64,000 nt of DNA from Cellulophaga sp. HaHa_2_95 (lineage in GTDB: Bacteria > Bacteroidota > Bacteroidia > Flavobacteriales > Flavobacteriaceae): positions 1,240,001 to 1,304,000 of the forward strand of contig NZ_CP058988.1 of the NCBI RefSeq assembly GCF_019278565.1, given 5' to 3'. Below, piece by piece: positions 1 through 64,000 of this stretch; positions within the stretch are counted from its first letter, which is position 1; each line of letters starts with the position of its first letter. The notes under the pieces were generated by a model. It did no database searches. It saw only the letters and a program-made list of their open reading frames with translations, and was not told the origin of the DNA. The translations under genes and the position numbers were made by a program.

Positions 1-1
1 G

Positions 2-49
2 ATTCCAAATTTTGCTATAGAAAGAGGCTTAGAAAAGAACCCTCGCTAA
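2..49 (+). CDS. C-terminal end of a SusD/RagB-like lipoprotein (partial)
   Basis: An open frame enters from the left edge and stops at 47-49; its last residues read IPNFAIERGLEKNPR. SusD-family proteins typically end with an IP...E...NP motif, so this looks like the tail of a SusD/RagB nutrient-binding lipoprotein. The next gene, a zinc metallohydrolase of a type that accompanies SusC/SusD pairs, starts only 19 bases later, which supports the reading. Only 15 codons are visible, so the assignment depends mainly on context. Confidence 0.5.
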   Translation: MPNFAIERGLEKNPR

Positions 50-68
50 CGATCTAAAAAATAAGAAA

Positions 69-953
69 ATGAATAATATCAATAATAAATATAGAAGATT
101 AGGCAGTGCGTGTGTTTATATAGTAGCCGTGATTGCTATTGTGATTTTAGCTTCTTGTAAACAAGAAGATTCTTTTGAAGGTAGTGATTTGGATACGAGT
201 ACGCCAAAGTTAACGGCTTTGGATAGTTATATAAGAACCAACTATGTTTCTAAATATAATATAGACGTATTGTATAGGTGGAATGAGAATGTGGTAGATA
301 ATAACCGATTTTTATTTCCGCCAATAGAAGAAAATGTACAGCCGGTTTTAGAAGTTGTAGAAAAAATTTGGTTAGACTCGTATTCGGAAGTTGGTGGTGC
401 TGATTTTGTTAAACTAGTAGCACCAAGACAATTGCTATTGGTTGGAGGTAGAAACTTTAATAGATCCGGAACTATTTTATTAGGTCTGGCAGAAGGCGGG
501 AAACGAATAACCTTATTCGAAACAGATCTAGTTGATGTTTCCGATAGAGCGAATATCACACGTTTTTTATCTACAATTCAGCATGAATATTGTCATATTT
601 TGAATCAGACAATTCCTTTTGATGAAGAAGGATATGGAAGAATAACACCCTCTGAATATACTGCTCAGTGGTTTAATACTAGCATAGCAGAGGCTAGAGA
701 GTTAGGGTTTATTTCTGATTATTCAAGGAGTAGTGTTGTAGAAGATTTTGCTGAAATGGTAAATTTTATGTTGATTAATTCTAATGAAGAGTTCAATACA
801 ATCATTGATGGAATTTCTAATATAGAAGCGCGTGAAAGTATTAGAAGTAAAGAAGCAATTGTAGCCGATTATTTTGATAAACAATGGGATATAGATATCT
901 ATGAATTGCAGGAAGTAACTGCTAGGAATACGCAAGAAGTAATAAATAATTAG
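69..953 (+). CDS. Substrate import-associated zinc metallohydrolase lipoprotein
   Basis: A 294-residue lipoprotein with a membrane segment at about 13-29 and a lipobox ending in Cys30 (LASC), so it is probably anchored in the outer membrane. HEYCH at residues 172-176 is an HExxH zinc site, and a downstream acidic helix (EDFAEM, about 227) can supply the third ligand. Length and layout fit the putative zinc-binding metallopeptidase lipoproteins that are encoded beside SusC/SusD importers. It sits between the SusD-like tail and a DUF4302-like lipoprotein, 8 bases before the latter, so the three are probably one operon. The substrate cannot be told from the sequence. Confidence 0.8.
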   Translation: MNNINNKYRRLGSACVYIVAVIAIVILASCKQEDSFEGSDLDTSTPKLTALDSYIRTNYVSKYNIDVLYRWNENVVDNNRFLFPPIEENVQPVLEVVEKIWLDSYSEVGGADFVKLVAPRQLLLVGGRNFNRSGTILLGLAEGGKRITLFETDLVDVSDRANITRFLSTIQHEYCHILNQTIPFDEEGYGRITPSEYTAQWFNTSIAEARELGFISDYSRSSVVEDFAEMVNFMLINSNEEFNTIIDGISNIEARESIRSKEAIVADYFDKQWDIDIYELQEVTARNTQEVINN

Positions 954-961
954 AGAGCGAC

Positions 962-2305
962 ATGAAAAATAATAAATATATAATTAATACTATTATAGTA
1001 GTACTATTAAGTATGTTCTTGGTTAATTGTGCAGATGATGACAATGCAGAGGTGTTTGATGAAAGTCCGGCGGAAAGAACAAATGCGCAAAAGCAAGAAT
1101 TAAGAACGGCATTGCAATCCTCAGATACAGGATGGAAGGCTGTTTATTTTACAAGTCCGGGAGAATTAGGGGGTTTTACCTTCTTTTTTAATTTTTTAGA
1201 TGATGAAACGGTAGAAATGACCTCAGATTTTGATGATGATTTTACAGTAACTAAAAGTAAGTATGATGTTGTTTTAGGAAGTACTATTAAGCTATCGTTT
1301 ACCACTAAGAATGATATTCATAAATTATCAGACTCCGCAAATCCTCCAGATTCTGGCTTAATTGGGCGAGGATATTTAGGTGATTTTGAGTTTTTATATT
1401 ACGGTATAGATGAGGCTACAGGCGATTTAATTTTTAGAACCAATAGAACTCAAGAAGAAGTTAGATTTACAAAAGCTACCACTAATGAAGTGCAGAATAT
1501 TATTGATAGTAAGGCTATAGCTTTAGAATTAACGGACTCAGAAAAATCAGTGTATCAAAATGTTATTGTTACTATTGATGGAACTACAGAGGTTTTTGAT
1601 TTTTCATTGAATGTAAATAGAAGATTCATTGATATTTCAAATGATTCTGATTCCTATTCTTTTGGCATCGCTTATAATGAATTAGGGTTTACAGTGAGCC
1701 CAGCACTTGAAATCAAAGGCCAAGAAATTTCTGAGTTTACATACAACGTAGAGGCTGATAAGTTTATAGCAGACCTAGGCTCTGGAAATATGGCAGAGAT
1801 CGCATTCTTGGATGCGCCTTCTAATCCTACTGATGATAATTTAGTGGTGGTGCAGCCGGATAATGCTTATGGATATATAGATGATTTCTTATTTGATGCA
1901 ACGTCTAGCTCATCTAATTTTAGAGCATTAAGAAATTCGGTTAATGAAGGACTTAGTCCGTTTGATTTTAGCCTTTCTAGAGTTCAATTCTTTTTTACAA
2001 TTGAAGGGGATGAAACTTTTAATTATATTGAATATCGATTATTAAGTGCTGTAGACGGTTCTATAATACAGTTGTATCACTTTTTAACTTTTGAGAATGT
2101 TGACGGAAAATTAATACTTACAGATGATGGTTGGAGTGATCCTAGTTTAGCGCCTTTTGTTGAAGCAATTGATAGCGTTTTAACAAATTCAGAAGGTTTG
2201 TATATAAAACAAGAAAATTTTACAGTAAGATTTCCGAATACAGTATTCACATTTACCAGTGCAGCAGATCCTAGTTTTAGAATGACAACTTACGCCTTTC
2301 AATAG
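962..2305 (+). CDS. DUF4302-like lipoprotein
   Basis: A 447-residue protein with a signal peptide and lipobox Cys23 (LVNC) followed by acidic residues, typical of Bacteroidota surface lipoproteins. After the signal it is rich in beta-forming and acidic stretches, with a conserved-looking early segment (GWKAVYFTSPGELGGFTFFF, about residues 57-76). This fits the DUF4302 family, often encoded next to zinc metallohydrolase lipoproteins in Sus-like loci. It is the last gene of the left-edge operon and is followed by a strong hairpin. No enzymatic motif is visible; a ligand-binding or surface-accessory role is inferred. Confidence 0.7.
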   Translation: MKNNKYIINTIIVVLLSMFLVNCADDDNAEVFDESPAERTNAQKQELRTALQSSDTGWKAVYFTSPGELGGFTFFFNFLDDETVEMTSDFDDDFTVTKSKYDVVLGSTIKLSFTTKNDIHKLSDSANPPDSGLIGRGYLGDFEFLYYGIDEATGDLIFRTNRTQEEVRFTKATTNEVQNIIDSKAIALELTDSEKSVYQNVIVTIDGTTEVFDFSLNVNRRFIDISNDSDSYSFGIAYNELGFTVSPALEIKGQEISEFTYNVEADKFIADLGSGNMAEIAFLDAPSNPTDDNLVVVQPDNAYGYIDDFLFDATSSSSNFRALRNSVNEGLSPFDFSLSRVQFFFTIEGDETFNYIEYRLLSAVDGSIIQLYHFLTFENVDGKLILTDDGWSDPSLAPFVEAIDSVLTNSEGLYIKQENFTVRFPNTVFTFTSAADPSFRMTTYAFQ

Positions 2306-2344
2306 GAGATAAGAGTTTATTATTTATTTTGTTAGTTATGTTTG

Positions 2345-2380
2345 AACTCCAAAAGCTGTAAAGCTTTTGGAGTTTTGTTG
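2345..2380 (+). terminator. Terminator after the DUF4302-like gene
   Basis: A perfect 12-bp stem (AACTCCAAAAGC / GCTTTTGGAGTT) with a 6-base loop lies 40 bases past the stop and is followed by TTGTTG. It closes the left-edge lipoprotein operon. Confidence 0.7.
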
Positions 2381-2421
2381 TATTAAAACACCCTTTAAGA
2401 ACTGAATCTTAAAGGGTGTTT
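2380..2421 (-). terminator. Terminator of the gltBD operon
   Basis: A 15-bp perfect stem (arms 2386-2400 and 2407-2421, loop ACTGAA). On the minus strand the stem runs into TTTTAATA, as expected of an intrinsic terminator. It lies 23 bases past the gltD stop and back to back with the plus-strand terminator. Confidence 0.8.
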
Positions 2422-2443
2422 ATATGGTTTGCTATGTATCTAA

Positions 2444-3913
2444 TTAAATTCTCGGTAAATCTCCTTCACCTTTTAGAGGTAAGGCAGATGCAGTTCCCAT
2501 TAAATACGTATCTATATGATACGCAGCTTGTCTTCCTTCAGAGATAGCCCAAACAATTAACGACTGTCCTCTTCGCTGATCTCCAGCAACAAATACTCCA
2601 GGAACATTTGTCATATAATCTTTGGCAGTTGCCTTTATATTGGTTCTTGGATCTGCTTTTAATCCTAATTGATCTGCAATAGTCATTTCTGAACCAGTAA
2701 ACCCTAAGGCTAATAGAACTAAATCACATTTCCACTCTTTTTCTGTACCTTCTACTTCTTTTAAAAGTGGTCTTTGACCAGGTTGTTTGATCCATTCTAC
2801 TTCAGAAGTGATCAAACCTTTAAGGTTACCGTCTTTATCTCCCACAAATTTCTTCGTAGAAATGCTAAAGAATCGTTCTGCACCTTCTTTATGAGAAGAA
2901 CTGGTACGTAAACGCATCGGCCAAAATGGCCAAGGTTGGTCCTCTGGTCTTTCTGGAGTTCCTTTAGACATTATTTCAAAGTTAGAGACAGAATTAGCAC
3001 CATGTCTAATAGAAGTTCCTATGCAATCAGAACCCGTATCTCCTCCTCCAATAACCACAACATCTTTACCTGTAGCCTTTATCTCTTCTCCTAAGTCCGT
3101 TATACCATCCACACGTCTATTGTTCTGTGCTAAGAAATCCATTGCTTGTACTACTCCTTTTAAATCAGAGCCTTCAATAGGAAGGTTTCTTCTAACAGTA
3201 GCACCACCACATAAGACTAATGCATCAAAATCTTTTTTAAGATCGTCTGCTTTAATATCTACCCCTATATGAACTCCTGTTTTGAAAATAATACCTTCTT
3301 CTTCAAGAACTTTAAGTCTACGGTCTATAATATGCTTTTCCATTTTGAAATCTGGAATGCCATAACGCAATAATCCACCAACCTTTTGATCTCTTTCAAA
3401 AACGGTAACTAAGTGTCCTGCTCGGTTTAATTGTTGTGCAGCAGCTAGTCCAGAAGGGCCAGAGCCAATGATAGCAACAGTTTTTCCAGTTCTTGTTTCT
3501 GGAGGATTAGCGATAATCCAACCCTTCTCAAAAGCAGTCTCAACAATGTTTTTTTCGATATTTTCTATCGTTACAGGATCTTCATTTATTCCTAAAACAC
3601 ATGCTTCTTCGCATGGTGCAGGGCATAAACGACCTGTAAATTCTGGAAAATTATTTGTAGAATGTAAGATGGTTGCTGCTTTTTCCCATTTCCCACGATA
3701 CACGGCGTCATTAAAATCAGGGATTAAATTTCCTAAAGGACAGCCGCTATGGCAAAAAGGAATACCACAATCCATACATCTCGCACCCTGATCCTTCATT
3801 TCTTTAGAATCAAGGGGAATTGTAAATTCTTTATAATTTTTAATACGATCCTCAACTGGAGCATATTCTTCAACTTTTCTATCGAATTCTAAAAATCCTG
3901 TAATCTTACCCAT
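2444..3913 (-). CDS. gltD: Glutamate synthase (NADPH), small subunit
   Basis: A 489-residue small subunit of glutamate synthase, which passes electrons from NAD(P)H to the large subunit for glutamate formation from glutamine and 2-oxoglutarate. The N-terminus carries the cysteines for the 4Fe-4S clusters (C46, C49, C54, C58, and a second group CPAPCEEAC near 97-105). Two dinucleotide-binding motifs follow: GSGPSG near 150 for FAD and GGGDTGSD near 288 for NAD(P)H. A conserved C-terminal VFVAGDQRRGQSLIVWA segment closes the FAD site. Length is normal for the family. It lies 9 bases after gltB on the same strand, so the two are cotranscribed. Confidence 0.96.
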   Translation of the reverse strand: MGKITGFLEFDRKVEEYAPVEDRIKNYKEFTIPLDSKEMKDQGARCMDCGIPFCHSGCPLGNLIPDFNDAVYRGKWEKAATILHSTNNFPEFTGRLCPAPCEEACVLGINEDPVTIENIEKNIVETAFEKGWIIANPPETRTGKTVAIIGSGPSGLAAAQQLNRAGHLVTVFERDQKVGGLLRYGIPDFKMEKHIIDRRLKVLEEEGIIFKTGVHIGVDIKADDLKKDFDALVLCGGATVRRNLPIEGSDLKGVVQAMDFLAQNNRRVDGITDLGEEIKATGKDVVVIGGGDTGSDCIGTSIRHGANSVSNFEIMSKGTPERPEDQPWPFWPMRLRTSSSHKEGAERFFSISTKKFVGDKDGNLKGLITSEVEWIKQPGQRPLLKEVEGTEKEWKCDLVLLALGFTGSEMTIADQLGLKADPRTNIKATAKDYMTNVPGVFVAGDQRRGQSLIVWAISEGRQAAYHIDTYLMGTASALPLKGEGDLPRI

Positions 3914-3922
3914 AGTTTCGAT

Positions 3923-6900
3923 TTATATAGTTTCTAATTTTTCGTTCTCTAAACGAATTAATGCTTGTTTGTATTCTTCAGGTAATATTTTAGTGAATAG
4001 CGGAAGTGTTTCTTCCCATTTCTCTAATATACGCTGTGCAAGTGGACTAAAAGTTGCGTTGTAGTGATTTTCAATCAATGCTCTTAATTCAGCAATGTCT
4101 TTATCCTCATCAACCGGTAGTAAGTTTAGTGCCTCTTTATTGCAATTTTTCTCAAAAGTTTTGTTCTTATCATAGATATAAGCAACACCGCCGCTCATAC
4201 CTGCGCCGAAATTACGGCCAACTTCTCCTAAAATGACAGCAATACCGCCTGTCATGTATTCACAGCCGTGATCTCCAATACCTTCTACAACGGCTTTTGC
4301 GCCAGAGTTACGAACACAAAAACGTTCTCCTGCTTTACCATTTATATAGGCCTCTCCAGATGTAGCACCGTAAAGAGTTACATTTCCGGTGATAACATTC
4401 TCTTCTGGTTTAAATGTTGCTTTTCCTGGAACCTTAATAATTAATTTAGCCCCAGATAAACCTTTTCCAAGGTAATCGTTGGTGTTACCGTTAACTACCA
4501 TTGTTATTCCTTTGGTACTAAATGCGCCAAAACTTTGACCGGCCGAACCTGTGAAATTTAGTTTTAAGGTGTTTTCAGGTAAACCTTCAGCACCGTAAAT
4601 TTTTGAAATTTCATTACTAATAATAGCTCCAACTGCTCTATCTGTATTCTTGATAGGGTAATCAATGCTCATCTTTTCTTTTCTAAAGAGGGCAGGGTGA
4701 GCCTTCGCTATAATATCAAACTCAATAGATTCTTCTATATGATGTTGTTGTTTTTGCGTATTGTAGAATTTCGTTCCAGCAGGCACATCCACCTTATATA
4801 AAATAGGAGTTAAATCTATTCCTGCAGCTTTATAATGATCAATAGCTTTATTTCTATCCAGTTTCTGTACTTGACCAACCATTTCATTAATGGTTCTAAA
4901 ACCTAACTGAGCCATAATCTCCCTCAGCTCTTGCGCTACAAAATACATGTAGTTCACTACATGCTCTGGTTTTCCTTTGAATTTTTTTCTTAAATCTGGG
5001 TTCTGCGTTGCAATCCCTACAGGACATGTATTTAAATGACATACTCGCATCATAATACATCCTGAAGCTACTAATGGAGCCGTTGCAAATCCGAATTCTT
5101 CGGCGCCTAATAGGCAAGCTACAGCAACATCACGACCTGTTTTTAATTGACCGTCGCATTCAAGAACAATTCTATTTCTAAGATCATTCATGACTAAAGT
5201 CTGCTGTGCTTCAGCGACACCAAGCTCCCATGGTAAGCCACAGTGCTTTAAGGATGTTAAAGGAGATGCTCCTGTACCACCATCAAAACCAGAAATTAGA
5301 ACTACATCTGCTTTTGCTTTAGATACTCCCGCAGCAACCGTTCCGACACCAACTTCAGAAACAAGTTTAACGTTAATTCGTGCTTCTCTATTGGCAGACT
5401 TTAAATCAAATATTAATTGTGATAAATCTTCAATAGAATAAATATCATGGTGTGGTGGTGGTGATATGAGTCCTACATAAGGTGTGGAGTTTCTAGTCTT
5501 CGCGATGGAAGGGTTAACCTTAGCGCCCGGTAATTGGCCACCTTCACCCGGTTTGGCACCTTGTGCCATTTTTATTTGTATTTCTTGAGCATTGGTCAAA
5601 TAGTTAGAGGTAACTCCAAACCTACCTGATGCCACTTGTTTTATAGCACTGTTTCTCCAATCTCCTGTTGCATTTTTGTAAAAACGATCAGGATCTTCTC
5701 CGCCTTCTCCAGAATTACTTTTACCACCAATTCTGTTCATGGCAATTGCTAAATTCTCGTGGGCTTCTTTGCTAATAGAACCATAAGACATGGCACCTGT
5801 TTTGAAACGTTTTACAATTTCTGTCCAAGGTTCAACTTCCTCTAAAGGAATAGGATCATAATTAGAAAATTCAAATAAACCTCTAATAGTCATTAAACTT
5901 TTAGACTGTTCATTCACCATTTTAGCAAATTCTTTGTAGGACTCTGGTTCGTTATTGCGAACAGACTGCTGTAATTTGGCAATAGATAGCGGATTGAACA
6001 TATGTTTTTCTCCGTCTCTTCTCCAACGATATTCACCACCCATTTCTAGGTCTAAATTTGCGGCAACATGTTTATTCGCAAATGCCTTTTGATGACGTTT
6101 AGCAATCTCTTTTTCAATTTCATAAAGCCCGATACCTTGAATTCTTGTGGCGGTATTAGGAAAATATTTCTCTACAACTTTAGTATTGATACCAATACAT
6201 TCAAATAATTGAGAGCCTCTGTAAGAGTTTAAGGTAGAGATACCTATTTTGTTCATTACTTTCAAGATGCCTTTACCGACTGCTTTATTGTAATTTTTAA
6301 TGGCTTCTTCTTTAGTGAACTCAGTAATATCATGCTCCTCAATTTGCTCAGCAATAATTTCATTTACTAAATAAGGGTTAATAGCACTAGCTCCAAAACC
6401 AAATAATAAGGCGAAATGATGCACTTCTCTTGGTTCTGCAGATTCTATAATGACGCTTAGTTTAGAGCGTTTTTTAAGTTTTTGTAATCCACTATTTACA
6501 AAAGAACATGCTAATAGTGCTGGAATAGGCGCTAATTCTTCGCTAACGTTTCTATCGGATAAAATAATAATGTTCGTGCCTTCGTCAATAGCTTTACTAG
6601 CTTGGTTCAGCATATCTTGTAGTGCATCTTCAAGGCCGTTATTTCCTTTAGTTACTTCGTAAAGAATAGGAATAGAAGTAACCTTATAATCAGGACTCGC
6701 ATCGTAATTTTTAATCTTATCTAAATCTTCTTTGGAAATTACAGGATTCTGAATTTTTAACTTACGACAATGAAGTTCTGTAAAATCAAAAATATTGTGA
6801 TCACTACCTAGTGTTAAACTTATGTCTGTAATTAGTTCTTCACGAATACCATCCAAAGGAGGGTTGGTAACTTGTGCAAACAACTGTTTGAAGTAGTTGT

Positions 6901-8431
6901 ATATTAATTGTGGACGTTCAGATAATATGGCAATAGGAGTATCGCTACCCATAGAACCTAATGGTTCTTTTGCCGTTTTTCCCATTGGAAGTATAATGGT
7001 ATTTATATCTTCTAAGGTGTATCCAAAAGTTGCTTTTCTTTTTTCTAAAGATGCCTCGTTTAAAAATAAAGGACAATCATTGTAAGGTATATCTTTAAGG
7101 TGAACAAGATTTTTGTCCAACCATTTTTTATAAGGATGTCTGCTTGCAATCTCTTCTTTTATTTCTTCGTCGTTTACAATACGACCTTCTTCCATGTTTA
7201 CAAGAAACATTTTACCTGGTTCTAAACGACCATGTAATTCAATGTTTTCTGGAGCTATATCAACTACCCCAGTTTCAGAAGACATAATAACGTTACCATC
7301 TTTAGTAACGGTATACCTAGAAGGTCTTAGTCCGTTTCTATCTAATACAGCGCCAATATAGTTTCCATCGGTAAATGGGATTGATGCAGGGCCATCCCAC
7401 GGTTCTGATAAACAAGAGTTGTACTCATAGAATGATCTTTTAGCTTCAGACATATCAGGATTCTTCTCCCATGCTTCTGGAACTAAGATCATCATTACTT
7501 CTGGTAAGGAACGTCCAGTCATCAATAACAACTCAACCACCATATCCATAGTGGCGGAATCTGATTTTCCAGGAAGAATTATTGGAATGATACTTTTTAT
7601 TTCATCCCCAAAAAAATCACTTTTAAGTAATTCTTCACGAGAACGCATGCGTGTAACATTACCTCTCAAAGTGTTTATTTCCCCATTATGGCACATGTAT
7701 CTAAACGGCTGTGCTAAATCCCAAGTTGGGAATGTATTGGTAGAGAAACGTTGGTGTACCAATGCTAGTCTAGTAACTACTCTAGGGTCCATTAAATCTT
7801 TATAGTAAAGACTAATGTCTTCTGGCATTAATAATCCTTTGAAAATGATGATTTTTGTTGATAAGCTAGGTACATAGAAAAATTTACTTTCTGATAACTT
7901 AGAATCAATTATAGTGTGCTCTGTAGTTTTTCTGGCGATGTACAGTTTTAAATTAAAATCAAAGAAAGTTTGCTCCGGATTCTCTTTGGCAACAAATATT
8001 TGTCTAACAAAAGGTTCAGTCTCCATAGCAATTCTTCCTGGAACAGATTTGTTCACAGGAACATCTCTCCAGCCTAAAAGTTGTAAGCCTTGTTTTTTAA
8101 TATTCTTTTCAAAAACTGAAATACAAAATTCTCTTTGGTTGTCCTTTTGAGGTAGAAAAATATTTCCGGTTGCATATTCTCCAGCTTCAGGTAGTTCAAA
8201 ATCACAAACTTCTTGAAAAAATGCATGAGGAATATCAATTAAAATACCTGCACCATCACCTGTCTTTCCGTCAGAACTTACTGCACCACGGTGCTCAAGT
8301 TTTTCTAAAATTTCAAGTGCTTTATGGATGATATCATTAGATTTCTTTCCTTTAAGACTGCATATAAATCCTGCACCACAGTTATCATGCTCAAATTCCG
8401 GTAGGTATAACCCTTGTTTCTTCAACGCCAT
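3923..8431 (-). CDS. gltB: Glutamate synthase, large subunit
   Basis: A full-length (1502-residue) large subunit. The glutaminase domain begins at Cys18 (HDNCGAGF), which should become the N-terminal nucleophile after removal of a 17-residue propeptide, as in other class II amidotransferases. The central and FMN-binding synthase domains follow, including the GEGGEDPDRF and GFDGGTGASP segments. The cysteines of the 3Fe-4S cluster are in CIMMRVCHLNTCPVG (spacing C-x5-C-x4-C). The C-terminus is the glycine-rich GXGXG beta-helix domain. It is the first gene of gltB-gltD. A TATTTTTG box at 8449-8456 (minus strand) may be the -7 element, but no well-spaced TTG is visible. Confidence 0.97.
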   Translation of the reverse strand: MALKKQGLYLPEFEHDNCGAGFICSLKGKKSNDIIHKALEILEKLEHRGAVSSDGKTGDGAGILIDIPHAFFQEVCDFELPEAGEYATGNIFLPQKDNQREFCISVFEKNIKKQGLQLLGWRDVPVNKSVPGRIAMETEPFVRQIFVAKENPEQTFFDFNLKLYIARKTTEHTIIDSKLSESKFFYVPSLSTKIIIFKGLLMPEDISLYYKDLMDPRVVTRLALVHQRFSTNTFPTWDLAQPFRYMCHNGEINTLRGNVTRMRSREELLKSDFFGDEIKSIIPIILPGKSDSATMDMVVELLLMTGRSLPEVMMILVPEAWEKNPDMSEAKRSFYEYNSCLSEPWDGPASIPFTDGNYIGAVLDRNGLRPSRYTVTKDGNVIMSSETGVVDIAPENIELHGRLEPGKMFLVNMEEGRIVNDEEIKEEIASRHPYKKWLDKNLVHLKDIPYNDCPLFLNEASLEKRKATFGYTLEDINTIILPMGKTAKEPLGSMGSDTPIAILSERPQLIYNYFKQLFAQVTNPPLDGIREELITDISLTLGSDHNIFDFTELHCRKLKIQNPVISKEDLDKIKNYDASPDYKVTSIPILYEVTKGNNGLEDALQDMLNQASKAIDEGTNIIILSDRNVSEELAPIPALLACSFVNSGLQKLKKRSKLSVIIESAEPREVHHFALLFGFGASAINPYLVNEIIAEQIEEHDITEFTKEEAIKNYNKAVGKGILKVMNKIGISTLNSYRGSQLFECIGINTKVVEKYFPNTATRIQGIGLYEIEKEIAKRHQKAFANKHVAANLDLEMGGEYRWRRDGEKHMFNPLSIAKLQQSVRNNEPESYKEFAKMVNEQSKSLMTIRGLFEFSNYDPIPLEEVEPWTEIVKRFKTGAMSYGSISKEAHENLAIAMNRIGGKSNSGEGGEDPDRFYKNATGDWRNSAIKQVASGRFGVTSNYLTNAQEIQIKMAQGAKPGEGGQLPGAKVNPSIAKTRNSTPYVGLISPPPHHDIYSIEDLSQLIFDLKSANREARINVKLVSEVGVGTVAAGVSKAKADVVLISGFDGGTGASPLTSLKHCGLPWELGVAEAQQTLVMNDLRNRIVLECDGQLKTGRDVAVACLLGAEEFGFATAPLVASGCIMMRVCHLNTCPVGIATQNPDLRKKFKGKPEHVVNYMYFVAQELREIMAQLGFRTINEMVGQVQKLDRNKAIDHYKAAGIDLTPILYKVDVPAGTKFYNTQKQQHHIEESIEFDIIAKAHPALFRKEKMSIDYPIKNTDRAVGAIISNEISKIYGAEGLPENTLKLNFTGSAGQSFGAFSTKGITMVVNGNTNDYLGKGLSGAKLIIKVPGKATFKPEENVITGNVTLYGATSGEAYINGKAGERFCVRNSGAKAVVEGIGDHGCEYMTGGIAVILGEVGRNFGAGMSGGVAYIYDKNKTFEKNCNKEALNLLPVDEDKDIAELRALIENHYNATFSPLAQRILEKWEETLPLFTKILPEEYKQALIRLENEKLETI

Positions 8432-8538
8432 AAATTATTGTATTTCCTCAAAAATATCAATTTTGTTGAATTATTCATACCTCTTATGTTGTTATGTAAC
8501 AAAAAAAACATCGTTTGGAATAAATCATTAAAATATAG

Positions 8539-8578
8539 TCATAATCGACTTTAAGATTATGTTAATTTAAGATTATGA
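8539..8578. promoter_or_regulatory. Repeated CATAATC/GATTATG elements upstream of gltB
   Basis: TCATAATC (8539-8546) is followed by two copies of TTAAGATTATG (8551-8561 and 8567-8577) spaced 16 bases apart. The second, extended to GATTATGA, is an exact inverted partner of the first element. The group lies 108-147 bases upstream of the gltB start. The arrangement suggests a protein-binding region, perhaps for nitrogen control; no binding protein can be named. Confidence 0.35.
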
Positions 8579-8699
8579 TAATTTGGAACGATGCGGAGTA
8601 CCTACCCCTAGAATATGGCAGGGTGCTGTGTGTTTTAGTTTATTTTAAGAGCATCAAATATGTTTTAGTTGGGGGTTGTTCTAAAAATAACTCTATTTA

Positions 8700-8734
8700 A
8701 AACAAAAGCACCCCTATAAATATAGGGGTGCTTT
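8700..8734 (-). terminator. Terminator of the acyl-CoA dehydrogenase gene
   Basis: A 14-bp perfect stem (8705-8718 and 8721-8734) closes on AA and is followed on the minus strand by TGTTTTAAAT. It lies 18 bases after the stop of the dehydrogenase gene. Confidence 0.7.
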
Positions 8735-8751
8735 AAAATATTTTGTTTTTT

Positions 8752-9894
8752 TTACTGCTTAATGATGCTTCTGGAGATGACAATTTTTTGTATTTCAGAG
8801 GTACCTTCGTAAATCTGAGTAATTTTAGCATCTCTCATTAATCGTTCTACATGGTAATCTTTTACGAACCCGTTCCCGCCATGTATTTGTACGGCTTCTA
8901 CAGTAGTGTCCATAGCGACTTTAGACGCAAATAATTTTGCCATAGCGCTAGATAAATCATAGTTATTACCGTTGTCTTTATCTAATGCAGCTTTATATAC
9001 GAGTAAACGAGCAGCTTCAATCTCTGTATGCATATCTGCTAATTTAAAAGCGATTGCCTGATGATTACATATTTCTGTACCGAAAGATTTACGTTCTTTA
9101 GAATATTTCAGCGCTAGCTCATAAGCTCCTGCTGCTATACCTAATGCTTGTGCAGCGATACCAATTCTTCCACCACTTAAAGTTTTCATGGCAAATTTAA
9201 ATCCGAATCCGTCTTCACCAATTCTATTCTCTTTAGGAACTTTTACATCATTGAACATTAAGGAATGGGTATCGCTACCTCTAATTCCTAACTTATTCTC
9301 TTTGGGACCTATTTCAAATCCAGGGGTTCCTTTTTCGACGATTAAGGCATTAATACCTTTATGACCTTTTTCTACATCTGTTTGAGCAATTACCAAATAT
9401 ACGCCAGCTGTACTACCGTTTGTAATCCAATTTTTTGTTCCATTTAATAGGTAATGGTCTCCTTTATCTATTGCAGTAGTTTTTTGAGAAGTTGCATCGC
9501 TGCCTGCTTCAGGTTCGGAAAGGCAAAAAGCCCCAATCATTTCACCTGTTGTTAATTTGGTTAAATATTTTTGTTTCTGTTCTTCGCTAGCAAACGTTTC
9601 TAGCCCCCAGCATACTAAAGAATTATTAACGGAAACAACCACTGAAGAAGAAGCATCAACTTTAGAAAGCTCTTCCATGGCAATGGCATAAGATAATGTG
9701 TCAAGTCCGCTTCCTCCATATTTTGGATCTACCATCATGCCTAAAAACCCAAGCTCGCCTAGTTTTTTAATCTGTTCTTCTGGGAATTTTTGTGCGTCAT
9801 CTCTCTCTATAACTCCTGGTAGTAATTCAGTTTGAGCGAAATCTCTTGCCGCTTGTTGAATCATTAATTGTTCTTCTGATAAAGTAAAATCCAT
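8752..9894 (-). CDS. Acyl-CoA dehydrogenase (short/branched-chain type)
   Basis: A 380-residue flavoprotein catalysing alpha,beta-dehydrogenation of acyl-CoA. Visible family signatures are GAFCLSEPEAGSDA (about 121-134), the FAD/ETF region GGRIGIAAQALG (about 240-251), and the C-terminal QIYEGTSEIQK segment that carries the catalytic Glu in short-chain and branched-chain enzymes. Length is typical. A TATATTTG box (minus strand, 9924-9931) lies 29 bases upstream of the start and is a likely -7 element. It is monocistronic and divergent from the amino-acid dehydrogenase. Butyryl- or isovaleryl-type substrates are most likely, but specificity cannot be fixed by reading. Confidence 0.9.
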   Translation of the reverse strand: MDFTLSEEQLMIQQAARDFAQTELLPGVIERDDAQKFPEEQIKKLGELGFLGMMVDPKYGGSGLDTLSYAIAMEELSKVDASSSVVVSVNNSLVCWGLETFASEEQKQKYLTKLTTGEMIGAFCLSEPEAGSDATSQKTTAIDKGDHYLLNGTKNWITNGSTAGVYLVIAQTDVEKGHKGINALIVEKGTPGFEIGPKENKLGIRGSDTHSLMFNDVKVPKENRIGEDGFGFKFAMKTLSGGRIGIAAQALGIAAGAYELALKYSKERKSFGTEICNHQAIAFKLADMHTEIEAARLLVYKAALDKDNGNNYDLSSAMAKLFASKVAMDTTVEAVQIHGGNGFVKDYHVERLMRDAKITQIYEGTSEIQKIVISRSIIKQ

Positions 9895-10219
9895 ATAATT
9901 ATGATATAATTAAAAAACTGCTACAAATATAACTGATAATTGTTATATGATTAAAAAAAACCTTGTTAAACAGGGAATTTCGTAAGGGGGGATTGTGGCT
10001 TTTAAAATTTACGAAAAATCATGTTTACTTTTTGTTAAAAGCTTTTATTGCGATTCATTATTTTTATATTTGCTACATCTATAGTATTCGTAGATTTTTT
10101 AAAATTAAAATTATGAGACAACAGTAACCCCGTTTTGGGGATATTAACTTAGTTTTTCGGAGAATGTTTTACAAGTAACTAAAAAAAGTCACATTAATTT
10201 TAAATAAAAAATCAGACGC
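9895..10219. other. Divergent intergenic region with long leader of the Glu/Leu-type dehydrogenase
   Basis: A 325-base region between two divergent genes. The minus-strand -7 box for the acyl-CoA dehydrogenase is at 9924-9931. For the plus strand, TATATTTG at 10065-10072 is a good -7 box, although the nearest TTG (10048-10050) is only 14 bases away. From there to the start codon the leader would be about 140 bases and contains a four-codon ORF (MRQQ, 10113-10127) directly followed by a CCCC-GTTTT... hairpin (10128-10140). Confidence 0.5.
10065..10072 (+). promoter_or_regulatory. Probable -7 promoter element for the Glu/Leu-type dehydrogenase
   Basis: TATATTTG matches the Bacteroidota -7 consensus TAnnTTTG. 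The spacing to the nearest upstream TTG is 14, shorter than the usual 17-23, so only the -7 element is well supported. Confidence 0.45.
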
Positions 10220-11446
10220 ATGAAAGATTTGCTAGCTATATACGAGAATAAACAACCGGAAATTGTATTCCATTGGAAAGATACGGAAACAGAAGCAGAA
10301 GGTTGGACTGTAATTAATTCATTAAGAGGTGGTGCTGCCGGTGGCGGTACGCGAATGAGAGAAGGTCTTGATGTTAATGAAGTTTTATCGTTAGCAAAAA
10401 CGATGGAAGTTAAGTTTACAGTATCTGGTCCTCCAATAGGTGGTGCTAAATCTGGTATAAACTTTAATCCTAAAGACCCAAGAAAAAAAGGCGTATTAGA
10501 ACGATGGTATCATGCGGTAGCTCCATTATTGAAAAGTTACTATGGTACGGGTGGAGATTTAAATGTAGATGAGATTCATGAAGTTATTCCTATTACTGAA
10601 GATGCGGGTGTATGGCATCCTCAAGAAGGGGTTTTTAACGGACATTTTAAGCCTACAGAAGCAGATAAGATTAATAGAATAGGACAATTAAGACTTGGAG
10701 TCATAAAGGTTTTAGAAGGCGATAATTATTCTCCTGATGTTTCTAGAAAATATACTGTTGCAGATATGATTACCGGTTTTGGTGTCGCTGAAGCGGTTAA
10801 ACATTTTTATGATATTTCTGGAGGATCGGTAACGGGAAAAAGGGCTATTGTTCAAGGTTTTGGTAATGTTGGTGCTGCTGCAGCATTTTACTTAGCAAAA
10901 ATGGGAGCAAAGGTTGTTGGAATAATAGATAGAGTAGGTGGTGTTATAAAGGAAGAAGGCTTTACATTTGAAGAAATTGTAAATCTGTATAAAAATAAGG
11001 ACGGTAACACGCTTGTTTCTGAAGATATGATTCCGTTTGAAGAAATTAACGAGCGTATTTGGAATTTGAAAACTGAAATTTTTGCACCTTGTGCTGCATC
11101 AAGGTTAGTGACCAAAGATCAAATAAGTAGGATGATTGATACAGGATTGGAAGTAATTTCTTGCGGCGCTAATGTTCCTTTCGCGGATAAAGAAATTTTC
11201 TTTGGTCCAATTATGGAATTTACAGATGAAAGAGTAAGTTTGATACCTGATTTTATTTCTAACTGTGGAATGGCGCGTGTTTTTGCTTTTTTTATGGAAG
11301 GAAGAGTTTCTATGGATGATGAGTTGATCTTTACAGATACATCAACAACTATCAGAAACGCAATTTTAAATATATTTGATCAAAATTCAACAAAAACGAA
11401 CTTAAGCAAAACAGCTTTTGAAATCGCATTAAAACAATTAATTTAA
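10220..11446 (+). CDS. Glu/Leu/Phe/Val dehydrogenase
   Basis: A 408-residue NAD(P)-dependent amino-acid dehydrogenase that interconverts an amino acid and its 2-oxo acid plus ammonia. The substrate domain has SLRGGAAGGGTRM (about 34-46) and the lysine-containing PPIGGAKSGI stretch (about 74-83). The catalytic-region TGGDLNVDE follows near 117. The Rossmann domain has VQGFGNVGAAAAFYLA near 216. The early glycine-rich loop is closer to the leucine/valine dehydrogenase branch than to the classical 450-residue GdhA, so specificity is open. It has a long leader and is followed 13 bases later by nhaD. Confidence 0.88.
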   Translation: MKDLLAIYENKQPEIVFHWKDTETEAEGWTVINSLRGGAAGGGTRMREGLDVNEVLSLAKTMEVKFTVSGPPIGGAKSGINFNPKDPRKKGVLERWYHAVAPLLKSYYGTGGDLNVDEIHEVIPITEDAGVWHPQEGVFNGHFKPTEADKINRIGQLRLGVIKVLEGDNYSPDVSRKYTVADMITGFGVAEAVKHFYDISGGSVTGKRAIVQGFGNVGAAAAFYLAKMGAKVVGIIDRVGGVIKEEGFTFEEIVNLYKNKDGNTLVSEDMIPFEEINERIWNLKTEIFAPCAASRLVTKDQISRMIDTGLEVISCGANVPFADKEIFFGPIMEFTDERVSLIPDFISNCGMARVFAFFMEGRVSMDDELIFTDTSTTIRNAILNIFDQNSTKTNLSKTAFEIALKQLI

Positions 11447-11459
11447 ACTAACTAATTTT

Positions 11460-12821
11460 ATGGAAACCATTGTAGTAATTGTATTTGTACTAGGTTATTT
11501 AGCGATCACTCTAGAACATAATCTTAAAATAGATAAGCTTATTCCTGCGTTGGGAATGATGGCTATTTTGTGGGCTATTATCGCATTAACACATATGGAA
11601 GTTTATGATATTATTCCAGGTGTTGGGAAAGAGGCGCATCATCTAGAAGGTGTTTTATTACACCATTTAGGGAAGACAGCCGAGATTTTAGTATTCTTGT
11701 TAGGCGCAATGACTATTGTTGAAATTATAGATTATTTTGATGGTTTTGCTACGATTAAAGGGTATATTAAAACAAAAAAGAAGGGCAGTCTTTTGTGGAT
11801 TGTATGTTCTTTAGCTTTTGTTTTATCTGCAATTATAGATAACCTTACAGCTACCATTGTATTAATTACAATACTTCAGAAATTAATAAAAGAGCGCGAT
11901 TTAAGATTGTGGTTTGCAGGTTTAATTATTATCGCAGCTAATGCTGGTGGGGCTTGGTCTCCAATCGGAGATGTTACAACTACGATGTTGTGGATTGCTA
12001 ATAAAGTTACTGCGGGTGTATTGGTAGAACATGTATTAGTGCCATCAATCTTCTGTTTTGTAATACCGACTTTTATTGCATCTCGTATGAGTGTTTTTAA
12101 AGGAAGCGTAGCAGATGATGCTAGTGATAATGATAAGCCAAAATCTAGATATGCCGCAACAATGTTTTATTTAGGTTTAGGAGCAATTATTTTTGTGCCA
12201 ATATTTAAGTCGGTTACACATTTACCTCCTTATGTGGGGATGATGTTGTCCTTGGCGTTTGTAGCAGCATTTGCAGAAATATATAGTAGCTCTAAATTTA
12301 GTATCTCTACAATTGATGGGGAGTCTGAGGCTGCAGGTCATCATAGTCCTGTACATAGTTCGTTATCTAAAATTGAGTTGCCGAGTATCTTATTCTTTTT
12401 AGGGATTTTATTAGCGGTAGCTGCTTTAGAATCTTTAGGATTATTATTTGATTTTGCAGGAGTTTTAAATGAGACTGTACCAAGATTAGGAACAGAATTA
12501 CATTCTACAATTATTTCAGATTTAGTGGTGGTGTTATTAGGTGTAGGTTCTGCAGTTATTGATAACGTACCACTAGTGGCGGCAAGTATCGGAATGTTTC
12601 AAATAGGATTAGATGAGCCAGCGTGGCACTTTATCGCTTATTCTGCGGGTACCGGTGGTAGTATGTTAATTATTGGTTCTGCCGCTGGGGTAGTTGCCAT
12701 GGGAATGGAGAAGATAGATTTCTTCTGGTATTTCAAGAAAATATCTTGGTTAGCCTTAGTAGGATTTTTATCTGGAGCTGCTGTTTTTATTTTGATGAGA
12801 AATTTTATATTAAACGTATAA
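11460..12821 (+). CDS. nhaD: Na+/H+ antiporter NhaD
   Basis: A 453-residue inner-membrane protein with about 12 hydrophobic segments, matching the NhaD antiporters that expel sodium in exchange for protons. Family-typical stretches are the early GMMAILWAIIAL segment, SAIIDNLTATIVLI (about 123-136), ANAGGAWSPIGDVTTTMLW (about 160-178) and IDNVPLVAA near 361. Internal histidine-rich loops (HHLEGVLLHHLG near 60 and AGHHSPVHSS near 291) are hydrophilic connections. It starts 13 bases after the dehydrogenase gene and is probably cotranscribed with it. A sodium-exporting antiporter fits a marine species. Confidence 0.93.
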   Translation: METIVVIVFVLGYLAITLEHNLKIDKLIPALGMMAILWAIIALTHMEVYDIIPGVGKEAHHLEGVLLHHLGKTAEILVFLLGAMTIVEIIDYFDGFATIKGYIKTKKKGSLLWIVCSLAFVLSAIIDNLTATIVLITILQKLIKERDLRLWFAGLIIIAANAGGAWSPIGDVTTTMLWIANKVTAGVLVEHVLVPSIFCFVIPTFIASRMSVFKGSVADDASDNDKPKSRYAATMFYLGLGAIIFVPIFKSVTHLPPYVGMMLSLAFVAAFAEIYSSSKFSISTIDGESEAAGHHSPVHSSLSKIELPSILFFLGILLAVAALESLGLLFDFAGVLNETVPRLGTELHSTIISDLVVVLLGVGSAVIDNVPLVAASIGMFQIGLDEPAWHFIAYSAGTGGSMLIIGSAAGVVAMGMEKIDFFWYFKKISWLALVGFLSGAAVFILMRNFILNV

Positions 12822-12869
12822 TTTTATCGGTATAATGCCGTTATAACAGCAACTTAATAGAATATTTAT

Positions 12870-13562
12870 ATGTTATTGTTCCAAGACCTTGTTGAAGAGG
12901 CTCAAATAGGAGAGGCTTTGCCGGAAGAAAAAACACTTTCGGTTATTGATTTAATTATTAATGGTGGTACCGGGAGTATCATTATTATCTCAGTGTTGTT
13001 TGTTATGCTTTTTGTGGCGTTATACATTTATTTCGAAAGAATATTTGCGATAAAGGCGGCATCAAAAATTGATAAAAATTTCATGAATCAAATCCGTGAT
13101 CATGTATCCAACGGAAAATTAGAAGCGGCTAAATTACTGTGTGCTCAAACAGATTCTCCTGTTGCGAGATTAACGGAAAAGGGAATATCTAGAATAGGTA
13201 AGCCTTTAGAAGACATCAATAAAGCAATTGAAAACGCAGGGACTTTAGAAGTTTATAAGTTGGAGAAGAATGTTAGTATACTGGCAACAGTTGCTGGTGC
13301 TGCTCCAATGATTGGGTTTTTAGGTACGGTAATTGGTATGATATTAGCGTTCCATGAAATGGCATCAAGTGGTGGTCAGGCAGAAATGGGATCTTTGGCA
13401 TCAGGAATTTATACGGCAATGACAACTACAGTAGCTGGTTTAATTGTGGGTATTATTGCTTACATTGGTTACAATCATTTGGTGAACAGAACAGATAAAG
13501 TAGTTCATAGTATGGAAGCGAATGCTGTTGAATTTTTAGACTTATTAAACGAACCTCTTTAA
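12870..13562 (+). CDS. exbB: ExbB/TolQ-type proton channel subunit
   Basis: A 230-residue MotA/TolQ/ExbB-family protein with three hydrophobic segments: about 33-53, then the pair near 140-160 (APMIGFLGTVIGMILAF) and 180-200 (TAMTTTVAGLIVGIIAY). The large cytoplasmic loop between the first and second segments is typical. With ExbD it forms the proton-driven motor that energises a TonB-like protein or a Tol-type complex. It is the first gene of exbB-exbD-tonB-like-folC, with 9 bases to exbD. Confidence 0.9.
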   Translation: MLLFQDLVEEAQIGEALPEEKTLSVIDLIINGGTGSIIIISVLFVMLFVALYIYFERIFAIKAASKIDKNFMNQIRDHVSNGKLEAAKLLCAQTDSPVARLTEKGISRIGKPLEDINKAIENAGTLEVYKLEKNVSILATVAGAAPMIGFLGTVIGMILAFHEMASSGGQAEMGSLASGIYTAMTTTVAGLIVGIIAYIGYNHLVNRTDKVVHSMEANAVEFLDLLNEPL

Positions 13563-13571
13563 TTTCTAGTT

Positions 13572-13958
13572 ATGAAACTAAAAGGTAGAAATAAAGTAAG
13601 TCCAGACTTCAGTATGTCCTCCATGACAGATATTGTATTCTTGTTATTGGTATTTTTTATGTTAACCTCTAACTCGCCTAATGCATTAGATTTGTTATTG
13701 CCAAAAGCAAAAGGAAAATCTACAAGTACTCAGAATGTTTCTGTAAGTATTAATAAAGATTTAGAATACTTCGTAAATAATGAGAGAATTAACGGAGAAT
13801 ACATTGAAATTGAACTAAAAAAAGCACTAGAAGGACAAGAAACCCCTACAATTATTCTAAGAGCAGAAGAAAGCGTTGCAATCAAAGAGGCAGTTAACGT
13901 TATGGATATTGCAAATAAGAATAAGTTTAAGGTGATATTGGCAGTGCGACCAAAATAA
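13572..13958 (+). CDS. exbD: ExbD/TolR-type motor subunit
   Basis: A 128-residue single-span protein. The membrane segment (about 18-34, DIVFLLLVFFMLTS) contains the Asp at position 20 that carries protons in ExbD and TolR. A periplasmic domain follows (VSVSINKDLEYFVN... to ILAVRPK). It overlaps the next start by one base (TAATG), which suggests translational coupling with the TonB-like protein. Confidence 0.9.
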   Translation: MKLKGRNKVSPDFSMSSMTDIVFLLLVFFMLTSNSPNALDLLLPKAKGKSTSTQNVSVSINKDLEYFVNNERINGEYIEIELKKALEGQETPTIILRAEESVAIKEAVNVMDIANKNKFKVILAVRPK

Positions 13959-14845
13959 TGTCATTACTAGACACGAGACATAAGAAAAAATCTTTTACAC
14001 TAACAACAGTACTTTTAAGTTTACTGTTGTTAGTGCTTTTTTATGTGGGGCTAACTTATTTAGATCCACCAGAAGAGAATGGTATTTCAGTGAACTTCGG
14101 TACTACAGATTATGGGAGCGGAACTGTTCAACCTAAAGAAAAGATTCAATCAGAGCCATTAGATACACCTGTAGTTCCGCCTTCGCAACAAGAGAAAGTT
14201 GAGGAGGTGGTTCCGGAAGAAACATCATCTAGTGAGCAACCAACAGAAAAGGTGGTTACTCAGGATAGTGAAGAATCTTTGGTGATCAAGCAGCAAAAAG
14301 AAGCGAAACGTAAGGCAGATGCCGCAGAGAAAGCAGCAAAAGCGGAGTCGGATCGTGTAGCTCGTGAGAAGCAGGAGGCAAAAGAAAAAGCTCAAAAAGA
14401 GCAAGACGCTAAAAAGAAGAAGCTTGATGAAATGATGGGAGGGCTTAATAAGTCCGACGGTTCTGCATCGGGTGGTGAGGGCAATGATAATAAGGCGGGT
14501 GATAAAGGAAATCCTAATGGAAACCCTTATGCTACGAGTTATTATGGTTCTCCAGGTTCTGGAAGCGGTGGTGGTGGCTACGGATTAAACGGTAGGTCAT
14601 TAGCGGGTAGTAGTTCTGTGAAACAAGACTGTAATGAAGAAGGTAGGGTAGTTGTAAAAATTACTGTGGATAGAAACGGTCGTGTGATTAGTGCTACTCC
14701 AGGAGTCAAAGGTACTACCAATACAAATCCTTGTTTAATGAAACCTGCAGAGCTGACCGCAAGAGCACATACTTGGAAGCCGGATCCTAATGCGCCAAAC
14801 CAACAAGTTGGTTTTGTGGTGGTGAATTTCAAATTGTCAGATTAA
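13958..14845 (+). CDS. TonB-like energy transducer
   Basis: A 295-residue protein with an N-terminal membrane anchor (about 16-33), a long Pro/Glu/Lys-rich and coiled-coil linker (alanine/lysine-rich, about 100-155), a glycine-rich stretch near 165-210 and a small C-terminal globular domain. The C-terminal domain has the GRVVVKITVDRNGRV pattern of TonB/TolA-like C-terminal folds and two cysteines (in KQDCNE and NPCLM) that may pair. Position directly after exbB-exbD makes it the likely periplasm-spanning arm of the motor. Whether it serves TonB-dependent receptors or a Tol-like system is not decided by the sequence. Confidence 0.8.
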   Translation: MSLLDTRHKKKSFTLTTVLLSLLLLVLFYVGLTYLDPPEENGISVNFGTTDYGSGTVQPKEKIQSEPLDTPVVPPSQQEKVEEVVPEETSSSEQPTEKVVTQDSEESLVIKQQKEAKRKADAAEKAAKAESDRVAREKQEAKEKAQKEQDAKKKKLDEMMGGLNKSDGSASGGEGNDNKAGDKGNPNGNPYATSYYGSPGSGSGGGGYGLNGRSLAGSSSVKQDCNEEGRVVVKITVDRNGRVISATPGVKGTTNTNPCLMKPAELTARAHTWKPDPNAPNQQVGFVVVNFKLSD

Positions 14846-14848
14846 CGC

Positions 14849-16060
14849 ATGACTTATCAAGAAGTGTTAGATTGGATGTTTGCGCAACTTCCAATGTATC
14901 AGCAAAAAGGGGTAAGTGCTCACTCCGGAAAATTAGAGGGAATTATAAATTTTGCTGCACATTTAAATCATCCAGAACATAAATTTAAAAGTATACATGT
15001 AGCCGGTACTAATGGCAAAGGTTCAAGTAGTCATATGCTTGCTTCCATATTGCAAGAAGCGGGTTATAAAGTTGGTTTGTATACTTCCCCTCATCTAAAA
15101 GACTTCAGAGAACGCATAAAAATTAACGGAACCTCAATTTCTGAGGAAGAGGTAATTGATTTTATCGAAACTAATTTTGATTATTTAAAAGCGAATAAGC
15201 TCTCCTTTTTTGAAATGACCGTAGGTATGGCATTTGATTATTTTGTAAATCAGGATGTTGATATTGCGGTGATTGAAGTTGGATTAGGAGGAAGGTTAGA
15301 TTCTACAAATATTATTCATCCAGAAGTTTCATTGATTACTAATATTGGTTTAGATCATGTAGACCTGCTTGGTGACACGCTTGCTAAAATTGCAGCGGAG
15401 AAAGCTGGGATTATAAAGAATGATGTGCCTGTGGTAATAAGTGAAACACAATTAGAAACGCAAGAGGTTTTTAAAACCATTGCAAAATCTAAGGGTGCTG
15501 AAATTACGTTTGCGGATCAAATCATAGAGGATGTCTATCAGACGTGCTTATTAGGATCCTATCAAGAGAAAAACATGAAAGGTGTCCTTGAGGTTATCCA
15601 TAAGCTTAAGGCGTTTGAGGTGTCAAGAGATGCTATTAAAAAGGGCTTGTTAAATGTAGTTGTCAATACAGGGCTTTTAGGAAGGTGGCAAACACTGTCA
15701 GAACATCCAAGAGTTGTTTGCGATACAGCACATAATACGGATGGTTTGAAAATAGTTATACAACAACTAATAAAACAAGAATATGATCAGTTGCATGTAG
15801 TTTTAGGTTTTGTAAAAGATAAAGACTTGGCATCAATTTTACCACTTTTTCCAAAAAATGCTAGGTATTATTTTTGTGCTCCAAAAATAAATAGAGGTTT
15901 AGATGAAATTATTTTAAAAAATACCGCGGAAGTGCATAATTTGATCGGAGCATCTTATTCTTCTGTAAATAAGGCACTTGAAAGTGCGGTGATGGCGGCT
16001 TCTGAGCAGGATTTTATTTATGTTGGGGGTAGTACTTTTGTTGTAGCAGAAATTTTATAA
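14849..16060 (+). CDS. folC: Folylpolyglutamate synthase / dihydrofolate synthase
   Basis: A 403-residue Mur-ligase-superfamily enzyme that adds glutamate to dihydropteroate or folate using ATP. The P-loop GTNGKGSSSHML is at about residues 53-64, followed by TSPHLKDFRERI (about 80-91) and the EVGLGGRLDSTN segment (about 142-153). The C-terminal domain includes CDTAHNTDG near 291. Length is normal. It starts 3 bases after the TonB-like stop, at the end of the operon. Confidence 0.93.
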   Translation: MTYQEVLDWMFAQLPMYQQKGVSAHSGKLEGIINFAAHLNHPEHKFKSIHVAGTNGKGSSSHMLASILQEAGYKVGLYTSPHLKDFRERIKINGTSISEEEVIDFIETNFDYLKANKLSFFEMTVGMAFDYFVNQDVDIAVIEVGLGGRLDSTNIIHPEVSLITNIGLDHVDLLGDTLAKIAAEKAGIIKNDVPVVISETQLETQEVFKTIAKSKGAEITFADQIIEDVYQTCLLGSYQEKNMKGVLEVIHKLKAFEVSRDAIKKGLLNVVVNTGLLGRWQTLSEHPRVVCDTAHNTDGLKIVIQQLIKQEYDQLHVVLGFVKDKDLASILPLFPKNARYYFCAPKINRGLDEIILKNTAEVHNLIGASYSSVNKALESAVMAASEQDFIYVGGSTFVVAEIL

Positions 16061-16079
16061 AAAAAATCATTTTTTTCTT

Positions 16080-16108
16080 TTGAGAATTGAAAAACTATTA
16101 TATATTTG
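16080..16108 (+). promoter_or_regulatory. Promoter of tRNA-Val
   Basis: TTG (16080-16082) and TATATTTG (16101-16108) are separated by 18 bases, an excellent match to the Bacteroidota housekeeping promoter TTG-N17-23-TAnnTTTG. Transcription would start near 16112-16115, about 25 bases before the tRNA. Confidence 0.7.
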
Positions 16109-16139
16109 CACTCGCTTAACGAAACAAGTTTAGCAAATC

Positions 16140-16214
16140 GGGCTCTTAGCTCAGTTGGTTTAGAGCACCTGCCTTACAAGCAGGGGGTCGTAGGTTCGAA
16201 TCCTACAGGGCCCA
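16140..16214 (+). tRNA. tRNA-Val (anticodon TAC)
   Basis: A complete 75-base cloverleaf without encoded CCA. The acceptor stem GGGCTCT pairs with AGGGCCC (one G-T pair). The D arm contains TAGCTCAGTTGG, the anticodon arm is CCTGC-CTTACAA-GCAGG with anticodon TAC, and the T arm is GTAGG-TTCGAAT-CCTAC. The discriminator is A at 16214. It has its own promoter and terminator, so it is a monocistronic tRNA gene. Confidence 0.97.
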
Positions 16215-16224
16215 CAGTAATTTA

Positions 16225-16257
16225 AAGGCTTCCATTTTTATGGAAGCCTTTTTTATT
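16225..16257 (+). terminator. Terminator of tRNA-Val
   Basis: A 10-bp perfect stem (AAGGCTTCCA / TGGAAGCCTT), loop TTTTTA, then a T-run, starting 11 bases after the tRNA. Confidence 0.9.
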
Positions 16258-16387
16258 TCAACCCCTTTTCTGTTTTTTCCAATCTATCTTCATTTACATC
16301 TAATAGTTCTATTTTATTCTATAACTTTAGTTGAATTTATTTTTTAAAGAAATTGAAGTTTCTTTAAGGGGTGACTGATCTTCATAC

Positions 16388-18037
16388 ATGGAAAAAAATC
16401 ATTTTACATATTTAAAAAGAAACGAGATAATTCAAAAATTAAAAGAGGAAACTTTTGATTTGGTAGTTATTGGTGGTGGTATAACCGGCGCCGGTATTTT
16501 GTTAGATGCCTCTTCAAGAGGTATGAAAGTTGCTCTAATAGAGAAGGGCGATTTTGCTTCCGGAACCAGTAGTAAATCATCTAAGCTAATTCATGGCGGA
16601 CTTCGGTATTTAAAACAGTTTGAGCTTTTGTTGGTCAAAGAAGTGGGTACAGAGCGGGCTATAGTACATAAATTGGCGCCACATTTAGTCATTCCGGAAA
16701 AAATGCTCTTACCTTTAATTGAAAATGGCTCCTATGGCGAATGGATGACTTCCTTTGGATTAAAGGTGTATGATATTCTGGCTGATGTAGAAGGTGATGA
16801 TAAGCGTAAGATGATGGATAAAGAGAAAACTTTAGCCTTAGAGCCGCTACTTCCTGAAGCTATCTTAAAAGGTTCTGGTTATTATGCAGAATATAGAACA
16901 GATGATGCTAGGTTAACCCTGGAGAATATTAAAACAGGATTAAATTTTGGTGGGACGGCTATTAACTATACGAAGGTCAAGGACTTTTTGTATACAGATG
17001 GTCAAATTTCGGGAGTTAAAGTTGCTGATGTAGTTAGCGGGGAGGAATATCAAATTAATGCTAAGTTTGTCATCAATGCTGCAGGTCCTTGGGTAGATGA
17101 ATTACGTACTATTAATCACTCCAAAGAAGGAAAGCAATTACATTTGACAAAAGGGGTTCATTTGGTGTTTGAGAAAGACAAATTGCCGCTAAAACAATCG
17201 GTGTATTTTGATATTCCTGATGGCAGGATGATGTTTGCTATTCCTAGAGGAAATGTAACCTATGCAGGAACTACAGATACAAATTATGAGCACTCCAAAG
17301 ATGAGGTCGTCGCAACTACTGAAGATGCAGATTACCTCTTGAATGCAATTAATAATATGTTTCCTAGTGTTCATTTAGAGCGTAAAGATATTGTGTCTTC
17401 TTGGGCAGGTTTGAGACCATTAATTCACGAAGAAGGAAAATCGCCTTCAGAGCTTTCAAGAAAGGATGAGATATTTAGCTCTGACTCTGGATTATTGAGT
17501 ATGGCAGGAGGTAAGCTTACGGGGTATCGGAAAATGGCAGAACGCGTGGTGGACAAACTTCAGAGGCGATTAGAACGACAAACAAATGTAGCGTATAAAG
17601 ATGTATTTACAGATGAGATTCCGCTTGTTGGCGGGCCTTGGAAGAACTATAAAGAGGTTAAAAAGTATATAGCTAAAATTCATGAAATTCTTAAAAATGA
17701 TCACTTTAAAAAGCATCGGGCTTGGTATCTAGTGACGACGTATGGGAAGCAGACAGAAGCTATTTTAGAATTTTATAATGCTAGTACTAATGAGAAGCCT
17801 AAAGAAAAATTAATTTTAGCAGAATTGCAATTTTGCATTCATAATGAAATGGTAGTAACTCCCTTGGATTTTTTTGTCAGAAGAACCGGGAGGCTCTATT
17901 TTGATATCAAGAGTGTGAAAAAACATCGGGAAATAGTTTTTTCAGTCTTCAAGGAGACCTTTGATCTTAATGATGCCACTTTGCAAAAGTATAACTCCGA
18001 GTTAGATGTGCTCATAAAATCACATTCAGAGTTTTAA
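16388..18037 (+). CDS. glpD: Glycerol-3-phosphate dehydrogenase (FAD, respiratory)
   Basis: A 549-residue FAD enzyme that oxidises glycerol 3-phosphate to dihydroxyacetone phosphate and feeds the quinone pool. The FAD-binding GGGITGAGILLDASSRG motif is at about residues 27-43, followed by the family signature FASGTSSKSSKLIHGGLRYL. A second conserved patch is WAGLRPLI (about 338-345) and SMAGGKLTGYRKMAE (about 372-386). The C-terminal helical cap domain is present. It is monocistronic and followed by a hairpin shared with the convergent murF. Confidence 0.94.
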   Translation: MEKNHFTYLKRNEIIQKLKEETFDLVVIGGGITGAGILLDASSRGMKVALIEKGDFASGTSSKSSKLIHGGLRYLKQFELLLVKEVGTERAIVHKLAPHLVIPEKMLLPLIENGSYGEWMTSFGLKVYDILADVEGDDKRKMMDKEKTLALEPLLPEAILKGSGYYAEYRTDDARLTLENIKTGLNFGGTAINYTKVKDFLYTDGQISGVKVADVVSGEEYQINAKFVINAAGPWVDELRTINHSKEGKQLHLTKGVHLVFEKDKLPLKQSVYFDIPDGRMMFAIPRGNVTYAGTTDTNYEHSKDEVVATTEDADYLLNAINNMFPSVHLERKDIVSSWAGLRPLIHEEGKSPSELSRKDEIFSSDSGLLSMAGGKLTGYRKMAERVVDKLQRRLERQTNVAYKDVFTDEIPLVGGPWKNYKEVKKYIAKIHEILKNDHFKKHRAWYLVTTYGKQTEAILEFYNASTNEKPKEKLILAELQFCIHNEMVVTPLDFFVRRTGRLYFDIKSVKKHREIVFSVFKETFDLNDATLQKYNSELDVLIKSHSEF

Positions 18038-18058
18038 TAGGCGGAAGAGTAGTGCTAG

Positions 18059-18100
18059 TAAGATGAATGCTAATGGAGGCATTCATCTTACTAATTTTTT
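18059..18100 (+). terminator. Terminator of glpD
   Basis: A 12-bp stem TAAGATGAATGC / GCATTCATCTTA with an 8-base loop (18071-18078), followed after CTAA by a run of T. It lies between the convergent glpD and murF ends. Confidence 0.7.
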
Positions 18101-19373
18101 AGATTAATTCTAGCATTCTTTCCAAAGCCATACCTCTAGACCCTTTAATCAAAATAGCACTATTTTGAAGTGTATTGCTTTTTAAGAATTCTGAGAGTTC
18201 ATTAAAAGACTTAAAGGTTTTTAGATGAGAACTGGTTAAGGCAAAATTTTCGCCAATTAAAAAAGCTTCATCAAAATTAAGGGACGAAGTTAATTCGGCA
18301 ATATATTGGTGTTCTTCGGGAGCGGAGCTTCCTAGCTCGAACATATCTCCTAAAAAAACCATTTTTTTGGAAGCTTTTAGTTTGCTGAAATTCTCTAAGG
18401 CAGCTTTCATGCTACTTGGGTTGGCGTTGTAAGCGTCCAATATTATTTTGTGGCCATTTTGCTCCAATATTTGAGAGCGATTGTTAGCGGGGATATACCG
18501 TTCTATTCCATTTTTAATTTGCGCTATAGGAACATTGAAATATTTTCCCATAATAATAGCTGCGCAACAATTGATGAAATTATAAGCGCCTATTAGATTC
18601 GAGTTTATTTCTTCCTTCTCAAAGCTGATAGTCACAAAAGGATCTACTGTCTTAAGTTCAATGTTGTAGTATTTAGCATTTGTTTGACTGAAACCAAATT
18701 TATGGATATAAGGTGCTAGTTTTGTAAATTGGATTTCGTCATCTGCGTTAAAAAAGATTGGCTTATTCTCTTGTTGAAGATAGGTGTATAGTTCGCTTTT
18801 TCCTTTTATAACACCTTCAAAGCCTCCGAACCCTTCTAAGTGTGCTTTTCCAAAATTAGTGATGTATCCAAAATCTGGCGCTGCAATACTACATAAGAAT
18901 TCAATTTCTTTCTGATGATTAGCACCCATTTCTATAATGGCGATTTCTGTATCCGCTTTTATGTGAAGTAGGGTTAAGGGAACGCCAATGTGATTATTTA
19001 AATTTCCTACGGTAGCAATTGTTTTATAGCTGGTGCTCAAAACAGAATTTATAAGTTCTTTGGTCGTGGTTTTACCGTTACTGCCTGTTAGTGCAATAAC
19101 TTTTGCTGAGCTAAATTTTCTATGAAAATTGGCTAACTCCTGTAAGCAGGTTAGAACGTCTGTAACTAAAATATAGGAATCGTTTACAGCAAATTCTTGG
19201 TGGTCAATAATCGCATATTTTGCGCCGCTTTCTATGGCTTTTTTTGCATAAGTATTACCGTCAAAATTATCACCTTTTAGTGCGAAAAAAATACAGTCTT
19301 TAGTTATTTTTCTCGTATCAGTACTTATGGTAGGGAACTCTAAAAAAAGTTCATGGAGCTTTTCTATTTTCAT
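18099..19373 (-). CDS. murF: UDP-N-acetylmuramoyl-tripeptide--D-alanyl-D-alanine ligase
   Basis: The start is placed at the ATG at 19371-19373 (MKIEKLHELF); a longer frame upstream would run through the gldJ terminator hairpin and lacks family similarity. The 424-residue product adds D-Ala-D-Ala to the UDP-MurNAc-tripeptide in peptidoglycan synthesis. The ATP loop TGSNGKTTTKELI is at about residues 94-106, followed by the EMGANHQKEI segment and the C-terminal domain with ILDAYNANPSSMKAAL. It lies directly downstream of gldJ and its terminator. Confidence 0.94.
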   Translation of the reverse strand: MKIEKLHELFLEFPTISTDTRKITKDCIFFALKGDNFDGNTYAKKAIESGAKYAIIDHQEFAVNDSYILVTDVLTCLQELANFHRKFSSAKVIALTGSNGKTTTKELINSVLSTSYKTIATVGNLNNHIGVPLTLLHIKADTEIAIIEMGANHQKEIEFLCSIAAPDFGYITNFGKAHLEGFGGFEGVIKGKSELYTYLQQENKPIFFNADDEIQFTKLAPYIHKFGFSQTNAKYYNIELKTVDPFVTISFEKEEINSNLIGAYNFINCCAAIIMGKYFNVPIAQIKNGIERYIPANNRSQILEQNGHKIILDAYNANPSSMKAALENFSKLKASKKMVFLGDMFELGSSAPEEHQYIAELTSSLNFDEAFLIGENFALTSSHLKTFKSFNELSEFLKSNTLQNSAILIKGSRGMALERMLELI

Positions 19374-19382
19374 AAAACTAAA

Positions 19383-19419
19383 GTATAAAAAAAGTCCCGA
19401 TGGTTGCATCGGGACTTTT
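19383..19419 (-). terminator. Terminator of gldJ
   Basis: A 13-bp stem AAAAGTCCCGATG / CATCGGGACTTTT with loop GTTG; on the minus strand it runs into seven T. It lies 20 bases past the gldJ stop and just before the murF start. Confidence 0.85.
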
Positions 19420-19438
19420 ACTATTTTTTATAAAAAGA

Positions 19439-21100
19439 TTATTTCACTTTTTTACTTCTAACAGTTTTGTTCTTTGTTTTAGACTTAGAACCTACTCTAG
19501 ACATGGCACATCTAAATCCGATGTAATCAGTAGCCATATATTGTGGTAAGTATCTACGTTGCGCTGGGTCTAACCAATAGGCTCTATCTCTCCAAGAACC
19601 ACCTTTGAAAACTCTAACTTCATCATTAATTAATGTAGTTCTGTAATTAGATTTGTCATAGTTACGAGTTAAGTTACCTACAGAATCTCGTTGTACTTTA
19701 TGTTTAGGCGAGTTGTACATTTTCTTCTTTTCATCACCGTCTTCATCATCACTGAATCTGTCATAAAATCTTGAAGATCCTGGTTCACCATCTCTATAGC
19801 CTCTGTTATCACTAGAAGAGAAGTTTGTTCTTAAATATGTTTCGTTTTCATCTACGGCAACCATTTTAAGTTCACCTGGTAAATTTACAGCTACTACTTT
19901 TCCGTTTGGTAACGTATCATAAACAATAGAATCTCTAATTACATTTACTTTTCCGTCCTCTCCAATAGCTGTTTTCATGTAAATGTTACCACGGTAGTAG
20001 TTAAAATCACTTACTTCATCATCTACAATAGGTCTATATACATCCGAAACCCATTCTGCAACGTTACCGGCCATTTCGTATAATCCTAGATCATTTGGCT
20101 TGTACGATTTAACTTGAGCTGTAATGTCAGCACCATCATCGGACCAACCTGCGATTCCACCGTAATCACCTTTACCTTGCTTAAAGTTAGCTAATTGATC
20201 ACCACGACCAAGACGTTGTCCGTTTCTTGTGTAATCACCTTCCCAAGGATATTTTTTTCTACCTCTTTGGTTGTTGTATTCTCTAGATCCTACTTGTGCA
20301 GCCGCAGCATATTCCCACTCTGTTTCTGTTGGTAATCTGTATTCAGGTAAGATGATACCTGTACTTCTTGATGCGAAGTTAGATACAGAATCTTTTTTCA
20401 TTTTTCCTTGTAAAGAATCTATTTGCCCATTATAAACAGACTCAGGTCTGTTTAGGTAAGCTTCAGTACTAAAAGTACCTTCAATATCTCCGTTTACTAC
20501 TTTATATTTTGCTTCCTCAGAAAGGTATCCTTCTCTTTCAAGCATAATTTCATTTACTCTATCTGTTCTCCATTCAGCAAATTGTACTGCTTGGATCCAG
20601 TTTACACCAACCACAGGATATTCTGCGTATGCTGGGTGACGTAAGTAGTTGTTGGTCATGGTTTCGTTGAACCCTAAACGATTTCTCCATACTAAAGTAT
20701 CCGGCAAAGCACCTGTATAGATATTTGCATATCTTGGATCTTCAGGAGGATAAACACTCTTTAAGTAATCCAAGTATTCTAAATACATAGAGTTGGTAAC
20801 TTCTGTTTCATCCATGTAGAAAGACATAACATGTTGTGCTGTTGGAGTGTTATTCCAGTCATGCATAACATCGTCTTGCACCTTACCTTTTGTAAAAGTA
20901 CCCCCTTCAACAAAAACCAAACCTGGAGCAGTTTCTTGCTCTTTATAGTCTGTGTTGTGTTGAAAACCACCTTCCTTTGCATTTATTTTCCAACCTGTAG
21001 CTCTTGAAGTGTTTTTTGAAGAAGAAGAATTTTTACAACTACTAACACTACCTGCAATAACAGCACAAGAGAGTACAACTTTGATGAATTGTTTTTTCAT
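19439..21100 (-). CDS. gldJ: Gliding motility lipoprotein GldJ
   Basis: A 553-residue lipoprotein with a signal peptide and lipobox Cys22 (VSSC) followed by a serine-rich stretch. The body is a formylglycine-generating-enzyme/sulfatase-modifying-factor fold: FVEGGTFTKG (about 63-72), MDETEVTNSMYLEYLDYLK (about 95-113), PVVGVNWIQAVQFAEWR, YRLPTETEWEYAA, GNVAEWVSDVY and the ending RVFKGGSWRDRAYW...YIGFRCA. These are the marks of GldJ (and its paralogue GldK). The neighbouring porV and pdh genes and the lack of other gld genes favour GldJ. GldJ is needed for gliding and for stability of the type IX secretion motor components. Confidence 0.92.
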   Translation of the reverse strand: MKKQFIKVVLSCAVIAGSVSSCKNSSSSKNTSRATGWKINAKEGGFQHNTDYKEQETAPGLVFVEGGTFTKGKVQDDVMHDWNNTPTAQHVMSFYMDETEVTNSMYLEYLDYLKSVYPPEDPRYANIYTGALPDTLVWRNRLGFNETMTNNYLRHPAYAEYPVVGVNWIQAVQFAEWRTDRVNEIMLEREGYLSEEAKYKVVNGDIEGTFSTEAYLNRPESVYNGQIDSLQGKMKKDSVSNFASRSTGIILPEYRLPTETEWEYAAAAQVGSREYNNQRGRKKYPWEGDYTRNGQRLGRGDQLANFKQGKGDYGGIAGWSDDGADITAQVKSYKPNDLGLYEMAGNVAEWVSDVYRPIVDDEVSDFNYYRGNIYMKTAIGEDGKVNVIRDSIVYDTLPNGKVVAVNLPGELKMVAVDENETYLRTNFSSSDNRGYRDGEPGSSRFYDRFSDDEDGDEKKKMYNSPKHKVQRDSVGNLTRNYDKSNYRTTLINDEVRVFKGGSWRDRAYWLDPAQRRYLPQYMATDYIGFRCAMSRVGSKSKTKNKTVRSKKVK

Positions 21101-21527
21101 AATTAGGACTTGAGTTCAATAAAATAACTACTTTATGTAGTTAGGTAAATCATTATATTTTGGTTTGCAATTACTGCTTTCGGCTTAAAGAACGGTGTTT
21201 TCTACAGATTATTTTATGTAAATCTAAAAATATTTATAGTTTTTTAATTCTGTAAGCCAAATTGTATTTACAGATTAATAACGCAGTAATGATCGTATTA
21301 GTATTTTGTTTTTTCCTTTTTTATGAAATACTGTTTTTTATTCCTGCTTATCTATAAAAACTTCTAATATACTATATAGGACAGAAAATTATTTTTTGCT
21401 TTTTTTTTCTTTTGAATAAGTTTTTTTAAAATCGAACGTTACTGTTATAATATTAATAAAACTTTTAAGTATCACGGCTAATCAATAACCTGAAAACCAA
21501 ATAAATTTTAAGTATAGAAAACGAGAG
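21101..21527. other. Divergent gldJ-porV intergenic region
   Basis: A 427-base, very AT-rich region that must hold the promoters of gldJ and porV. It contains long T-tracts around 21407-21432 and several near-matches to TAnnTTTG, but no well-spaced TTG/TAnnTTTG pair on either strand. No ORF, stable hairpin or RNA family was recognised. Confidence 0.5.
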
Positions 21528-22676
21528 ATGAAAAAATTATTAGTAGTTGCCTTAGTTTTAGGTTATTTTAAAGTATCCGCTCAAAATGAACGTGTTATTA
21601 CAACAGCTGTTCCTTTCTTAACAATTTCTGCAGATGCTCGTGCGTCTGGTATGGGTGATATTGGCGTAGCCACATCTGTTGATGCCTATTCACAACAATG
21701 GAACCCTGCAAAGTTTGCTTTTGCGGAACAGAAAATGGGAATAGGAATTAGTTACACGCCTTATTTGGAAAGTATTATTACAGATATAGCATTATTAAAT
21801 GCTAGTTTTTATAATAAAATTGATGATCGCAGTGCATTTGCTGCGAGTATACGATATTTCACATTAGGGGAAATTGAGCTTAGACAATTTGCAAATGATC
21901 CAGGGACATTAACAAAACCTAATGAATTTGCTATTGATGGTTCTTATTCGTTAAAGCTTAGCGAAACTTTTTCAATGGCTGTGGGAGCACGTTTCATTAG
22001 CTCTAATTTGAAATTTCCTGATCAAGCGGGGTCTGCAGATACGCAGGCAGCTAGTGCTTTTGCTGTAGATATAGCAGGTTTTTACCGCTCTAGAGAGATT
22101 GCTTATGATAATTTTGATGGGCGATGGAGATTAGGTTTTAACCTTTCGAACTTAGGGAATAAGATTTCCTACGACGAAGGCGGACAAGAAAATTTCTTGC
22201 CAACAAATTTAAAATTTGGAACCGGCTTTGATTTTATTTTTGATGCAGATAATAAATTAGCCTTATCAACAGAATTTAATAAATTGTTAGTGCCAACGCC
22301 TCAAGATTTTGATGAAGATGGTGATATTGATACGGTAGATAATACAGAATATCAGGAAATAGGATTTTTAAGTGGTGTCTTTAAATCATTTAACGATGCT
22401 CCTGATGGTTTTTCGGAAGAATTAAAAGAGTTTACTTGGGCATTAGGTGCGGAGTATAGTTATCAAGATGCATTTATGTTGCGTACAGGATATTTTAATG
22501 AGAGCGAAGAGAAAGGATCTAGAAAATTTTTCTCCTTGGGTGCTGGTTTTAAATTTAAAGCAGCTCAAGTAGATTTATCTTACTTATTTTCGTCCTCTAA
22601 AATCCAAAATCCTTTAGAAAATACCTTGCGTTTTTCACTTACCTTTAATTTAGGAGAAGAGTTTATAAACGATTAA
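21528..22676 (+). CDS. porV: Type IX secretion system outer membrane protein PorV
   Basis: A 382-residue outer-membrane beta-barrel of the PorV/LptO family, which binds cargo at the type IX translocon and hands it to the attachment complex. A signal peptide ends at SAQ (residue 19). The early segment TAVPFLTISADARASGMGDIGV is characteristic of the PorV/PorQ family. A long alternating beta pattern ends in FSLTFNLGEEF, a barrel-type C-terminus. It has a strong downstream terminator and is divergent from gldJ. Confidence 0.93.
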   Translation: MKKLLVVALVLGYFKVSAQNERVITTAVPFLTISADARASGMGDIGVATSVDAYSQQWNPAKFAFAEQKMGIGISYTPYLESIITDIALLNASFYNKIDDRSAFAASIRYFTLGEIELRQFANDPGTLTKPNEFAIDGSYSLKLSETFSMAVGARFISSNLKFPDQAGSADTQAASAFAVDIAGFYRSREIAYDNFDGRWRLGFNLSNLGNKISYDEGGQENFLPTNLKFGTGFDFIFDADNKLALSTEFNKLLVPTPQDFDEDGDIDTVDNTEYQEIGFLSGVFKSFNDAPDGFSEELKEFTWALGAEYSYQDAFMLRTGYFNESEEKGSRKFFSLGAGFKFKAAQVDLSYLFSSSKIQNPLENTLRFSLTFNLGEEFIND

Positions 22677-22697
22677 GCAGAATAGCTAAATAGCACG

Positions 22698-22737
22698 ATC
22701 CAAATTCGAAATATTTATTTTGAGTTTGGATTTTTTT
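22698..22737 (+). terminator. Terminator of porV
   Basis: A 14-bp stem with two wobble pairs (22698-22711 and 22718-22731, 6-base loop) followed by seven T. It shows that the cdd gene begins downstream rather than at the first in-frame TTG. Confidence 0.85.
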
Positions 22738-22788
22738 ATTTTAATTCAAATAGTTTCGAAATTTACTACCTTTCAAAAAAAAATAACA

Positions 22789-23268
22789 TTGAAGAAACAA
22801 ATAACAGTAGAGTATGAAGTTTTTCCATCTTTAGAGCGCTTAGCGCAAGAAGATATGAGTCTAATGGAACAGGCTGTATTGGCCAGAGCTAATGCATACG
22901 CTCCGTATTCTAGTTTTCATGTAGGCGCTGCTGTGCTTTTAGAAAATGGTAAAGTAGTGGTGGGCAATAACCAAGAGAATGCGTCATATCCATCAGGTTT
23001 GTGTGCAGAACGTGTGGCAATTTTTCAAGCGGGTGCCATTTACCCGGGTGTAAAAATTAAGGCGGTAGCAATTACGGCAACTTCAAAGAATTATGCGGTA
23101 AAAGAACCTGCTGCTCCTTGTGGTAATTGTAGGCAAGCAATGATAGAATACGAGCAGAAACAGAAAGAACCTATTTCTATCCTTTTAATGGGGGAAATTG
23201 GTGAAGTACTCAAAATAAGTTCGCTGTCTGATATCTTGCCACTAGCTTTCAATAGTTCCTTTTTATAA
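22789..23268 (+). CDS. cdd: Cytidine deaminase
   Basis: About 160 residues, zinc enzyme that deaminates cytidine and deoxycytidine. The zinc site is visible as SGLCAERVAIF (His/Cys-Ala-Glu motif) and PCGNCRQ. The substrate region YAPYSSFHVGAAVL is intact. The start is uncertain: the frame extends to a TTG at 22720, but that lies inside the porV terminator. The TTG at 22789 (LKKQITVEYEVF) gives the usual N-terminus, with an ATG only at 22855 (MSLMEQ). A non-ATG start is therefore likely. Confidence 0.88.
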   Translation: MKKQITVEYEVFPSLERLAQEDMSLMEQAVLARANAYAPYSSFHVGAAVLLENGKVVVGNNQENASYPSGLCAERVAIFQAGAIYPGVKIKAVAITATSKNYAVKEPAAPCGNCRQAMIEYEQKQKEPISILLMGEIGEVLKISSLSDILPLAFNSSFL

Positions 23269-23462
23269 TAGAAGAATCTCAATGTGTCCTAATTTTTTTA
23301 CGAAATTCTCACTTTTAAAGAAGTATTCGTTTAATTTTTAGTAGACGATGCGCTTTTTCTTTAATTTTTTTCCCCTATTGATTTATATGTGTATTTTTGC
23401 TTTTCAATTTTTCACTTCTAAAGTTGGATAGAGGTGAACTAGTTCTATAAATTCATATTTAA

Positions 23463-24461
23463 ATGGAAAAAATCACAAAAGAGGTCTACCTTAAATGGTA
23501 TGAGGACATGTTGTTCTGGAGAAAATTCGAGGATAAATTAGCAGCAGTTTATATTCAACAGAAAGTTAGAGGGTTTTTACACCTTTATAACGGACAAGAA
23601 GCTGTTTTAGCAGGAGCTCTTCATGCTATGGATCTTTCAAAGGATAAAATGATTACTGCCTATAGAAATCACGTGCAGCCAATTGGTATGGGTGTTGATC
23701 CAAAAAGAGTAATGGCCGAATTGTTTGGTAAAGTTACAGGTACCTCAAAAGGTATGGGAGGTTCAATGCATATATTTTCGAAAGAACACCGTTTTTATGG
23801 TGGTCACGGTATTGTTGGAGGTCAAATTCCATTAGGTGCTGGTTTAGCTTTTGCAGATAAATATAAAAAGAGTAACGCCGTTACTTTGTGTTATATGGGT
23901 GATGGTGCCGTAAGACAAGGTTCATTACATGAAACCTTTAATCTTGCTATGCTTTGGCAGTTGCCAGTAGTTTTTGTTTGTGAAAACAACGGCTATGCGA
24001 TGGGAACTTCCGTGGCTAGAACATCATACTCTACAGATATCTGGAAACTAGGTTTAGGGTATGAAATGCCATGTGGACCTGTAGATGGTATGGATCCTGT
24101 GACTGTAGCTAAAGAAATGAGTAAAGCCATTGAAAGGGCTAGATCTGGAGGAGGACCAACTTTCTTAGAAATGAAAACATACAGATATAGAGGTCACTCT
24201 ATGTCAGATGCACAACATTATAGAACAAAAGCAGAAGTAGAGGAGTATAAGAAAATAGATCCAATTACACAAGTTTTAGATGTAATTAAGGATAAAAAAT
24301 ACGCTTCTGACGAAGAGATTAAGAATATAGAGAAAAAGGTAAAGAGCTTAGTAGCGGAATGTGAAAAATTCGCTGAAGAGTCAGATTTCCCTCCTGTAAA
24401 TCAAATGTATGATATGGTTTACGAGCAAGAAGATTATCCATTTTTACAACATAAATTATAG
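23463..24461 (+). CDS. pdhA: Pyruvate dehydrogenase E1 component, alpha subunit
   Basis: A 332-residue thiamine-diphosphate enzyme subunit for oxidative decarboxylation of pyruvate. It has FLHLYNGQEAV near 38-48, RNHVQPIGMG near 68, GGSMHIF near 99 and the ThDP motif GDGAVRQG...NN (about 145-176). The phosphorylation-loop region YRYRGHSMSDAQHYR is near 238. A TATTTTTG box at 23392-23399 is a possible -7 element. It is 4 bases before pdhC; the beta subunit and E3 are not in the window. Confidence 0.94.
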   Translation: MEKITKEVYLKWYEDMLFWRKFEDKLAAVYIQQKVRGFLHLYNGQEAVLAGALHAMDLSKDKMITAYRNHVQPIGMGVDPKRVMAELFGKVTGTSKGMGGSMHIFSKEHRFYGGHGIVGGQIPLGAGLAFADKYKKSNAVTLCYMGDGAVRQGSLHETFNLAMLWQLPVVFVCENNGYAMGTSVARTSYSTDIWKLGLGYEMPCGPVDGMDPVTVAKEMSKAIERARSGGGPTFLEMKTYRYRGHSMSDAQHYRTKAEVEEYKKIDPITQVLDVIKDKKYASDEEIKNIEKKVKSLVAECEKFAEESDFPPVNQMYDMVYEQEDYPFLQHKL

Positions 24462-24465
24462 TTAG

Positions 24466-26100
24466 ATGGCAATAGTAATAAATATGCCGAGACTTAGCGA
24501 TACCATGGAAGAAGGTACAGTCGCTAAGTGGTTAAAAAACGTAGGTGATAAAGTTGAAGAAGGTGATATTTTAGCAGAAATAGAAACCGACAAGGCAACC
24601 ATGGAATTTGAATCTTTCAATGAAGGAACATTACTTCATATTGGAATTCAAGAAGGAGACGGTGCGCCAGTAGATACTTTACTAGCTATTATTGGTGAAG
24701 AAGGAGAAGATATTTCAGCATTATTAAATGGCGCTTCGGCTCCTGAAGCTAAAGCGGAGGAAAAGCAGGAGGAAACTGCTGCTGAACCAGAAGCAGTTGC
24801 TAGTGAACCTTCAGGAGCTGCCGAAATCCCAGAAGGGGTAGAAATTATAAAAATGCCGCGTTTAAGTGATACCATGGAAGAAGGGACCGTTGCTTCTTGG
24901 TTGAAAAAAGTTGGTGATAAAGTTGAAGAGGGTGATATCCTTGCTGAAATAGAAACAGACAAAGCTACGATGGAGTTTGAGTCTTTCTATTCAGGAACTT
25001 TATTATACATAGGAACACAAGAAGGAGAATCTTCTCCGGTTGATGTTATTTTAGCCATTATTGGCCCAGAAGGTACAGACGTTGATGCACTTTTAGCATC
25101 AAAGCCATCGACCGCAGCTCCAAAGGCAGCCGCAGCAGCTCCTAAAGAAACTACAAAAACTGAAAGTAAAGCAGTGGCAAGTGCTCCTGCTGAAACTAAA
25201 GAAGTTGTAGCAAACGACGGACAAAGAATATTTGTTTCTCCATTAGCTAAGAAAATTGCTTCAGAAAAAGGAGTAAATTTAAGAGATGTTACTGGATCAG
25301 GAGACAATGGAAGAATTGTTAAGAAAGATGTAGAAAACTTTGTTCCAGCTCCAAAAGCAGCAGCTCCAGCAGCAAAAGCTTCTGGTGCAAGTGCTCCGTT
25401 AGCATTACCAGTTGGTGAAGAAAGTGTTGAAGATGTTAAGAACAACCAAATGCGTAAGGTTATTGCTAAGCGTTTGGGAGAATCTAAATTTACAGCACCA
25501 CATTACTACCTTAATATAGAGGTAGACATGGATAATGCAAAAGCTTCAAGAGTTCAAATTAATAGCTTGCCGGATACGAAAGTTTCTTTCAATGATATGG
25601 TGGTAAAAGCTTGTGCTATGGCGCTTAGAAAGCATCCACAAGTAAATACGTCATGGAATGGAGATACAACACGTTACAATCACCACATTAGTGTAGGAGT
25701 AGCGGTTGCTGTTGAAGATGGTCTGGTAGTTCCTGTATTGAAATTTACAGATCAAATGGGATTATCTCAAATTGGTGCTTCTGTTAGAGATTTAGCTGGA
25801 AAAGCAAGAACTAAGAAATTAACACCTGCCGAAATGGAAGGTAGTACATTTACGGTGTCTAACTTAGGGATGTTTGGAGTAGAGAGTTTCACCTCTATCA
25901 TCAACCAGCCAAATTCAGCAATTCTTTCTGTAGGAGCAATTGTAGAGAAACCAGTAGTTAAAGATGGGCAAATTGTAGTGGGTAATACCATGAAGTTAAC
26001 GCTTGCTTGTGATCATAGAACGGTAGATGGTGCAACAGGGGCTCAATTCTTACAAACCTTACGTGCGTTTATTGAGAATCCAGTGACTATGTTGGCTTAA
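24466..26100 (+). CDS. pdhC: Pyruvate dehydrogenase E2 (dihydrolipoamide acetyltransferase)
   Basis: A 544-residue E2 that moves the acetyl group to CoA. Two tandem lipoyl domains are nearly identical (MPRLSDTMEEGTVA... repeated, each with the lipoylated lysine in ETDKATMEFES; the first is Lys43). An Ala/Pro/Glu-rich hinge follows each. The peripheral-subunit-binding domain is near 255-290 (SPLAKKIASEKGVNLRDV). The catalytic acetyltransferase domain ends with ACDHRTVDGATGAQFL, containing the active-site His. It follows pdhA by 4 bases. Confidence 0.96.
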   Translation: MAIVINMPRLSDTMEEGTVAKWLKNVGDKVEEGDILAEIETDKATMEFESFNEGTLLHIGIQEGDGAPVDTLLAIIGEEGEDISALLNGASAPEAKAEEKQEETAAEPEAVASEPSGAAEIPEGVEIIKMPRLSDTMEEGTVASWLKKVGDKVEEGDILAEIETDKATMEFESFYSGTLLYIGTQEGESSPVDVILAIIGPEGTDVDALLASKPSTAAPKAAAAAPKETTKTESKAVASAPAETKEVVANDGQRIFVSPLAKKIASEKGVNLRDVTGSGDNGRIVKKDVENFVPAPKAAAPAAKASGASAPLALPVGEESVEDVKNNQMRKVIAKRLGESKFTAPHYYLNIEVDMDNAKASRVQINSLPDTKVSFNDMVVKACAMALRKHPQVNTSWNGDTTRYNHHISVGVAVAVEDGLVVPVLKFTDQMGLSQIGASVRDLAGKARTKKLTPAEMEGSTFTVSNLGMFGVESFTSIINQPNSAILSVGAIVEKPVVKDGQIVVGNTMKLTLACDHRTVDGATGAQFLQTLRAFIENPVTMLA

Positions 26101-26123
26101 GTAAATAACGCAGAATATATATG

Positions 26124-26156
26124 AAAAGCATCCTAAGTAATTAGGATGCTTTTTTT
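26124..26156 (+). terminator. Terminator of the pdhA-pdhC operon
   Basis: A 13-bp stem (AAAAGCATCCTAA / TTAGGATGCTTTT) with loop GTAA and a T-run, 23 bases past the pdhC stop. Confidence 0.9.
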
Positions 26157-26181
26157 ATCTTTAAAATCTAAATCAAACAGT

Positions 26182-27240
26182 ATGAAAGCAATAGTTTATC
26201 TTTTTTTAATTTTAGTAGTTACAGCTTGCGGGACAGTAAAAATGAAAGAAACGGATCCTGAAAATATAGCGCCGGTTACAGCAAGTGGTGGTGCGGCAGG
26301 AGAGCTTATGTTGAGTGAGAAAGAATCAGATGAAGGCGTGCGTTTGCAATCAAGAACGGCTTTAGCTGCTGTGAATTTTAGTAGCTCAAAAGATGTTGGA
26401 GATATCATTACTTTTTTAGCTTCTGATGAATTGAAGGGAAGAGAAGCAGGGAGTGAAGGAATAGAAAAAGCAGCAAACTATATTGAAACAATATTTACGA
26501 CTCATGGTGTAAAACCATTTTTTGATACCTACAAAGATACGATTGCTAACTTTAGTGAACCTGCTTATAATGTTGTAGGAGTTTTGGAGGGTAATGATCC
26601 TGTTCTTAAAAATGAAGTAGTCGTTATTGGAGCTCATTATGACCACATTGGATTAATAGCCCCTACAAATGGTGATAAAATAGCAAACGGGGCCAATGAT
26701 AATGCCTCTGGTACAACTACGGTGTTAGAGCTAGCACGTTATTTTGCCTCTAATAAGCTGAATAAGCGTACGGTGATATTTGCTTTATTTACAGCAGAAG
26801 AAAAGGGTCTTCTGGGTTCTAAAGATTTAGCGAAACGATTAAAAGAGAAAAATATAAACTTATATACCATGCTTAATTTTGAGATGGTAGGTGTAGCATT
26901 GCAAGACAAAGATTATTTCATGTATGTAACAGGCTATGAGAATTCTAATTTAGCAGCCGTAGCAAATGATTATTCTGGGGAGAACTTAATAGGGTTTTTA
27001 CCTTCAGCAAAAAAAATGAATTTATTTAAGCGTTCTGATAATTATGCTTTTCATACAGCGTTTAATGTGCCTTCTCAAACCTTCTGTACGTTCGATTTTA
27101 CAAATTTTGATCATTACCATGGTGTAGATGATGAAGCAGAATTGATGGATTTTGATCATATGGCACGTGTGGTTAACAAATCAATTCCTATGGTAACGGG
27201 AATTATAAATGCAGCAACAAAAGAAATAAAGTACAATTAA
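26182..27240 (+). CDS. M28-family zinc aminopeptidase lipoprotein
   Basis: The start is the ATG at 26182 (MKAIVYLFLILV); an in-frame ATG at 26146 lies in the pdhC terminator. The 352-residue product has a lipobox ending TACG. The two-zinc M28 ligands are all visible: AHYDHIG (His), GANDNASG (Asp), FTAEEKG (Glu, general base and ligand), NFEMVG and the final FDHYHGVDDE (His). It is probably an exported aminopeptidase that trims peptides in the cell envelope. It ends 1 base before the SDR gene, so the two are coupled. Confidence 0.9.
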   Translation: MKAIVYLFLILVVTACGTVKMKETDPENIAPVTASGGAAGELMLSEKESDEGVRLQSRTALAAVNFSSSKDVGDIITFLASDELKGREAGSEGIEKAANYIETIFTTHGVKPFFDTYKDTIANFSEPAYNVVGVLEGNDPVLKNEVVVIGAHYDHIGLIAPTNGDKIANGANDNASGTTTVLELARYFASNKLNKRTVIFALFTAEEKGLLGSKDLAKRLKEKNINLYTMLNFEMVGVALQDKDYFMYVTGYENSNLAAVANDYSGENLIGFLPSAKKMNLFKRSDNYAFHTAFNVPSQTFCTFDFTNFDHYHGVDDEAELMDFDHMARVVNKSIPMVTGIINAATKEIKYN

Positions 27241-27241
27241 G

Positions 27242-27922
27242 ATGGCGAATATTATAATTACAGGTTCTAGTAGAGGTATTGGTTTTGAAATGGCAAAATT
27301 GTTTGCCGATGAAGGACACCAAGTATTGGCTTTGTCTAGAAATGACAAACCTATTTTAGCTTTAAATCATCCTAATATCACCACATTTCCTTTTGATTTA
27401 TCATCGGCAAAAGATTTGGAAATTTTGCACGACTTTATTAATGCTACTTGGCAACAGGTAGATATTCTTATTAATAATGCAGGAATGCTCTTAAATAAAC
27501 CATTTTTAGAAATCTCTGAAGCGGAATTTGAGGCCGTATACCAGGTAAATGTTTTTGGCGTGGCTAGTATTACTAAGGCTGTTTTGCCAAAAATGCCTAA
27601 AACCGGTCATGTGGTTACCATAAGTTCTATGGGTGGCGTACAAGGAAGTTTGAAGTTTCCAGGCTTGGCGGCATATAGTTCTAGTAAAGCTGCAGTGATT
27701 ACCTTGACAGAGTTATGGGCAGAAGAATTTAAAGAATCTGGACCCTCATTTAATGTGTTGGCTTTAGGGGCGGTACAGACAGAAATGCTAGAAGAAGCTT
27801 TTCCAGGGTATCAAGCGCCAAATACCGCCTTGGAAATGGCTACGTATATTAAAGACTTTTCTTTAACAGGGAATAAATTTTATAACGGAAAACTACTTCA
27901 AGTAAGTAGTACTACCCCATAA
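27242..27922 (+). CDS. Short-chain dehydrogenase/reductase
   Basis: A 226-residue classical SDR. The cofactor motif TGSSRGIGFEMA (TGxxxGIG) is at residues 7-18, NNAG at about 80-83, and the catalytic set is Ser (TISSMGG, about 128), Tyr and Lys (YSSSKAA, about 147-151). The substrate is unknown. It starts 1 base after the M28 peptidase stop. Confidence 0.9.
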   Translation: MANIIITGSSRGIGFEMAKLFADEGHQVLALSRNDKPILALNHPNITTFPFDLSSAKDLEILHDFINATWQQVDILINNAGMLLNKPFLEISEAEFEAVYQVNVFGVASITKAVLPKMPKTGHVVTISSMGGVQGSLKFPGLAAYSSSKAAVITLTELWAEEFKESGPSFNVLALGAVQTEMLEEAFPGYQAPNTALEMATYIKDFSLTGNKFYNGKLLQVSSTTP

Positions 27923-28167
27923 TTGAATATATTTTTTATTTTTCTCACTAGCGCCGTATACTTAAGGCGTCTAAAATATCAGATTTAGCGTGTATACATA
28001 GGAGTACTATTTTTGGTATATTGAGAATTATTATAAAAAGAGTAGTAGTGGGTATGGAATTGTTAACATTTAACTATTTTCTATACCCATAGATTAAGAT
28101 TATATTATTTCTTCCGTTTATTGCTAGCACGAATATTTATTTTTGTTTTTTATCTTATTTTTGTTTT
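27923..28167. other. Intergenic region before the SprT-like gene
   Basis: A 245-base gene-free stretch. A GGGTATGGAA (28050-28059) and TTCTATACCC (28079-28088) pair form a 10-bp stem with one mismatch around a loop holding the palindrome GTTAAC. Two TATTTTTG boxes (28138-28145 and 28156-28163) precede the SprT-like start. Confidence 0.45.
28156..28163 (+). promoter_or_regulatory. TAnnTTTG element 4 bases before the SprT-like start
   Basis: TATTTTTG is followed by only 4 bases and then the ATG. A second copy 18 bases upstream (28138-28145) would give a short leader instead. No TTG lies 17-23 bases upstream of either, so these are -7 candidates only. Confidence 0.4.
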
Positions 28168-28770
28168 ATGCGTAAAACACTAGAAAAATACCTTCCTGAG
28201 CGTGCTGTTGCTTTATGCATCACCTTAATTAAGGATTATAGTGTTAATTTGAAAATAGTGAATCAACGGGTAACACGTCATGGTGACTATCGCAGATTAC
28301 CAGACGGTTCTCATAAGATTACCGTAAATGCATCCTTAAATAAGTATCGGTTTTTAATCACATTAGTACATGAAATAGCGCATTTAGTGGCTTTTGAAAA
28401 ATTTGGGCGTCAAATAAAACCACATGGATTAGAATGGAAACGAACTTTTCAAGGCCTTATGCTGCCTTTTATTCATCCAGATGTATTTCCAAATAAAGTA
28501 GTACCGCTAGTAGCAAACCATTTTAGAAACCCAAGTGCGAGTAGTGATACAGATGCGCGACTGTCATTGGCATTAAAACAGTACGACGAACAATTAAAGG
28601 AAAATTCTTACGTTTTTGAAATACCTATTGGGAGTATTTTTAGAATACATAATGGGAGAATTTTCAAAAAAGGAAACAGAAAAATAAAACGATACGAGTG
28701 CGCAGAATTGGCTACAGGTAAAATGTATTTATTTCAGCCAAATGCAGAAGTAGAACTAATAAAAGACTAA
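28168..28770 (+). CDS. SprT-like zinc metalloprotease domain protein
   Basis: A 200-residue SprT-like protein. HEIAHL at about residues 67-72 is the HExxH zinc site, and GLEWKRTF (about 90) is the conserved downstream segment that supplies the third ligand region (HGLEW). The C-terminal part (GSIFRIHNGRIFKKGNRKIK) is a small beta domain as in other SprT-like proteins. Relatives act on protein-DNA crosslinks in eukaryotes; the bacterial role is not established. It precedes manC by 4 bases. Confidence 0.85.
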   Translation: MRKTLEKYLPERAVALCITLIKDYSVNLKIVNQRVTRHGDYRRLPDGSHKITVNASLNKYRFLITLVHEIAHLVAFEKFGRQIKPHGLEWKRTFQGLMLPFIHPDVFPNKVVPLVANHFRNPSASSDTDARLSLALKQYDEQLKENSYVFEIPIGSIFRIHNGRIFKKGNRKIKRYECAELATGKMYLFQPNAEVELIKD

Positions 28771-28774
28771 GAAA

Positions 28775-29854
28775 ATGAACAAAAATTATTATGCCGTTTT
28801 AATGGCCGGAGGAGTAGGATCAAGATTTTGGCCTATTAGTACATCAGAAAATCCAAAACAGTTTCATGATATGTTAGGAACTGGTGATACACTAATTCAA
28901 AAAACATTCAAACGTTTAAATAAGTTTGTTCCTAAAGAGAACATTCTAATTTTAACCAATGAAAGGTATAATGATTTAGTTTTAGAACAATTGCCGCTTG
29001 TAAAGCAAGAGCAAGTTGTTTTAGAGCCGGCAATGCGTAATACGGCACCTTGTATTTTATATGCCGCACTAAAGATTCAGAAACAAAACCCTGATGCTGT
29101 CATGATTGTAGCGCCTAGTGATCACTGGATAGAAGACGAGGCAGCATTTGCAAAAGATGTGGAAGCCTGTTTTGATAAGTGTGAAAAAGAAGATGTGCTT
29201 TGTACGCTTGGAATTAAACCGACATTCCCTAACACAGGTTTTGGTTATATTGAGTTTGAAAAAGGTAGTGATGCGGGTTTAAAAAAAGTAAATCAGTTTA
29301 GAGAGAAGCCAGATTATGAAACTGCAAAAGAGTTTTTAGCACAAGGTAATTTTCTTTGGAACGCAGGGATCTTCATGTGGAGTGTTAAAACCATTGTAGA
29401 TGCGTTCAAGAATTTCCAGCCTACGCAGTATGCGCTATTTGAAAAGGGAATGAGTGTTTATAATACGGCAACAGAGCAAGAATTTATAAATGAAAACTAT
29501 CCTAAGGCAGAAAATATTTCCATCGATTATGCTATTTTAGAACAGTCGAAAAGTATCTATGTGAAACCAGCAACTTTTGATTGGAATGATTTAGGTACTT
29601 GGGGATCGCTATATGATAAATTAGATAAAGATAGCGATAACAATGCGGTGGTAAATAGCCAAGTTTTAAGTCAGGATGCCAGCGGTAATATGATACGCTC
29701 TCCTAAAGGAAAAGTGGTGGTGGTTGATGGATTAAATGATTACATCATCGTGGATAAAGAAGACGTGCTATTAATTTATCCAAAATCAAAAGAACAAGAC
29801 ATTAAGCAGGTACTTACAAAAGTAAAAGATAAGTTTGGTAAACAGTATACCTAA
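28775..29854 (+). CDS. manC: Mannose-1-phosphate guanylyltransferase
   Basis: A 359-residue nucleotidyltransferase making GDP-mannose from mannose 1-phosphate and GTP, for surface polysaccharide. The N-terminal signature VLMAGGVGSRFWPIS (about 8-22) and PKQF, the APSDHWI motif near 110, the FREKP segment near 172 and the WNAGIFMW motif near 191 are all present. It lacks the C-terminal isomerase domain of bifunctional enzymes (about 470 residues), so it is the short monofunctional type. Confidence 0.92.
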   Translation: MNKNYYAVLMAGGVGSRFWPISTSENPKQFHDMLGTGDTLIQKTFKRLNKFVPKENILILTNERYNDLVLEQLPLVKQEQVVLEPAMRNTAPCILYAALKIQKQNPDAVMIVAPSDHWIEDEAAFAKDVEACFDKCEKEDVLCTLGIKPTFPNTGFGYIEFEKGSDAGLKKVNQFREKPDYETAKEFLAQGNFLWNAGIFMWSVKTIVDAFKNFQPTQYALFEKGMSVYNTATEQEFINENYPKAENISIDYAILEQSKSIYVKPATFDWNDLGTWGSLYDKLDKDSDNNAVVNSQVLSQDASGNMIRSPKGKVVVVDGLNDYIIVDKEDVLLIYPKSKEQDIKQVLTKVKDKFGKQYT

Positions 29855-29857
29855 TAT

Positions 29858-31366
29858 ATGCAAGACGAATTAAATAAAGACCATGTTGCACCTAATAGTA
29901 ATGAAGGCGCAAAAGGCGAAGAGGTTAAAAAAGATTTTCAAGGCTTATTAGGGTCAACGAAGCAATTTTTATCTGAGTTACTAGATATCAGAAAAAATAC
30001 GGACCAAGAAGCTACTAGAGAATCTATCGTGGCTGATATTCCTTTCAAGGGCCATACATCTTGGATTCTAATCTGTTCTATCTTTATAGCGTCAATTGGG
30101 TTAAATGCAAACTCTACGGCCGTAGTTATCGGAGCCATGTTAATTTCGCCTTTGATGGGACCTATTTTAGGAATGGGCTTATCATTGGCTATTAATGATG
30201 TGGATACTTTACGCAGGTCTTTAAAGAATTTTGGAGTTATGGTGGTCTTGAGTATTCTTACCGCCTTTTTATTCTTTAAATTTTTCCCTTTACGGGATGA
30301 GTCCTCCGAGCTTTTAGCACGTACTGCTCCAGATATTCGTGATGTTTTAATTGCTTTTTTCGGGGGGTTAGCGTTAGTTATTGCTAGGGCTAAAAAAGGT
30401 ACTATAGCCAGTGTGATTTTTGGTGTTGCCATTGCTACAGCCTTAATGCCACCACTATGTACGGTAGGTTTTGGACTAGCTATTGGCAATTGGGATTACG
30501 CTACAGGTGCCATGTATTTGTTTACGATTAATACCATTTTCATAGGCCTAGCAACATTTTTAGTGATTAAGATTTTAGGCTTTCCAATGGTTCGTTACGC
30601 CAATTCTCAGCGTAGAAGAACCATTGCTAGATTGGCCTCTTTAGTGGCTGTCCTAGTTATGATCCCTGCTAGTTTTACGTTTTTTCAGGCTTGGAAAGAA
30701 TCAAAGTTTAAGAGTGAGGCGCAAAGCTTTATTGCAGATAATGTAGTGAAATATCAGTTTTCAGGAAACGGAATGTTCTTACAGAATTTCACCAATATTG
30801 AATATCATGGTAATGACAAGAACTTTTTTGATATGATTTTTAGTAGTAAAACTAAGAACACAAAATCTTCTATAGAACTTATGTTTATGGGAGAAGAACT
30901 TGTTCCTGACAATATTATTGCTAGTTGGGAGTCTATAAAAAATGAAGAGTATCCTGAATTAGAGGGTACCGACTTAAAGATTATTCAAGGATCTAAAAAT
31001 GAGGCTGTAGATCAGTTTAAGTATGTAAATGAACTCTACGAATCTAAGAAGGCAGAATTGTTGTCAAAAGATCAACGTATTAAAATTTTAGAAGAAGATT
31101 TAACTAAGCTAAATAAACTAAAAATAGCTCAAATTCCTTTTGAAGATATCAGTGCTGAAGCAAAAGTGAATTACAAAGGGTTAGCTTCATTGAGCTATTC
31201 GTATACCATTAAAACAGACTTTAAAAAATTAGATACAATTCCTGTTTTTGAAGTGAACTGGGAAAAAGGGGTTAAAAAATCTCAAGCCGAAGAAGAAACC
31301 AAAAAAATTACTGAATGGTTAAAGCTGAGGTTGAAAAATCCTAAAATAGAAGTGAAAGAGCAATAA
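29858..31366 (+). CDS. DUF389-family membrane protein
   Basis: A 502-residue protein. A hydrophilic N-terminus of about 65 residues is followed by six or so membrane segments: HTSWILICSIFIASIGLNAN, then the DUF389 hallmark STAVVIGAMLISPLMGPILGMG (about 85-106), and further spans to about 280. A long soluble C-terminal domain (about 290-502) includes a lysine-rich coiled-coil stretch near 395-420. The family's role is unknown. It starts 3 bases after manC. Confidence 0.85.
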   Translation: MQDELNKDHVAPNSNEGAKGEEVKKDFQGLLGSTKQFLSELLDIRKNTDQEATRESIVADIPFKGHTSWILICSIFIASIGLNANSTAVVIGAMLISPLMGPILGMGLSLAINDVDTLRRSLKNFGVMVVLSILTAFLFFKFFPLRDESSELLARTAPDIRDVLIAFFGGLALVIARAKKGTIASVIFGVAIATALMPPLCTVGFGLAIGNWDYATGAMYLFTINTIFIGLATFLVIKILGFPMVRYANSQRRRTIARLASLVAVLVMIPASFTFFQAWKESKFKSEAQSFIADNVVKYQFSGNGMFLQNFTNIEYHGNDKNFFDMIFSSKTKNTKSSIELMFMGEELVPDNIIASWESIKNEEYPELEGTDLKIIQGSKNEAVDQFKYVNELYESKKAELLSKDQRIKILEEDLTKLNKLKIAQIPFEDISAEAKVNYKGLASLSYSYTIKTDFKKLDTIPVFEVNWEKGVKKSQAEEETKKITEWLKLRLKNPKIEVKEQ

Positions 31367-31368
31367 AA

Positions 31369-32136
31369 TTAATTACGTTCTTCAATATACATTTGACGTA
31401 CTTTTTTGAATAACTCTGAAGAATATACAAAATCGGTAACGGCAGCGTTATCGGTTTTAAAGATTTCTTTATTAGTGCCTTCCCATTCTTTCAATCCATT
31501 CTTCAGAAATAAAATCTTCTGACCTATTTCCATCACAGAATTCATATCATGGGTGTTAATCACCGTAGTAATATCATACTCCTCGGTAATTTCTTGAATA
31601 AGATTATCTATTAAGATTGCCGTTTTTGGATCCAAACCAGAGTTAGGCTCATCACAAAATAAATATTTAGGGTTCATAACAATAGCACGTGCTATTGCGA
31701 CCCTTTTTTGCATTCCACCAGATATTTCAGAAGGGTATTTGTTATGCGCGTCTATTAAGTTAACGCGCTTTAAAACAATATTTACCCGATCTTCCATTTC
31801 AGATTTAGATTGCTTGGTAAACATTTCTAAAGGAAAAGTAACATTTCCTTCTACGGTCATAGAATCAAACAAGGCACTGCCTTGAAAAACCATGCCCATT
31901 TCTTGACGTAAATCTCTTTTTTCATCACCAGACAAGCTAGAGTAAGTTCTTCCGTCATAACAGATAGATCCTTCTTCAGGTTCAAATAGCCCTAATAAAC
32001 ATTTCAAAAAAACGGTTTTGCCAGATCCACTCTGTCCAATAATTAGATTAGTTTTTCCTTTTTCAAATTGCGTAGTAACTCCTTTTAAGATTTTAGACTC
32101 CCCGAAAGATTTATGTATATCGTTTACTTCTATCAT
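31369..32136 (-). CDS. mlaF: ABC transporter ATP-binding protein, MlaF type
   Basis: The start is the ATG at 32134-32136 (MIEVNDIHKSFG), which overlaps the mlaE stop by one base; the longer frame above it is inside mlaE. The 255-residue ATPase has Walker A GQSGSGKT (about 35-42), Q-loop MGMVFQGS, signature SGGMQKR and Walker B YLFCDEP. With MlaE it should move phospholipids or related lipids across the envelope. No MCE substrate-binding gene (mlaD) is adjacent. Confidence 0.9.
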   Translation of the reverse strand: MIEVNDIHKSFGESKILKGVTTQFEKGKTNLIIGQSGSGKTVFLKCLLGLFEPEEGSICYDGRTYSSLSGDEKRDLRQEMGMVFQGSALFDSMTVEGNVTFPLEMFTKQSKSEMEDRVNIVLKRVNLIDAHNKYPSEISGGMQKRVAIARAIVMNPKYLFCDEPNSGLDPKTAILIDNLIQEITEEYDITTVINTHDMNSVMEIGQKILFLKNGLKEWEGTNKEIFKTDNAAVTDFVYSSELFKKVRQMYIEERN

Positions 32137-32873
32137 TATCCTAGTAATAATTGCGTTAGTACATAATTTACAATAATGATCACAACACTCGTCCATACAA
32201 ACGATGTGGTACTGGCTTTACCAACTTCTAGCGCGCCACCTTTCATATAGTAGCCATGAAAGGAAGGTATCGTCGCTATTATAAAGGCAAAAATGATCGT
32301 TTTTATAAAGGAATAGGTCACATGAAAAGGAATAAAATCTAATTGAATACCTTCAACGAAATCGGCACTCGTACTGAATCCGCCAAATACACCAGCAATC
32401 CAACCACCAAAAATACCTACATACATGGCTATTGCAATAGCGAATGGATATAAGCATAAAGCTATAATTTTAGGAAAAACCAAGTAGTTTAAAGAGTTAA
32501 CACCCATCACTTCTAAAGCATCTATCTGCTCTGTTACGCGCATCGTGCCAATACTAGAAGTAATATAGGATCCTACTTTACCAGCCATAATAATAGAAGT
32601 AAAGGTAGGGGCGAATTCTAAAATTACCGATTGTCTCGTGGCAAAACCAATAAGATTTCTTGGGATCAATGGGTTCGTCATATTTAAGGCGGTTTGTATG
32701 GCGACAACACCTCCAATAAAGAATGATATAAATATGATGATTCCTAAAGAGCCGTAAATAAGTTCATCGATCTCTTTAAGAATAAGTGATTTCATTATTC
32801 TCCACTTTGTAGGTTTCTTAAAAACCTCACGTATCATAATAAAATAACTGCCAATGGATGCTAGGTAGTTCAT
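32136..32873 (-). CDS. mlaE: ABC transporter permease, MlaE type
   Basis: A 245-residue inner-membrane permease of the MlaE/YrbE family. Typical features are the amphipathic start, a first span GSLGIIIFISFFIGGVVAIQTA (about 37-58), the conserved FAPTFTSIIMAGKVGSYITSSIGTM block and VTEQIDALEVMGVNSLNYLV. About five hydrophobic segments are visible. It is the first gene of mlaE-mlaF; the next upstream gene is pafA on the other strand. Confidence 0.92.
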   Translation of the reverse strand: MNYLASIGSYFIMIREVFKKPTKWRIMKSLILKEIDELIYGSLGIIIFISFFIGGVVAIQTALNMTNPLIPRNLIGFATRQSVILEFAPTFTSIIMAGKVGSYITSSIGTMRVTEQIDALEVMGVNSLNYLVFPKIIALCLYPFAIAIAMYVGIFGGWIAGVFGGFSTSADFVEGIQLDFIPFHVTYSFIKTIIFAFIIATIPSFHGYYMKGGALEVGKASTTSFVWTSVVIIIVNYVLTQLLLG

Positions 32874-33072
32874 TAATTAATAGAATCTAGTTGATGTAAA
32901 AATAATAATATTAAACCGTTTGTAACTTGTTATTGTAAGAAAAGAAAAAAGAAGTACATAAGCCGCTATTTTCATCTCTTTTTATTTTAGTAACTTTCTT
33001 AGGTTGGATTTAACTTTTAATTCAATTATAAAATTATTTATTTCTTTACTTTTAGCACTTAAATTATTTCTG

Positions 33073-34758
33073 ATGAATTATAAGAATTCTGCTGTAGGTT
33101 TATTTACAGCATTTATGTGCTTCACGAGTGTTGCAGTGTTAGCACAACGAAAATCAAAAAAAGATAAAGAAGAGAAAACGGTCCTGACAGCTCCCTTTGT
33201 ACGACCAAAATTGGTCGTGGGGATTGTTGTAGATCAAATGCGTTATGATTACTTAACGCGCTTTTATGATCAGTATGGTGATGGTGGTTTCAAACGTTTA
33301 ATGAATGAAGGTTTTAATTGCAAAAACAATCATTTTAATTATGCGCCAACATACACGGGGCCAGGTCATGCCTCTGTATATACAGGTACGACACCAGCAA
33401 CACATGGTATAATAGGAAATAACTGGTATGATAAACAAATAGACAAAGAAGTGTATTGTGTCTCTGATGCAACGTATAGTTCTGTAGGAACTACTTCAAA
33501 TGCAGGGCAAGTTTCTCCTTTTCAAAATGCAGTAACTACCGTAACTGATGAGCTGCGTTTGCATACACAGATGAGAGGTAAAGTAATAGGAATAGCACTT
33601 AAAGATAGAGGTGCCGTTTTACCAGCAGGACACACGGCAAATGCTGCATATTGGTTTCATGGCAAAGATGAAGGACGTTGGATTACCAGTAGTTTTTACA
33701 GAACCGATTTGCCAAAATGGGTATTAGATTTCAATGCATCTGGGAAAGCAACGTCTTATAAAAAACCTTGGAATACTTTAAAAAGTATAGATTCTTATGT
33801 AGAAAGCGGAACAGATGATAATGCTTATGAAGGAAAATTTAAAGGAGAAGTAAACTCTTCTTTTCCTCATGATATTCCTGCGCTTTGGGATGAAAATGGT
33901 CAGTATGACCTTATTAAAGCTACGCCTTATGGGAATAGCCTAACGGCAGATTTTGCTATTGCAGCTTTAGATGGGGAGAATTTAGGAGCCGATGCTATTA
34001 CCGATTTTCTTGCAGTTAGTTTTTCAAGTACGGACTATGTAGGTCATATGTATGGGGTTAACTCTAAAGAGGTAGAAGATACCTACTTGCATTTAGATGC
34101 AGATTTGGAACGCTTATTAACGACCCTTGATGATAAGGTTGGAGTAGGAGCATATACGGTGTTTTTAACAGCTGATCATGCCGCAGTAGATGTGCCTTCT
34201 TATCTTAAGGATCAAAAGGTACCGGCAGGTTATACCGATAGTAAAGCGGTAAAAGAGAAGTTTGCTGCGTTCTTAAAGTATACGTATGGTACGGAAGATA
34301 TTGTAAAAAATATCTCTAATAGTCAAGTATTCTTAGATTATAAGATTGTAAAGAATTTAGATTTAGAATTAAGAGAAGTAGAAGAGCAGATTGCTAATGA
34401 GTTCATGTCATATGGTATCTATGAGCGGGTATTTACAGCGCAGCAAATGTTAGAGAATAACTATACACATGGAGTTCCTTACATTATTCAAAACGGATAT
34501 AATCCGCAACGTTCTGGAGATGTTATGTTGGTATTAAAACCCAATTACATTCAATATGGTACTACAGGGTCTACGCATGGTTCTCCTTATAAGTATGATA
34601 CACATGTTCCTTTATTGTTTTTTGGTCAGGGAATAAAACAAGGGGCTACAGTAGCTCCTACAGAAATTCCAGATATTGCACCGACAATATCGGTAATGCT
34701 AGGTATTGCTTTCCCTAATGGCACTACAGGAAAGCCAATTGCAGAAGTTTTAAAATAA
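33073..34758 (+). CDS. pafA: PafA-type alkaline phosphatase
   Basis: The start is the ATG at 33073 (MNYKNSAVGLFTAF), giving a signal peptide that ends at VLAQ; an in-frame TTG at 33004 only adds a second hydrophobic stretch. The 561-residue exported phosphomonoesterase belongs to the alkaline phosphatase superfamily. VVDQMRYDYL has the first metal Asp, and PTYTGPGHASVYTGTTP contains the Thr nucleophile of PafA enzymes. SSTDYVGHMYG and LTADHAAVDVP supply the other metal ligands, with STHGSPYKYDTHVPLLFFG near the end. Its last codons overlap the convergent glycosyltransferase gene. Confidence 0.92.
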   Translation: MNYKNSAVGLFTAFMCFTSVAVLAQRKSKKDKEEKTVLTAPFVRPKLVVGIVVDQMRYDYLTRFYDQYGDGGFKRLMNEGFNCKNNHFNYAPTYTGPGHASVYTGTTPATHGIIGNNWYDKQIDKEVYCVSDATYSSVGTTSNAGQVSPFQNAVTTVTDELRLHTQMRGKVIGIALKDRGAVLPAGHTANAAYWFHGKDEGRWITSSFYRTDLPKWVLDFNASGKATSYKKPWNTLKSIDSYVESGTDDNAYEGKFKGEVNSSFPHDIPALWDENGQYDLIKATPYGNSLTADFAIAALDGENLGADAITDFLAVSFSSTDYVGHMYGVNSKEVEDTYLHLDADLERLLTTLDDKVGVGAYTVFLTADHAAVDVPSYLKDQKVPAGYTDSKAVKEKFAAFLKYTYGTEDIVKNISNSQVFLDYKIVKNLDLELREVEEQIANEFMSYGIYERVFTAQQMLENNYTHGVPYIIQNGYNPQRSGDVMLVLKPNYIQYGTTGSTHGSPYKYDTHVPLLFFGQGIKQGATVAPTEIPDIAPTISVMLGIAFPNGTTGKPIAEVLK

Positions 34759-35604
34759 CTGCTTTTTAATTCCTTGCCATCTCAGGTTACGAATAAATTT
34801 ACCCTCTTCTGGATGTACCATGAAGGGGGTTTTTTGTTTTTTAGCATGGAAATACCCCTTCATATTATCAAAAAAGGCGTGTAGCTTTCGCTGCTTCATA
34901 GCCATTTTTAAAGATGCGATAAAGGTAATGGTGAATCCATATTGCATGGTGTACATTGCTTTCCCTTGGAGCTGTTTGGCTTTCTTATTGTAAGCATTAC
35001 CTGTTGGGCGTAAATGTTTCACATTTAAACCTTCTAATGTAATAATATCAAAACCATGAAACTGGGCCAACAATTCATCAACAGTATCCCAGCCCATAGC
35101 ATTTTTGAGTCCACCTATAGCTGTATAGCAAGCCTTAGAGTAGGCTTTAAAGGCACCTCTTACGTGTTTTTTGTGCATCGGGTGGTTCAGTTGCCAATCT
35201 CCTGATTTAGTCTCTTCAAATACAAAACCACCCACCACACCAGCGGTATTGTTAGTTTCAAATACGGAGGCTACCTCAGAAAAATAATTATGCGGAAGTA
35301 TTAAATCAGCATCTAGCTTTACAATAAAGTCATACGCATTATCTAAGAGTTGTGTTCCTTTAGTAAAGGCATTGATAACTTTACTTCCAGGCATGTGTTC
35401 TGTAGAGGAGAGCGTATTTAGTTTCGTTATAAACGGATATTGCGCGGTAAATTGATCAATAATCATTTCCGTATGGTCTGTAGAGTTATCATTCACCACA
35501 ATTACTTTTTCAGGTAAGAGAGTTTGCAATACTAAAGACTGCAAAGTTCCTTCTAAAAAATCTTGCTCATTATGTGCGGGAATAACTACGTAATACTTCA
35601 TCAA
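34750..35604 (-). CDS. Family 2 glycosyltransferase
   Basis: A 284-residue GT-A fold enzyme. It begins VVIPAHNEQDFLEGTLQSL, with the nucleotide-binding Asp in VNDNSTD (about 38-44) and the metal-binding DADL motif near 97. No membrane segments are obvious, so it is probably cytoplasmic or peripheral. A start at the second ATG (35601) is equally possible. The acceptor is unknown. It ends convergent with pafA, sharing 9 bases. Confidence 0.85.
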   Translation of the reverse strand: MMKYYVVIPAHNEQDFLEGTLQSLVLQTLLPEKVIVVNDNSTDHTEMIIDQFTAQYPFITKLNTLSSTEHMPGSKVINAFTKGTQLLDNAYDFIVKLDADLILPHNYFSEVASVFETNNTAGVVGGFVFEETKSGDWQLNHPMHKKHVRGAFKAYSKACYTAIGGLKNAMGWDTVDELLAQFHGFDIITLEGLNVKHLRPTGNAYNKKAKQLQGKAMYTMQYGFTITFIASLKMAMKQRKLHAFFDNMKGYFHAKKQKTPFMVHPEEGKFIRNLRWQGIKKQLF

Positions 35605-35734
35605 TTTTTTAAGGCTTAAGGTGTAAATATCTAATTATTATTTTGCTTTTTGTCGAAGCTGAATTACCTAAAAATGAAATTTGCGGACAAAAAAATCAGT
35701 TTTTTTAGGTCAAATATCGGATTAAAAACCCTTT

Positions 35735-35756
35735 TTTTCGATGAAATACACCTTTT
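35735..35756 (+). promoter_or_regulatory. Motif shared with the luxR upstream region (copy 1)
   Basis: TTTTCGATGAAAT...CACCTTTT lies 90 bases upstream of the PD40 gene start. A close relative (TTTTCGA-N2-AAAT-N3-CACCTTTT) is at 39120-39143 upstream of the LuxR-type gene, in the same orientation. The function is unknown; a regulator-binding site is inferred. Confidence 0.3.
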
Positions 35757-35845
35757 TCGTAAAAACCTATGATTTTTTATTAGTTATTCTCTAGGAATAA
35801 ATAGTGAATTTTGTCGAAGATATTAACCCCTTTATCGAAATAGTT

Positions 35846-37081
35846 ATGAAAAATAATTTAACCTACAACGTGTTTTTTGCAACAATGATTGCATTTTCAT
35901 GCTACACTACTCAAGCACAAGATTCTGATAGAATGTCAAAATCTGAAAAAATTGAAAACACGAAACGAAATGAAAATTTTAAGACTTTAAAGAACTTAGG
36001 ATATTCAGAAAAAGAAATATATGAAGATTTGGGTAATGCCAATTTTTTAAGTGAAAACTATGAGACGGCATTATACTGGTACACAAAACTTTTTAAGTTG
36101 AGTGATGGTGCTGGTGTAAAAGATAGCTATGTAGAGCGTTACCAATTTGCCATGAAAAAAAGTGGTCATGGAAAAGCAACAGACTTTTCTAAGGATAAAA
36201 ATTGGGTTGCTTCGGTAAAATCTGATTACTATGTAGAAAAATCAAGAGAGCAAAAATTCAATGACTTTTATATTAACCCTACGGCAAGTAAAAAGTCTAT
36301 AGAAGATTTTGTAGCTAGAGAAACAAGAGCAGCTATTACTTCAGAAAACAAAGTTAACAGCAAGCAAGAAGAATTGCAAATTGCAATTACTCCAGATGGT
36401 ACTGCGGCCTACTTTACAAAAGCAGTGTATGTAAAACCAGAATACGGTGTTTTTTCAAAAAAAGAATTAGTACATAAAATATTTAAAGCAGAAAAAGTTT
36501 CGGGACAATGGAAAACGGTAGAAGAAGTTGCCTTAGGTCCTAAGAATTCATCTTCAATGCATCCAGCAATTTCAGAAGATGGTAAACGATTATTTTTTGC
36601 GTCAGACATGCCTGGTACTTTTGGTAAGTTTGATATATATGTAGCAGACTTAAAATCGAACGGTAAGTTTGGAACTGCTAAAAATTTAGGAAAGAAAGTC
36701 AATACAGATGAAAATGATCTGTATCCAAATATTGTGGGAGGGACTTCGCTATTTTTCGCCTCAAACGGGCATAAAGGCTATGGGGGACTAGATGTTTTTA
36801 TGGTGGAAGTAGCTAATAACAGGGTTGGCGCTTCAGTCAACCTTGGTAGTCCCATTAACAGTTCAAAAGATGAATTCTCATTAGATATAATGAATAAAAA
36901 CGGAACAGGTTATGTGTTAATCAACCGTGGAAAAGATAATGGCGCTGTAGAGCGTGTAGCCTTCAGTTATTCTAAATCAAGAAATGGTTTTACCCCAGAA
37001 ACTAAAGATGATGGCATATTAGAAGCAATGAATACAGAGTCTAAAATTAATTATGCGACCTCAATATTTGAAGATAAGTAG
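35846..37081 (+). CDS. PD40 (WD40-like beta-propeller) secreted protein
   Basis: The start is the ATG at 35846 (MKNNLTYNVFFATM), which gives a signal peptide ending at TQAQ; a GTG 42 bases upstream is in frame but unlikely. The 411-residue product has an N-terminal helical/TPR-like part (GNANFLSENYETALYWYTKL) and then WD40-like repeats such as SMHPAISEDGKRLFFASDMPG, DLYPNIVGGTSLFFASNG and KDEFSLDIMNKNGTGYVLIN. Such proteins accompany PorP/SprF proteins and are linked to type IX secretion. Unlike PorE, no OmpA-like peptidoglycan-binding domain is seen at the C-terminus. It precedes the PorP/SprF gene by 81 bases. Confidence 0.8.
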   Translation: MKNNLTYNVFFATMIAFSCYTTQAQDSDRMSKSEKIENTKRNENFKTLKNLGYSEKEIYEDLGNANFLSENYETALYWYTKLFKLSDGAGVKDSYVERYQFAMKKSGHGKATDFSKDKNWVASVKSDYYVEKSREQKFNDFYINPTASKKSIEDFVARETRAAITSENKVNSKQEELQIAITPDGTAAYFTKAVYVKPEYGVFSKKELVHKIFKAEKVSGQWKTVEEVALGPKNSSSMHPAISEDGKRLFFASDMPGTFGKFDIYVADLKSNGKFGTAKNLGKKVNTDENDLYPNIVGGTSLFFASNGHKGYGGLDVFMVEVANNRVGASVNLGSPINSSKDEFSLDIMNKNGTGYVLINRGKDNGAVERVAFSYSKSRNGFTPETKDDGILEAMNTESKINYATSIFEDK

Positions 37082-37162
37082 CCCCAACTGCTTACCAGAT
37101 AATACATAATACTCCCCAAGGTATTAGCGATTACAAAATAAACCCCACAAAAATCCCCAAAG

Positions 37163-38977
37163 ATGAACAACGTAACTAACATATCGAACAAAATCACACT
37201 GGTACTTATATTTCTAGTAATAATGAGTTTCCAGTCTGCAATCGGTCAAGAAGAGGCCACTGCAAATTTTGGTACAAAAACAACGTATCATAATCAATTG
37301 TTCTTTAACAGATTCTTAATTAATCCTACTTTTTCGTTGGTAAGAGAAAACAAATCTTACGTAAACATTTTACATAGAAATCAATACAGCACTTTTGAAG
37401 ATAACAATCAAAACTACTTTATAGGTTTTAGTAATAAGATTAATGATCATACGGCACTAGGTTTAGGGGTATACAGCCAATGGTCGGGAGTAGTTCAAGA
37501 ATTTGGTTTTAATGCAAATTATGCAACGTCTGTTCAATTAGGAGATAAAAGTAGCCTAACCTTCGGGACAAATGTTACTTATTTTAGTGATGGTTTAGAT
37601 AGAAATCGTGTGGTAGCAGATGAAAACGATCCGCAATTGGCGCAAGCTCAAAAGGAAAGTAAAATTGCTATTCAGCCAGGGGTGACCTTATCAATTGGGA
37701 AATTTGATTTTAGTGTATATGCACAAGATTTATTTAAATACAACCAATCTACAAACGAGTTTTTAACCAACTTTAATGATAAAAGTATTAAAGCTGCTTT
37801 ACAGTACACACATACAATGGGGACAACTCGGGGGTTGTTTGCGAACGGTAGGTTTACACCTATGATTCAAGTGGCACGTAACAGTGATAATAGTTTTACC
37901 TATGTAGGTTCAATGGTTTTGGAATTACCAAAATACGGATGGTTGCAAACTACTTTTGATGCAGATTATGGGCTTTCTGCTGGGTTTGGGTTTAATTTAA
38001 ATGATAAAATGTCTTTGGGGTACTTAATGGAAAAAGACGTGGCAAATACACAAGCAGATTTAGGGTGGAATCATGAGTTATCTGTAGCGTATACATTTAA
38101 GAACAATAAAAAGACCTTAGCAGATTACGTTGATAACTCTCAAGATAGTAAAGTAGATGCTATCATTAGAAACTATGAAGAGCAGATTTTAAAATTGATG
38201 TCTGCACAGGAACAACAAACTAAAAAGTCAGAGATAGAAAATGGGGTTGATGACACAGAGCGTGTTGTTCCTGTTAAAGCGAAGAAAGGAATTCCTAAAA
38301 AGAGTAGAAAAACAATAGAAAGAGGAGCAGGTTCTAGCGGAATGGCTTTTAATGAGCCAACAGAAGCAATAGAAGATGTAAATTCTTTAGCGTATCAAAA
38401 TAGCTTAATATTAGATGAGTTAATCTACAGATTAGATTCTTTAGAGTCTACTAGAAACCAAGAGTTCGAAAGAAGATTTGAGGATATTGTTAGAGTTCTT
38501 AAAAATGAAATCCAGACAGCGGGTACCACAAAATCAAATACGGCAATTGCACAGAAGGCTTCTTTTAATAACCCCAATGAAGTAATTGCTTCTACAAAAG
38601 CAGAAATTAAAAAGGTATACGCCATTAATAATGATCATACGAGTAAGACTTACGAAAAGTTACCAATAAAAGTTTTAAACGAAGCTGATATTGTAGGGGT
38701 AAAAACAGGATTTTATGTGATAGCAAATGTGTATAAAACAGAGAAGTATTTAAATGCTTTCATGAAGAATCTTCAGAATAGAGGCTTAAGTCCTAAGAAG
38801 TTTTATAACAAAGAGAACGGTTTGTTCTATGTGTACTTAGCAGACTACGAAGTGAAGCAAGAAGCAGAAACAGCTTATGTTTCTAACTTAAATGGGAAAT
38901 ACAATGATGAAAAATGGATCATGCAAGTTGATACTATGAATTCTACGGCTACTGCAGTGAACATGTATGAGGACTAG
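37163..38977 (+). CDS. PorP/SprF-family outer membrane protein with C-terminal SPOR domain
   Basis: A 604-residue protein with a signal peptide (to about residue 28). The first ~320 residues are a beta-barrel with the PorP/SprF pattern: HNQLFFNRFLINPTFSL, GFSNKINDHTALGLGVYSQW, FGTNVTYFSDGLDRN and NDKMSLGYLMEKDVA. A linker with predicted coiled coil (about 415-450) follows. The C-terminus (about 510-595, GFYVIANVYKTEKYLNAFMK...FYVYLADY) is a SPOR-like domain, which would bind denuded peptidoglycan. SprF-type proteins help secrete partner adhesins by the type IX system. No large adhesin gene is adjacent. The same barrel-plus-SPOR layout could link the outer membrane to the wall. Confidence 0.82.
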   Translation: MNNVTNISNKITLVLIFLVIMSFQSAIGQEEATANFGTKTTYHNQLFFNRFLINPTFSLVRENKSYVNILHRNQYSTFEDNNQNYFIGFSNKINDHTALGLGVYSQWSGVVQEFGFNANYATSVQLGDKSSLTFGTNVTYFSDGLDRNRVVADENDPQLAQAQKESKIAIQPGVTLSIGKFDFSVYAQDLFKYNQSTNEFLTNFNDKSIKAALQYTHTMGTTRGLFANGRFTPMIQVARNSDNSFTYVGSMVLELPKYGWLQTTFDADYGLSAGFGFNLNDKMSLGYLMEKDVANTQADLGWNHELSVAYTFKNNKKTLADYVDNSQDSKVDAIIRNYEEQILKLMSAQEQQTKKSEIENGVDDTERVVPVKAKKGIPKKSRKTIERGAGSSGMAFNEPTEAIEDVNSLAYQNSLILDELIYRLDSLESTRNQEFERRFEDIVRVLKNEIQTAGTTKSNTAIAQKASFNNPNEVIASTKAEIKKVYAINNDHTSKTYEKLPIKVLNEADIVGVKTGFYVIANVYKTEKYLNAFMKNLQNRGLSPKKFYNKENGLFYVYLADYEVKQEAETAYVSNLNGKYNDEKWIMQVDTMNSTATAVNMYED

Positions 38978-39119
38978 AAAATAAAAAATTACATATTTGG
39001 GATAGTACGCTTTAATTGGGAAAATAAAAACTATTGAAATTACTAAGATTGATAAAACAGTCGCTGTAATTTTGATAGTTTTTTGCGTTTAAAAGGTCTT
39101 TTTCTAAGTGTAAAATAAC

Positions 39120-39143
39120 TTTTCGACCAAATGCACACCTTTT
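39120..39143 (+). promoter_or_regulatory. Motif shared with the PD40 upstream region (copy 2)
   Basis: TTTTCGACCAAAT...CACCTTTT, the partner of the element at 35735-35756 with two extra bases in the middle. Confidence 0.3.
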
Positions 39144-39392
39144 AAAAAAACAGTTATTTTATTGAAATACATATAGTTATAGATGAAATGCTATGCAGTT
39201 CATCGAAACGTATTTAAACGTAGGAAAAAGATTACTAATTTTTGCTAGGTTTGTAGAATAATTATATAAATTTAGAAAAGTTAATCTAAATTATCAGGAG
39301 TTTTTAATCTTGAGTTGTTATAGTAGTAACAGATATAATTTAGCAATGTTTAATCAAAAATGAAAAGCTTATAAAATAGAATTTTACATTTT

Positions 39393-39787
39393 CCCAAATC
39401 CCCCAAATAAATGAAACCTAACAAAAACCTTCAGTTTCCTCACCGAGGACACGACATTCTTTTTCAGAAAATCAAAGAAAATCTTAGTAAGTTCCTAAGA
39501 GGAATTAAATCGTTGAAAGCACATAAACTCCAGTTTTATTGGCAATGATTTTCTATTTCATACAATTTTAATTGCTAGAATTTAAGGCACTTTGCTATAA
39601 AATTTCGATCTTAAATTAGTCCCCCTTTATTTTTAAGATTCTAATTATATAGTTGCTATAAGGATAATTCCCCCAAATTATCTCACTAGAATATTGTCTT
39701 TTTTTAGCGCTTTATCTAAAACAATTTTTAATTGTTAATGTCTTTTGTTGCCCAAACATTAAGGATGTTAGCACCCCAAAAACCCCC
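39393..39787 (+). repeat. Plus-strand C-tracts upstream of luxR-type gene
   Basis: In a background of roughly one-third G+C, CCCCCAAAT occurs exactly at 39400-39408 and 39670-39678, with CCCAAAT at 39393-39399, CCCCC at 39621-39625, and CCCCAAAAACCCCC at 39774-39787, 6 bases before the ATG. All are on the plus strand. Similar CCCCAA runs precede the PorP/SprF start (37083, 37143, 37155) and the PD40 start (35827). Confidence 0.5.
39411..39548 (+). CDS. Possible small basic ORF (45 codons)
   Basis: An ATG 3 bases after CCCCCAAAT opens a 45-codon frame, MKPNKNLQFPHRGHDILFQK followed by a lysine-rich helix-like part ending FYWQ, stop at 39546-39548. The C-tract just before the ATG resembles the sequences before the PorP/SprF and luxR starts. 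No family is recognised, and chance ORFs of this length are common in AT-rich DNA. Confidence 0.25.
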   Translation: MKPNKNLQFPHRGHDILFQKIKENLSKFLRGIKSLKAHKLQFYWQ

Positions 39788-39792
39788 ACAAT

Positions 39793-40431
39793 ATGCAATC
39801 AAATGTTCTAAAAATCATGATCATTGATAACGATACACGGTCTCATGAAGGCTATCGTTATTTCTTTGAAACCTACACGGATTATGCGCTTGCCGGAATT
39901 TATACTTCGGTAAATGACGCCCTAAAAGAATTTAACTCTGTAATGCCTGATATTATTGTATCAGAAGTTGCAATTCCAGATTTAAATGGAATTGATGCTA
40001 TTCAATATTTCAGAAAATTAAAAGCAGATATAAAAGTTATCATGTTAAGTGCAGATAGCGATTTTGAACAAGTAAAAAAAGCATTTAAAAATCAAGCTAA
40101 TGGGTATTTAACGAAACCCCTTACTAATGCTAGGCTTCACCACGCTTTAGATTCTATAAAGTTTGAAGGTGCAGCTATGAGTCATGATATTGCCTCAAAG
40201 TTAATCTCTATGTTTCAAAGTAAATCTTATGATTCTTTTTCCAAAAGAGAAAATCAGATTATAGAATTTCTTTGTCAAGGAAGTACCTATAAAATGATTG
40301 CCGAACGATTATTTATTACAGCAAGCGCTGTTAATTTCCATATACAGAACATCTATGTAAAGCTTAATGTGAACTCTAAATCTGAAGCTTTGGTTAAGCT
40401 AAGAGAGATGGAGTTGAAAGAGGCTTGCTAG
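39793..40431 (+). CDS. LuxR-family response regulator with Glu in place of the phospho-acceptor Asp
   Basis: A 212-residue protein with an N-terminal receiver domain (1-125) and a C-terminal LuxR/NarL helix-turn-helix (about 145-205, FSKRENQIIEFLCQGSTYKMIAERL). The acidic pair Asp12/Asp14, Ser86 and Lys108 (YLTKPL) of the receiver are present. The residue that is phosphorylated in normal receivers, four before the conserved Pro62, is Glu58 (VSEVAIP). It should therefore not be phosphorylated and may mimic the active state. No histidine kinase is adjacent. It follows the PD40-PorP/SprF pair after a long gap and ends at a strong terminator. Confidence 0.88.
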   Translation: MQSNVLKIMIIDNDTRSHEGYRYFFETYTDYALAGIYTSVNDALKEFNSVMPDIIVSEVAIPDLNGIDAIQYFRKLKADIKVIMLSADSDFEQVKKAFKNQANGYLTKPLTNARLHHALDSIKFEGAAMSHDIASKLISMFQSKSYDSFSKRENQIIEFLCQGSTYKMIAERLFITASAVNFHIQNIYVKLNVNSKSEALVKLREMELKEAC

Positions 40432-40460
40432 TTCATACAATTTAATTTCAGTTTGATTAC

Positions 40461-40502
40461 TTTTTCGGGTAGTATGCCAGTACTACCTGGAAAAGTTTTT
40501 TT
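40461..40502 (+). terminator. Terminator of the luxR-type gene
   Basis: A hairpin with core GGTAGTA (40468-40474) and TACTACC (40481-40487), flanked by TTTTC/GAAAA, and followed by GTTTTTTTA. It lies 30 bases past the stop and touches the convergent oxidoreductase stop. Confidence 0.8.
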
Positions 40503-42198
40503 ATTTACTCAAATTATCTGCTAAGTGTTGTGCTAAAGCCACCATGGTTAAAGTTGGATTCCATGAGGCACCAGTGGGCCATAAGGCGGCACCGGTAACA
40601 TATACATTTTCTATATTTTTTAGTTTGTAATGTACATCTACCACTCCTTCATTTTTTTGATCACTAATCCAAAGTGTGGATGCTTCATGCACTAGAGCTG
40701 GAACTCTATAGCTTTTGTCTGTAGGTCTTTGGTTCTCCCATTTTTTAGTTATAGTATCCCAATACTCCACCATTTTTTTTCCTTTGGGCGATAGGATTTC
40801 TTCCAAGGTTGCAAAAGTAGTTTTGTCCATAGAATTCCATACGTTCATATCATTAGTATTAGCAATGACTTGTAAAGTAGCATTGGTTGTTGGGTCTAAA
40901 TCTGCATTTTTCAAAAACCAGTTTTTTTTATTTTTATAATCTAGTTCTCCGAGGGTAGCGCAAACAAATACAACATGATCTTTTGAAGATAATAATTGCT
41001 CTTTAGTTGCAGTGGCTACTACATCTGGCATATTTATTAATGCAGTTTTGATGTTTTTATTCGGATTTTTATCTGATAATGCAGTTAGTTGAATGTGAAA
41101 CTGGCCTTCATGGCCTCTTTCTGGGTTTACGCCTGCAATGTAAAATGCGCCTAGTTCTAATTCTGCTACCTCATGAGCAAAATCAAAATGTGCTCTTGGG
41201 ATTCTGGCAATGATTGCAGAAACAAAATGTGATGTAAATCGTTTGCCTACGTTTTGTAGTTTCGGAAAGGAATTTTGAATTAAGGTAGTGGGAGGTAGAG
41301 TTCCCATGGCAAGAATTAATTTAGCATCTCCTATAGAGACAATACCTCTAGAGGTATCCAATGCGGTTGGGCAATTGCCTTGGGCTATAATTTTGTTAAC
41401 AAGGCAATTTGTGACTATATGCACCAAAGCACCTTCTCCTTTTTTGAATAATTCTTTTTGTTTTTCTGCGATCTCCAAAAGTTTGCCTGGTACGGAGAAT
41501 TTGGAGAAATCTAAGTCAACTACGTCAGGGGTTTTTACGGCTAATGGTGCAGCAAAAGTTCTTGTGATTTCTTTAATTTTAAAGGAATTTTTATCTAATT
41601 TTTCTTGAATCTCTTTTTGTAATACACCATATACTGGTTTGCTTTTAATGGGGGTATCAATTTGATCTGTAGGTACTACATTTAGAAGTTTTTCGGCTGC
41701 AGCAAAATATTTATGAGCATTGGCAATGACTTCTTTGGGCCAATTAATCATTTCTTCTTCAGTGGGTCTGGGACACCAAGCACTCCACAATGTAGAACGC
41801 CCACCAAAAAATGGCAGCATTCCATGCTGCCATTTGATATATGCTCCTTCTGTGGTTTTTTTGGATAAGGTCCAAGGGTATGTTTCGCTTAAACCTCCAA
41901 GTGTTTTTTTGTAGGGTAAAGGTAAATTTTGAAAGTGCTCCGGTAAAAAGAATTCCCCACGCTCCAAAATAAGTATTTTAGCGAATGGATTTTTGGTTAA
42001 TGTTCTTTCTACAAAAGCAAGACAGCAAAAACTCGAACCTATTACTATAAAATCAAACTGCTCAGTTTCTCGTATGTTTTTCCAATCAGACTTAGTGGTA
42101 AAAAACACATGATTCATTACGTCTTGGCCTGTTGGTTGTTGAGGTCCTGGTGTTGGGAATCCATAATTATAATTTGCATTAGTATCGTTTTTCTTCAT
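40501..42198 (-). CDS. GMC-family FAD oxidoreductase
   Basis: A 565-residue GMC-type flavoprotein oxidising an unidentified alcohol or sugar. Its FAD-binding region near residue 51 reads VIGSSFCC, so the glycine-rich GxGxxG loop is degenerate. The LERGEFF segment for FAD ribose follows. GGRSTLWSAWCP (about 132-143) is the usual second FAD contact. The C-terminal catalytic pair is visible as VHEAS (His) and SWNPTLTM (Asn). No signal peptide is seen. It may use an unusual FAD site or be attached to the membrane through a partner; no partner gene is adjacent. Confidence 0.8.
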   Translation of the reverse strand: MKKNDTNANYNYGFPTPGPQQPTGQDVMNHVFFTTKSDWKNIRETEQFDFIVIGSSFCCLAFVERTLTKNPFAKILILERGEFFLPEHFQNLPLPYKKTLGGLSETYPWTLSKKTTEGAYIKWQHGMLPFFGGRSTLWSAWCPRPTEEEMINWPKEVIANAHKYFAAAEKLLNVVPTDQIDTPIKSKPVYGVLQKEIQEKLDKNSFKIKEITRTFAAPLAVKTPDVVDLDFSKFSVPGKLLEIAEKQKELFKKGEGALVHIVTNCLVNKIIAQGNCPTALDTSRGIVSIGDAKLILAMGTLPPTTLIQNSFPKLQNVGKRFTSHFVSAIIARIPRAHFDFAHEVAELELGAFYIAGVNPERGHEGQFHIQLTALSDKNPNKNIKTALINMPDVVATATKEQLLSSKDHVVFVCATLGELDYKNKKNWFLKNADLDPTTNATLQVIANTNDMNVWNSMDKTTFATLEEILSPKGKKMVEYWDTITKKWENQRPTDKSYRVPALVHEASTLWISDQKNEGVVDVHYKLKNIENVYVTGAALWPTGASWNPTLTMVALAQHLADNLSK

Positions 42199-42307
42199 GG
42201 GTATAAAGTTGCAGTTTTAAAATCTACAATAAATATAGACATGTGATATGAACTACAGGGCGTCTATACTATAATTACGACATAATGGTTTTTAAGCTTT
42301 CATAGAA

Positions 42308-42820
42308 TTATTTGGCATACGCACCAGAAGAATAGGTTAGTTCATAGCTGTGGGTATAAATCTCAAATACAATACCAAATGGATCTTCTACATAACACAT
42401 TTTAAAAGGTTTGTCTTTAGGGTAATATTCACGAATAGCCATTCTTTGTTTTCCGCCATGTGCTTTCACCTTTTCTACCAGGCCCTCAATGTCGGGGTCT
42501 TGTATGCAAAAATGAAAAAGGCCTGTGTTGAACGGACTAAATTCTGGCGCTTCTTTAATGCCTTGTGGAAATGAAAATAATTCCACCCCGATGCCATCAG
42601 ATGTAGCTAAATGGGCAATCTCAAAAGTTTCCCAAGCATCACCAAATACATCAATACACATTTGTCCAATGGCCGTATCTGTTTCTTTTGTAACAGTAGA
42701 GGGTTCCATAATTACATACCAGCCCATTACTTCCGTATAAAAGCTAACGGCTTTTTTAATATCAGGAACGGTAATGCCAATATGTGAAAACGATTTTGGA
42801 TATTCTTTTTTAGTGGTCAT
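42308..42820 (-). CDS. Glyoxalase/bleomycin-resistance (VOC) family protein
   Basis: A 170-residue vicinal-oxygen-chelate protein with two beta-alpha-beta-beta-beta modules. The metal ligands expected of the fold are visible: His (FSHIGITV, near 13), Glu (GVELF, near 76), His (FHFCI, near 98) and Glu (VFEIYTH, near 153). The substrate is not known. It is divergent from an HxlR-type regulator with a 119-base gap, a usual arrangement for local control. Confidence 0.85.
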   Translation of the reverse strand: MTTKKEYPKSFSHIGITVPDIKKAVSFYTEVMGWYVIMEPSTVTKETDTAIGQMCIDVFGDAWETFEIAHLATSDGIGVELFSFPQGIKEAPEFSPFNTGLFHFCIQDPDIEGLVEKVKAHGGKQRMAIREYYPKDKPFKMCYVEDPFGIVFEIYTHSYELTYSSGAYAK

Positions 42821-42939
42821 AAGATTAATTTTAACGCAAAATAAATTTATATTTGCCTTAAATGAAATAACTTACCTAAAAGTCACTTAGTTACCCAAAC
42901 GAGTAAATTGCTGATTTATAGTTATTTAATAGATGTTAA
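42821..42939. promoter_or_regulatory. Divergent control region between VOC gene and hxlR-type gene
   Basis: It contains TATATTTG (42848-42855) on the plus strand and, near 42870-42897, an element with CTAA-N7-TTAG around AAGTCACTT. The latter sits between the two starts and is a reasonable operator for the HxlR-type protein. The assignment is by position only. Confidence 0.35.
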
Positions 42940-43251
42940 ATGAATCCTAATTATTGTCCCCTAGATTATACCATGAATTTAATTGGTACCAAATGGAAGC
43001 CAATGGTGTTGTTCCATTTGTTAGAAGGAGCAGAGCGCTCTGGGGTTTTACAGAAGAAAGTTCCTGGAATTTCTAATAAAATGTTTACACAAACGGTAAG
43101 AGAATTAGAAAAAGACGGGTTAATTTCTAGAGAAATATATCCAGTTGTGCCTCCTAAGGTAGAATATGCTTTAACTGCGAGGGGAAAATCACTAAAAGCT
43201 ATTTTAAAAAGCTTAGATCAATGGGGCTTAGAAGATAAGAAGGGTATTTAA
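42940..43251 (+). CDS. HxlR-family transcriptional regulator
   Basis: A 103-residue winged-helix regulator. The N-terminal PNYCPLDYTMNLIGTKWKP segment is typical: Cys6 sits where redox-active cysteines lie in HxlR proteins, and the IGTKWK block is the family signature. It contains the recognition helix region NKMFTQTVRELEKDGLI and the wing. It is divergent from the VOC gene and probably controls it and itself. Substrates such as aldehydes, quinones or electrophiles are common inducers in the family, but this one is not fixed. Confidence 0.92.
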   Translation: MNPNYCPLDYTMNLIGTKWKPMVLFHLLEGAERSGVLQKKVPGISNKMFTQTVRELEKDGLISREIYPVVPPKVEYALTARGKSLKAILKSLDQWGLEDKKGI

Positions 43252-43258
43252 TACGTAC

Positions 43259-43293
43259 CTATAATGGTTCAACCCGTTATTAAACCATTATAG
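43259..43293. terminator. Hairpin between convergent hxlR-type gene and phzF-type gene
   Basis: An 11-bp perfect stem, CTATAATGGTT (43259-43269) and AACCATTATAG (43283-43293), lies 8 bases past the hxlR stop and 16 before the phzF stop. It has no T-run on either strand, so it may act as a weak bidirectional terminator or an RNA-stabilising hairpin. Confidence 0.5.
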
Positions 43294-43309
43294 ATCGATC
43301 GTCTTAAAT

Positions 43310-44197
43310 TTAATGGTCCAAGATAATTATGCGTTCCTCTTTAACAACTCCTTTTCCACCAGCCATTAGTTGGGTAATCTTACCTTTTTCAATAGTTAGG
43401 TCTACCTTAATTAAACTAGGGGATGGATGTTTCATAAAATTGCCTTGTAGAATCCTGTAGTGTTTTTCGTGTATGTGCATAACATCATGCAGATAACAAG
43501 CCAAAGGCCCAGCTGCCATCCCTGTAGCCGCTTCTTCAGGGATGCCATAACTAGGCGCAAACATTCTGGTGGTAGCGTGACCGTTACGGTCAGAGGTGTC
43601 TACTGTAAAGGCGTAATACCCAATAGCCTCTAGTTCTTCACTCAACCCTTGGATGAGCTCAAAATCTGGTTGTAAATTTTTAAGAAGTTCCGGGTTTTTG
43701 AGGGGGATAATAATAAAAGAATTTCCGGTATGTACCAGTTGTATGGAGGTATTGGGGAGTACATCTGATTTTTTGAGCTTTAAAGAATTTAGGATGCGTG
43801 CTTCGTAGGTTTCTAAGGAGGTATATTTTGGTGCTAATTGCTCCATAAAGGCATCTTCTCCTATAATTTTTATTTTTCGAGGTCCGTCTATAGTCTCCTT
43901 TGAGGAATTTGCGTCTTGTAATAAATCTTTTTGCTTCAAATATGAAAACGTAGCAACCGTTGCATGTCCGCAATGCGCAATCTGTTTGGTGGGTGTATAG
44001 AAGTCTAATTTAAAGGCTTCTGAAGCGGAATTGGATACAAATGCTGTTTCAGATAATCCTACTTTCTTAGCTATTTCTAATTTGTTTTCAGGGCTGAGGT
44101 GGTCTGCATGAAGTACAACGCCTGCAGGGTTGCCTCCTTCGTTATTGGCGGTAAAAGCATTAATGATTTGTACGGTGATTGTTTTTGATGGGTCCAT
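43310..44197 (-). CDS. PhzF-family isomerase/epimerase-like protein
   Basis: A 295-residue PhzF/diaminopimelate-epimerase-fold protein. NAFTANNEGGNPAGVVL (about 12-28) and GLSETAFV (about 46-53, with the catalytic Glu) are the family signatures, with IAHCGHATVA near 72-81. The C-terminal half has the matching EEAATGMAAGPLACYL block. Relatives act in secondary metabolism or are uncharacterised. It follows sigZ by 56 bases on the same strand. Confidence 0.88.
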   Translation of the reverse strand: MDPSKTITVQIINAFTANNEGGNPAGVVLHADHLSPENKLEIAKKVGLSETAFVSNSASEAFKLDFYTPTKQIAHCGHATVATFSYLKQKDLLQDANSSKETIDGPRKIKIIGEDAFMEQLAPKYTSLETYEARILNSLKLKKSDVLPNTSIQLVHTGNSFIIIPLKNPELLKNLQPDFELIQGLSEELEAIGYYAFTVDTSDRNGHATTRMFAPSYGIPEEAATGMAAGPLACYLHDVMHIHEKHYRILQGNFMKHPSPSLIKVDLTIEKGKITQLMAGGKGVVKEERIIILDH

Positions 44198-44253
44198 ATA
44201 GGTATATTTTAAGGATATAACTAAGAGACGTAGGCTTCTTAAAAAAGACGTAG

Positions 44254-44790
44254 TTATTCAGCATTTTTTTCAAAATTTAACAAAGTCCCCTTAGGATCCG
44301 TTTCAAGATTGGGGCAATCCAATAAATCTTTCTTTAGGATTTGTTTCGCTTTTTGTACTCGAGACTTTGTACCAGAATAGGAAATATTTAACTGATCTGC
44401 GACCTCTTTTTGAGAGTAATCTTGAAAAGCAGTTAAGAGGATTACTTCTCGGTGTACTTTTGAAAGCGATGCTATTTTCTGATTGATGCAATTGCTTAAA
44501 TTGGAATAAGCAAAACTATCGACATCGTTTTCCGGAAGCTCTAAATTTGTTAGACTCAGGGGTGATTTTTTTGATTTTCTAAAATGATCGATGAGGGTGT
44601 TTCTAGCAATTTGATATACCCAACTTGTTAGTTTAGACGTGTGCTTTAGTTGGTGAATTTTTGTTTGCACTTTTAAAAACACCTCTTGATGCAGGTCTTT
44701 AGTAAGATCCTCGTCTTTTAATTGAGAAAACATAAAAGCAAATAATTCCTCGTTAAGATCATCCCAAATTATACTTATGTCATCTTTCAC
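44254..44790 (-). CDS. sigZ: RNA polymerase sigma factor, SigZ type (ECF family)
   Basis: A 178-residue ECF-family sigma factor. Region 2 is at about 15-75 (DLTKDLHQEVFLKVQ, WVYQIARNTLIDHFRK) and region 4 at about 105-155 (SKVHREVILLTAFQDYSQKEVADQLNISYSGTKSRVQKAKQIL). A short cysteine-containing tail, DCPNLETDPKGTLLNFE, matches the distinctive C-terminus of SigZ proteins. No anti-sigma gene is adjacent; it sits between a small membrane protein gene and the phzF-type gene. Confidence 0.85.
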   Translation of the reverse strand: MKDDISIIWDDLNEELFAFMFSQLKDEDLTKDLHQEVFLKVQTKIHQLKHTSKLTSWVYQIARNTLIDHFRKSKKSPLSLTNLELPENDVDSFAYSNLSNCINQKIASLSKVHREVILLTAFQDYSQKEVADQLNISYSGTKSRVQKAKQILKKDLLDCPNLETDPKGTLLNFEKNAE

Positions 44791-44817
44791 AGTGGCTTAT
44801 TTAGCTTAGTTTTAAAC

Positions 44818-45240
44818 CTAAGAAGTTCTGTTTGCTTCAGTTAAAGATAAGTAATTGTTCTTCCCTAGCGTCATATAATACACAGGATATAGAAAAGCCA
44901 TAATGGAAAGAGCTAATAGAAATTTCAATTCGATCTGCAAGAAGGCTTTGGTGGCTAAGAAAATTAATACGGATCCTATAATTAGGGGCATTACGAAACT
45001 ACCATATTTGAAACCTGATAACCGAAGTGTTTTGGTTTCATCCGCTTTCACGGTAACCGTTAGTTTTTGACTGGTACGGGTATTTATTTTTGCAATAACA
45101 TCATAGCTACCTGGAGTAAGTTCCAGATCTAAGGTTTTACCATTTGCTATATCCCCTTGCTTTGTGCCATCAATATAGAGTTCTATGAGTCTTGCTTTAT
45201 TGTTCCATTCAGAAATACGTTGTACTTGTAACTTTGCCAT
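44818..45240 (-). CDS. Small membrane protein with N-terminal PEGA-like domain
   Basis: A 140-residue protein. Residues 1-75 form a beta-rich domain, with IELYIDGTKQGDIANGKTLD and ELTPGSYDVIAK resembling PEGA/surface-carbohydrate domains. Two or three membrane segments follow (FVMPLIIGSVLIFLATKAFL and FLLALSIMAFLYPVYYM). No function is known. It is 27 bases upstream of sigZ and could be cotranscribed with it. Confidence 0.6.
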   Translation of the reverse strand: MAKLQVQRISEWNNKARLIELYIDGTKQGDIANGKTLDLELTPGSYDVIAKINTRTSQKLTVTVKADETKTLRLSGFKYGSFVMPLIIGSVLIFLATKAFLQIELKFLLALSIMAFLYPVYYMTLGKNNYLSLTEANRTS

Positions 45241-45314
45241 GTCTATTGTAAAATGAGAAATACCTTCTCCGAAGATACTAGAAATATGAAGAAAGGCATG
45301 GTGACTAAAAAAAA

Positions 45315-45836
45315 TTATATACGTTCTGCGTATACCATATAATACCTAGGGGTAAATTTTCTAAGTAAAGGCCTAAAGCCTATTTTATTTACAGGATTCG
45401 TAAATTTAATACGGTCTACAATTTTCCAACCTGCTTTTTCCAAAAGCCAATCAAACTGCCAATCTTCAAATTCATGATAATGACGGTCCCATGTATCTGT
45501 CTTACTCTGGTAGGCGGGGGAGAACCATAAACGCATAGGAATACTAGCCACTAATTTATCGGCTTTTATCTCTCGTAATACATTGAAAGGAGCTATTAAG
45601 TGCTCAAAAATCTCGAAAGCAGTTACCACTTCAGCATCAGAGGCAGTTACAGAGGAGAAGTCTAGATCTAAATCTTCTCCTTTTGTATTTGCAATTTCAT
45701 AGCCATGTTCTACCATGATTTTTGAAAACGGATTCGCTACACCTAGATCAAGAATAGGCTGCGATGTGGAAACATGCTTTTTTAAAAAGTTTAAAGTATG
45801 TTCAAATCGCTTGTTCGGAAAGGTGTTTTCGTACAT
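45315..45836 (-). CDS. Small SAM-dependent methyltransferase-like protein
   Basis: A 173-residue class I methyltransferase fold. The SAM motif reads PILDLGVANPFSK (about 27-39), a looser version of DxGxGxG, and TAFEIFEHLIAP (about 72-83) is the motif II/III region, as in ubiquinone- or glycan-modifying methyltransferases. A tryptophan-rich C-terminal part (HYHEFEDWQFDWLLEKAGW) is common in surface-glycan methyltransferases. The substrate is unknown. It follows the KAS III gene by 14 bases, so they are cotranscribed. Confidence 0.75.
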   Translation of the reverse strand: MYENTFPNKRFEHTLNFLKKHVSTSQPILDLGVANPFSKIMVEHGYEIANTKGEDLDLDFSSVTASDAEVVTAFEIFEHLIAPFNVLREIKADKLVASIPMRLWFSPAYQSKTDTWDRHYHEFEDWQFDWLLEKAGWKIVDRIKFTNPVNKIGFRPLLRKFTPRYYMVYAERI

Positions 45837-45850
45837 GTAAAAAAAGGCTG

Positions 45851-46924
45851 TTAGTGTCTGTAAACAATGGCGTTTATATTCATTCCTGCGCCAACGCTTG
45901 CAAATATAACAACATCTCCTTTTTCAATCGACTGATTTTCTATTTTTCCGTGTCTCACCATATCAAATAGGGTAGGGATGGTAGCAACAGAGCTATTTCC
46001 GTTTTCCCTAATATTCATAGGCATAATTCCTTCTGGCATTTGCATCCCATAAGATTTATAAAAGCGTTTTACAATGGCTTCATCCATTTTTTCATTCGCT
46101 TGGTGTATGAATATTTTTTTAACATCGGTAATCTCTAGTCCGCTACTATCCAAACAATCTCTCATAGCTTGCGGTACATTAGTTACTGCAAATTCATAGA
46201 TCTTACGACCATGCATTTTAATGTAGTTGGTACCTGTCGTATTTTCTTTGGAATAAGAAGGGCCAAAAAATAAGTAGTTTGCTTCCTCGTAAGCGTAAGT
46301 GGCAGAAGCATGTGCTAGTATTTCGCCATTCGTATCAGAGGCTTCAATAATTGTAGCTCCTGCACCATCGGCATAAATCATAGAATCACGATCATAATCA
46401 TCTACAATACGTGAAAGGGTTTCAGCGCCAATTACCAAACATTTTTTGGCAATACCACTTTTAATAAATGCGTTGGCTTGTATTACACCCTCTATCCATC
46501 CTGGACACCCAAAAAGAAGATCATAGGCGACACATTTTGGATTCTTTATTTTTAAATGATGCTTTACACGGGTTGCCAAACTAGGCAAGGTATCCCCTTG
46601 AGATGTACCGTGTTTTATATCGCCAAAATTATGAGCGAAGATGATGTAATCTAAAGTTTCTTTATCAATTCCTGCATCAGCAATTGCTTTTTCAGCAGCA
46701 AAGAAGGCAATGTCAGAAGTATTTAAATCTTCGGTAACATAGCGCCTCTCTTCAATACCCGTTATTGCTTTGAATTTTTCAATGATTACTTCATTGGAAT
46801 GTCCAAAAGCGGTTCCGTCCGTATTTAAAAAATTGTGGTTGTTAAAGCTACTATTTGCTGTTAAAACAGGTGGTATATATGATCCTGTTCCTGTAATTCC
46901 GATTTTCATTTTTTTGGTATTCAT
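45851..46924 (-). CDS. 3-oxoacyl-ACP synthase III (KAS III) family protein
   Basis: A 357-residue thiolase-fold enzyme of the FabH/KAS III family, which condenses an acyl-CoA or acyl group with malonyl-ACP. The catalytic Cys is in LLFGCPGW (about 140), His in IFIHQANEKM (about 270) and Asn in RENGNSSVATIP (about 302). The closing GAGMNINAIVYRH is typical. The start may instead be the second ATG (46909, MKIGITGTGSYIP). It could be a housekeeping FabH, but the location beside a methyltransferase and away from fatty-acid genes suggests a special lipid or pigment path. Confidence 0.85.
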   Translation of the reverse strand: MNTKKMKIGITGTGSYIPPVLTANSSFNNHNFLNTDGTAFGHSNEVIIEKFKAITGIEERRYVTEDLNTSDIAFFAAEKAIADAGIDKETLDYIIFAHNFGDIKHGTSQGDTLPSLATRVKHHLKIKNPKCVAYDLLFGCPGWIEGVIQANAFIKSGIAKKCLVIGAETLSRIVDDYDRDSMIYADGAGATIIEASDTNGEILAHASATYAYEEANYLFFGPSYSKENTTGTNYIKMHGRKIYEFAVTNVPQAMRDCLDSSGLEITDVKKIFIHQANEKMDEAIVKRFYKSYGMQMPEGIMPMNIRENGNSSVATIPTLFDMVRHGKIENQSIEKGDVVIFASVGAGMNINAIVYRH

Positions 46925-47019
46925 TTAATCTGCACCAAGTTACTAAAATTTCGATTAGTTGCTATGCATGCATAGTAAAAATAATGATGTTCAACAGTAA
47001 TGTTTGTTTAAATTGAGTG

Positions 47020-47056
47020 CATAAAAAAAGCCTCTTCATGATGTTGAAGAGGCTTT
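47020..47056 (-). terminator. Terminator of gcvP
   Basis: A 12-bp stem (AAAGCCTCTTCA / TGAAGAGGCTTT, 6-base loop) followed on the minus strand by a T-run, 24 bases past the gcvP stop. Confidence 0.85.
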
Positions 47057-47079
47057 AAGTATTGATTTTATTGGTGTTT

Positions 47080-49929
47080 TTACGCTTCCATATAGGCTTC
47101 CATAGGAGCACAAGTACAAATTAAATTACGATCTCCATATGCATCGTCAACACGTCTAACCGATGGCCAGAACTTATTATCAGAGACAAACTCTAATGGG
47201 AACGCAGCTTTCTCTCTGCTATATGGAAATTTCCATGCATCTGCGGTAACCATTTTTAAAGTATGTGGAGCATTTTTAAGTACGTTATCTACATCATCAG
47301 CAGAAGCTTCATTAATTTCTTTTCGAATAGAAATCATAGCATTACAAAAACGATCTAATTCTGCTAAGCCTTCACTTTCAGTAGGCTCTATCATAACTGT
47401 TCCTGCTACAGGAAAAGATACGGTAGGTGCATGAAAACCATAATCCATTAGACGTTTAGCAATATCCGTAACTTCAATTCCATTTTGTTTAAATGGTCTG
47501 CAATCTAATATCATTTCATGTGCTGCTCTACCTTTTTCACCAGTATATAAAACTTCGTAATTTCCACTTAAACGATGTTTGATATAGTTAGCGTTTAGAA
47601 TGGCAATTTCTGTAGAATGTCTTAGGCCTTGTTCGCCAAGCATTTTTATATAACCGTAAGAAATTAAACATACCAAAGAGCTACCCCAAGGAGCTGCAGA
47701 AATAGCACTGATGGCTTTTTCGCCTCCAGTTTTAATGACAGGATTGCCTGGTAAGAAAGGTACTAATTGTTCTGCAACGCAGATAGGCCCAACTCCTGGT
47801 CCACCACCACCATGAGGTATAGCAAAGGTTTTGTGTAAATTTAAGTGGCAAACATCGGCACCAATCGTAGCAGGATTTGTTAATCCTACTTGTGCATTCA
47901 TGTTGGCACCATCCATATATACTTGTCCGCCGTTATCGTGAATAAGTTTTGTAATATGTTTTATAGAAGATTCAAAAACACCATGCGTAGAAGGGTATGT
48001 AACCATTAAGGCTGCAAGATTATCAGCGTGTTTTGCTACTTTTTCTTGTAGGTCTGCAACATCTATATTTCCTTTTTCATCGGTTTTAGTAACCACTACT
48101 TTCATACCGGCCATTACGGCAGAAGCCGGATTTGTACCGTGTGCAGAAGCAGGAATTAAACAAATATTTCTGTGGGTCTCATTGCGCGATTCATGGTACG
48201 CACGGATCACCATTAATCCAGCATATTCTCCTTGTGCACCAGAATTTGGCTGTAAAGAGGTACCTGCAAAACCAGTAATTACATTTAAGTCGGCCTCTAA
48301 TGCTTTTAACATTGTTTGGTAGCCTTCCGCTTGATCTATCGGAGCAAATGGGTGAATGTTACCCCACTGTGCTGAACTTAAAGGTAGCATTTCTGAAGCA
48401 GCATTTAATTTCATGGTGCAAGATCCTAAAGAAATCATGGAATGATTTAAAGCTAAATCTTTACGCTCTAATTTTTTAATATATCGCATCATTTCAGTTT
48501 CTGAATGGTACGAGTTAAACACTACATTTTCTAAGTAAGGAGATGTTCTTTGAGAAGCATTTGCTATGGCAGAAACATCTTTTAAAGCATCAATAGCAAT
48601 AATTTCTTTGCCTAGAGCTACAGCAAATATTTCAACAACTTTTTGAAGGTCTTCTAGAGAGGTAGCTTCATTTATAGCAATAGAAATGGTTTGATCATCA
48701 CTATATAAGAAGTTGATTTCATTTTTCTCCGCAACAGGCTTCACTAAAGTCGCATCTGCTTTAACGGTAATAGTATCAAAATAAGAAGTGTTTATTTGGT
48801 ATACGCCTAATTGCTCTAGCGCATCGGCTAGTGTCGCTGCTGAGGTATGCACTTGCGTAGCAATATACTTAATCCCTTTTGGACCGTGGTATACCGCATA
48901 CATCCCTGCCATAACTGCTAGTAAAACTTGAGCCGTACAGATATTAGACGTCGCTTTATCACGTTTAATATGCTGCTCTCTAGTTTGCAATGCCATACGT
49001 AATGCAGGATTGCCATCGGTATCTTTAGTAACGCCTATAATACGTCCAGGAATACTTCTTTTATACGCTTCTTTTGTTGCAAAAAAGGCAGCATGTGGCC
49101 CACCATATCCTAAAGGAATTCCAAAACGCTGTGTGGTACCTACCACCACATCGGCACCAAATTCTCCCGGAGGTGTTAACAATGCCAAACTTAAAATATC
49201 TGCAGCAACTGCAACTTTAATATCTTGTTCTTTTGCTTGGGCTACAAAACTAGAATAATCATTTACTTGTCCATGCTTACCAGGGTATTGTAAAATAGCG
49301 CCGTAAAAGTCCGTGCCAAATTCAAAAGTTTCATGGTTTCCAATTACTAATTCTATGTCTAAAGGAATAGCTCTTGTTTTTAACAGCGATAGTGTTTGAG
49401 GTAGAATTTCTTCGGATACAAAAAACTTAACTACATTGTTTTTCTTTTGCTCCCTACTTCTTACTTCATACAACATGGTCATTGCCTCTGCCGCAGCGGT
49501 GCTCTCATCTAAGAGTGATGCATTTGCCAGTTCCATTCCTGTTAAATCACAGATCATGGTTTGGAAGTTAAGTAACGCTTCCAATCTACCTTGGGCAATT
49601 TCTGCTTGGTACGGCGTGTATGCGGTATACCATCCTGGATTTTCAAGAATATTTCTTTTAATTACAGAAGGCGTTAAACTCTCATGATATCCTAAACCGA
49701 TATACGTGGTAAATACTTTGTTTTTTTCAGAAAGATTCTGAATGTGTTCTAAAAACTTATGCTCACTCATAGGCGCTTCAAGCGCAAGTGGCGTTTTTAA
49801 ACGAATATCATTCGGAATGGTTTCGTAAATTAATTGTTCTAGGTTTTCAACACCAACCGTTTTAAACATGTGCTGGAGGTCTTCTTCTCTGATGCCAATA
49901 TGGCGCGATGCAAACACGTCTGTCTTCAT
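47080..49929 (-). CDS. gcvP: Glycine dehydrogenase (decarboxylating), P protein
   Basis: A 949-residue single-chain P protein of the glycine cleavage system. The N-terminal FASRHIG and the two homologous halves are complete; the pyridoxal-phosphate lysine is in [19 protein letters not shown] (about 710). Loop regions [14 protein letters not shown] (near 137) and the [17 protein letters not shown] segment are intact. The minus-strand CAAAAATA at 49963-49970 (TATTTTTG) is a probable -7 box. No glycine riboswitch is visible in the 138-base upstream region. The T, H and L proteins are elsewhere. Confidence 0.97.
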
Positions 49930-50055
49930 TAATTATGCAGTTTTTCTTAGAATTAGTCACAACAAAAATAACGATTAATTTACTCAAAATGGGGAATTTA
50001 GAAGGTCCGTTGGTTAAAGTTTTTAACTAAAAAGAGAGGTTATAAACAGTTTGTT

Positions 50056-50063
50056 TATTTTTG
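50056..50063 (+). promoter_or_regulatory. TAnnTTTG element 4 bases before the UbiA-like start
   Basis: TATTTTTG is followed by TTTA and then the ATG at 50068. No TTG lies 17-23 bases upstream, so this is a -7 candidate only. If functional it would give an almost leaderless message. Confidence 0.35.
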
Positions 50064-50067
50064 TTTA

Positions 50068-50892
50068 ATGAAGTTTCTCAAGCGACTTTTCGATTTTTAT
50101 CTAGATGCGAGTATTCACGTTGCATTTGCCGTGTTTGCTTTAATGGAGGTAACCGCTATTTTGTTGAACATTTCCATAGATTGTCACTTGAAGTTTTTTG
50201 TTTTTTTTGGGACGATGACAGCCTACAATTTTGTCAAGTATGGGGTAGAAGCAAAGAAATATGTTTTGGTAGCCAATAGATACCATAAGAACATTCAGTT
50301 TTTTAGTATTATCGCGTTACTTATTGCGGGGTATAGCGCTTTCTATTTAAATGCCAATGAGTGGTACTTAATGGTGGTATTGTTCTTTTTAACAGGACTT
50401 TATGCCGTGCCCTTGTTGCCACATACTAAAAATCTAAGAAGTTTATCCGGACTCAAAATATTTATTGTAGCGGTTGTTTGGGCAGGGATTACGGTAGTGC
50501 TGCCTAGTTTTGAAAAGCCAAATGTAATTCCTTGGGATGTGGCTATAGAAACCATACAGCGCATTTTACTGGTATTGGTTTTACTCGTGCCTTTTGAAAT
50601 TCGGGATTTAAAATATGATGATGAGGCTTTAAAAACCTTACCACAACGCTTTGGAGTCCATAAGAGCCTAATATTCGGGGGTTTTTCGGCGATAGTACTT
50701 TATGGCTTAACCTTTTTGAAAGAAAATTTGACTCCTTTAGATGCCATATCGAAGGGGATTCTGTTTTTAATCCTAGGACACATTATGTTGTATACCAAAA
50801 AGAATCAAAGCAAATATTACGCATCTTTTTGGATAGAAGCAATTCCTATTTTCTGGTGGATTTCACTACTTTTGATAGTGAGATTACTTTAA
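50068..50892 (+). CDS. UbiA-like prenyltransferase-family membrane protein (degenerate)
   Basis: A 274-residue polytopic protein with seven or eight hydrophobic segments. The second Asp-rich motif of UbiA enzymes appears as EIRDLKYDDEALKTLPQRFG (about 183-202). The first one, normally NxxxDxxxD, is only YNFVKYGVEAK (about 53-63) without the key aspartates, so prenyl-diphosphate binding may be lost or altered. The start at 50068 uses the ATG after a TATTTTTG box. The stop overlaps the convergent anti-sigma stop. The function is open: it could be a quinone- or pigment-related enzyme, or a structural relative. Confidence 0.7.
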   Translation: MKFLKRLFDFYLDASIHVAFAVFALMEVTAILLNISIDCHLKFFVFFGTMTAYNFVKYGVEAKKYVLVANRYHKNIQFFSIIALLIAGYSAFYLNANEWYLMVVLFFLTGLYAVPLLPHTKNLRSLSGLKIFIVAVVWAGITVVLPSFEKPNVIPWDVAIETIQRILLVLVLLVPFEIRDLKYDDEALKTLPQRFGVHKSLIFGGFSAIVLYGLTFLKENLTPLDAISKGILFLILGHIMLYTKKNQSKYYASFWIEAIPIFWWISLLLIVRLL

Positions 50893-51119
50893 GATACCGT
50901 TTCCTTTAATTTATTTTTCATCGCTTCTTTCTCCGTCTCCGACAAATTACTAAGCTTCGCTTTATCACATAGAGACGTAAGCACAGCATTTTTTTTAGAG
51001 TGAACAGAACAGGCTTTACAAATAAGAATATGAAATTTAAGCTTTACCTTTTCGTAAAAAGTAGCTTCGTCATATTGGGCTTTGTTGCAAATAACTGCAG
51101 CTTTATCACAAGAAATCAT
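50889..51119 (-). CDS. Small cysteine-rich protein, probable anti-sigma factor
   Basis: A 76-residue soluble protein. HILICKACSVHSKKN (about 30-44) is an HxxxCxxC zinc-type motif like that of zinc-binding anti-sigma factors, and Cys4, Cys11 and Cys51 add more cysteines. It overlaps the end of the ECF sigma gene by 4 bases (ATGA), a classic sigma/anti-sigma coupling. It has no membrane segment, so a cytoplasmic, redox-sensitive type is the likely class. No close family was recognised. Confidence 0.65.
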   Translation of the reverse strand: MISCDKAAVICNKAQYDEATFYEKVKLKFHILICKACSVHSKKNAVLTSLCDKAKLSNLSETEKEAMKNKLKETVS

Positions 51120-51676
51120 ATATTAAACCAATTTTGATTAAGGCAATCCATCAAGGCCGTTCTTGACCTATGTATCATTACCCAAAGATTTGACGGATTA
51201 ATTTCCAATTCATTACAAATATCTTCAGTACTTATTCCTTGAATTGTTTTCATTTTAAAAACTTGTCCTTGTTTTTTTGGTAATTTGCTGATGCAATTAT
51301 GGATAGCAGAACCTAGTTCTTCATTTTCAATACCGTCATTTTCTAAAATGCTATAAGGATCTGCTACTTGCTCTTCTAGCCAATCACCATCGCTATCTAC
51401 ACTAGAGTTGTAGGTCATTCGTACTTCGGCTTTACCCTTGTTCGAATTAATTTTTCGATAATGATCAATAACTTTTCGTTTAAGGATAGAGATGAGCCAA
51501 GTACGCTCAGCAGCTTCTCCTTTAAAATTTTTAGCAGATTTTAATCCGGCTAAAAAAGTTTCTTGTACAATGTCTTTGGCTATTTCGGCATCACTAACAC
51601 GAATTACGGCGTAGTTAAACAAGTAATCTGCATATTGATCAACCCATGTGTCTGGATGCAATGAATGTGAAGTCAT
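51116..51676 (-). CDS. ECF-family RNA polymerase sigma factor
   Basis: A 186-residue ECF sigma factor (start ATG at 51674-51676, MTSHSLHPDTWV; a TTG 21 bases upstream is part of the promoter). Region 2 lies at about 10-75 (DYLFNYAVIRVSDAEIAKDI, TWLISILKRKVIDHYRK) and region 4 at about 115-170 (LPKKQGQVFKMKTIQGISTEDICNELEINPSNLWVMIHRSRTALM). A small cysteine-rich partner is coupled to its end, so it is probably released in response to a redox or metal signal. Confidence 0.9.
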   Translation of the reverse strand: MTSHSLHPDTWVDQYADYLFNYAVIRVSDAEIAKDIVQETFLAGLKSAKNFKGEAAERTWLISILKRKVIDHYRKINSNKGKAEVRMTYNSSVDSDGDWLEEQVADPYSILENDGIENEELGSAIHNCISKLPKKQGQVFKMKTIQGISTEDICNELEINPSNLWVMIHRSRTALMDCLNQNWFNI

Positions 51677-51694
51677 AAACTTTTTTAGTAGTTT

Positions 51695-51722
51695 CAAATT
51701 TACCGAATTTTTTTAACAACAA
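51695..51722 (-). promoter_or_regulatory. Promoter of the sigma/anti-sigma pair
   Basis: On the minus strand, TTG (51722-51720) and TAAATTTG (51702-51695) are 17 bases apart, and the start codon follows 18 bases after the -7 box. This is a good housekeeping-type promoter. Confidence 0.55.
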
Positions 51723-51753
51723 AATAGTGTACTTTTAACTTTAAACAATATTT

Positions 51754-52110
51754 ATGAAATACACAGTTTTTTTATTCTTTTTAGCGTTCATTAATTATAG
51801 TTGTTCGCAAATAAAATCAAAACCTATCACAGAAGTTTCACAAGACGAACTTAAAACTATTGTCTTAGTAGATGTAAGAACTCCAGAAGAGTTTAACGCA
51901 GGGCATTTAGAGCATGCGCTAAATATTAATTGGTTTGATACTGATTTTCAGAAACAGATTACAGAGCAGATTGCTAAGGATAAAACTGTTTATGTGTATT
52001 GTAAAGTAGGCGGCCGTAGTGCCAAAGCGGCAGACAAGTTAACAGCTTTAGGGTATACGGTGGTAAATTTAGAAGGTGGGTATGATACCTATAAGAAGGC
52101 TAAAGACTAG
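51754..52110 (+). CDS. Rhodanese-like lipoprotein
   Basis: A 118-residue exported rhodanese. A signal peptide with lipobox NYSC (Cys17) anchors it to a membrane. The rhodanese domain has LVDVRTPEEFNAGHLEHALNI (about 44-64) and the active-site loop CKVGGRSAKAA (Cys at about 88). It may transfer sulfur or sense thiols in the periplasm. It is divergent from the ECF sigma/anti-sigma pair. Confidence 0.9.
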   Translation: MKYTVFLFFLAFINYSCSQIKSKPITEVSQDELKTIVLVDVRTPEEFNAGHLEHALNINWFDTDFQKQITEQIAKDKTVYVYCKVGGRSAKAADKLTALGYTVVNLEGGYDTYKKAKD

Positions 52111-52111
52111 C

Positions 52112-53020
52112 TTATATTAATTCCTTTAGAGCACTTTCTATCGTGTTATATTTAAATTTGAATCCTGCGTCGTTTAGTTTTTGAGGAAGTACATTTCTGC
52201 TTTTTAAAATTAATTCTGTTTCTGTCTGGATTATTTTTGCTCCTATTTCCAAAAGAAATTTAGGTAAAGGAATGCCAAAGGGTATGTTTAGTTGCTTGCG
52301 AATGCTTTTCATCAAAATAGCATTGGTAACAGGTTCTGGTGCAACACAGTTCACAGCGCCAATTAAGTGGTCGTTTTTAATTATAAAGTTGATGCTCTCT
52401 AGAAAATCATTGATGTGAATCCAACTAAATTGCTGATTTCCTTTTCCTTGTGTTCCTCCAAACCCAATTTTTGCAAGTTTTACGATGGGCACTAAGGCCC
52501 CACCATGGGTCGCCAAGACAATAGAAGTGCGTAAGGCTACTTTCCGCGTGTTTGGTGTCGTTCTTGTATAAAATGCTTCTTCCCAAGCTTTAGCAACAGT
52601 TACAGAGAACCCTGTGCCAATTTCTCCTGTTTCCTCTGTCATTTCCTGGTTTAGCGCGTGCCTATAGATAGTAGCCGTAGAAGAATTTATCCACACTTTT
52701 GGTGGGTGTTTACTTTTAGAAATTACTTCACCCAATATTTTGGTTGCGTCTACACGAGAATCCATAATTAGTTTTTTATTTTCTGGGGTGTACCGGCAAT
52801 CTACAGAGCGCCCTGCCATATTGATCAGCACCTCACAAGATGTAAATTCTTCTTTCCAAGGCCCAAGGGTTTTGCCATCCCAAGTTACATAGCGACAGCC
52901 ATTTTTGATTTCGGTAGCACCTCGGGTAAGAATAACAATATCCGTAAATTTTGAAGCAAAATAGGTAGCAATCTCTTTTCCTAGAAAACCAGAACCGCCA
53001 GCAATAATCAATTTTTTCAT
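52112..53020 (-). CDS. TIGR01777-family epimerase/NAD-dependent sugar epimerase-like protein
   Basis: The start is the ATG at 53018-53020 (MKKLIIAGGSGFLG); the upstream extension runs into the methyltransferase. The 302-residue Rossmann-fold protein has GGSGFLG (8-14), the conserved NMAGRSVDCRYTPENKKLIMDSR block and LRTSIVLATHGGAL, typical of the TIGR01777 family (DUF1731 C-terminal domain). Related proteins bind nucleotide cofactors; the substrate is unknown. It is the last gene of the regulator-headed operon. Confidence 0.88.
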   Translation of the reverse strand: MKKLIIAGGSGFLGKEIATYFASKFTDIVILTRGATEIKNGCRYVTWDGKTLGPWKEEFTSCEVLINMAGRSVDCRYTPENKKLIMDSRVDATKILGEVISKSKHPPKVWINSSTATIYRHALNQEMTEETGEIGTGFSVTVAKAWEEAFYTRTTPNTRKVALRTSIVLATHGGALVPIVKLAKIGFGGTQGKGNQQFSWIHINDFLESINFIIKNDHLIGAVNCVAPEPVTNAILMKSIRKQLNIPFGIPLPKFLLEIGAKIIQTETELILKSRNVLPQKLNDAGFKFKYNTIESALKELI

Positions 53021-53027
53021 CGATAAT

Positions 53028-53915
53028 TTATTTCGTACAGGTGATGATATAATAACCGAAGCTACGCATATGTAAGCCAGATAATAAAGCAAAGAAAGAT
53101 CCTTTTAAATTGTGATAGCTTTCTTTTTTTAAGTGCTTATTTTGGAATATGCTTTTTAAAGCAAAGCCAATGATAGCAAAAGGCACATGAAGTACAGAAG
53201 GGGCAACTCTAAAGGAAGCATCTTCTACTTCTACTTTAGAAAATCCTAGATCTTTTAATTCTTGAACAATCGTAGTTAGTGTTCCCAGTCTTTCCAAACT
53301 CCAGTGGTTGCATAGTTTTTGGTAGGCATATTTACCACCATGACATAGATCTTCTTCCTTAATTTTCAAAAAGGCATCTGCAATCACCAGTTTTCCATTT
53401 GGTTTTAAAATACGATACGCCTCTTTAAAAGATTGGCTGCTGTGCCCGGAGTGGCAAAAGCTTTCTATGGCGGTGGCAGCATCAAAAAAATTGGATTGGA
53501 AAGATGTGTGGTTGTAATTTTCTTTAAGGATAACTCCCTTCATTTTTTTTAGCAACTCATTCCCTTTCGCCACCTGAAAATTGGATAAGGTGACTCCAAA
53601 GGCTGTTAGTTTGTGGTGTTTTTTTAGCGCATATCGCATCGTGCCGCCCATACCACAGCCTAAATCTGCAAGTGTGTTTTTTGAATTAGAAAGGTCTAAT
53701 TTTTTAAGTACCTGATTATTCATCTCATTCAGCATGGAATCTCTTTTGAAGGGGTTGGTTTTAAAAGGGATAAAATAGCCAAAATGCATGTTATAATCAG
53801 TACTCCAAAACTTATAATCTGCCGTGGCACCATTATAAAAACGGACCATCTCCATGCTGTTTTGTGAAGTTTCGGGGGCTGTAATTTCTGTTATACTTAG
53901 TAGCGTAGTTTCCAT
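53028..53915 (-). CDS. SAM-dependent methyltransferase, cyclopropane/sterol-methyltransferase-like
   Basis: A 295-residue class I methyltransferase. FYNGATADYKFWSTDYNMHFGYF (about 27-49) and DLGCGMGGTMRYALKK (about 84-99) resemble the sterol/tocopherol/mycolic-acid methyltransferase group. The C-terminal half is hydrophobic and may associate with the membrane. A lipid substrate is therefore likely. It is 7 bases before the TIGR01777-family gene and shares the operon of the GbsR/MarR-type regulator. Confidence 0.85.
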   Translation of the reverse strand: METTLLSITEITAPETSQNSMEMVRFYNGATADYKFWSTDYNMHFGYFIPFKTNPFKRDSMLNEMNNQVLKKLDLSNSKNTLADLGCGMGGTMRYALKKHHKLTAFGVTLSNFQVAKGNELLKKMKGVILKENYNHTSFQSNFFDAATAIESFCHSGHSSQSFKEAYRILKPNGKLVIADAFLKIKEEDLCHGGKYAYQKLCNHWSLERLGTLTTIVQELKDLGFSKVEVEDASFRVAPSVLHVPFAIIGFALKSIFQNKHLKKESYHNLKGSFFALLSGLHMRSFGYYIITCTK

Positions 53916-53925
53916 AGAGGTGCTT

Positions 53926-54366
53926 TTAAAGATTAAAAAATTGAATACAGTTGATGATTAGTAACCAAGTAAATACGACAGCAAAAAGCGTGAAGAGGCC
54001 GTTCATGAAATACCCACCAATTCTAAAGAGTGCTTTTTTAGGAATTTCATACATAGGATAGTACGCAACTTGCGTGGCTACTTTTCCGATCCAATAGGCG
54101 GCTATTAATCCCGTAATAGCAATAGCAAGTTTACTGCCATTCTGTAATTCTGCGGTCAATAAAATAGCCATTAACCCAAAAGAAAAGTTTAAGCCTTGAA
54201 TATACCTGCCATAGGTTTTTGCTATTTCTTGGTTTAGGGGTTTTAATTGTTTTACATCCGTATACCAATCAAAAACTCTATGGCGTATGTAAGGGTAAAT
54301 TAATGCGGTAAATATTTGGCCTAAGCCTCCAATGATAATGAGCCAATTTGGAACGTTATATTTCAT
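53926..54366 (-). CDS. Four-span membrane protein of unknown function
   Basis: A 146-residue protein with four hydrophobic segments (about 6-24, 53-71, 77-97 and 120-142) and a charged loop after the first. No motif or family was recognised. It is 10 bases before the methyltransferase start on the same strand. A perfect palindrome (54383-54404) lies 17 bases upstream of its ATG. Confidence 0.7.
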   Translation of the reverse strand: MKYNVPNWLIIIGGLGQIFTALIYPYIRHRVFDWYTDVKQLKPLNQEIAKTYGRYIQGLNFSFGLMAILLTAELQNGSKLAIAITGLIAAYWIGKVATQVAYYPMYEIPKKALFRIGGYFMNGLFTLFAVVFTWLLIINCIQFFNL

Positions 54367-54382
54367 AATTTATATATTTAGA

Positions 54383-54404
54383 ACTTTCAGAAAATACTGA
54401 AAGT
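54383..54404. promoter_or_regulatory. Operator-like palindrome before the four-span membrane protein
   Basis: ACTTTCAG-AAAATA-CTGAAAGT, a perfect 8-bp inverted repeat and an instance of ACTTTCA-N8-TGAAAGT. It is embedded in a roughly 50-base sequence nearly identical to the intergenic region at 54807-54858. It lies inside the operon, so it may be an operator for an internal promoter or, as RNA, a hairpin. Confidence 0.55.
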
Positions 54405-54419
54405 ATAATTTAAATTTTT

Positions 54420-54806
54420 TTACTTAAGGTTTTCAGTAGCATCTTCGGTTTTAGAGCTGGTTAAAACGAGCATTTCGTTTTTTAGTGTTTTTGTGATGTA
54501 TACAAAGTAGGCCGCTAAAGCCATAGGAATTACAGCTAAATAGATCCATATTAAAAGCTCGTCAGGATTTAAATTGCTGTTGGAAAAAATAAGGAGTAAG
54601 AGGAGGTAGGGAATGACGTAAGACCAATACGTTCGAATAGCTTTATGAACTAAGCCATTTTTATTCATTTGATAGGTGAGATACAGGGCAATTAGTACCT
54701 GTAGTATTCCTAAAATAAATTGAGCTATTAATCCACCGAAAATGGTAATGTAAAGTAGGACTGTTATGGTAAAACTCCAGGTATTTACGGTGTGTAATAT
54801 TTTCAT
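54420..54806 (-). CDS. Four-span membrane protein of unknown function
   Basis: A 128-residue hydrophobic protein with about four membrane segments (TITVLLYITIFGGLIAQFIL, ILQVLIALYLTYQM, YVIPYLLLLLIF, LIWIYLAVIPMALAAYF) and a charged cytoplasmic tail. It is unrelated in sequence to the next gene. No family was recognised. Its upstream palindrome lies 17 bases before the ATG, as in its neighbour. Confidence 0.7.
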   Translation of the reverse strand: MKILHTVNTWSFTITVLLYITIFGGLIAQFILGILQVLIALYLTYQMNKNGLVHKAIRTYWSYVIPYLLLLLIFSNSNLNPDELLIWIYLAVIPMALAAYFVYITKTLKNEMLVLTSSKTEDATENLK

Positions 54807-54822
54807 AATTTATATATTTAGA

Positions 54823-54844
54823 ACTTTCAAAAAATACTGAAAGT
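54823..54844. promoter_or_regulatory. Operator-like palindrome before the second membrane protein
   Basis: ACTTTCA-N8-TGAAAGT, the same half-sites and spacing as at 54383-54404 and 55389-55410. Flanks on both sides (TTTCATAATTTATATATTTA and AAATTAAATTTTTT-like) are shared with the first internal copy. Confidence 0.55.
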
Positions 54845-54858
54845 TTAAATTAAATTTT

Positions 54859-55362
54859 TTATTTAAAAATTTTGAATATTGATTTTGTTAACCAGTTTTG
54901 ATTTTGGTTCACTAATTTGTTCAACATCATATCGGCAGTATCGGCCAAATCATGCAAAGCCTTAGTTTGTTTAATCAACTCTCTAGTTTTTTCAGTACCG
55001 TCATCTTTAATCGTAGAAACTTCTTTAAGTGTTTTTATAACAGGTTGAATTTCTCTGCGGCTACGTTCTTTGGCAATAACTCGGGCCAATTCTTGTACAT
55101 CTTTCTCTGTCGTAAAATATTCTTTACGCTCCCCAGGTACCAGCTCTTTGGTAACAATACCCCAATCTATCAACTGGCGTACATTCATGCTTGTATTGCC
55201 TCTAGAAATCTGAAGCTCTTCCATGATCTCTTCTGTAGACAAGGGTTTAGTAGCTATAAAAAGCAAGGCTTGTATCTGTGCCATGGCTTTATTAATACCC
55301 CATAGCGTACCTAAACTACCCCATGTACTAATGAATTTATCTTTTGCCTCTTTGTATTCCAT
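54859..55362 (-). CDS. GbsR/MarR-type winged-helix transcriptional regulator
   Basis: A 167-residue DNA-binding protein. The N-terminus EYKEAKDKFISTWGSLGTLWGINKAMAQ and the wHTH (IMEELQISRGNTSMNVRQLIDWGIVTKELVPGERKEYF) match the GbsR branch of the MarR family. A C-terminal helical domain (about 95-160) is for dimerisation. Its own promoter is overlapped by an ACTTTCA-N8-TGAAAGT palindrome, and the same palindrome recurs in the operon, which supports autoregulation by this protein. The inducer is unknown. Confidence 0.88.
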   Translation of the reverse strand: MEYKEAKDKFISTWGSLGTLWGINKAMAQIQALLFIATKPLSTEEIMEELQISRGNTSMNVRQLIDWGIVTKELVPGERKEYFTTEKDVQELARVIAKERSRREIQPVIKTLKEVSTIKDDGTEKTRELIKQTKALHDLADTADMMLNKLVNQNQNWLTKSIFKIFK

Positions 55363-55366
55363 GAAG

Positions 55367-55396
55367 CAAAGATATACATTATTTTTAAACTTTCAA
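55367..55396 (-). promoter_or_regulatory. Promoter of the GbsR/MarR-type regulator operon
   Basis: On the minus strand, TTG (55396-55394) and TATCTTTG (55374-55367) are exactly 19 bases apart, and the start codon begins only 4 bases after the -7 box. Transcription probably begins at or next to the ATG. The -33 TTG lies inside the palindrome at 55389-55410. Confidence 0.65.
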
Positions 55397-55410
55397 TAAT
55401 TTGTGAAAGT
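55389..55410. promoter_or_regulatory. Autoregulatory operator of the GbsR/MarR-type regulator
   Basis: AAACTTTCA (55387-55395), an 8-base spacer, then TGAAAGTTT (55404-55412). It covers the -33 element, so a bound dimer would block RNA polymerase. It is the same site as the two internal copies in the operon. Confidence 0.65.
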
Positions 55411-55578
55411 TTATTTATAGAAAGGCTATTTACGGTATTATAAGGTGGTTATGTACTAATTCGTAAGCTTAGGTCGTTCTATTTTAGAATTTAATAGCGA
55501 ATATCCCTTAAAACAGGGTATTGTAGTCAAAAACAAGCTGTTAACTTGCATTTCATTAAAAGTAACGAACCAAACAAC

Positions 55579-55788
55579 ATGTCAAATCCTTTTAAGAAAA
55601 TAACAACAAATGCAGAGACTTCTAAAAGTGCCATGCATACGCGAGGGCAACAAACCGAAACGAGTACAAGTTCTGAGAGTTGTAAAACTTGTGGCGCACC
55701 ACGGCCAAAAAAAACAAATTTGGTAACCTGTGATTATTGTAGGCAACCTTTTATGGCACATGTTAATTTTTTTAAAGAAGACTCTTAG
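55579..55788 (+). CDS. Small zinc-ribbon protein
   Basis: The start is the ATG at 55579 (MSNPFKKITTN); a TTG in frame at 55546 adds only a short unlikely peptide. The 69-residue product has a disordered Ser/Thr-rich N-terminus and a zinc-ribbon, CKTCGAPRPKKTNLVTCDYC (CxxC...CxxC), at about 35-54. It is 3 bases before the next gene. As in other small zinc-ribbon proteins, its function is unknown; it opens the SPFH operon. Confidence 0.7.
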   Translation: MSNPFKKITTNAETSKSAMHTRGQQTETSTSSESCKTCGAPRPKKTNLVTCDYCRQPFMAHVNFFKEDS

Positions 55789-55791
55789 ACT

Positions 55792-56568
55792 ATGGCAAGC
55801 AAAGAAGAACTAATACAACGTTGGGATTCCTTTTTACAAAAAATAGAAGTCCGCTTTAATGAATCTTTAGGGCATGCAGAAGAAGCCTGTCATGAGCAAT
55901 TAGTAGCGACCAATTATGAATATGACACGGTGATGCGTTCTTGGAGCGGTATGAAAGCACAAGTACATGTATTGATAGAGAAAATTGATGAGGTATGGGA
56001 CGGAAAAGTAGCGCCAGAAATGGAAGCCTTGGGCGATTTTGCGCAGGACGAAGGAAATAAAGCTTATGATTTAAGCCATAAGCTGCTATATTCTTTGGAA
56101 GATTTTCAACGAAAATTAGAAGGAGAACTTTCGCAAAAATTTTATGATCATGCCATACAAGTCGCTAATAAAAAAGCATCCTGTAGCCAGTGTAATGCCG
56201 ATTTAGAGATTAAAAAAGACATTTTCAGGGCACAATATATTTCTTGCACATTTTGTAATACGGTAAATACAATTGCCCCAGAGACTAAGTTTATAAAAAT
56301 AGGTTGGGGTATTGTAGATCATATAGCGGCATTGAAAACTACACCTCAATATAAGGCCATGACTGCAGCAGAAGAAGCTATTAGGGCCTATAGAGGCAAA
56401 GCACCCGAATCTTTTTGGACAGATTATTACAAGGTTTACAACACCTATTGGAGTGCCTATTTTACAGAACGGATGGCTTTGAATACAGATTTGAAAAAAA
56501 GGTATGATTCAGACATGGCACGGAAACATAAAGAATTTGAAAATTTTAAAGAAATACAAACCAAATAA
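55792..56568 (+). CDS. Helical protein with C-terminal zinc ribbon
   Basis: A 258-residue soluble protein, mostly charged and helical (coiled-coil tendency at about 5-45 and 105-125). It carries a zinc-ribbon-like set of cysteines: C131-x2-C134 and C152-x2-C155 (CSQC ... CTFC). No family was recognised. It belongs to a six-gene operon with an SPFH protein. The helices and zinc site suggest a scaffold or regulator role, but this is inference. Confidence 0.65.
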   Translation: MASKEELIQRWDSFLQKIEVRFNESLGHAEEACHEQLVATNYEYDTVMRSWSGMKAQVHVLIEKIDEVWDGKVAPEMEALGDFAQDEGNKAYDLSHKLLYSLEDFQRKLEGELSQKFYDHAIQVANKKASCSQCNADLEIKKDIFRAQYISCTFCNTVNTIAPETKFIKIGWGIVDHIAALKTTPQYKAMTAAEEAIRAYRGKAPESFWTDYYKVYNTYWSAYFTERMALNTDLKKRYDSDMARKHKEFENFKEIQTK

Positions 56569-56579
56569 ATACTAAAATT

Positions 56580-57143
56580 ATGGAAGCAATAAATGGAGTA
56601 ACTTTTGAAGATTGGGGTGCCGCCAGTGGTAATATCGCTATGGGAATGAGCGCCGAAGAGGTCTGTGAAATATTAGGAATTGAACTTCCTGTATGGCAAA
56701 AGACAAATGAAGAGTGGGGTGGCAAATTAGGCGATTTAATGGCGCAGGATATGTCTATTGCTACTACCTATGGTGGGTATTTTACCAATCCGAAAGTAGG
56801 GAAGTTTGCAGGGGTAAATTCAGCCGTACCTTCGTTAGCATCGCTCTTAGAAAAAGTGCCAGATTTTGACGCCTACCAGAAAATATTCAACCATCAGTCG
56901 GCAGCCTCTGAGCATGGTCATGATCCTGTCTCTGCCTTAGAGCAATATGGTTTTAATCTGCAAGAATGGTCACAGATAAGCATGCATTATTCTACGTGGT
57001 CTAATGAGTATTTAAACCCTAACGGTGCGGAATATGAACAACGATTCAGAGAAATATCTGCTATTATGGATAAGTGGAGTCAGTACTGGAAAGAAAACTT
57101 TAAAGAGGATGCTGTTGATTTAGGTGGCGATATTGATTTTTAA
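56580..57143 (+). CDS. Conserved helical protein of the SPFH operon (DUF6620-like)
   Basis: A 187-residue soluble protein with an opening EAINGVTFEDWGAASGNIAM and a repeated tryptophan/aspartate-rich pattern (ELPVWQKTNEEWGGKL, NLQEWSQISMHYSTW, MDKWSQYWKENF). It resembles the family I recall as DUF6620; this should be checked against Pfam. No catalytic motif is visible. It is 20 bases before the SPFH gene and probably forms a complex with the other products. Confidence 0.55.
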   Translation: MEAINGVTFEDWGAASGNIAMGMSAEEVCEILGIELPVWQKTNEEWGGKLGDLMAQDMSIATTYGGYFTNPKVGKFAGVNSAVPSLASLLEKVPDFDAYQKIFNHQSAASEHGHDPVSALEQYGFNLQEWSQISMHYSTWSNEYLNPNGAEYEQRFREISAIMDKWSQYWKENFKEDAVDLGGDIDF

Positions 57144-57163
57144 ACACGAATAAAACAACAAGT

Positions 57164-58150
57164 ATGGATTTTAAAAAGCAAATGCGTTCAGTTATTCAAT
57201 GGGAAGATCCCAAAGATTACCAACTGTTTTTCAAATTTACCGATAGGGGTGATGAGCTAAAAAATGCCTCTAAATTAATTCTACAACCGGGACAAGGGTG
57301 TATTTTTACCTACGAAGGTAAAATTGAAGGATTTTTTGAAACGGAAGGTATTTACGATTTAAAAACATCGAATACTCCTTTTTGGACCACCATTAAAAAG
57401 TTTATGAACGCTTTTGAAAGTGAACATAAAACAGGGCTTTGGTTTTACAGAAAGGCGGAGTTATTAAATGTACGTTGGGGAACAAGAATTCCTATCACCT
57501 ATAATGATCCGGTCTATAGTTTTCCTGTAAAACTTAGAGCTTATGGTAATTATTCTCTGCGGATTACCAATGCAAAAGAATTTTTTATCAACATTTTAGC
57601 GGGCCAGACAGATTATTTTGTAGACCAATTGCAAGAAGTATTTCTATCGCGTATTACACAGCCCATTTCATCTTACTTAGCCAATGCTAAGTTCTCTTAC
57701 GCAGAAATAGATGGACATATAGAAACCATTGCGCAGCAGGCACAACTAAAAACAACTGAAATCTTTGAAAAGCTAGGCTTTCAATTAACAGATTTTAGAA
57801 TAGAAGGCACTTCGTTTGATCCAGAGACCAACAAACGGATTAGTGAAATTAGTGATGTACAAGCCGATGTTAATGCGGCAAGCATAGCGGGAATAGATTT
57901 TGCCGAACTACAAAGGTTGCGAGCCATGCGTGATGTTGCCAAGAATGAGGGAATGGCAGGAGCTAGTATGGGAATGCTTACCGGTATGGAAATGGGAAAA
58001 GCAATGAGTGGTACTACTGCTGCTCCGCAAGAAGCGCCTAAAAATAATATCAAAATAAAGCTTAAAGAACTCAAGGAACTTTTTGAAGAAGACTTAATTT
58101 CACAAGAAGAGTTTCAAGCTAAAAAGCAACAATTATTAGATCAATTATAA
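57164..58150 (+). CDS. SPFH-domain protein with C-terminal SHOCT-type tail
   Basis: A 328-residue protein. The SPFH (band 7) region is at about 30-230, with VKLRAYGNYSLRITNAKEFF and IDGHIETIAQQAQLKTTEIFEKLGFQLTDFRIE as the core. A short Gly/Met-rich segment (about 258-285) follows. The tail IKIKLKELKELFEEDLISQEE is a SHOCT-like helix pair. It resembles the YdjI-like SPFH proteins that are linked to membrane stress. No N-terminal membrane span is seen, so it may associate with membranes through the SPFH surface or partners. It is the central gene of the operon. Confidence 0.85.
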   Translation: MDFKKQMRSVIQWEDPKDYQLFFKFTDRGDELKNASKLILQPGQGCIFTYEGKIEGFFETEGIYDLKTSNTPFWTTIKKFMNAFESEHKTGLWFYRKAELLNVRWGTRIPITYNDPVYSFPVKLRAYGNYSLRITNAKEFFINILAGQTDYFVDQLQEVFLSRITQPISSYLANAKFSYAEIDGHIETIAQQAQLKTTEIFEKLGFQLTDFRIEGTSFDPETNKRISEISDVQADVNAASIAGIDFAELQRLRAMRDVAKNEGMAGASMGMLTGMEMGKAMSGTTAAPQEAPKNNIKIKLKELKELFEEDLISQEEFQAKKQQLLDQL

Positions 58151-58154
58151 ACAG

Positions 58155-58775
58155 ATGAAACAACTATTCTTATTTCTTTTTATCACACCTTTTGCTATGG
58201 CACAAGCTACTTTTGTTCCTGTAGAAAAAGAGCGTTTAGATACTTGGCTTACAGAAGCCAAAGAAAATGGTGAGGTAGACACAAAACAGTTGGAAAAATT
58301 AGATGCAGAATATGCAGATGTTTTAACAACACCTGCGAGTACCAATCGCATTTTTGATTATGGACGTATTCTTACTATAGCATTACAACCTGGTTTGGCA
58401 TCGGCGAGTGAAAAAGAACTTTCTGGTGCAGGTCAAAAAATTGTTGACGAGGCAGAGAAGGCATACCGAAATGCCATTAGCAATTGCGATTGCCATGGCC
58501 GTGCAAATATTATGTTGGGTCTGTTATATAATCAACAAGGTAAATATTATATCTCTGAACCTTATTTAGAAAAAGGCTTGGAATTAGAAGAAGGTGGGGA
58601 AGACTGGATGATTGCCGCTAATCAATATCTATTAGCGGGTGCCTATACCTATAATACCGCTGAAGAAAAATATGTAAAGGTGTATGAGCTTTTTAAAAAA
58701 TATGCTAAAACGGTCTCCAAAGATGCCGCCTATTATCAAAAAATGGCGGGTTTATATGTGAGCTATTATGAATAA
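58155..58775 (+). CDS. Secreted protein with helical repeats (TPR-like)
   Basis: A 206-residue protein with a signal peptide ending at MAQ (residue 17). The remaining sequence is mostly helical; ANIMLGLLYNQQGKYYISEPYLEKGLEL reads as a TPR-like repeat pair. It is probably periplasmic. It is 4 bases after the SPFH gene and overlaps the first possible ATG of the next gene. Confidence 0.7.
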   Translation: MKQLFLFLFITPFAMAQATFVPVEKERLDTWLTEAKENGEVDTKQLEKLDAEYADVLTTPASTNRIFDYGRILTIALQPGLASASEKELSGAGQKIVDEAEKAYRNAISNCDCHGRANIMLGLLYNQQGKYYISEPYLEKGLELEEGGEDWMIAANQYLLAGAYTYNTAEEKYVKVYELFKKYAKTVSKDAAYYQKMAGLYVSYYE

Positions 58776-58791
58776 TCAACAACAACCAAGG

Positions 58792-59667
58792 ATGAACTCA
58801 TTTAAGAAAACACTTTTTGTGTGTGGTATTTTTGCAGCATTAACCTCCTGCAATTTTAATAAATCGGTCCGTAAAGATTTTGTAACAGGAATTACCACCA
58901 AAGGAGATGGCCTCTCTGCAGAAAAGGTATATGTTACTATTAATGATGAAAAAGTGAGTGATAACGAGTTCTTCTACGGCCAGAATATCTACACCATCTT
59001 TGAAAACATGAGTGGTTTTAAGGTGGAAAACAATAGGTATCATCCACAAATGGAAGTGGTATTAGTCTCTAAAGCAGGAGATACCATTATGCATGAAGCT
59101 AATTTATTCCAACAAAATCCGGGTTTTGGTGCTGAGATGAAAACCTTACAAGGCAATATACTTTTGGCTAGGCCTATTTATTCTTCAGAAGACTATACGT
59201 TACATTATAAGATCTCGGATGAGCATGGTGAGGGGGTATTTAATTCTACCCTTCAGTTTGATCTTCTTCATGATCCGGCTATAAAGGTGAATAAAAAGGG
59301 ATTAGATTACAAAGAAGGCTATTTATTGTCTTTGACCAAAAATGCGGTTATCACAGATAGTAAAGTAGCTTTCGAGGAACTTATTTTGATGGATTTTCAG
59401 GATGTGTCTGGATATACTAGAGTAGATGGCGCTGTAGCATTAGGTTTAAAAATTAAAGTTACCGATGCTAATGATACAATGATTCTAAATATGGAAGATG
59501 TATTTGGCGAGAGTACACTTAGTGAAGAACAAATAAAAAGTGGCTTAGGGGCGCAGCTCAAAATTACGAAAGGCGCATTGAAAAACCCCGTTACTTTTAA
59601 AGTAACTATTTGGGATAAAAATAGCAATGCTCGTTTAGAGGCAGAAACAGAACTGATTGTTGAGTAG
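58792..59667 (+). CDS. Lipoprotein of unknown function
   Basis: A 291-residue lipoprotein. The ATG at 58792 (MNSFKKTLFVCGIF) is preferred: it gives a compact signal peptide with lipobox LTSC (Cys20). An in-frame ATG at 58768 overlaps the preceding stop and adds a polar QQQ stretch. The body is beta-rich with acidic loops and no recognisable domain. It is the last gene of the operon and may be its envelope-exposed component. Confidence 0.65.
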   Translation: MNSFKKTLFVCGIFAALTSCNFNKSVRKDFVTGITTKGDGLSAEKVYVTINDEKVSDNEFFYGQNIYTIFENMSGFKVENNRYHPQMEVVLVSKAGDTIMHEANLFQQNPGFGAEMKTLQGNILLARPIYSSEDYTLHYKISDEHGEGVFNSTLQFDLLHDPAIKVNKKGLDYKEGYLLSLTKNAVITDSKVAFEELILMDFQDVSGYTRVDGAVALGLKIKVTDANDTMILNMEDVFGESTLSEEQIKSGLGAQLKITKGALKNPVTFKVTIWDKNSNARLEAETELIVE

Positions 59668-59715
59668 GTTGGGTTTTATTTCAACTAACCGCTGAGGTCC
59701 TTGCAAGAGGGCTGT

Positions 59716-59840
59716 CACTTCGAGTGAATTATTTTGGAGCGTTAGTGGAAGAATAATTAGTATCGAGAAGCTTTCTGTGCTTTAAAAAGTTCTCGATACA
59801 AGGCTTGTTTCGTTGCACTACTCAATCGCCACTCGAACGG
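59716..59840. repeat. REP-like nested inverted repeat
   Basis: The sequence contains nested inverted pairs: an outer TTCGAGTG (59719-59726) with CACTCGAA (59830-59837), and an inner GTATCGAGAA (59760-59769) with TTCTCGATAC (59790-59799). Such TCGAGAA/TTCTCGA elements recur in many Flavobacteriaceae intergenic regions. It lies in the gap between the lipoprotein gene and the convergent DUF3037 gene and could end both transcripts. Only this copy is seen in the window. Confidence 0.6.
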
Positions 59841-59849
59841 ACTATACCG

Positions 59850-60233
59850 CTACAGCACACAATCTTTAAAAATGGTCTCTAATTCTTGTTCAGGATCTGC
59901 GGTTAAACCAGAGTGGGTTATAGAACTTTGGATGATGGTACTACGGGAGGCGGTTAACCAACGGAACCGATCCGTGATATCTAATTTTCCTATAGCGCCA
60001 CCAGTAGCTTCGCCTTTACAGACCAAATCCCATCCTTTTAAATAGGCGTTCAGCGCTTCAAAATCTTTCTCGCATACAAAACTGCCTAGTTTGTTCTGGT
60101 CTATACGGTATTTCATCTTTAAGAACTTTTTAGGTCTAGAAAATACAATGACGCCCACGTTAAAAAATTCTTCGCGCTCTACTTTGGGTACGATGCGTAT
60201 TATGGCATACTCATACTTCGCTCTATCTTGCAT
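59850..60233 (-). CDS. DUF3037-family protein
   Basis: A 127-residue protein that begins ARYEYAIIRIVPKVEREEFFNVGVIVFS and contains RFRWLTASRSTIIQ (about 89-102), the hallmark of DUF3037. Its start overlaps the end of the HipA-like kinase gene by 11 bases, and the two families are found together in many bacteria. No function is known. Confidence 0.85.
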   Translation of the reverse strand: MQDRAKYEYAIIRIVPKVEREEFFNVGVIVFSRPKKFLKMKYRIDQNKLGSFVCEKDFEALNAYLKGWDLVCKGEATGGAIGKLDITDRFRWLTASRSTIIQSSITHSGLTADPEQELETIFKDCVL

Positions 60234-61002
60234 CTTCAGCTTCTTTTACTAATGAATCTATAAGGGCAAGTTTAGCTTTAAAATAGTCTAAATACGCCGC
60301 TCGCATTTGAGTGGGAGTAAGGTCATCACTCTCGCTTTCTAACCATTCTTCAGGGATTAAAGCTATAATCTCTTGCAGCTTTTCATCTGTGAATGCTTTT
60401 GTTATAAGTAGTGCCGCTTCTTTTAATTGCGTAGCACGATCTAGCAGTACGTGGTCTTTTATAAGCGGAAATGTACGCGTAAGATGATTTTTATAGGTAT
60501 TCCAATTATGGTGAAAATAGAAACTAGCCCCATTATCAATAATCCATAATTCATTATTCCAATCTAAAAGATTAGGGTTTTTTGCGGTACGGTCAATATT
60601 ACTCATCAGGCTATCTAGCAATACTACTTTAGAAGCCGTTAACCCATCTACTTTAGAAACCAAAGGATCAAAGGTAATGGCGCTAGATAAAAAATGAAGT
60701 CCTAGATTAAGGCCTACGCTAAATTTTAAGAGGTCTTGAATCTCTTCATCCGGTTCGGTTTTACTAAAGGTATCGTCTAGATGCATGAATACCAATTCGG
60801 GCATTTTTAAGCCTAGGGTACGGGCAAGTTCGCCGCCCATGAGTTCTGCAATTAATGCTTTTTTACCTTGGCCAGCACCTCTAAATTTAAGTACATAGAG
60901 GAAGCCATCGTCTGCTTTTACAATAGCAGGCATAGAGCCGCCCTCGCGTAATGGCTTTATGTACTGCACCACATTTACCGTCCGAATATCAATCTTATTC
61001 AT
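60223..61002 (-). CDS. HipA-like protein kinase
   Basis: A 259-residue, single-domain relative of the HipA kinase (about 440 residues in classic HipA), lacking the N-terminal subdomain. Kinase motifs are complete: the glycine loop EGGSMP (about 20-25), Lys39 (YVLKFRG), Glu53 (IAELMGGE), the catalytic loop LMSNIDRTAKNPNLL with Asp137 and Asn142, and the metal-binding Asp156 (WIIDNGAS). It is therefore likely to be an active kinase. It pairs with DUF3037 rather than with HipB, so it does not look like a classic toxin-antitoxin module. Its substrate is unknown. Confidence 0.87.
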   Translation of the reverse strand: MNKIDIRTVNVVQYIKPLREGGSMPAIVKADDGFLYVLKFRGAGQGKKALIAELMGGELARTLGLKMPELVFMHLDDTFSKTEPDEEIQDLLKFSVGLNLGLHFLSSAITFDPLVSKVDGLTASKVVLLDSLMSNIDRTAKNPNLLDWNNELWIIDNGASFYFHHNWNTYKNHLTRTFPLIKDHVLLDRATQLKEAALLITKAFTDEKLQEIIALIPEEWLESESDDLTPTQMRAAYLDYFKAKLALIDSLVKEAEDAR

Positions 61003-61050
61003 AGGAGCGAAGATAAAAAAAGTTCCTGCAGGTTATAAGGTTGTGTTTAT

Positions 61051-61455
61051 TTATTCTGGCACTATTTCAATAACTCCAGTAATGCTGCACACCTCTTTAA
61101 CCGTATTGTAAATGGTGCCATGCTTTTCAATATTTTTTTTCAACAAGCTAAGATTTAGGTGTTCCTCGTTGCTGTGAATGGTTAACACATATTGAATCTC
61201 ATCCATCCGTGGCGGTTTCTCTAAACGGGTAGCCTCAATAGTTATTGCTGCGCTTGTATAGGTAAACCCCATAAGCAATGAAAAACGTTCTACATTTTTT
61301 AGCATACAAGCCGATAATGATCCTAAAAATAACTCGGCAGGGTTGGGTAAGGTGGTTGCGGTAGCCGCTGTAATCCCAAAAGCTACTGTAGCTTGTTTAA
61401 TTTGTATCGTAGCACCTTGTTTAGCAACAGAAGTGGCTGAAGTAGCATAATTCAT
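61051..61455 (-). CDS. OsmC-family peroxide-reducing protein
   Basis: A 134-residue OsmC/Ohr-family protein that removes organic hydroperoxides. The two active cysteines are visible: SLSACMLKNVERF (about 46-58) and VCSITG near 121-126. LPNPAELFLGSLSAC is the family signature. It is 48 bases upstream of the HipA-like gene on the same strand and could be cotranscribed with it. Confidence 0.9.
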   Translation of the reverse strand: MNYATSATSVAKQGATIQIKQATVAFGITAATATTLPNPAELFLGSLSACMLKNVERFSLLMGFTYTSAAITIEATRLEKPPRMDEIQYVLTIHSNEEHLNLSLLKKNIEKHGTIYNTVKEVCSITGVIEIVPE

Positions 61456-61634
61456 GATTATTTTTTAGTATGAATTTACGCATTTTCAAGAATGAGTATG
61501 GAATAAACTTTAAGTTTAGTCTCGCAATACGGTATATGGGATATATCTCTTCTAATGTCTGCTAGATGAGAAATAATTAATAAAGGCTTCAGGTCCACCT
61601 CCAAAGCCTTTATTGTTCTCAGTTTGATAAATTG

Positions 61635-62996
61635 TTATTCCAAAATAGTTATCCCTTTTTCTATCCCACTATCCAAACCTGAATTAAAATCTTCGGTACT
61701 TAAAAAGGGCACCTTATTCTCTTGAGCAGGACCTATTCCAATTCCTTCAAAAACAGTCCCAAAAGTGTCTGTATATACCTGATTTGATAAATTTATATAC
61801 GTACCGTTTGGTAATCTATGGGTAAGAATGGAAGAAAATATTCCCATAGTATGCTCACCAACAATAGTTACATTAGGCAAATCTTTTAGTGACAAAACAA
61901 AAATTTCTGCAGCGCTAGCCGTAAACGGACTCGTAAGTAAAACTATCTCTCCAGAGAACTGATAGTCTCCTTTAGGGTTTAATGTAATGGCTTGCTCCTC
62001 TGTAAAGCCTGTTCTACTTTTAGATTTTATAGTAAAAATAGGACGTGAATTACTTGTAAATCGTGAGGCTATTTCTAAGGCGATACCATCAAAGCCACCA
62101 CCATTAAATCTTAGATCTATTATGATCTTATCAATGTTAGCTTGCTGAATATCATTCATTACCTGATCCATCACATGGTTTACAGCTGTTATTTCGTCCT
62201 TTATTGGTGCATAGCCACCCATATTTGCGATATTGAAGTATCCTATTTCATCCGTGACAAGTCCCCAAAACATATTGCCATTAGGGTCGCTATTAAAGGT
62301 ATCGTCTAAATATTTTGAATGGATAATTGGCACCCGTGATCTAATCGCAGTGAGTAATTCAGGAAAGGTATTGCTTTGAAGCTCTGCGGTTAAATGTGCA
62401 TTCATATGTTCAAGAATGCGTGCTTCACCAGAAGTAATATTTACTTCTTGATTAAAGATTCCGATATGAAAATCGTTTAAGGGCTGTACCATTTGTTCTA
62501 AGACTGGGTATAAATTTTCGGAAGTTACTGTAGGAAGTAAAGACAAATTAGCTTCCCAGTTTACGTCTCTTAAATCAAAAAAAGCATAATAGTCATTAAA
62601 TAGATTCCAAAAATGCTCGGCATTAATTTTAGGATCTACTGAGAAGTCAATACTGGTACTATCAAATACCGTAGTGGTATCCGTAAGTTTATAAAAATAT
62701 ACTTTATCAATAAATAGATCTGAAGTACCAACGAGCTGATTTCCTTCTTCTGTAAACACCAGATTTGCATAATTTTCCGGCAATACATTAGCGTCTATAA
62801 GAACATTTCCTGCAGCAGAAACACCATATAATTTGTTCGTACCTTCAACAGACTCTAATACATACCCCTTTGAAGGAGCATGCCAGTAAACAGTTTGGTT
62901 TTCGGGTTTTTGTGGTGTATTCTGACTTTTAGAACAACTGGTAAAAACTACCATTAACACTAAAACTTGGAAATAGATTTTTTTGTTTGACATCAC
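61635..62996 (-). CDS. S41-family carboxy-terminal processing protease-like lipoprotein
   Basis: A 453-residue exported protein with lipobox TSCS (Cys21 or 22). It has a C-terminal S41 (tail-specific protease) domain: IIDLRFNGGGFDG (about 297-309), the catalytic Ser in LLTSPFTASAAEIF (about 358-371) and GEHTMGIFS. No PDZ domain is obvious; the N-terminal part is unique. The partner may be a C-terminal peptide or polysaccharide-linked substrate. It is followed by the AraC-type gene on the same strand. Confidence 0.85.
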   Translation of the reverse strand: MMSNKKIYFQVLVLMVVFTSCSKSQNTPQKPENQTVYWHAPSKGYVLESVEGTNKLYGVSAAGNVLIDANVLPENYANLVFTEEGNQLVGTSDLFIDKVYFYKLTDTTTVFDSTSIDFSVDPKINAEHFWNLFNDYYAFFDLRDVNWEANLSLLPTVTSENLYPVLEQMVQPLNDFHIGIFNQEVNITSGEARILEHMNAHLTAELQSNTFPELLTAIRSRVPIIHSKYLDDTFNSDPNGNMFWGLVTDEIGYFNIANMGGYAPIKDEITAVNHVMDQVMNDIQQANIDKIIIDLRFNGGGFDGIALEIASRFTSNSRPIFTIKSKSRTGFTEEQAITLNPKGDYQFSGEIVLLTSPFTASAAEIFVLSLKDLPNVTIVGEHTMGIFSSILTHRLPNGTYINLSNQVYTDTFGTVFEGIGIGPAQENKVPFLSTEDFNSGLDSGIEKGITILE

Positions 62997-63078
62997 TTTA
63001 AATTTTAAGTTCAGGTCAAATAAAAAGGATCCTAGTATACGCTTAGTTTTGATTTGTTAGATTATAATAAATCGGTAC

Positions 63079-64000
63079 TCATCCATATTTCTCCTTATAG
63101 GTTTTAGGGGTCATATTTGTACTATTCTTAAAAGCTTTGTAGAAGGTCGTTTTTGAAGAATATCCAGCTTCAAGCCCAATCGCTTCAATACTATACTTGT
63201 CAAAGGTAGCATCGCACAACATTTTTTTTACCTCCGTAATTCTATAGTGATTTATAATACTTGAAAAGTTATCATCACTGTTGGTAGTAATAACCTGTGA
63301 TAGATACCCTGCGCTAATATCCAATTGTTGTGCAACAGATTCTCTTGTAATGTTTGGGTTTCTATAGATATGTTCTTCTTTAAAAAGTGCCTCAAATTTC
63401 TCAAAAATGGTCTGCGTAGAAACGGAAGGTTCAGTGTTGGCGACACTAGCTTCTTGATTGCGGAGTATCTTATTAATCTCACTGGCTTGGTGCAGCATTT
63501 TATGCTTATATATTATGGTGTAAGAAATCCAAAATAAAGAAAAAGAACCTACAATAAGAAGAACTAAACCATAATACTTGTTAATCTCATGGGGGAATAT
63601 GCCACGTATAAAATCTACCATAATCCAAAATATAATGATCAGACTTAAAACAAGGTGTAAGTTCCGGATGGCTTTATTTGCTTGTTTTGAAGGCGAATTT
63701 TTTAAGATGAAGAATAACCAAAGCATTAAAAAAGCAATGTATATATAAATTAATTTACTTTCAAACATGAATAGATTATGCCTTAACCTTAAGATAGCGG
63801 CACTTTTAAAAGTAAATAATCGAAAATCTCTTTCCAGGCAATCAATGGTATTTAGAAGTAGGGAGAAAATAAATGGAAGGTAGAGCAATTTTAATTCCTT
63901 ATAAGAAGAAAGTTTGTTGTCTATACTTTTTATACTAAATAGGAACAGAAAAACAGGAGCTAATAGAATCCATTCAATATTGCAAATGATATTTAGTTTT
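63079..64000 (-). CDS. AraC-type regulator with membrane-spanning N-terminus (5' end beyond the window)
   Basis: The frame stays open to the right edge, so the true start lies outside. The visible 307-residue part has a string of hydrophobic segments, including IIFWIMVDFIRGIFP and GLVLLIVGSFSLFWISYTII. The DNA-binding domain is at the C-terminus: SVAQQLDISAGYLSQVI and EAIGLEAGYSSKTTFYKAFK followed by TPKTYKEKYG. Such membrane-anchored AraC regulators are common in Flavobacteria. The S41 lipoprotein gene is 82 bases downstream and may be its target or partner. Confidence 0.85.
   Translation of the reverse strand, partial: KLNIICNIEWILLAPVFLFLFSIKSIDNKLSSYKELKLLYLPFIFSLLLNTIDCLERDFRLFTFKSAAILRLRHNLFMFESKLIYIYIAFLMLWLFFILKNSPSKQANKAIRNLHLVLSLIIIFWIMVDFIRGIFPHEINKYYGLVLLIVGSFSLFWISYTIIYKHKMLHQASEINKILRNQEASVANTEPSVSTQTIFEKFEALFKEEHIYRNPNITRESVAQQLDISAGYLSQVITTNSDDNFSSIINHYRITEVKKMLCDATFDKYSIEAIGLEAGYSSKTTFYKAFKNSTNMTPKTYKEKYG

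Follow-up and report, generated by a model that had tools for sequence, protein, structure and literature searches.

In an operon of Cellulophaga sp. HaHa_2_95, the palindrome ACTTTCA-N8-TGAAAGT occurs three times, upstream of a GbsR/MarR-type regulator gene and before each of the two genes that follow it. Comparison with related genomes indicates that these palindromes are almost certainly operators of the adjacent GbsR-type regulator. A chance origin of the three-site pattern is rejected on this comparative evidence, since both an upstream and an internal site are conserved and the exact site tracks the regulator.

Three exact palindromes in the regulator operon

The window, by which we mean the whole 64,000-nucleotide stretch analysed, carries on its minus strand an operon in the order regulator, 128-aa protein, 146-aa protein, CMAS-like methyltransferase and TIGR01777 oxidoreductase (Table 1). 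UP denotes the site upstream of the regulator, and INT the one that lies after the regulator's stop codon and ahead of the next gene. All three palindromes listed in the preliminary description are present with no mismatch. As it stated, their half-sites are identical and their spacing is 8 bases; the 8-base spacers themselves differ in sequence. Along the sequence, a distance of 10 bp, close to one helical turn, separates the CA and TG steps of the palindrome.

The UP site is separated from the regulator ATG by 26 bases. Placement of the internal sites 17 bases upstream of the next genes was likewise correct, with 16 bases between and the ATG beginning at base 17. The intergenic regions, said to be nearly identical, measure 52 and 53 bases and agree in 49 of 53 aligned columns, one column being a gap.

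Table 1. Features of the operon, with positions in the window.
Feature	Position	Strand	Remarks
UP operator (candidate)	55389..55410	-	contains the -33 TTG of the regulator promoter
INT operator 1 (candidate)	54823..54844	-	between the regulator stop and the 128-aa gene
INT operator 2 (candidate)	54383..54404	-	before the 146-aa gene
-7 box TATCTTTG	55367..55374	-	4 nt before the regulator ATG
AAAAAATTT tract before INT 1	54852..54860	-	starts within the regulator stop codon; read from sequence
GbsR/MarR-type regulator, 167 aa	54859..55362	-	domain and profile matches
128-aa hydrophobic (probable membrane) protein, cluster c11	54420..54806	-	ORF list
146-aa hydrophobic (probable membrane) protein, cluster c16	53926..54366	-	ORF list
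SAM-dependent methyltransferase, CMAS-like, cluster c12	53028..53915	-	Pfam Methyltransf_11 and CMAS
TIGR01777-family oxidoreductase, cluster c10	52112..53020	-	last gene of the cassette; NCBIfam TIGR01777 above cut-off

A genome scan for the palindrome, which had been suggested as a check, returned three exact copies in 4.54 Mb and none of the reversed control pattern. With up to two mismatches allowed, 43 places were found in the genome against 36 controls, so a second target is unsupported there. Candidates for a wider regulon were discarded: one single-mismatch site, at genome position 902923, sits inside a 528-codon open frame, and the other falls over a 199-codon open frame. In its own genome, the regulon is apparently confined to this single locus.

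The regulator matches Pfam MarR_2 (E 1.1e-9) and NCBIfam CudC (E 6.9e-15; 55 bits against a cut-off of 218), and a profile match to MJ223 (1ku9, E 3.7e-23) covers positions 4-150 of 167. By these matches, the protein carries the features of the GbsR family, a MarR-type DNA-binding domain and MJ223-like similarity over almost the whole regulator. Neither the 128-aa nor the 146-aa protein has a match in Pfam or NCBIfam at 1e-3. Genes for glycine betaine synthesis or Opu transport, with which the osmostress group of the family is associated, were found neither in the window operon by Pfam and NCBIfam nor among the scanned cassette representatives of relatives, which are a subset of the clusters.

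Some neighbouring features were also recorded. The TIGR01777 protein additionally matches the model for the thylakoid protein ThyD, below its cut-off. Past the cassette lies an ECF sigma factor gene (51116-51697), accompanied by a small partner with weak zinc-finger similarity. A divergent plus-strand cluster (55582-58775) encodes a DUF6620 protein (at cut-off), an SPFH/SHOCT protein and unmatched ORFs; the clusters of these genes occur in the window and in only 5-7 of the best 80 of 578 relatives.

Conservation of the upstream and internal sites

Among 199 genomes drawn evenly from Flavobacteriaceae, the regulator was found in 39. The exact site was present in 40 of the 199, comprising 33 of the 39 genomes that have the regulator and 7 of the 160 that lack it (Fisher p 9e-25). 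In 32 of those 33 it lies beside the regulator, and in G144 the match is elsewhere. The 199 genomes hold 58 exact matches, 49 next to the regulator and 9 elsewhere, as counted by hand from the match listings; the reversed pattern also gives 9 matches. Seven of the nine off-locus matches are well within open frames of more than 100 codons. In L053 and L202 the match (around base 1501) precedes a T run and stands at the very start of a stop-to-stop frame, so these two are probably intrinsic terminators between other genes. Six genomes have the regulator and no exact site: five carry near-exact copies (L009, L022, L031, L173 and L176), and in the sixth, L174, the contig ends before the gene and the internal core site is present.

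Individual loci were compared in the best 80 of 578 confirmed Flavobacteriaceae relatives, which include Cellulophaga, Gelidibacter, Algibacter, Winogradskyella, Psychroserpens, Lacinutrix and other genera, and were scored with the pattern TTTCA-N8-TGAAA. UP is present in 79 of these 80 loci (missing in L079) and INT in all 80, lying 127 nt past the stop codon in L082. Additional downstream copies comparable to INT 2 occur in seven of the 80 (L063, L066, L097, L116, L132, L133 and L139). Beyond the family, 20 loci were assigned to the same subfamily; UP is present in 18 of 20, and INT is present in 10 and missing in 9 of 19, one contig having ended. A longer GbsR-type subfamily (L193-L199), whose neighbour gene we take to be YraN-like from inspection by eye in three loci, has INT in none of its 7 loci, and one of the 7 matches a loose UP pattern within a G+C-rich stretch.

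The preliminary description proposed autoregulation and internal control by the same protein, and named orthologous operons without the palindrome as grounds for giving the idea up. The close relatives retain both sites, and the comparison supports the proposal, with INT extending to about half of the loci beyond the family.

Overlap of the upstream site with the regulator promoter

UP is an extended near-symmetric palindrome with a consensus of about TAAACTTTCAATAATTATTGAAAGTTTA. Of the 79 loci with UP among the best 80 of 578 relatives, 78 have a TAnnTTTG box after it; between the end of the box and the ATG there are 4 nt in 62 of the 78 and 3 nt in 6. The -33 TTG is part of UP in 66 of these 78 loci and missing from it in the other 12; the distance from TTG to box is 18, 19 and 20 nt in 43, 20 and 3 loci, respectively. 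In the window, the -33 TTG lies inside the palindrome as originally described, in the order TTG-N19-TATCTTTG-CTTC-ATG on the minus strand.

In Flavobacterium psychrophilum, the TAnnTTTG box occupies positions -12 to -5, and leaderless transcripts make up only 5.5% of mRNAs (PMC9723704, available part). Given that position, a box so near the ATG leads us to predict that the regulator mRNA is leaderless, starting at AUG, and the window matches this arrangement. The candidate operator overlaps what would be the regulator's own promoter. As an A/T-rich inverted repeat near a putatively regulated promoter, it also has the form of a GbsR-family operator.

The internal site and the tract before it

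INT keeps the half-sites, with C replacing T at position 15 in 86% of the best 80 of 578 relatives. It is asymmetric, its extension lying mostly on the right side; UP is near-symmetric. It is preceded by an A/T tract, commonly with TTTAAA-N3-4 in addition, and in 65 of the same 80 loci the first ATG follows within 14-18 nt.

The internal sites had been described as lacking a clear TAnnTTTG box. This is so in the window, and relatives agree: the box is absent within 100 bp upstream of all 79 first cassette genes in the best 80 of 578 relatives (shuffled expectation 3.6), in a test that covers the TAnnTTTG box only. In the same relatives, the same test finds the box for 75 of 77 regulators, 64 of 69 ECF sigma genes and 57 of 61 gcvP genes, and for 58/60, 48/69, 13/43, 8/65, 1/67 and 0/31 members of other gene clusters. 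When -7 boxes are scored with a matrix trained on UP, the best score averages -4.0 at INT versus -1.8 for shuffles. An internal sigma-A promoter at INT is therefore disfavoured. Low TAnnTTTG scores are common to the cassette and to genes that look operon-internal, so the cassette is most simply read as transcribed by read-through from the regulator promoter. Scans of 51-56 kb with E. coli-type models matched less often than in shuffles: promoter matches numbered 11 versus 17.0 in shuffles, and terminator matches 2 versus 3.5, both on the other strand.

Could INT instead be an operator over an internal promoter used by an unusual sigma factor, such as the ECF factor past the cassette, so that the cassette is regulated separately? 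The site has a conserved asymmetric core beyond the palindrome, TTTAAA-N3-4-ACTTTCA-ATwwTTTC-TGAAAGTTTAAA; 70 of 81 loci (the best 80 of 578 and the window) have an ECF sigma cluster further along; and a new promoter would be sensible where INT comes after a predicted terminator. Against this stand the missing box and the low -7 scores, the location of INT mostly 14-18 nt ahead of the first ATG, and an inspection by eye that saw no known ECF motif at INT. We consider such a promoter unlikely.

INT is, as far as the sequences indicate, an asymmetric element that goes with the A/T tract or, in some relatives, with a predicted terminator, a feature that the earlier reading had missed. An uninterrupted AnTm run of at least 8 in the 24 nt before INT occurs in 76 of the best 80 of 578 loci, a tally that excludes the window, against a shuffled expectation of 16. 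The same run is found in 26 of 28 further family loci (shuffled 6.0) and in 4 of 10 beyond the family (0.7). Over 118 INT loci, the longest run is of A in 83 and of T in 35. As a terminator we counted a hairpin no weaker than -4 kcal/mol and no more than about 6 nt from the tract; the 83 A-tract loci have none, and 17 of the 35 T-tract loci (17 of 118 overall) have one, 8 of the 10 loci beyond the family among them. These 17 relatives have the order regulator, predicted intrinsic terminator, candidate operator, cassette. The tract in the window is of the A type, and no terminator is predicted before its INT, so the terminator part of the model set out below does not apply to it. The idea that TTTAAA beside INT is an RNA arm pairing with the last codons of the regulator was dropped, as the 5' arm is not conserved by eye.

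Operator or RNA hairpin

A caveat in the preliminary description, that the internal copies may act as RNA hairpins, is disfavoured by the comparison. On such a reading, the internal palindromes would be mRNA hairpins controlling stability or translation. They can fold, each at about -9 kcal/mol (z -3.4 to -4.2), and they lie between cistrons, with a nearly constant spacing to the start codons. The promoter copy, however, is the same word with a similar fold (-8.7) and lies outside the predicted mRNA, and Rfam gave no match for 53800-55800 at E up to 1.

The stem pairs were then compared across the best 80 of 578 loci. Five core pairs are invariant and are uninformative for DNA versus RNA. Of the 80 INT loci, 16 have a broken pair 1 and 7 have T-T at pair 0, and neither pair shows a two-sided change. 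Pair 7 offers both A-T (9 loci) and G-C (7 loci), as a conserved stem might, but 62 of the 80 loci have no pairing there, and the 7 G-C combinations match the number for independent columns (about 7.8). The compensatory stem changes that mark a structured RNA were thus not seen in these 80 INT loci. Since the changes in the outer stem pairs are uncompensated, a DNA operator is favoured at INT, and we regard the hairpin as very improbable.

A variable cassette downstream of the internal site

INT is present whichever gene follows the regulator in the best 80 of 578 relatives. The first cassette position is filled by 13 sequence clusters over the 76 of these 80 loci that were scored, and several of these clusters consist of short membrane proteins and may be distantly related. 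Of the clusters represented in the window, c10 occurs in 39, c11 in 36, c12 in 33 and c16 in 19 of 81 loci (the best 80 of 578 and the window). Besides the ECF sigma gene counted above, a small gene with weak zinc-finger similarity lies downstream of the slot in 68 of the 81.

Domains in the scanned cassette representatives comprise fatty-acid desaturase, DUF2071, DoxX_3, DCC1-like, methyltransferases and TIGR01777; in one scan, 4 of 10 representatives had no domain match. This domain content suggests a role in membrane or lipid modification. Light or photo-oxidative stress was considered as a theme of the cassette, and a literature search gave nothing to back it. In C. tyrosinoxydans (L064), the 146-aa gene comes straight after the regulator. 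Together with the 49 identical intergenic columns, this gene order makes it likely that the 128-aa gene was inserted along with a copied INT element.

Proposed mechanism

We propose a model in which a GbsR-type autorepressor blocks access to its own promoter and also acts as a transcriptional roadblock at the cassette boundary, and we hold this model, taken as a whole, to be slightly favoured. The sequences themselves show where the sites lie and how well they are conserved, that INT has no sigma-A box, and that a tract or predicted terminator goes with it; from these we infer binding, repression, roadblocking and ligand release. A dimer on UP would cover the -33 region and keep RNA polymerase off the only recognisable promoter of the operon. 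A dimer on INT would halt or dislodge polymerase once it has passed through the regulator gene; a roadblock is proposed here because INT has no recognisable promoter. In some relatives, polymerase would be stopped on the T-tract of the predicted intrinsic terminator. The window has a second INT copy before the next gene (146-aa). A low level of regulator would thereby be maintained, and the membrane or lipid-enzyme cassette kept off until a ligand frees the regulator.

For the internal step by itself, operation of INT as a roadblock or terminator gate has, in our judgement, an even chance of being correct. A roadblock does not demand the near-constant distance from INT to the ATG (14-18 nt in 65 of the best 80 of 578 loci), which speaks against it. 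Also counted against the model are the 83 of 118 INT loci that have an A-tract without a terminator hairpin, the absence of INT from 9 of 19 and of UP from 2 of 20 loci beyond the family, and the 12 of 78 family loci whose UP holds no TTG.

A more far-reaching version is put forward tentatively. One repressor and one DNA word would control both initiation and elongation, with repressor-gated termination at the cistron boundary and INT serving as a portable cartridge. INT usually lies 7-11 bp past the A/T tract or the terminator T-tract, and polymerase would stall on the tract and be released. A polymerase halted by a protein at INT would, given its footprint size, sit roughly over the tract. 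If this is true, the INT cartridge let one chromosomal slot take different membrane or lipid cassettes across Bacteroidia with the regulator unchanged.

Joint binding of UP and INT by a tetramer, looping the regulator gene, would draw on the two or three sites being about 566 bp apart (565-567 bp in 53 of 79 loci among the best 80 of 578), but we think it highly unlikely, since that constancy follows from the fixed length of the regulator gene, the remaining distances run up to 587 bp (one 678) and fill all helical-phase bins, unevenly (R 0.50), and MarR-type proteins are usually dimers.

Comparison with known systems

Among the papers listed in searches of the open-licence literature, no title or abstract beginning reported this operator. 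The slot described here keeps its regulator and operators while the controlled genes change, and may thus offer a natural system for studies of repressor-gated elongation. For the Bacteroidetes sub-group of GbsR-type proteins, gene neighbourhoods gave no consistent picture in a survey (PMC6207618), whose available part assigns the group no role and yielded no operator for it. For that group, of the same family and phylum, the present analysis supplies a candidate operator word that also occurs outside the order, what looks like a regulon of one locus in the Cellulophaga genome studied, and a possible design of control in two steps; the shared operator pair and the variable cassette give a consistent neighbourhood here.

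Each step of the proposed control has a precedent in the available portions of earlier reports. The C.Kpn2I controller likewise combines promoter interference and an elongation roadblock in one small regulator (PMC6237814); it is, however, a restriction-modification controller whose roadblock site lies within its own coding region. In Chlamydia trachomatis trpRBA, an operator is likewise placed between the regulator gene and the structural genes, and bound repressor, YtgR, ends transcripts from the upstream promoter at this operator between trpR and trpBA (PMC6504234). The blocker there is YtgR rather than the operon's own TrpR, and the intergenic region has its own promoter. A parallel in regulator and operator type is Bacillus subtilis, where GbsR (gbsAB, opuB) and OpcR (opuB, opuC) belong to the same GbsR branch of MarR and have A/T-rich inverted-repeat operators (PMC7396694). 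OpcR occludes the -35 region and GbsR roadblocks downstream of the start site, so that two paralogues split the two modes, and their operators differ in sequence and spacer. The system described here, in contrast, would use one regulator and one word at both positions, in its own co-directional operon and with other target genes. The regulator family and the control modes are known; the widely conserved arrangement we take to be new.
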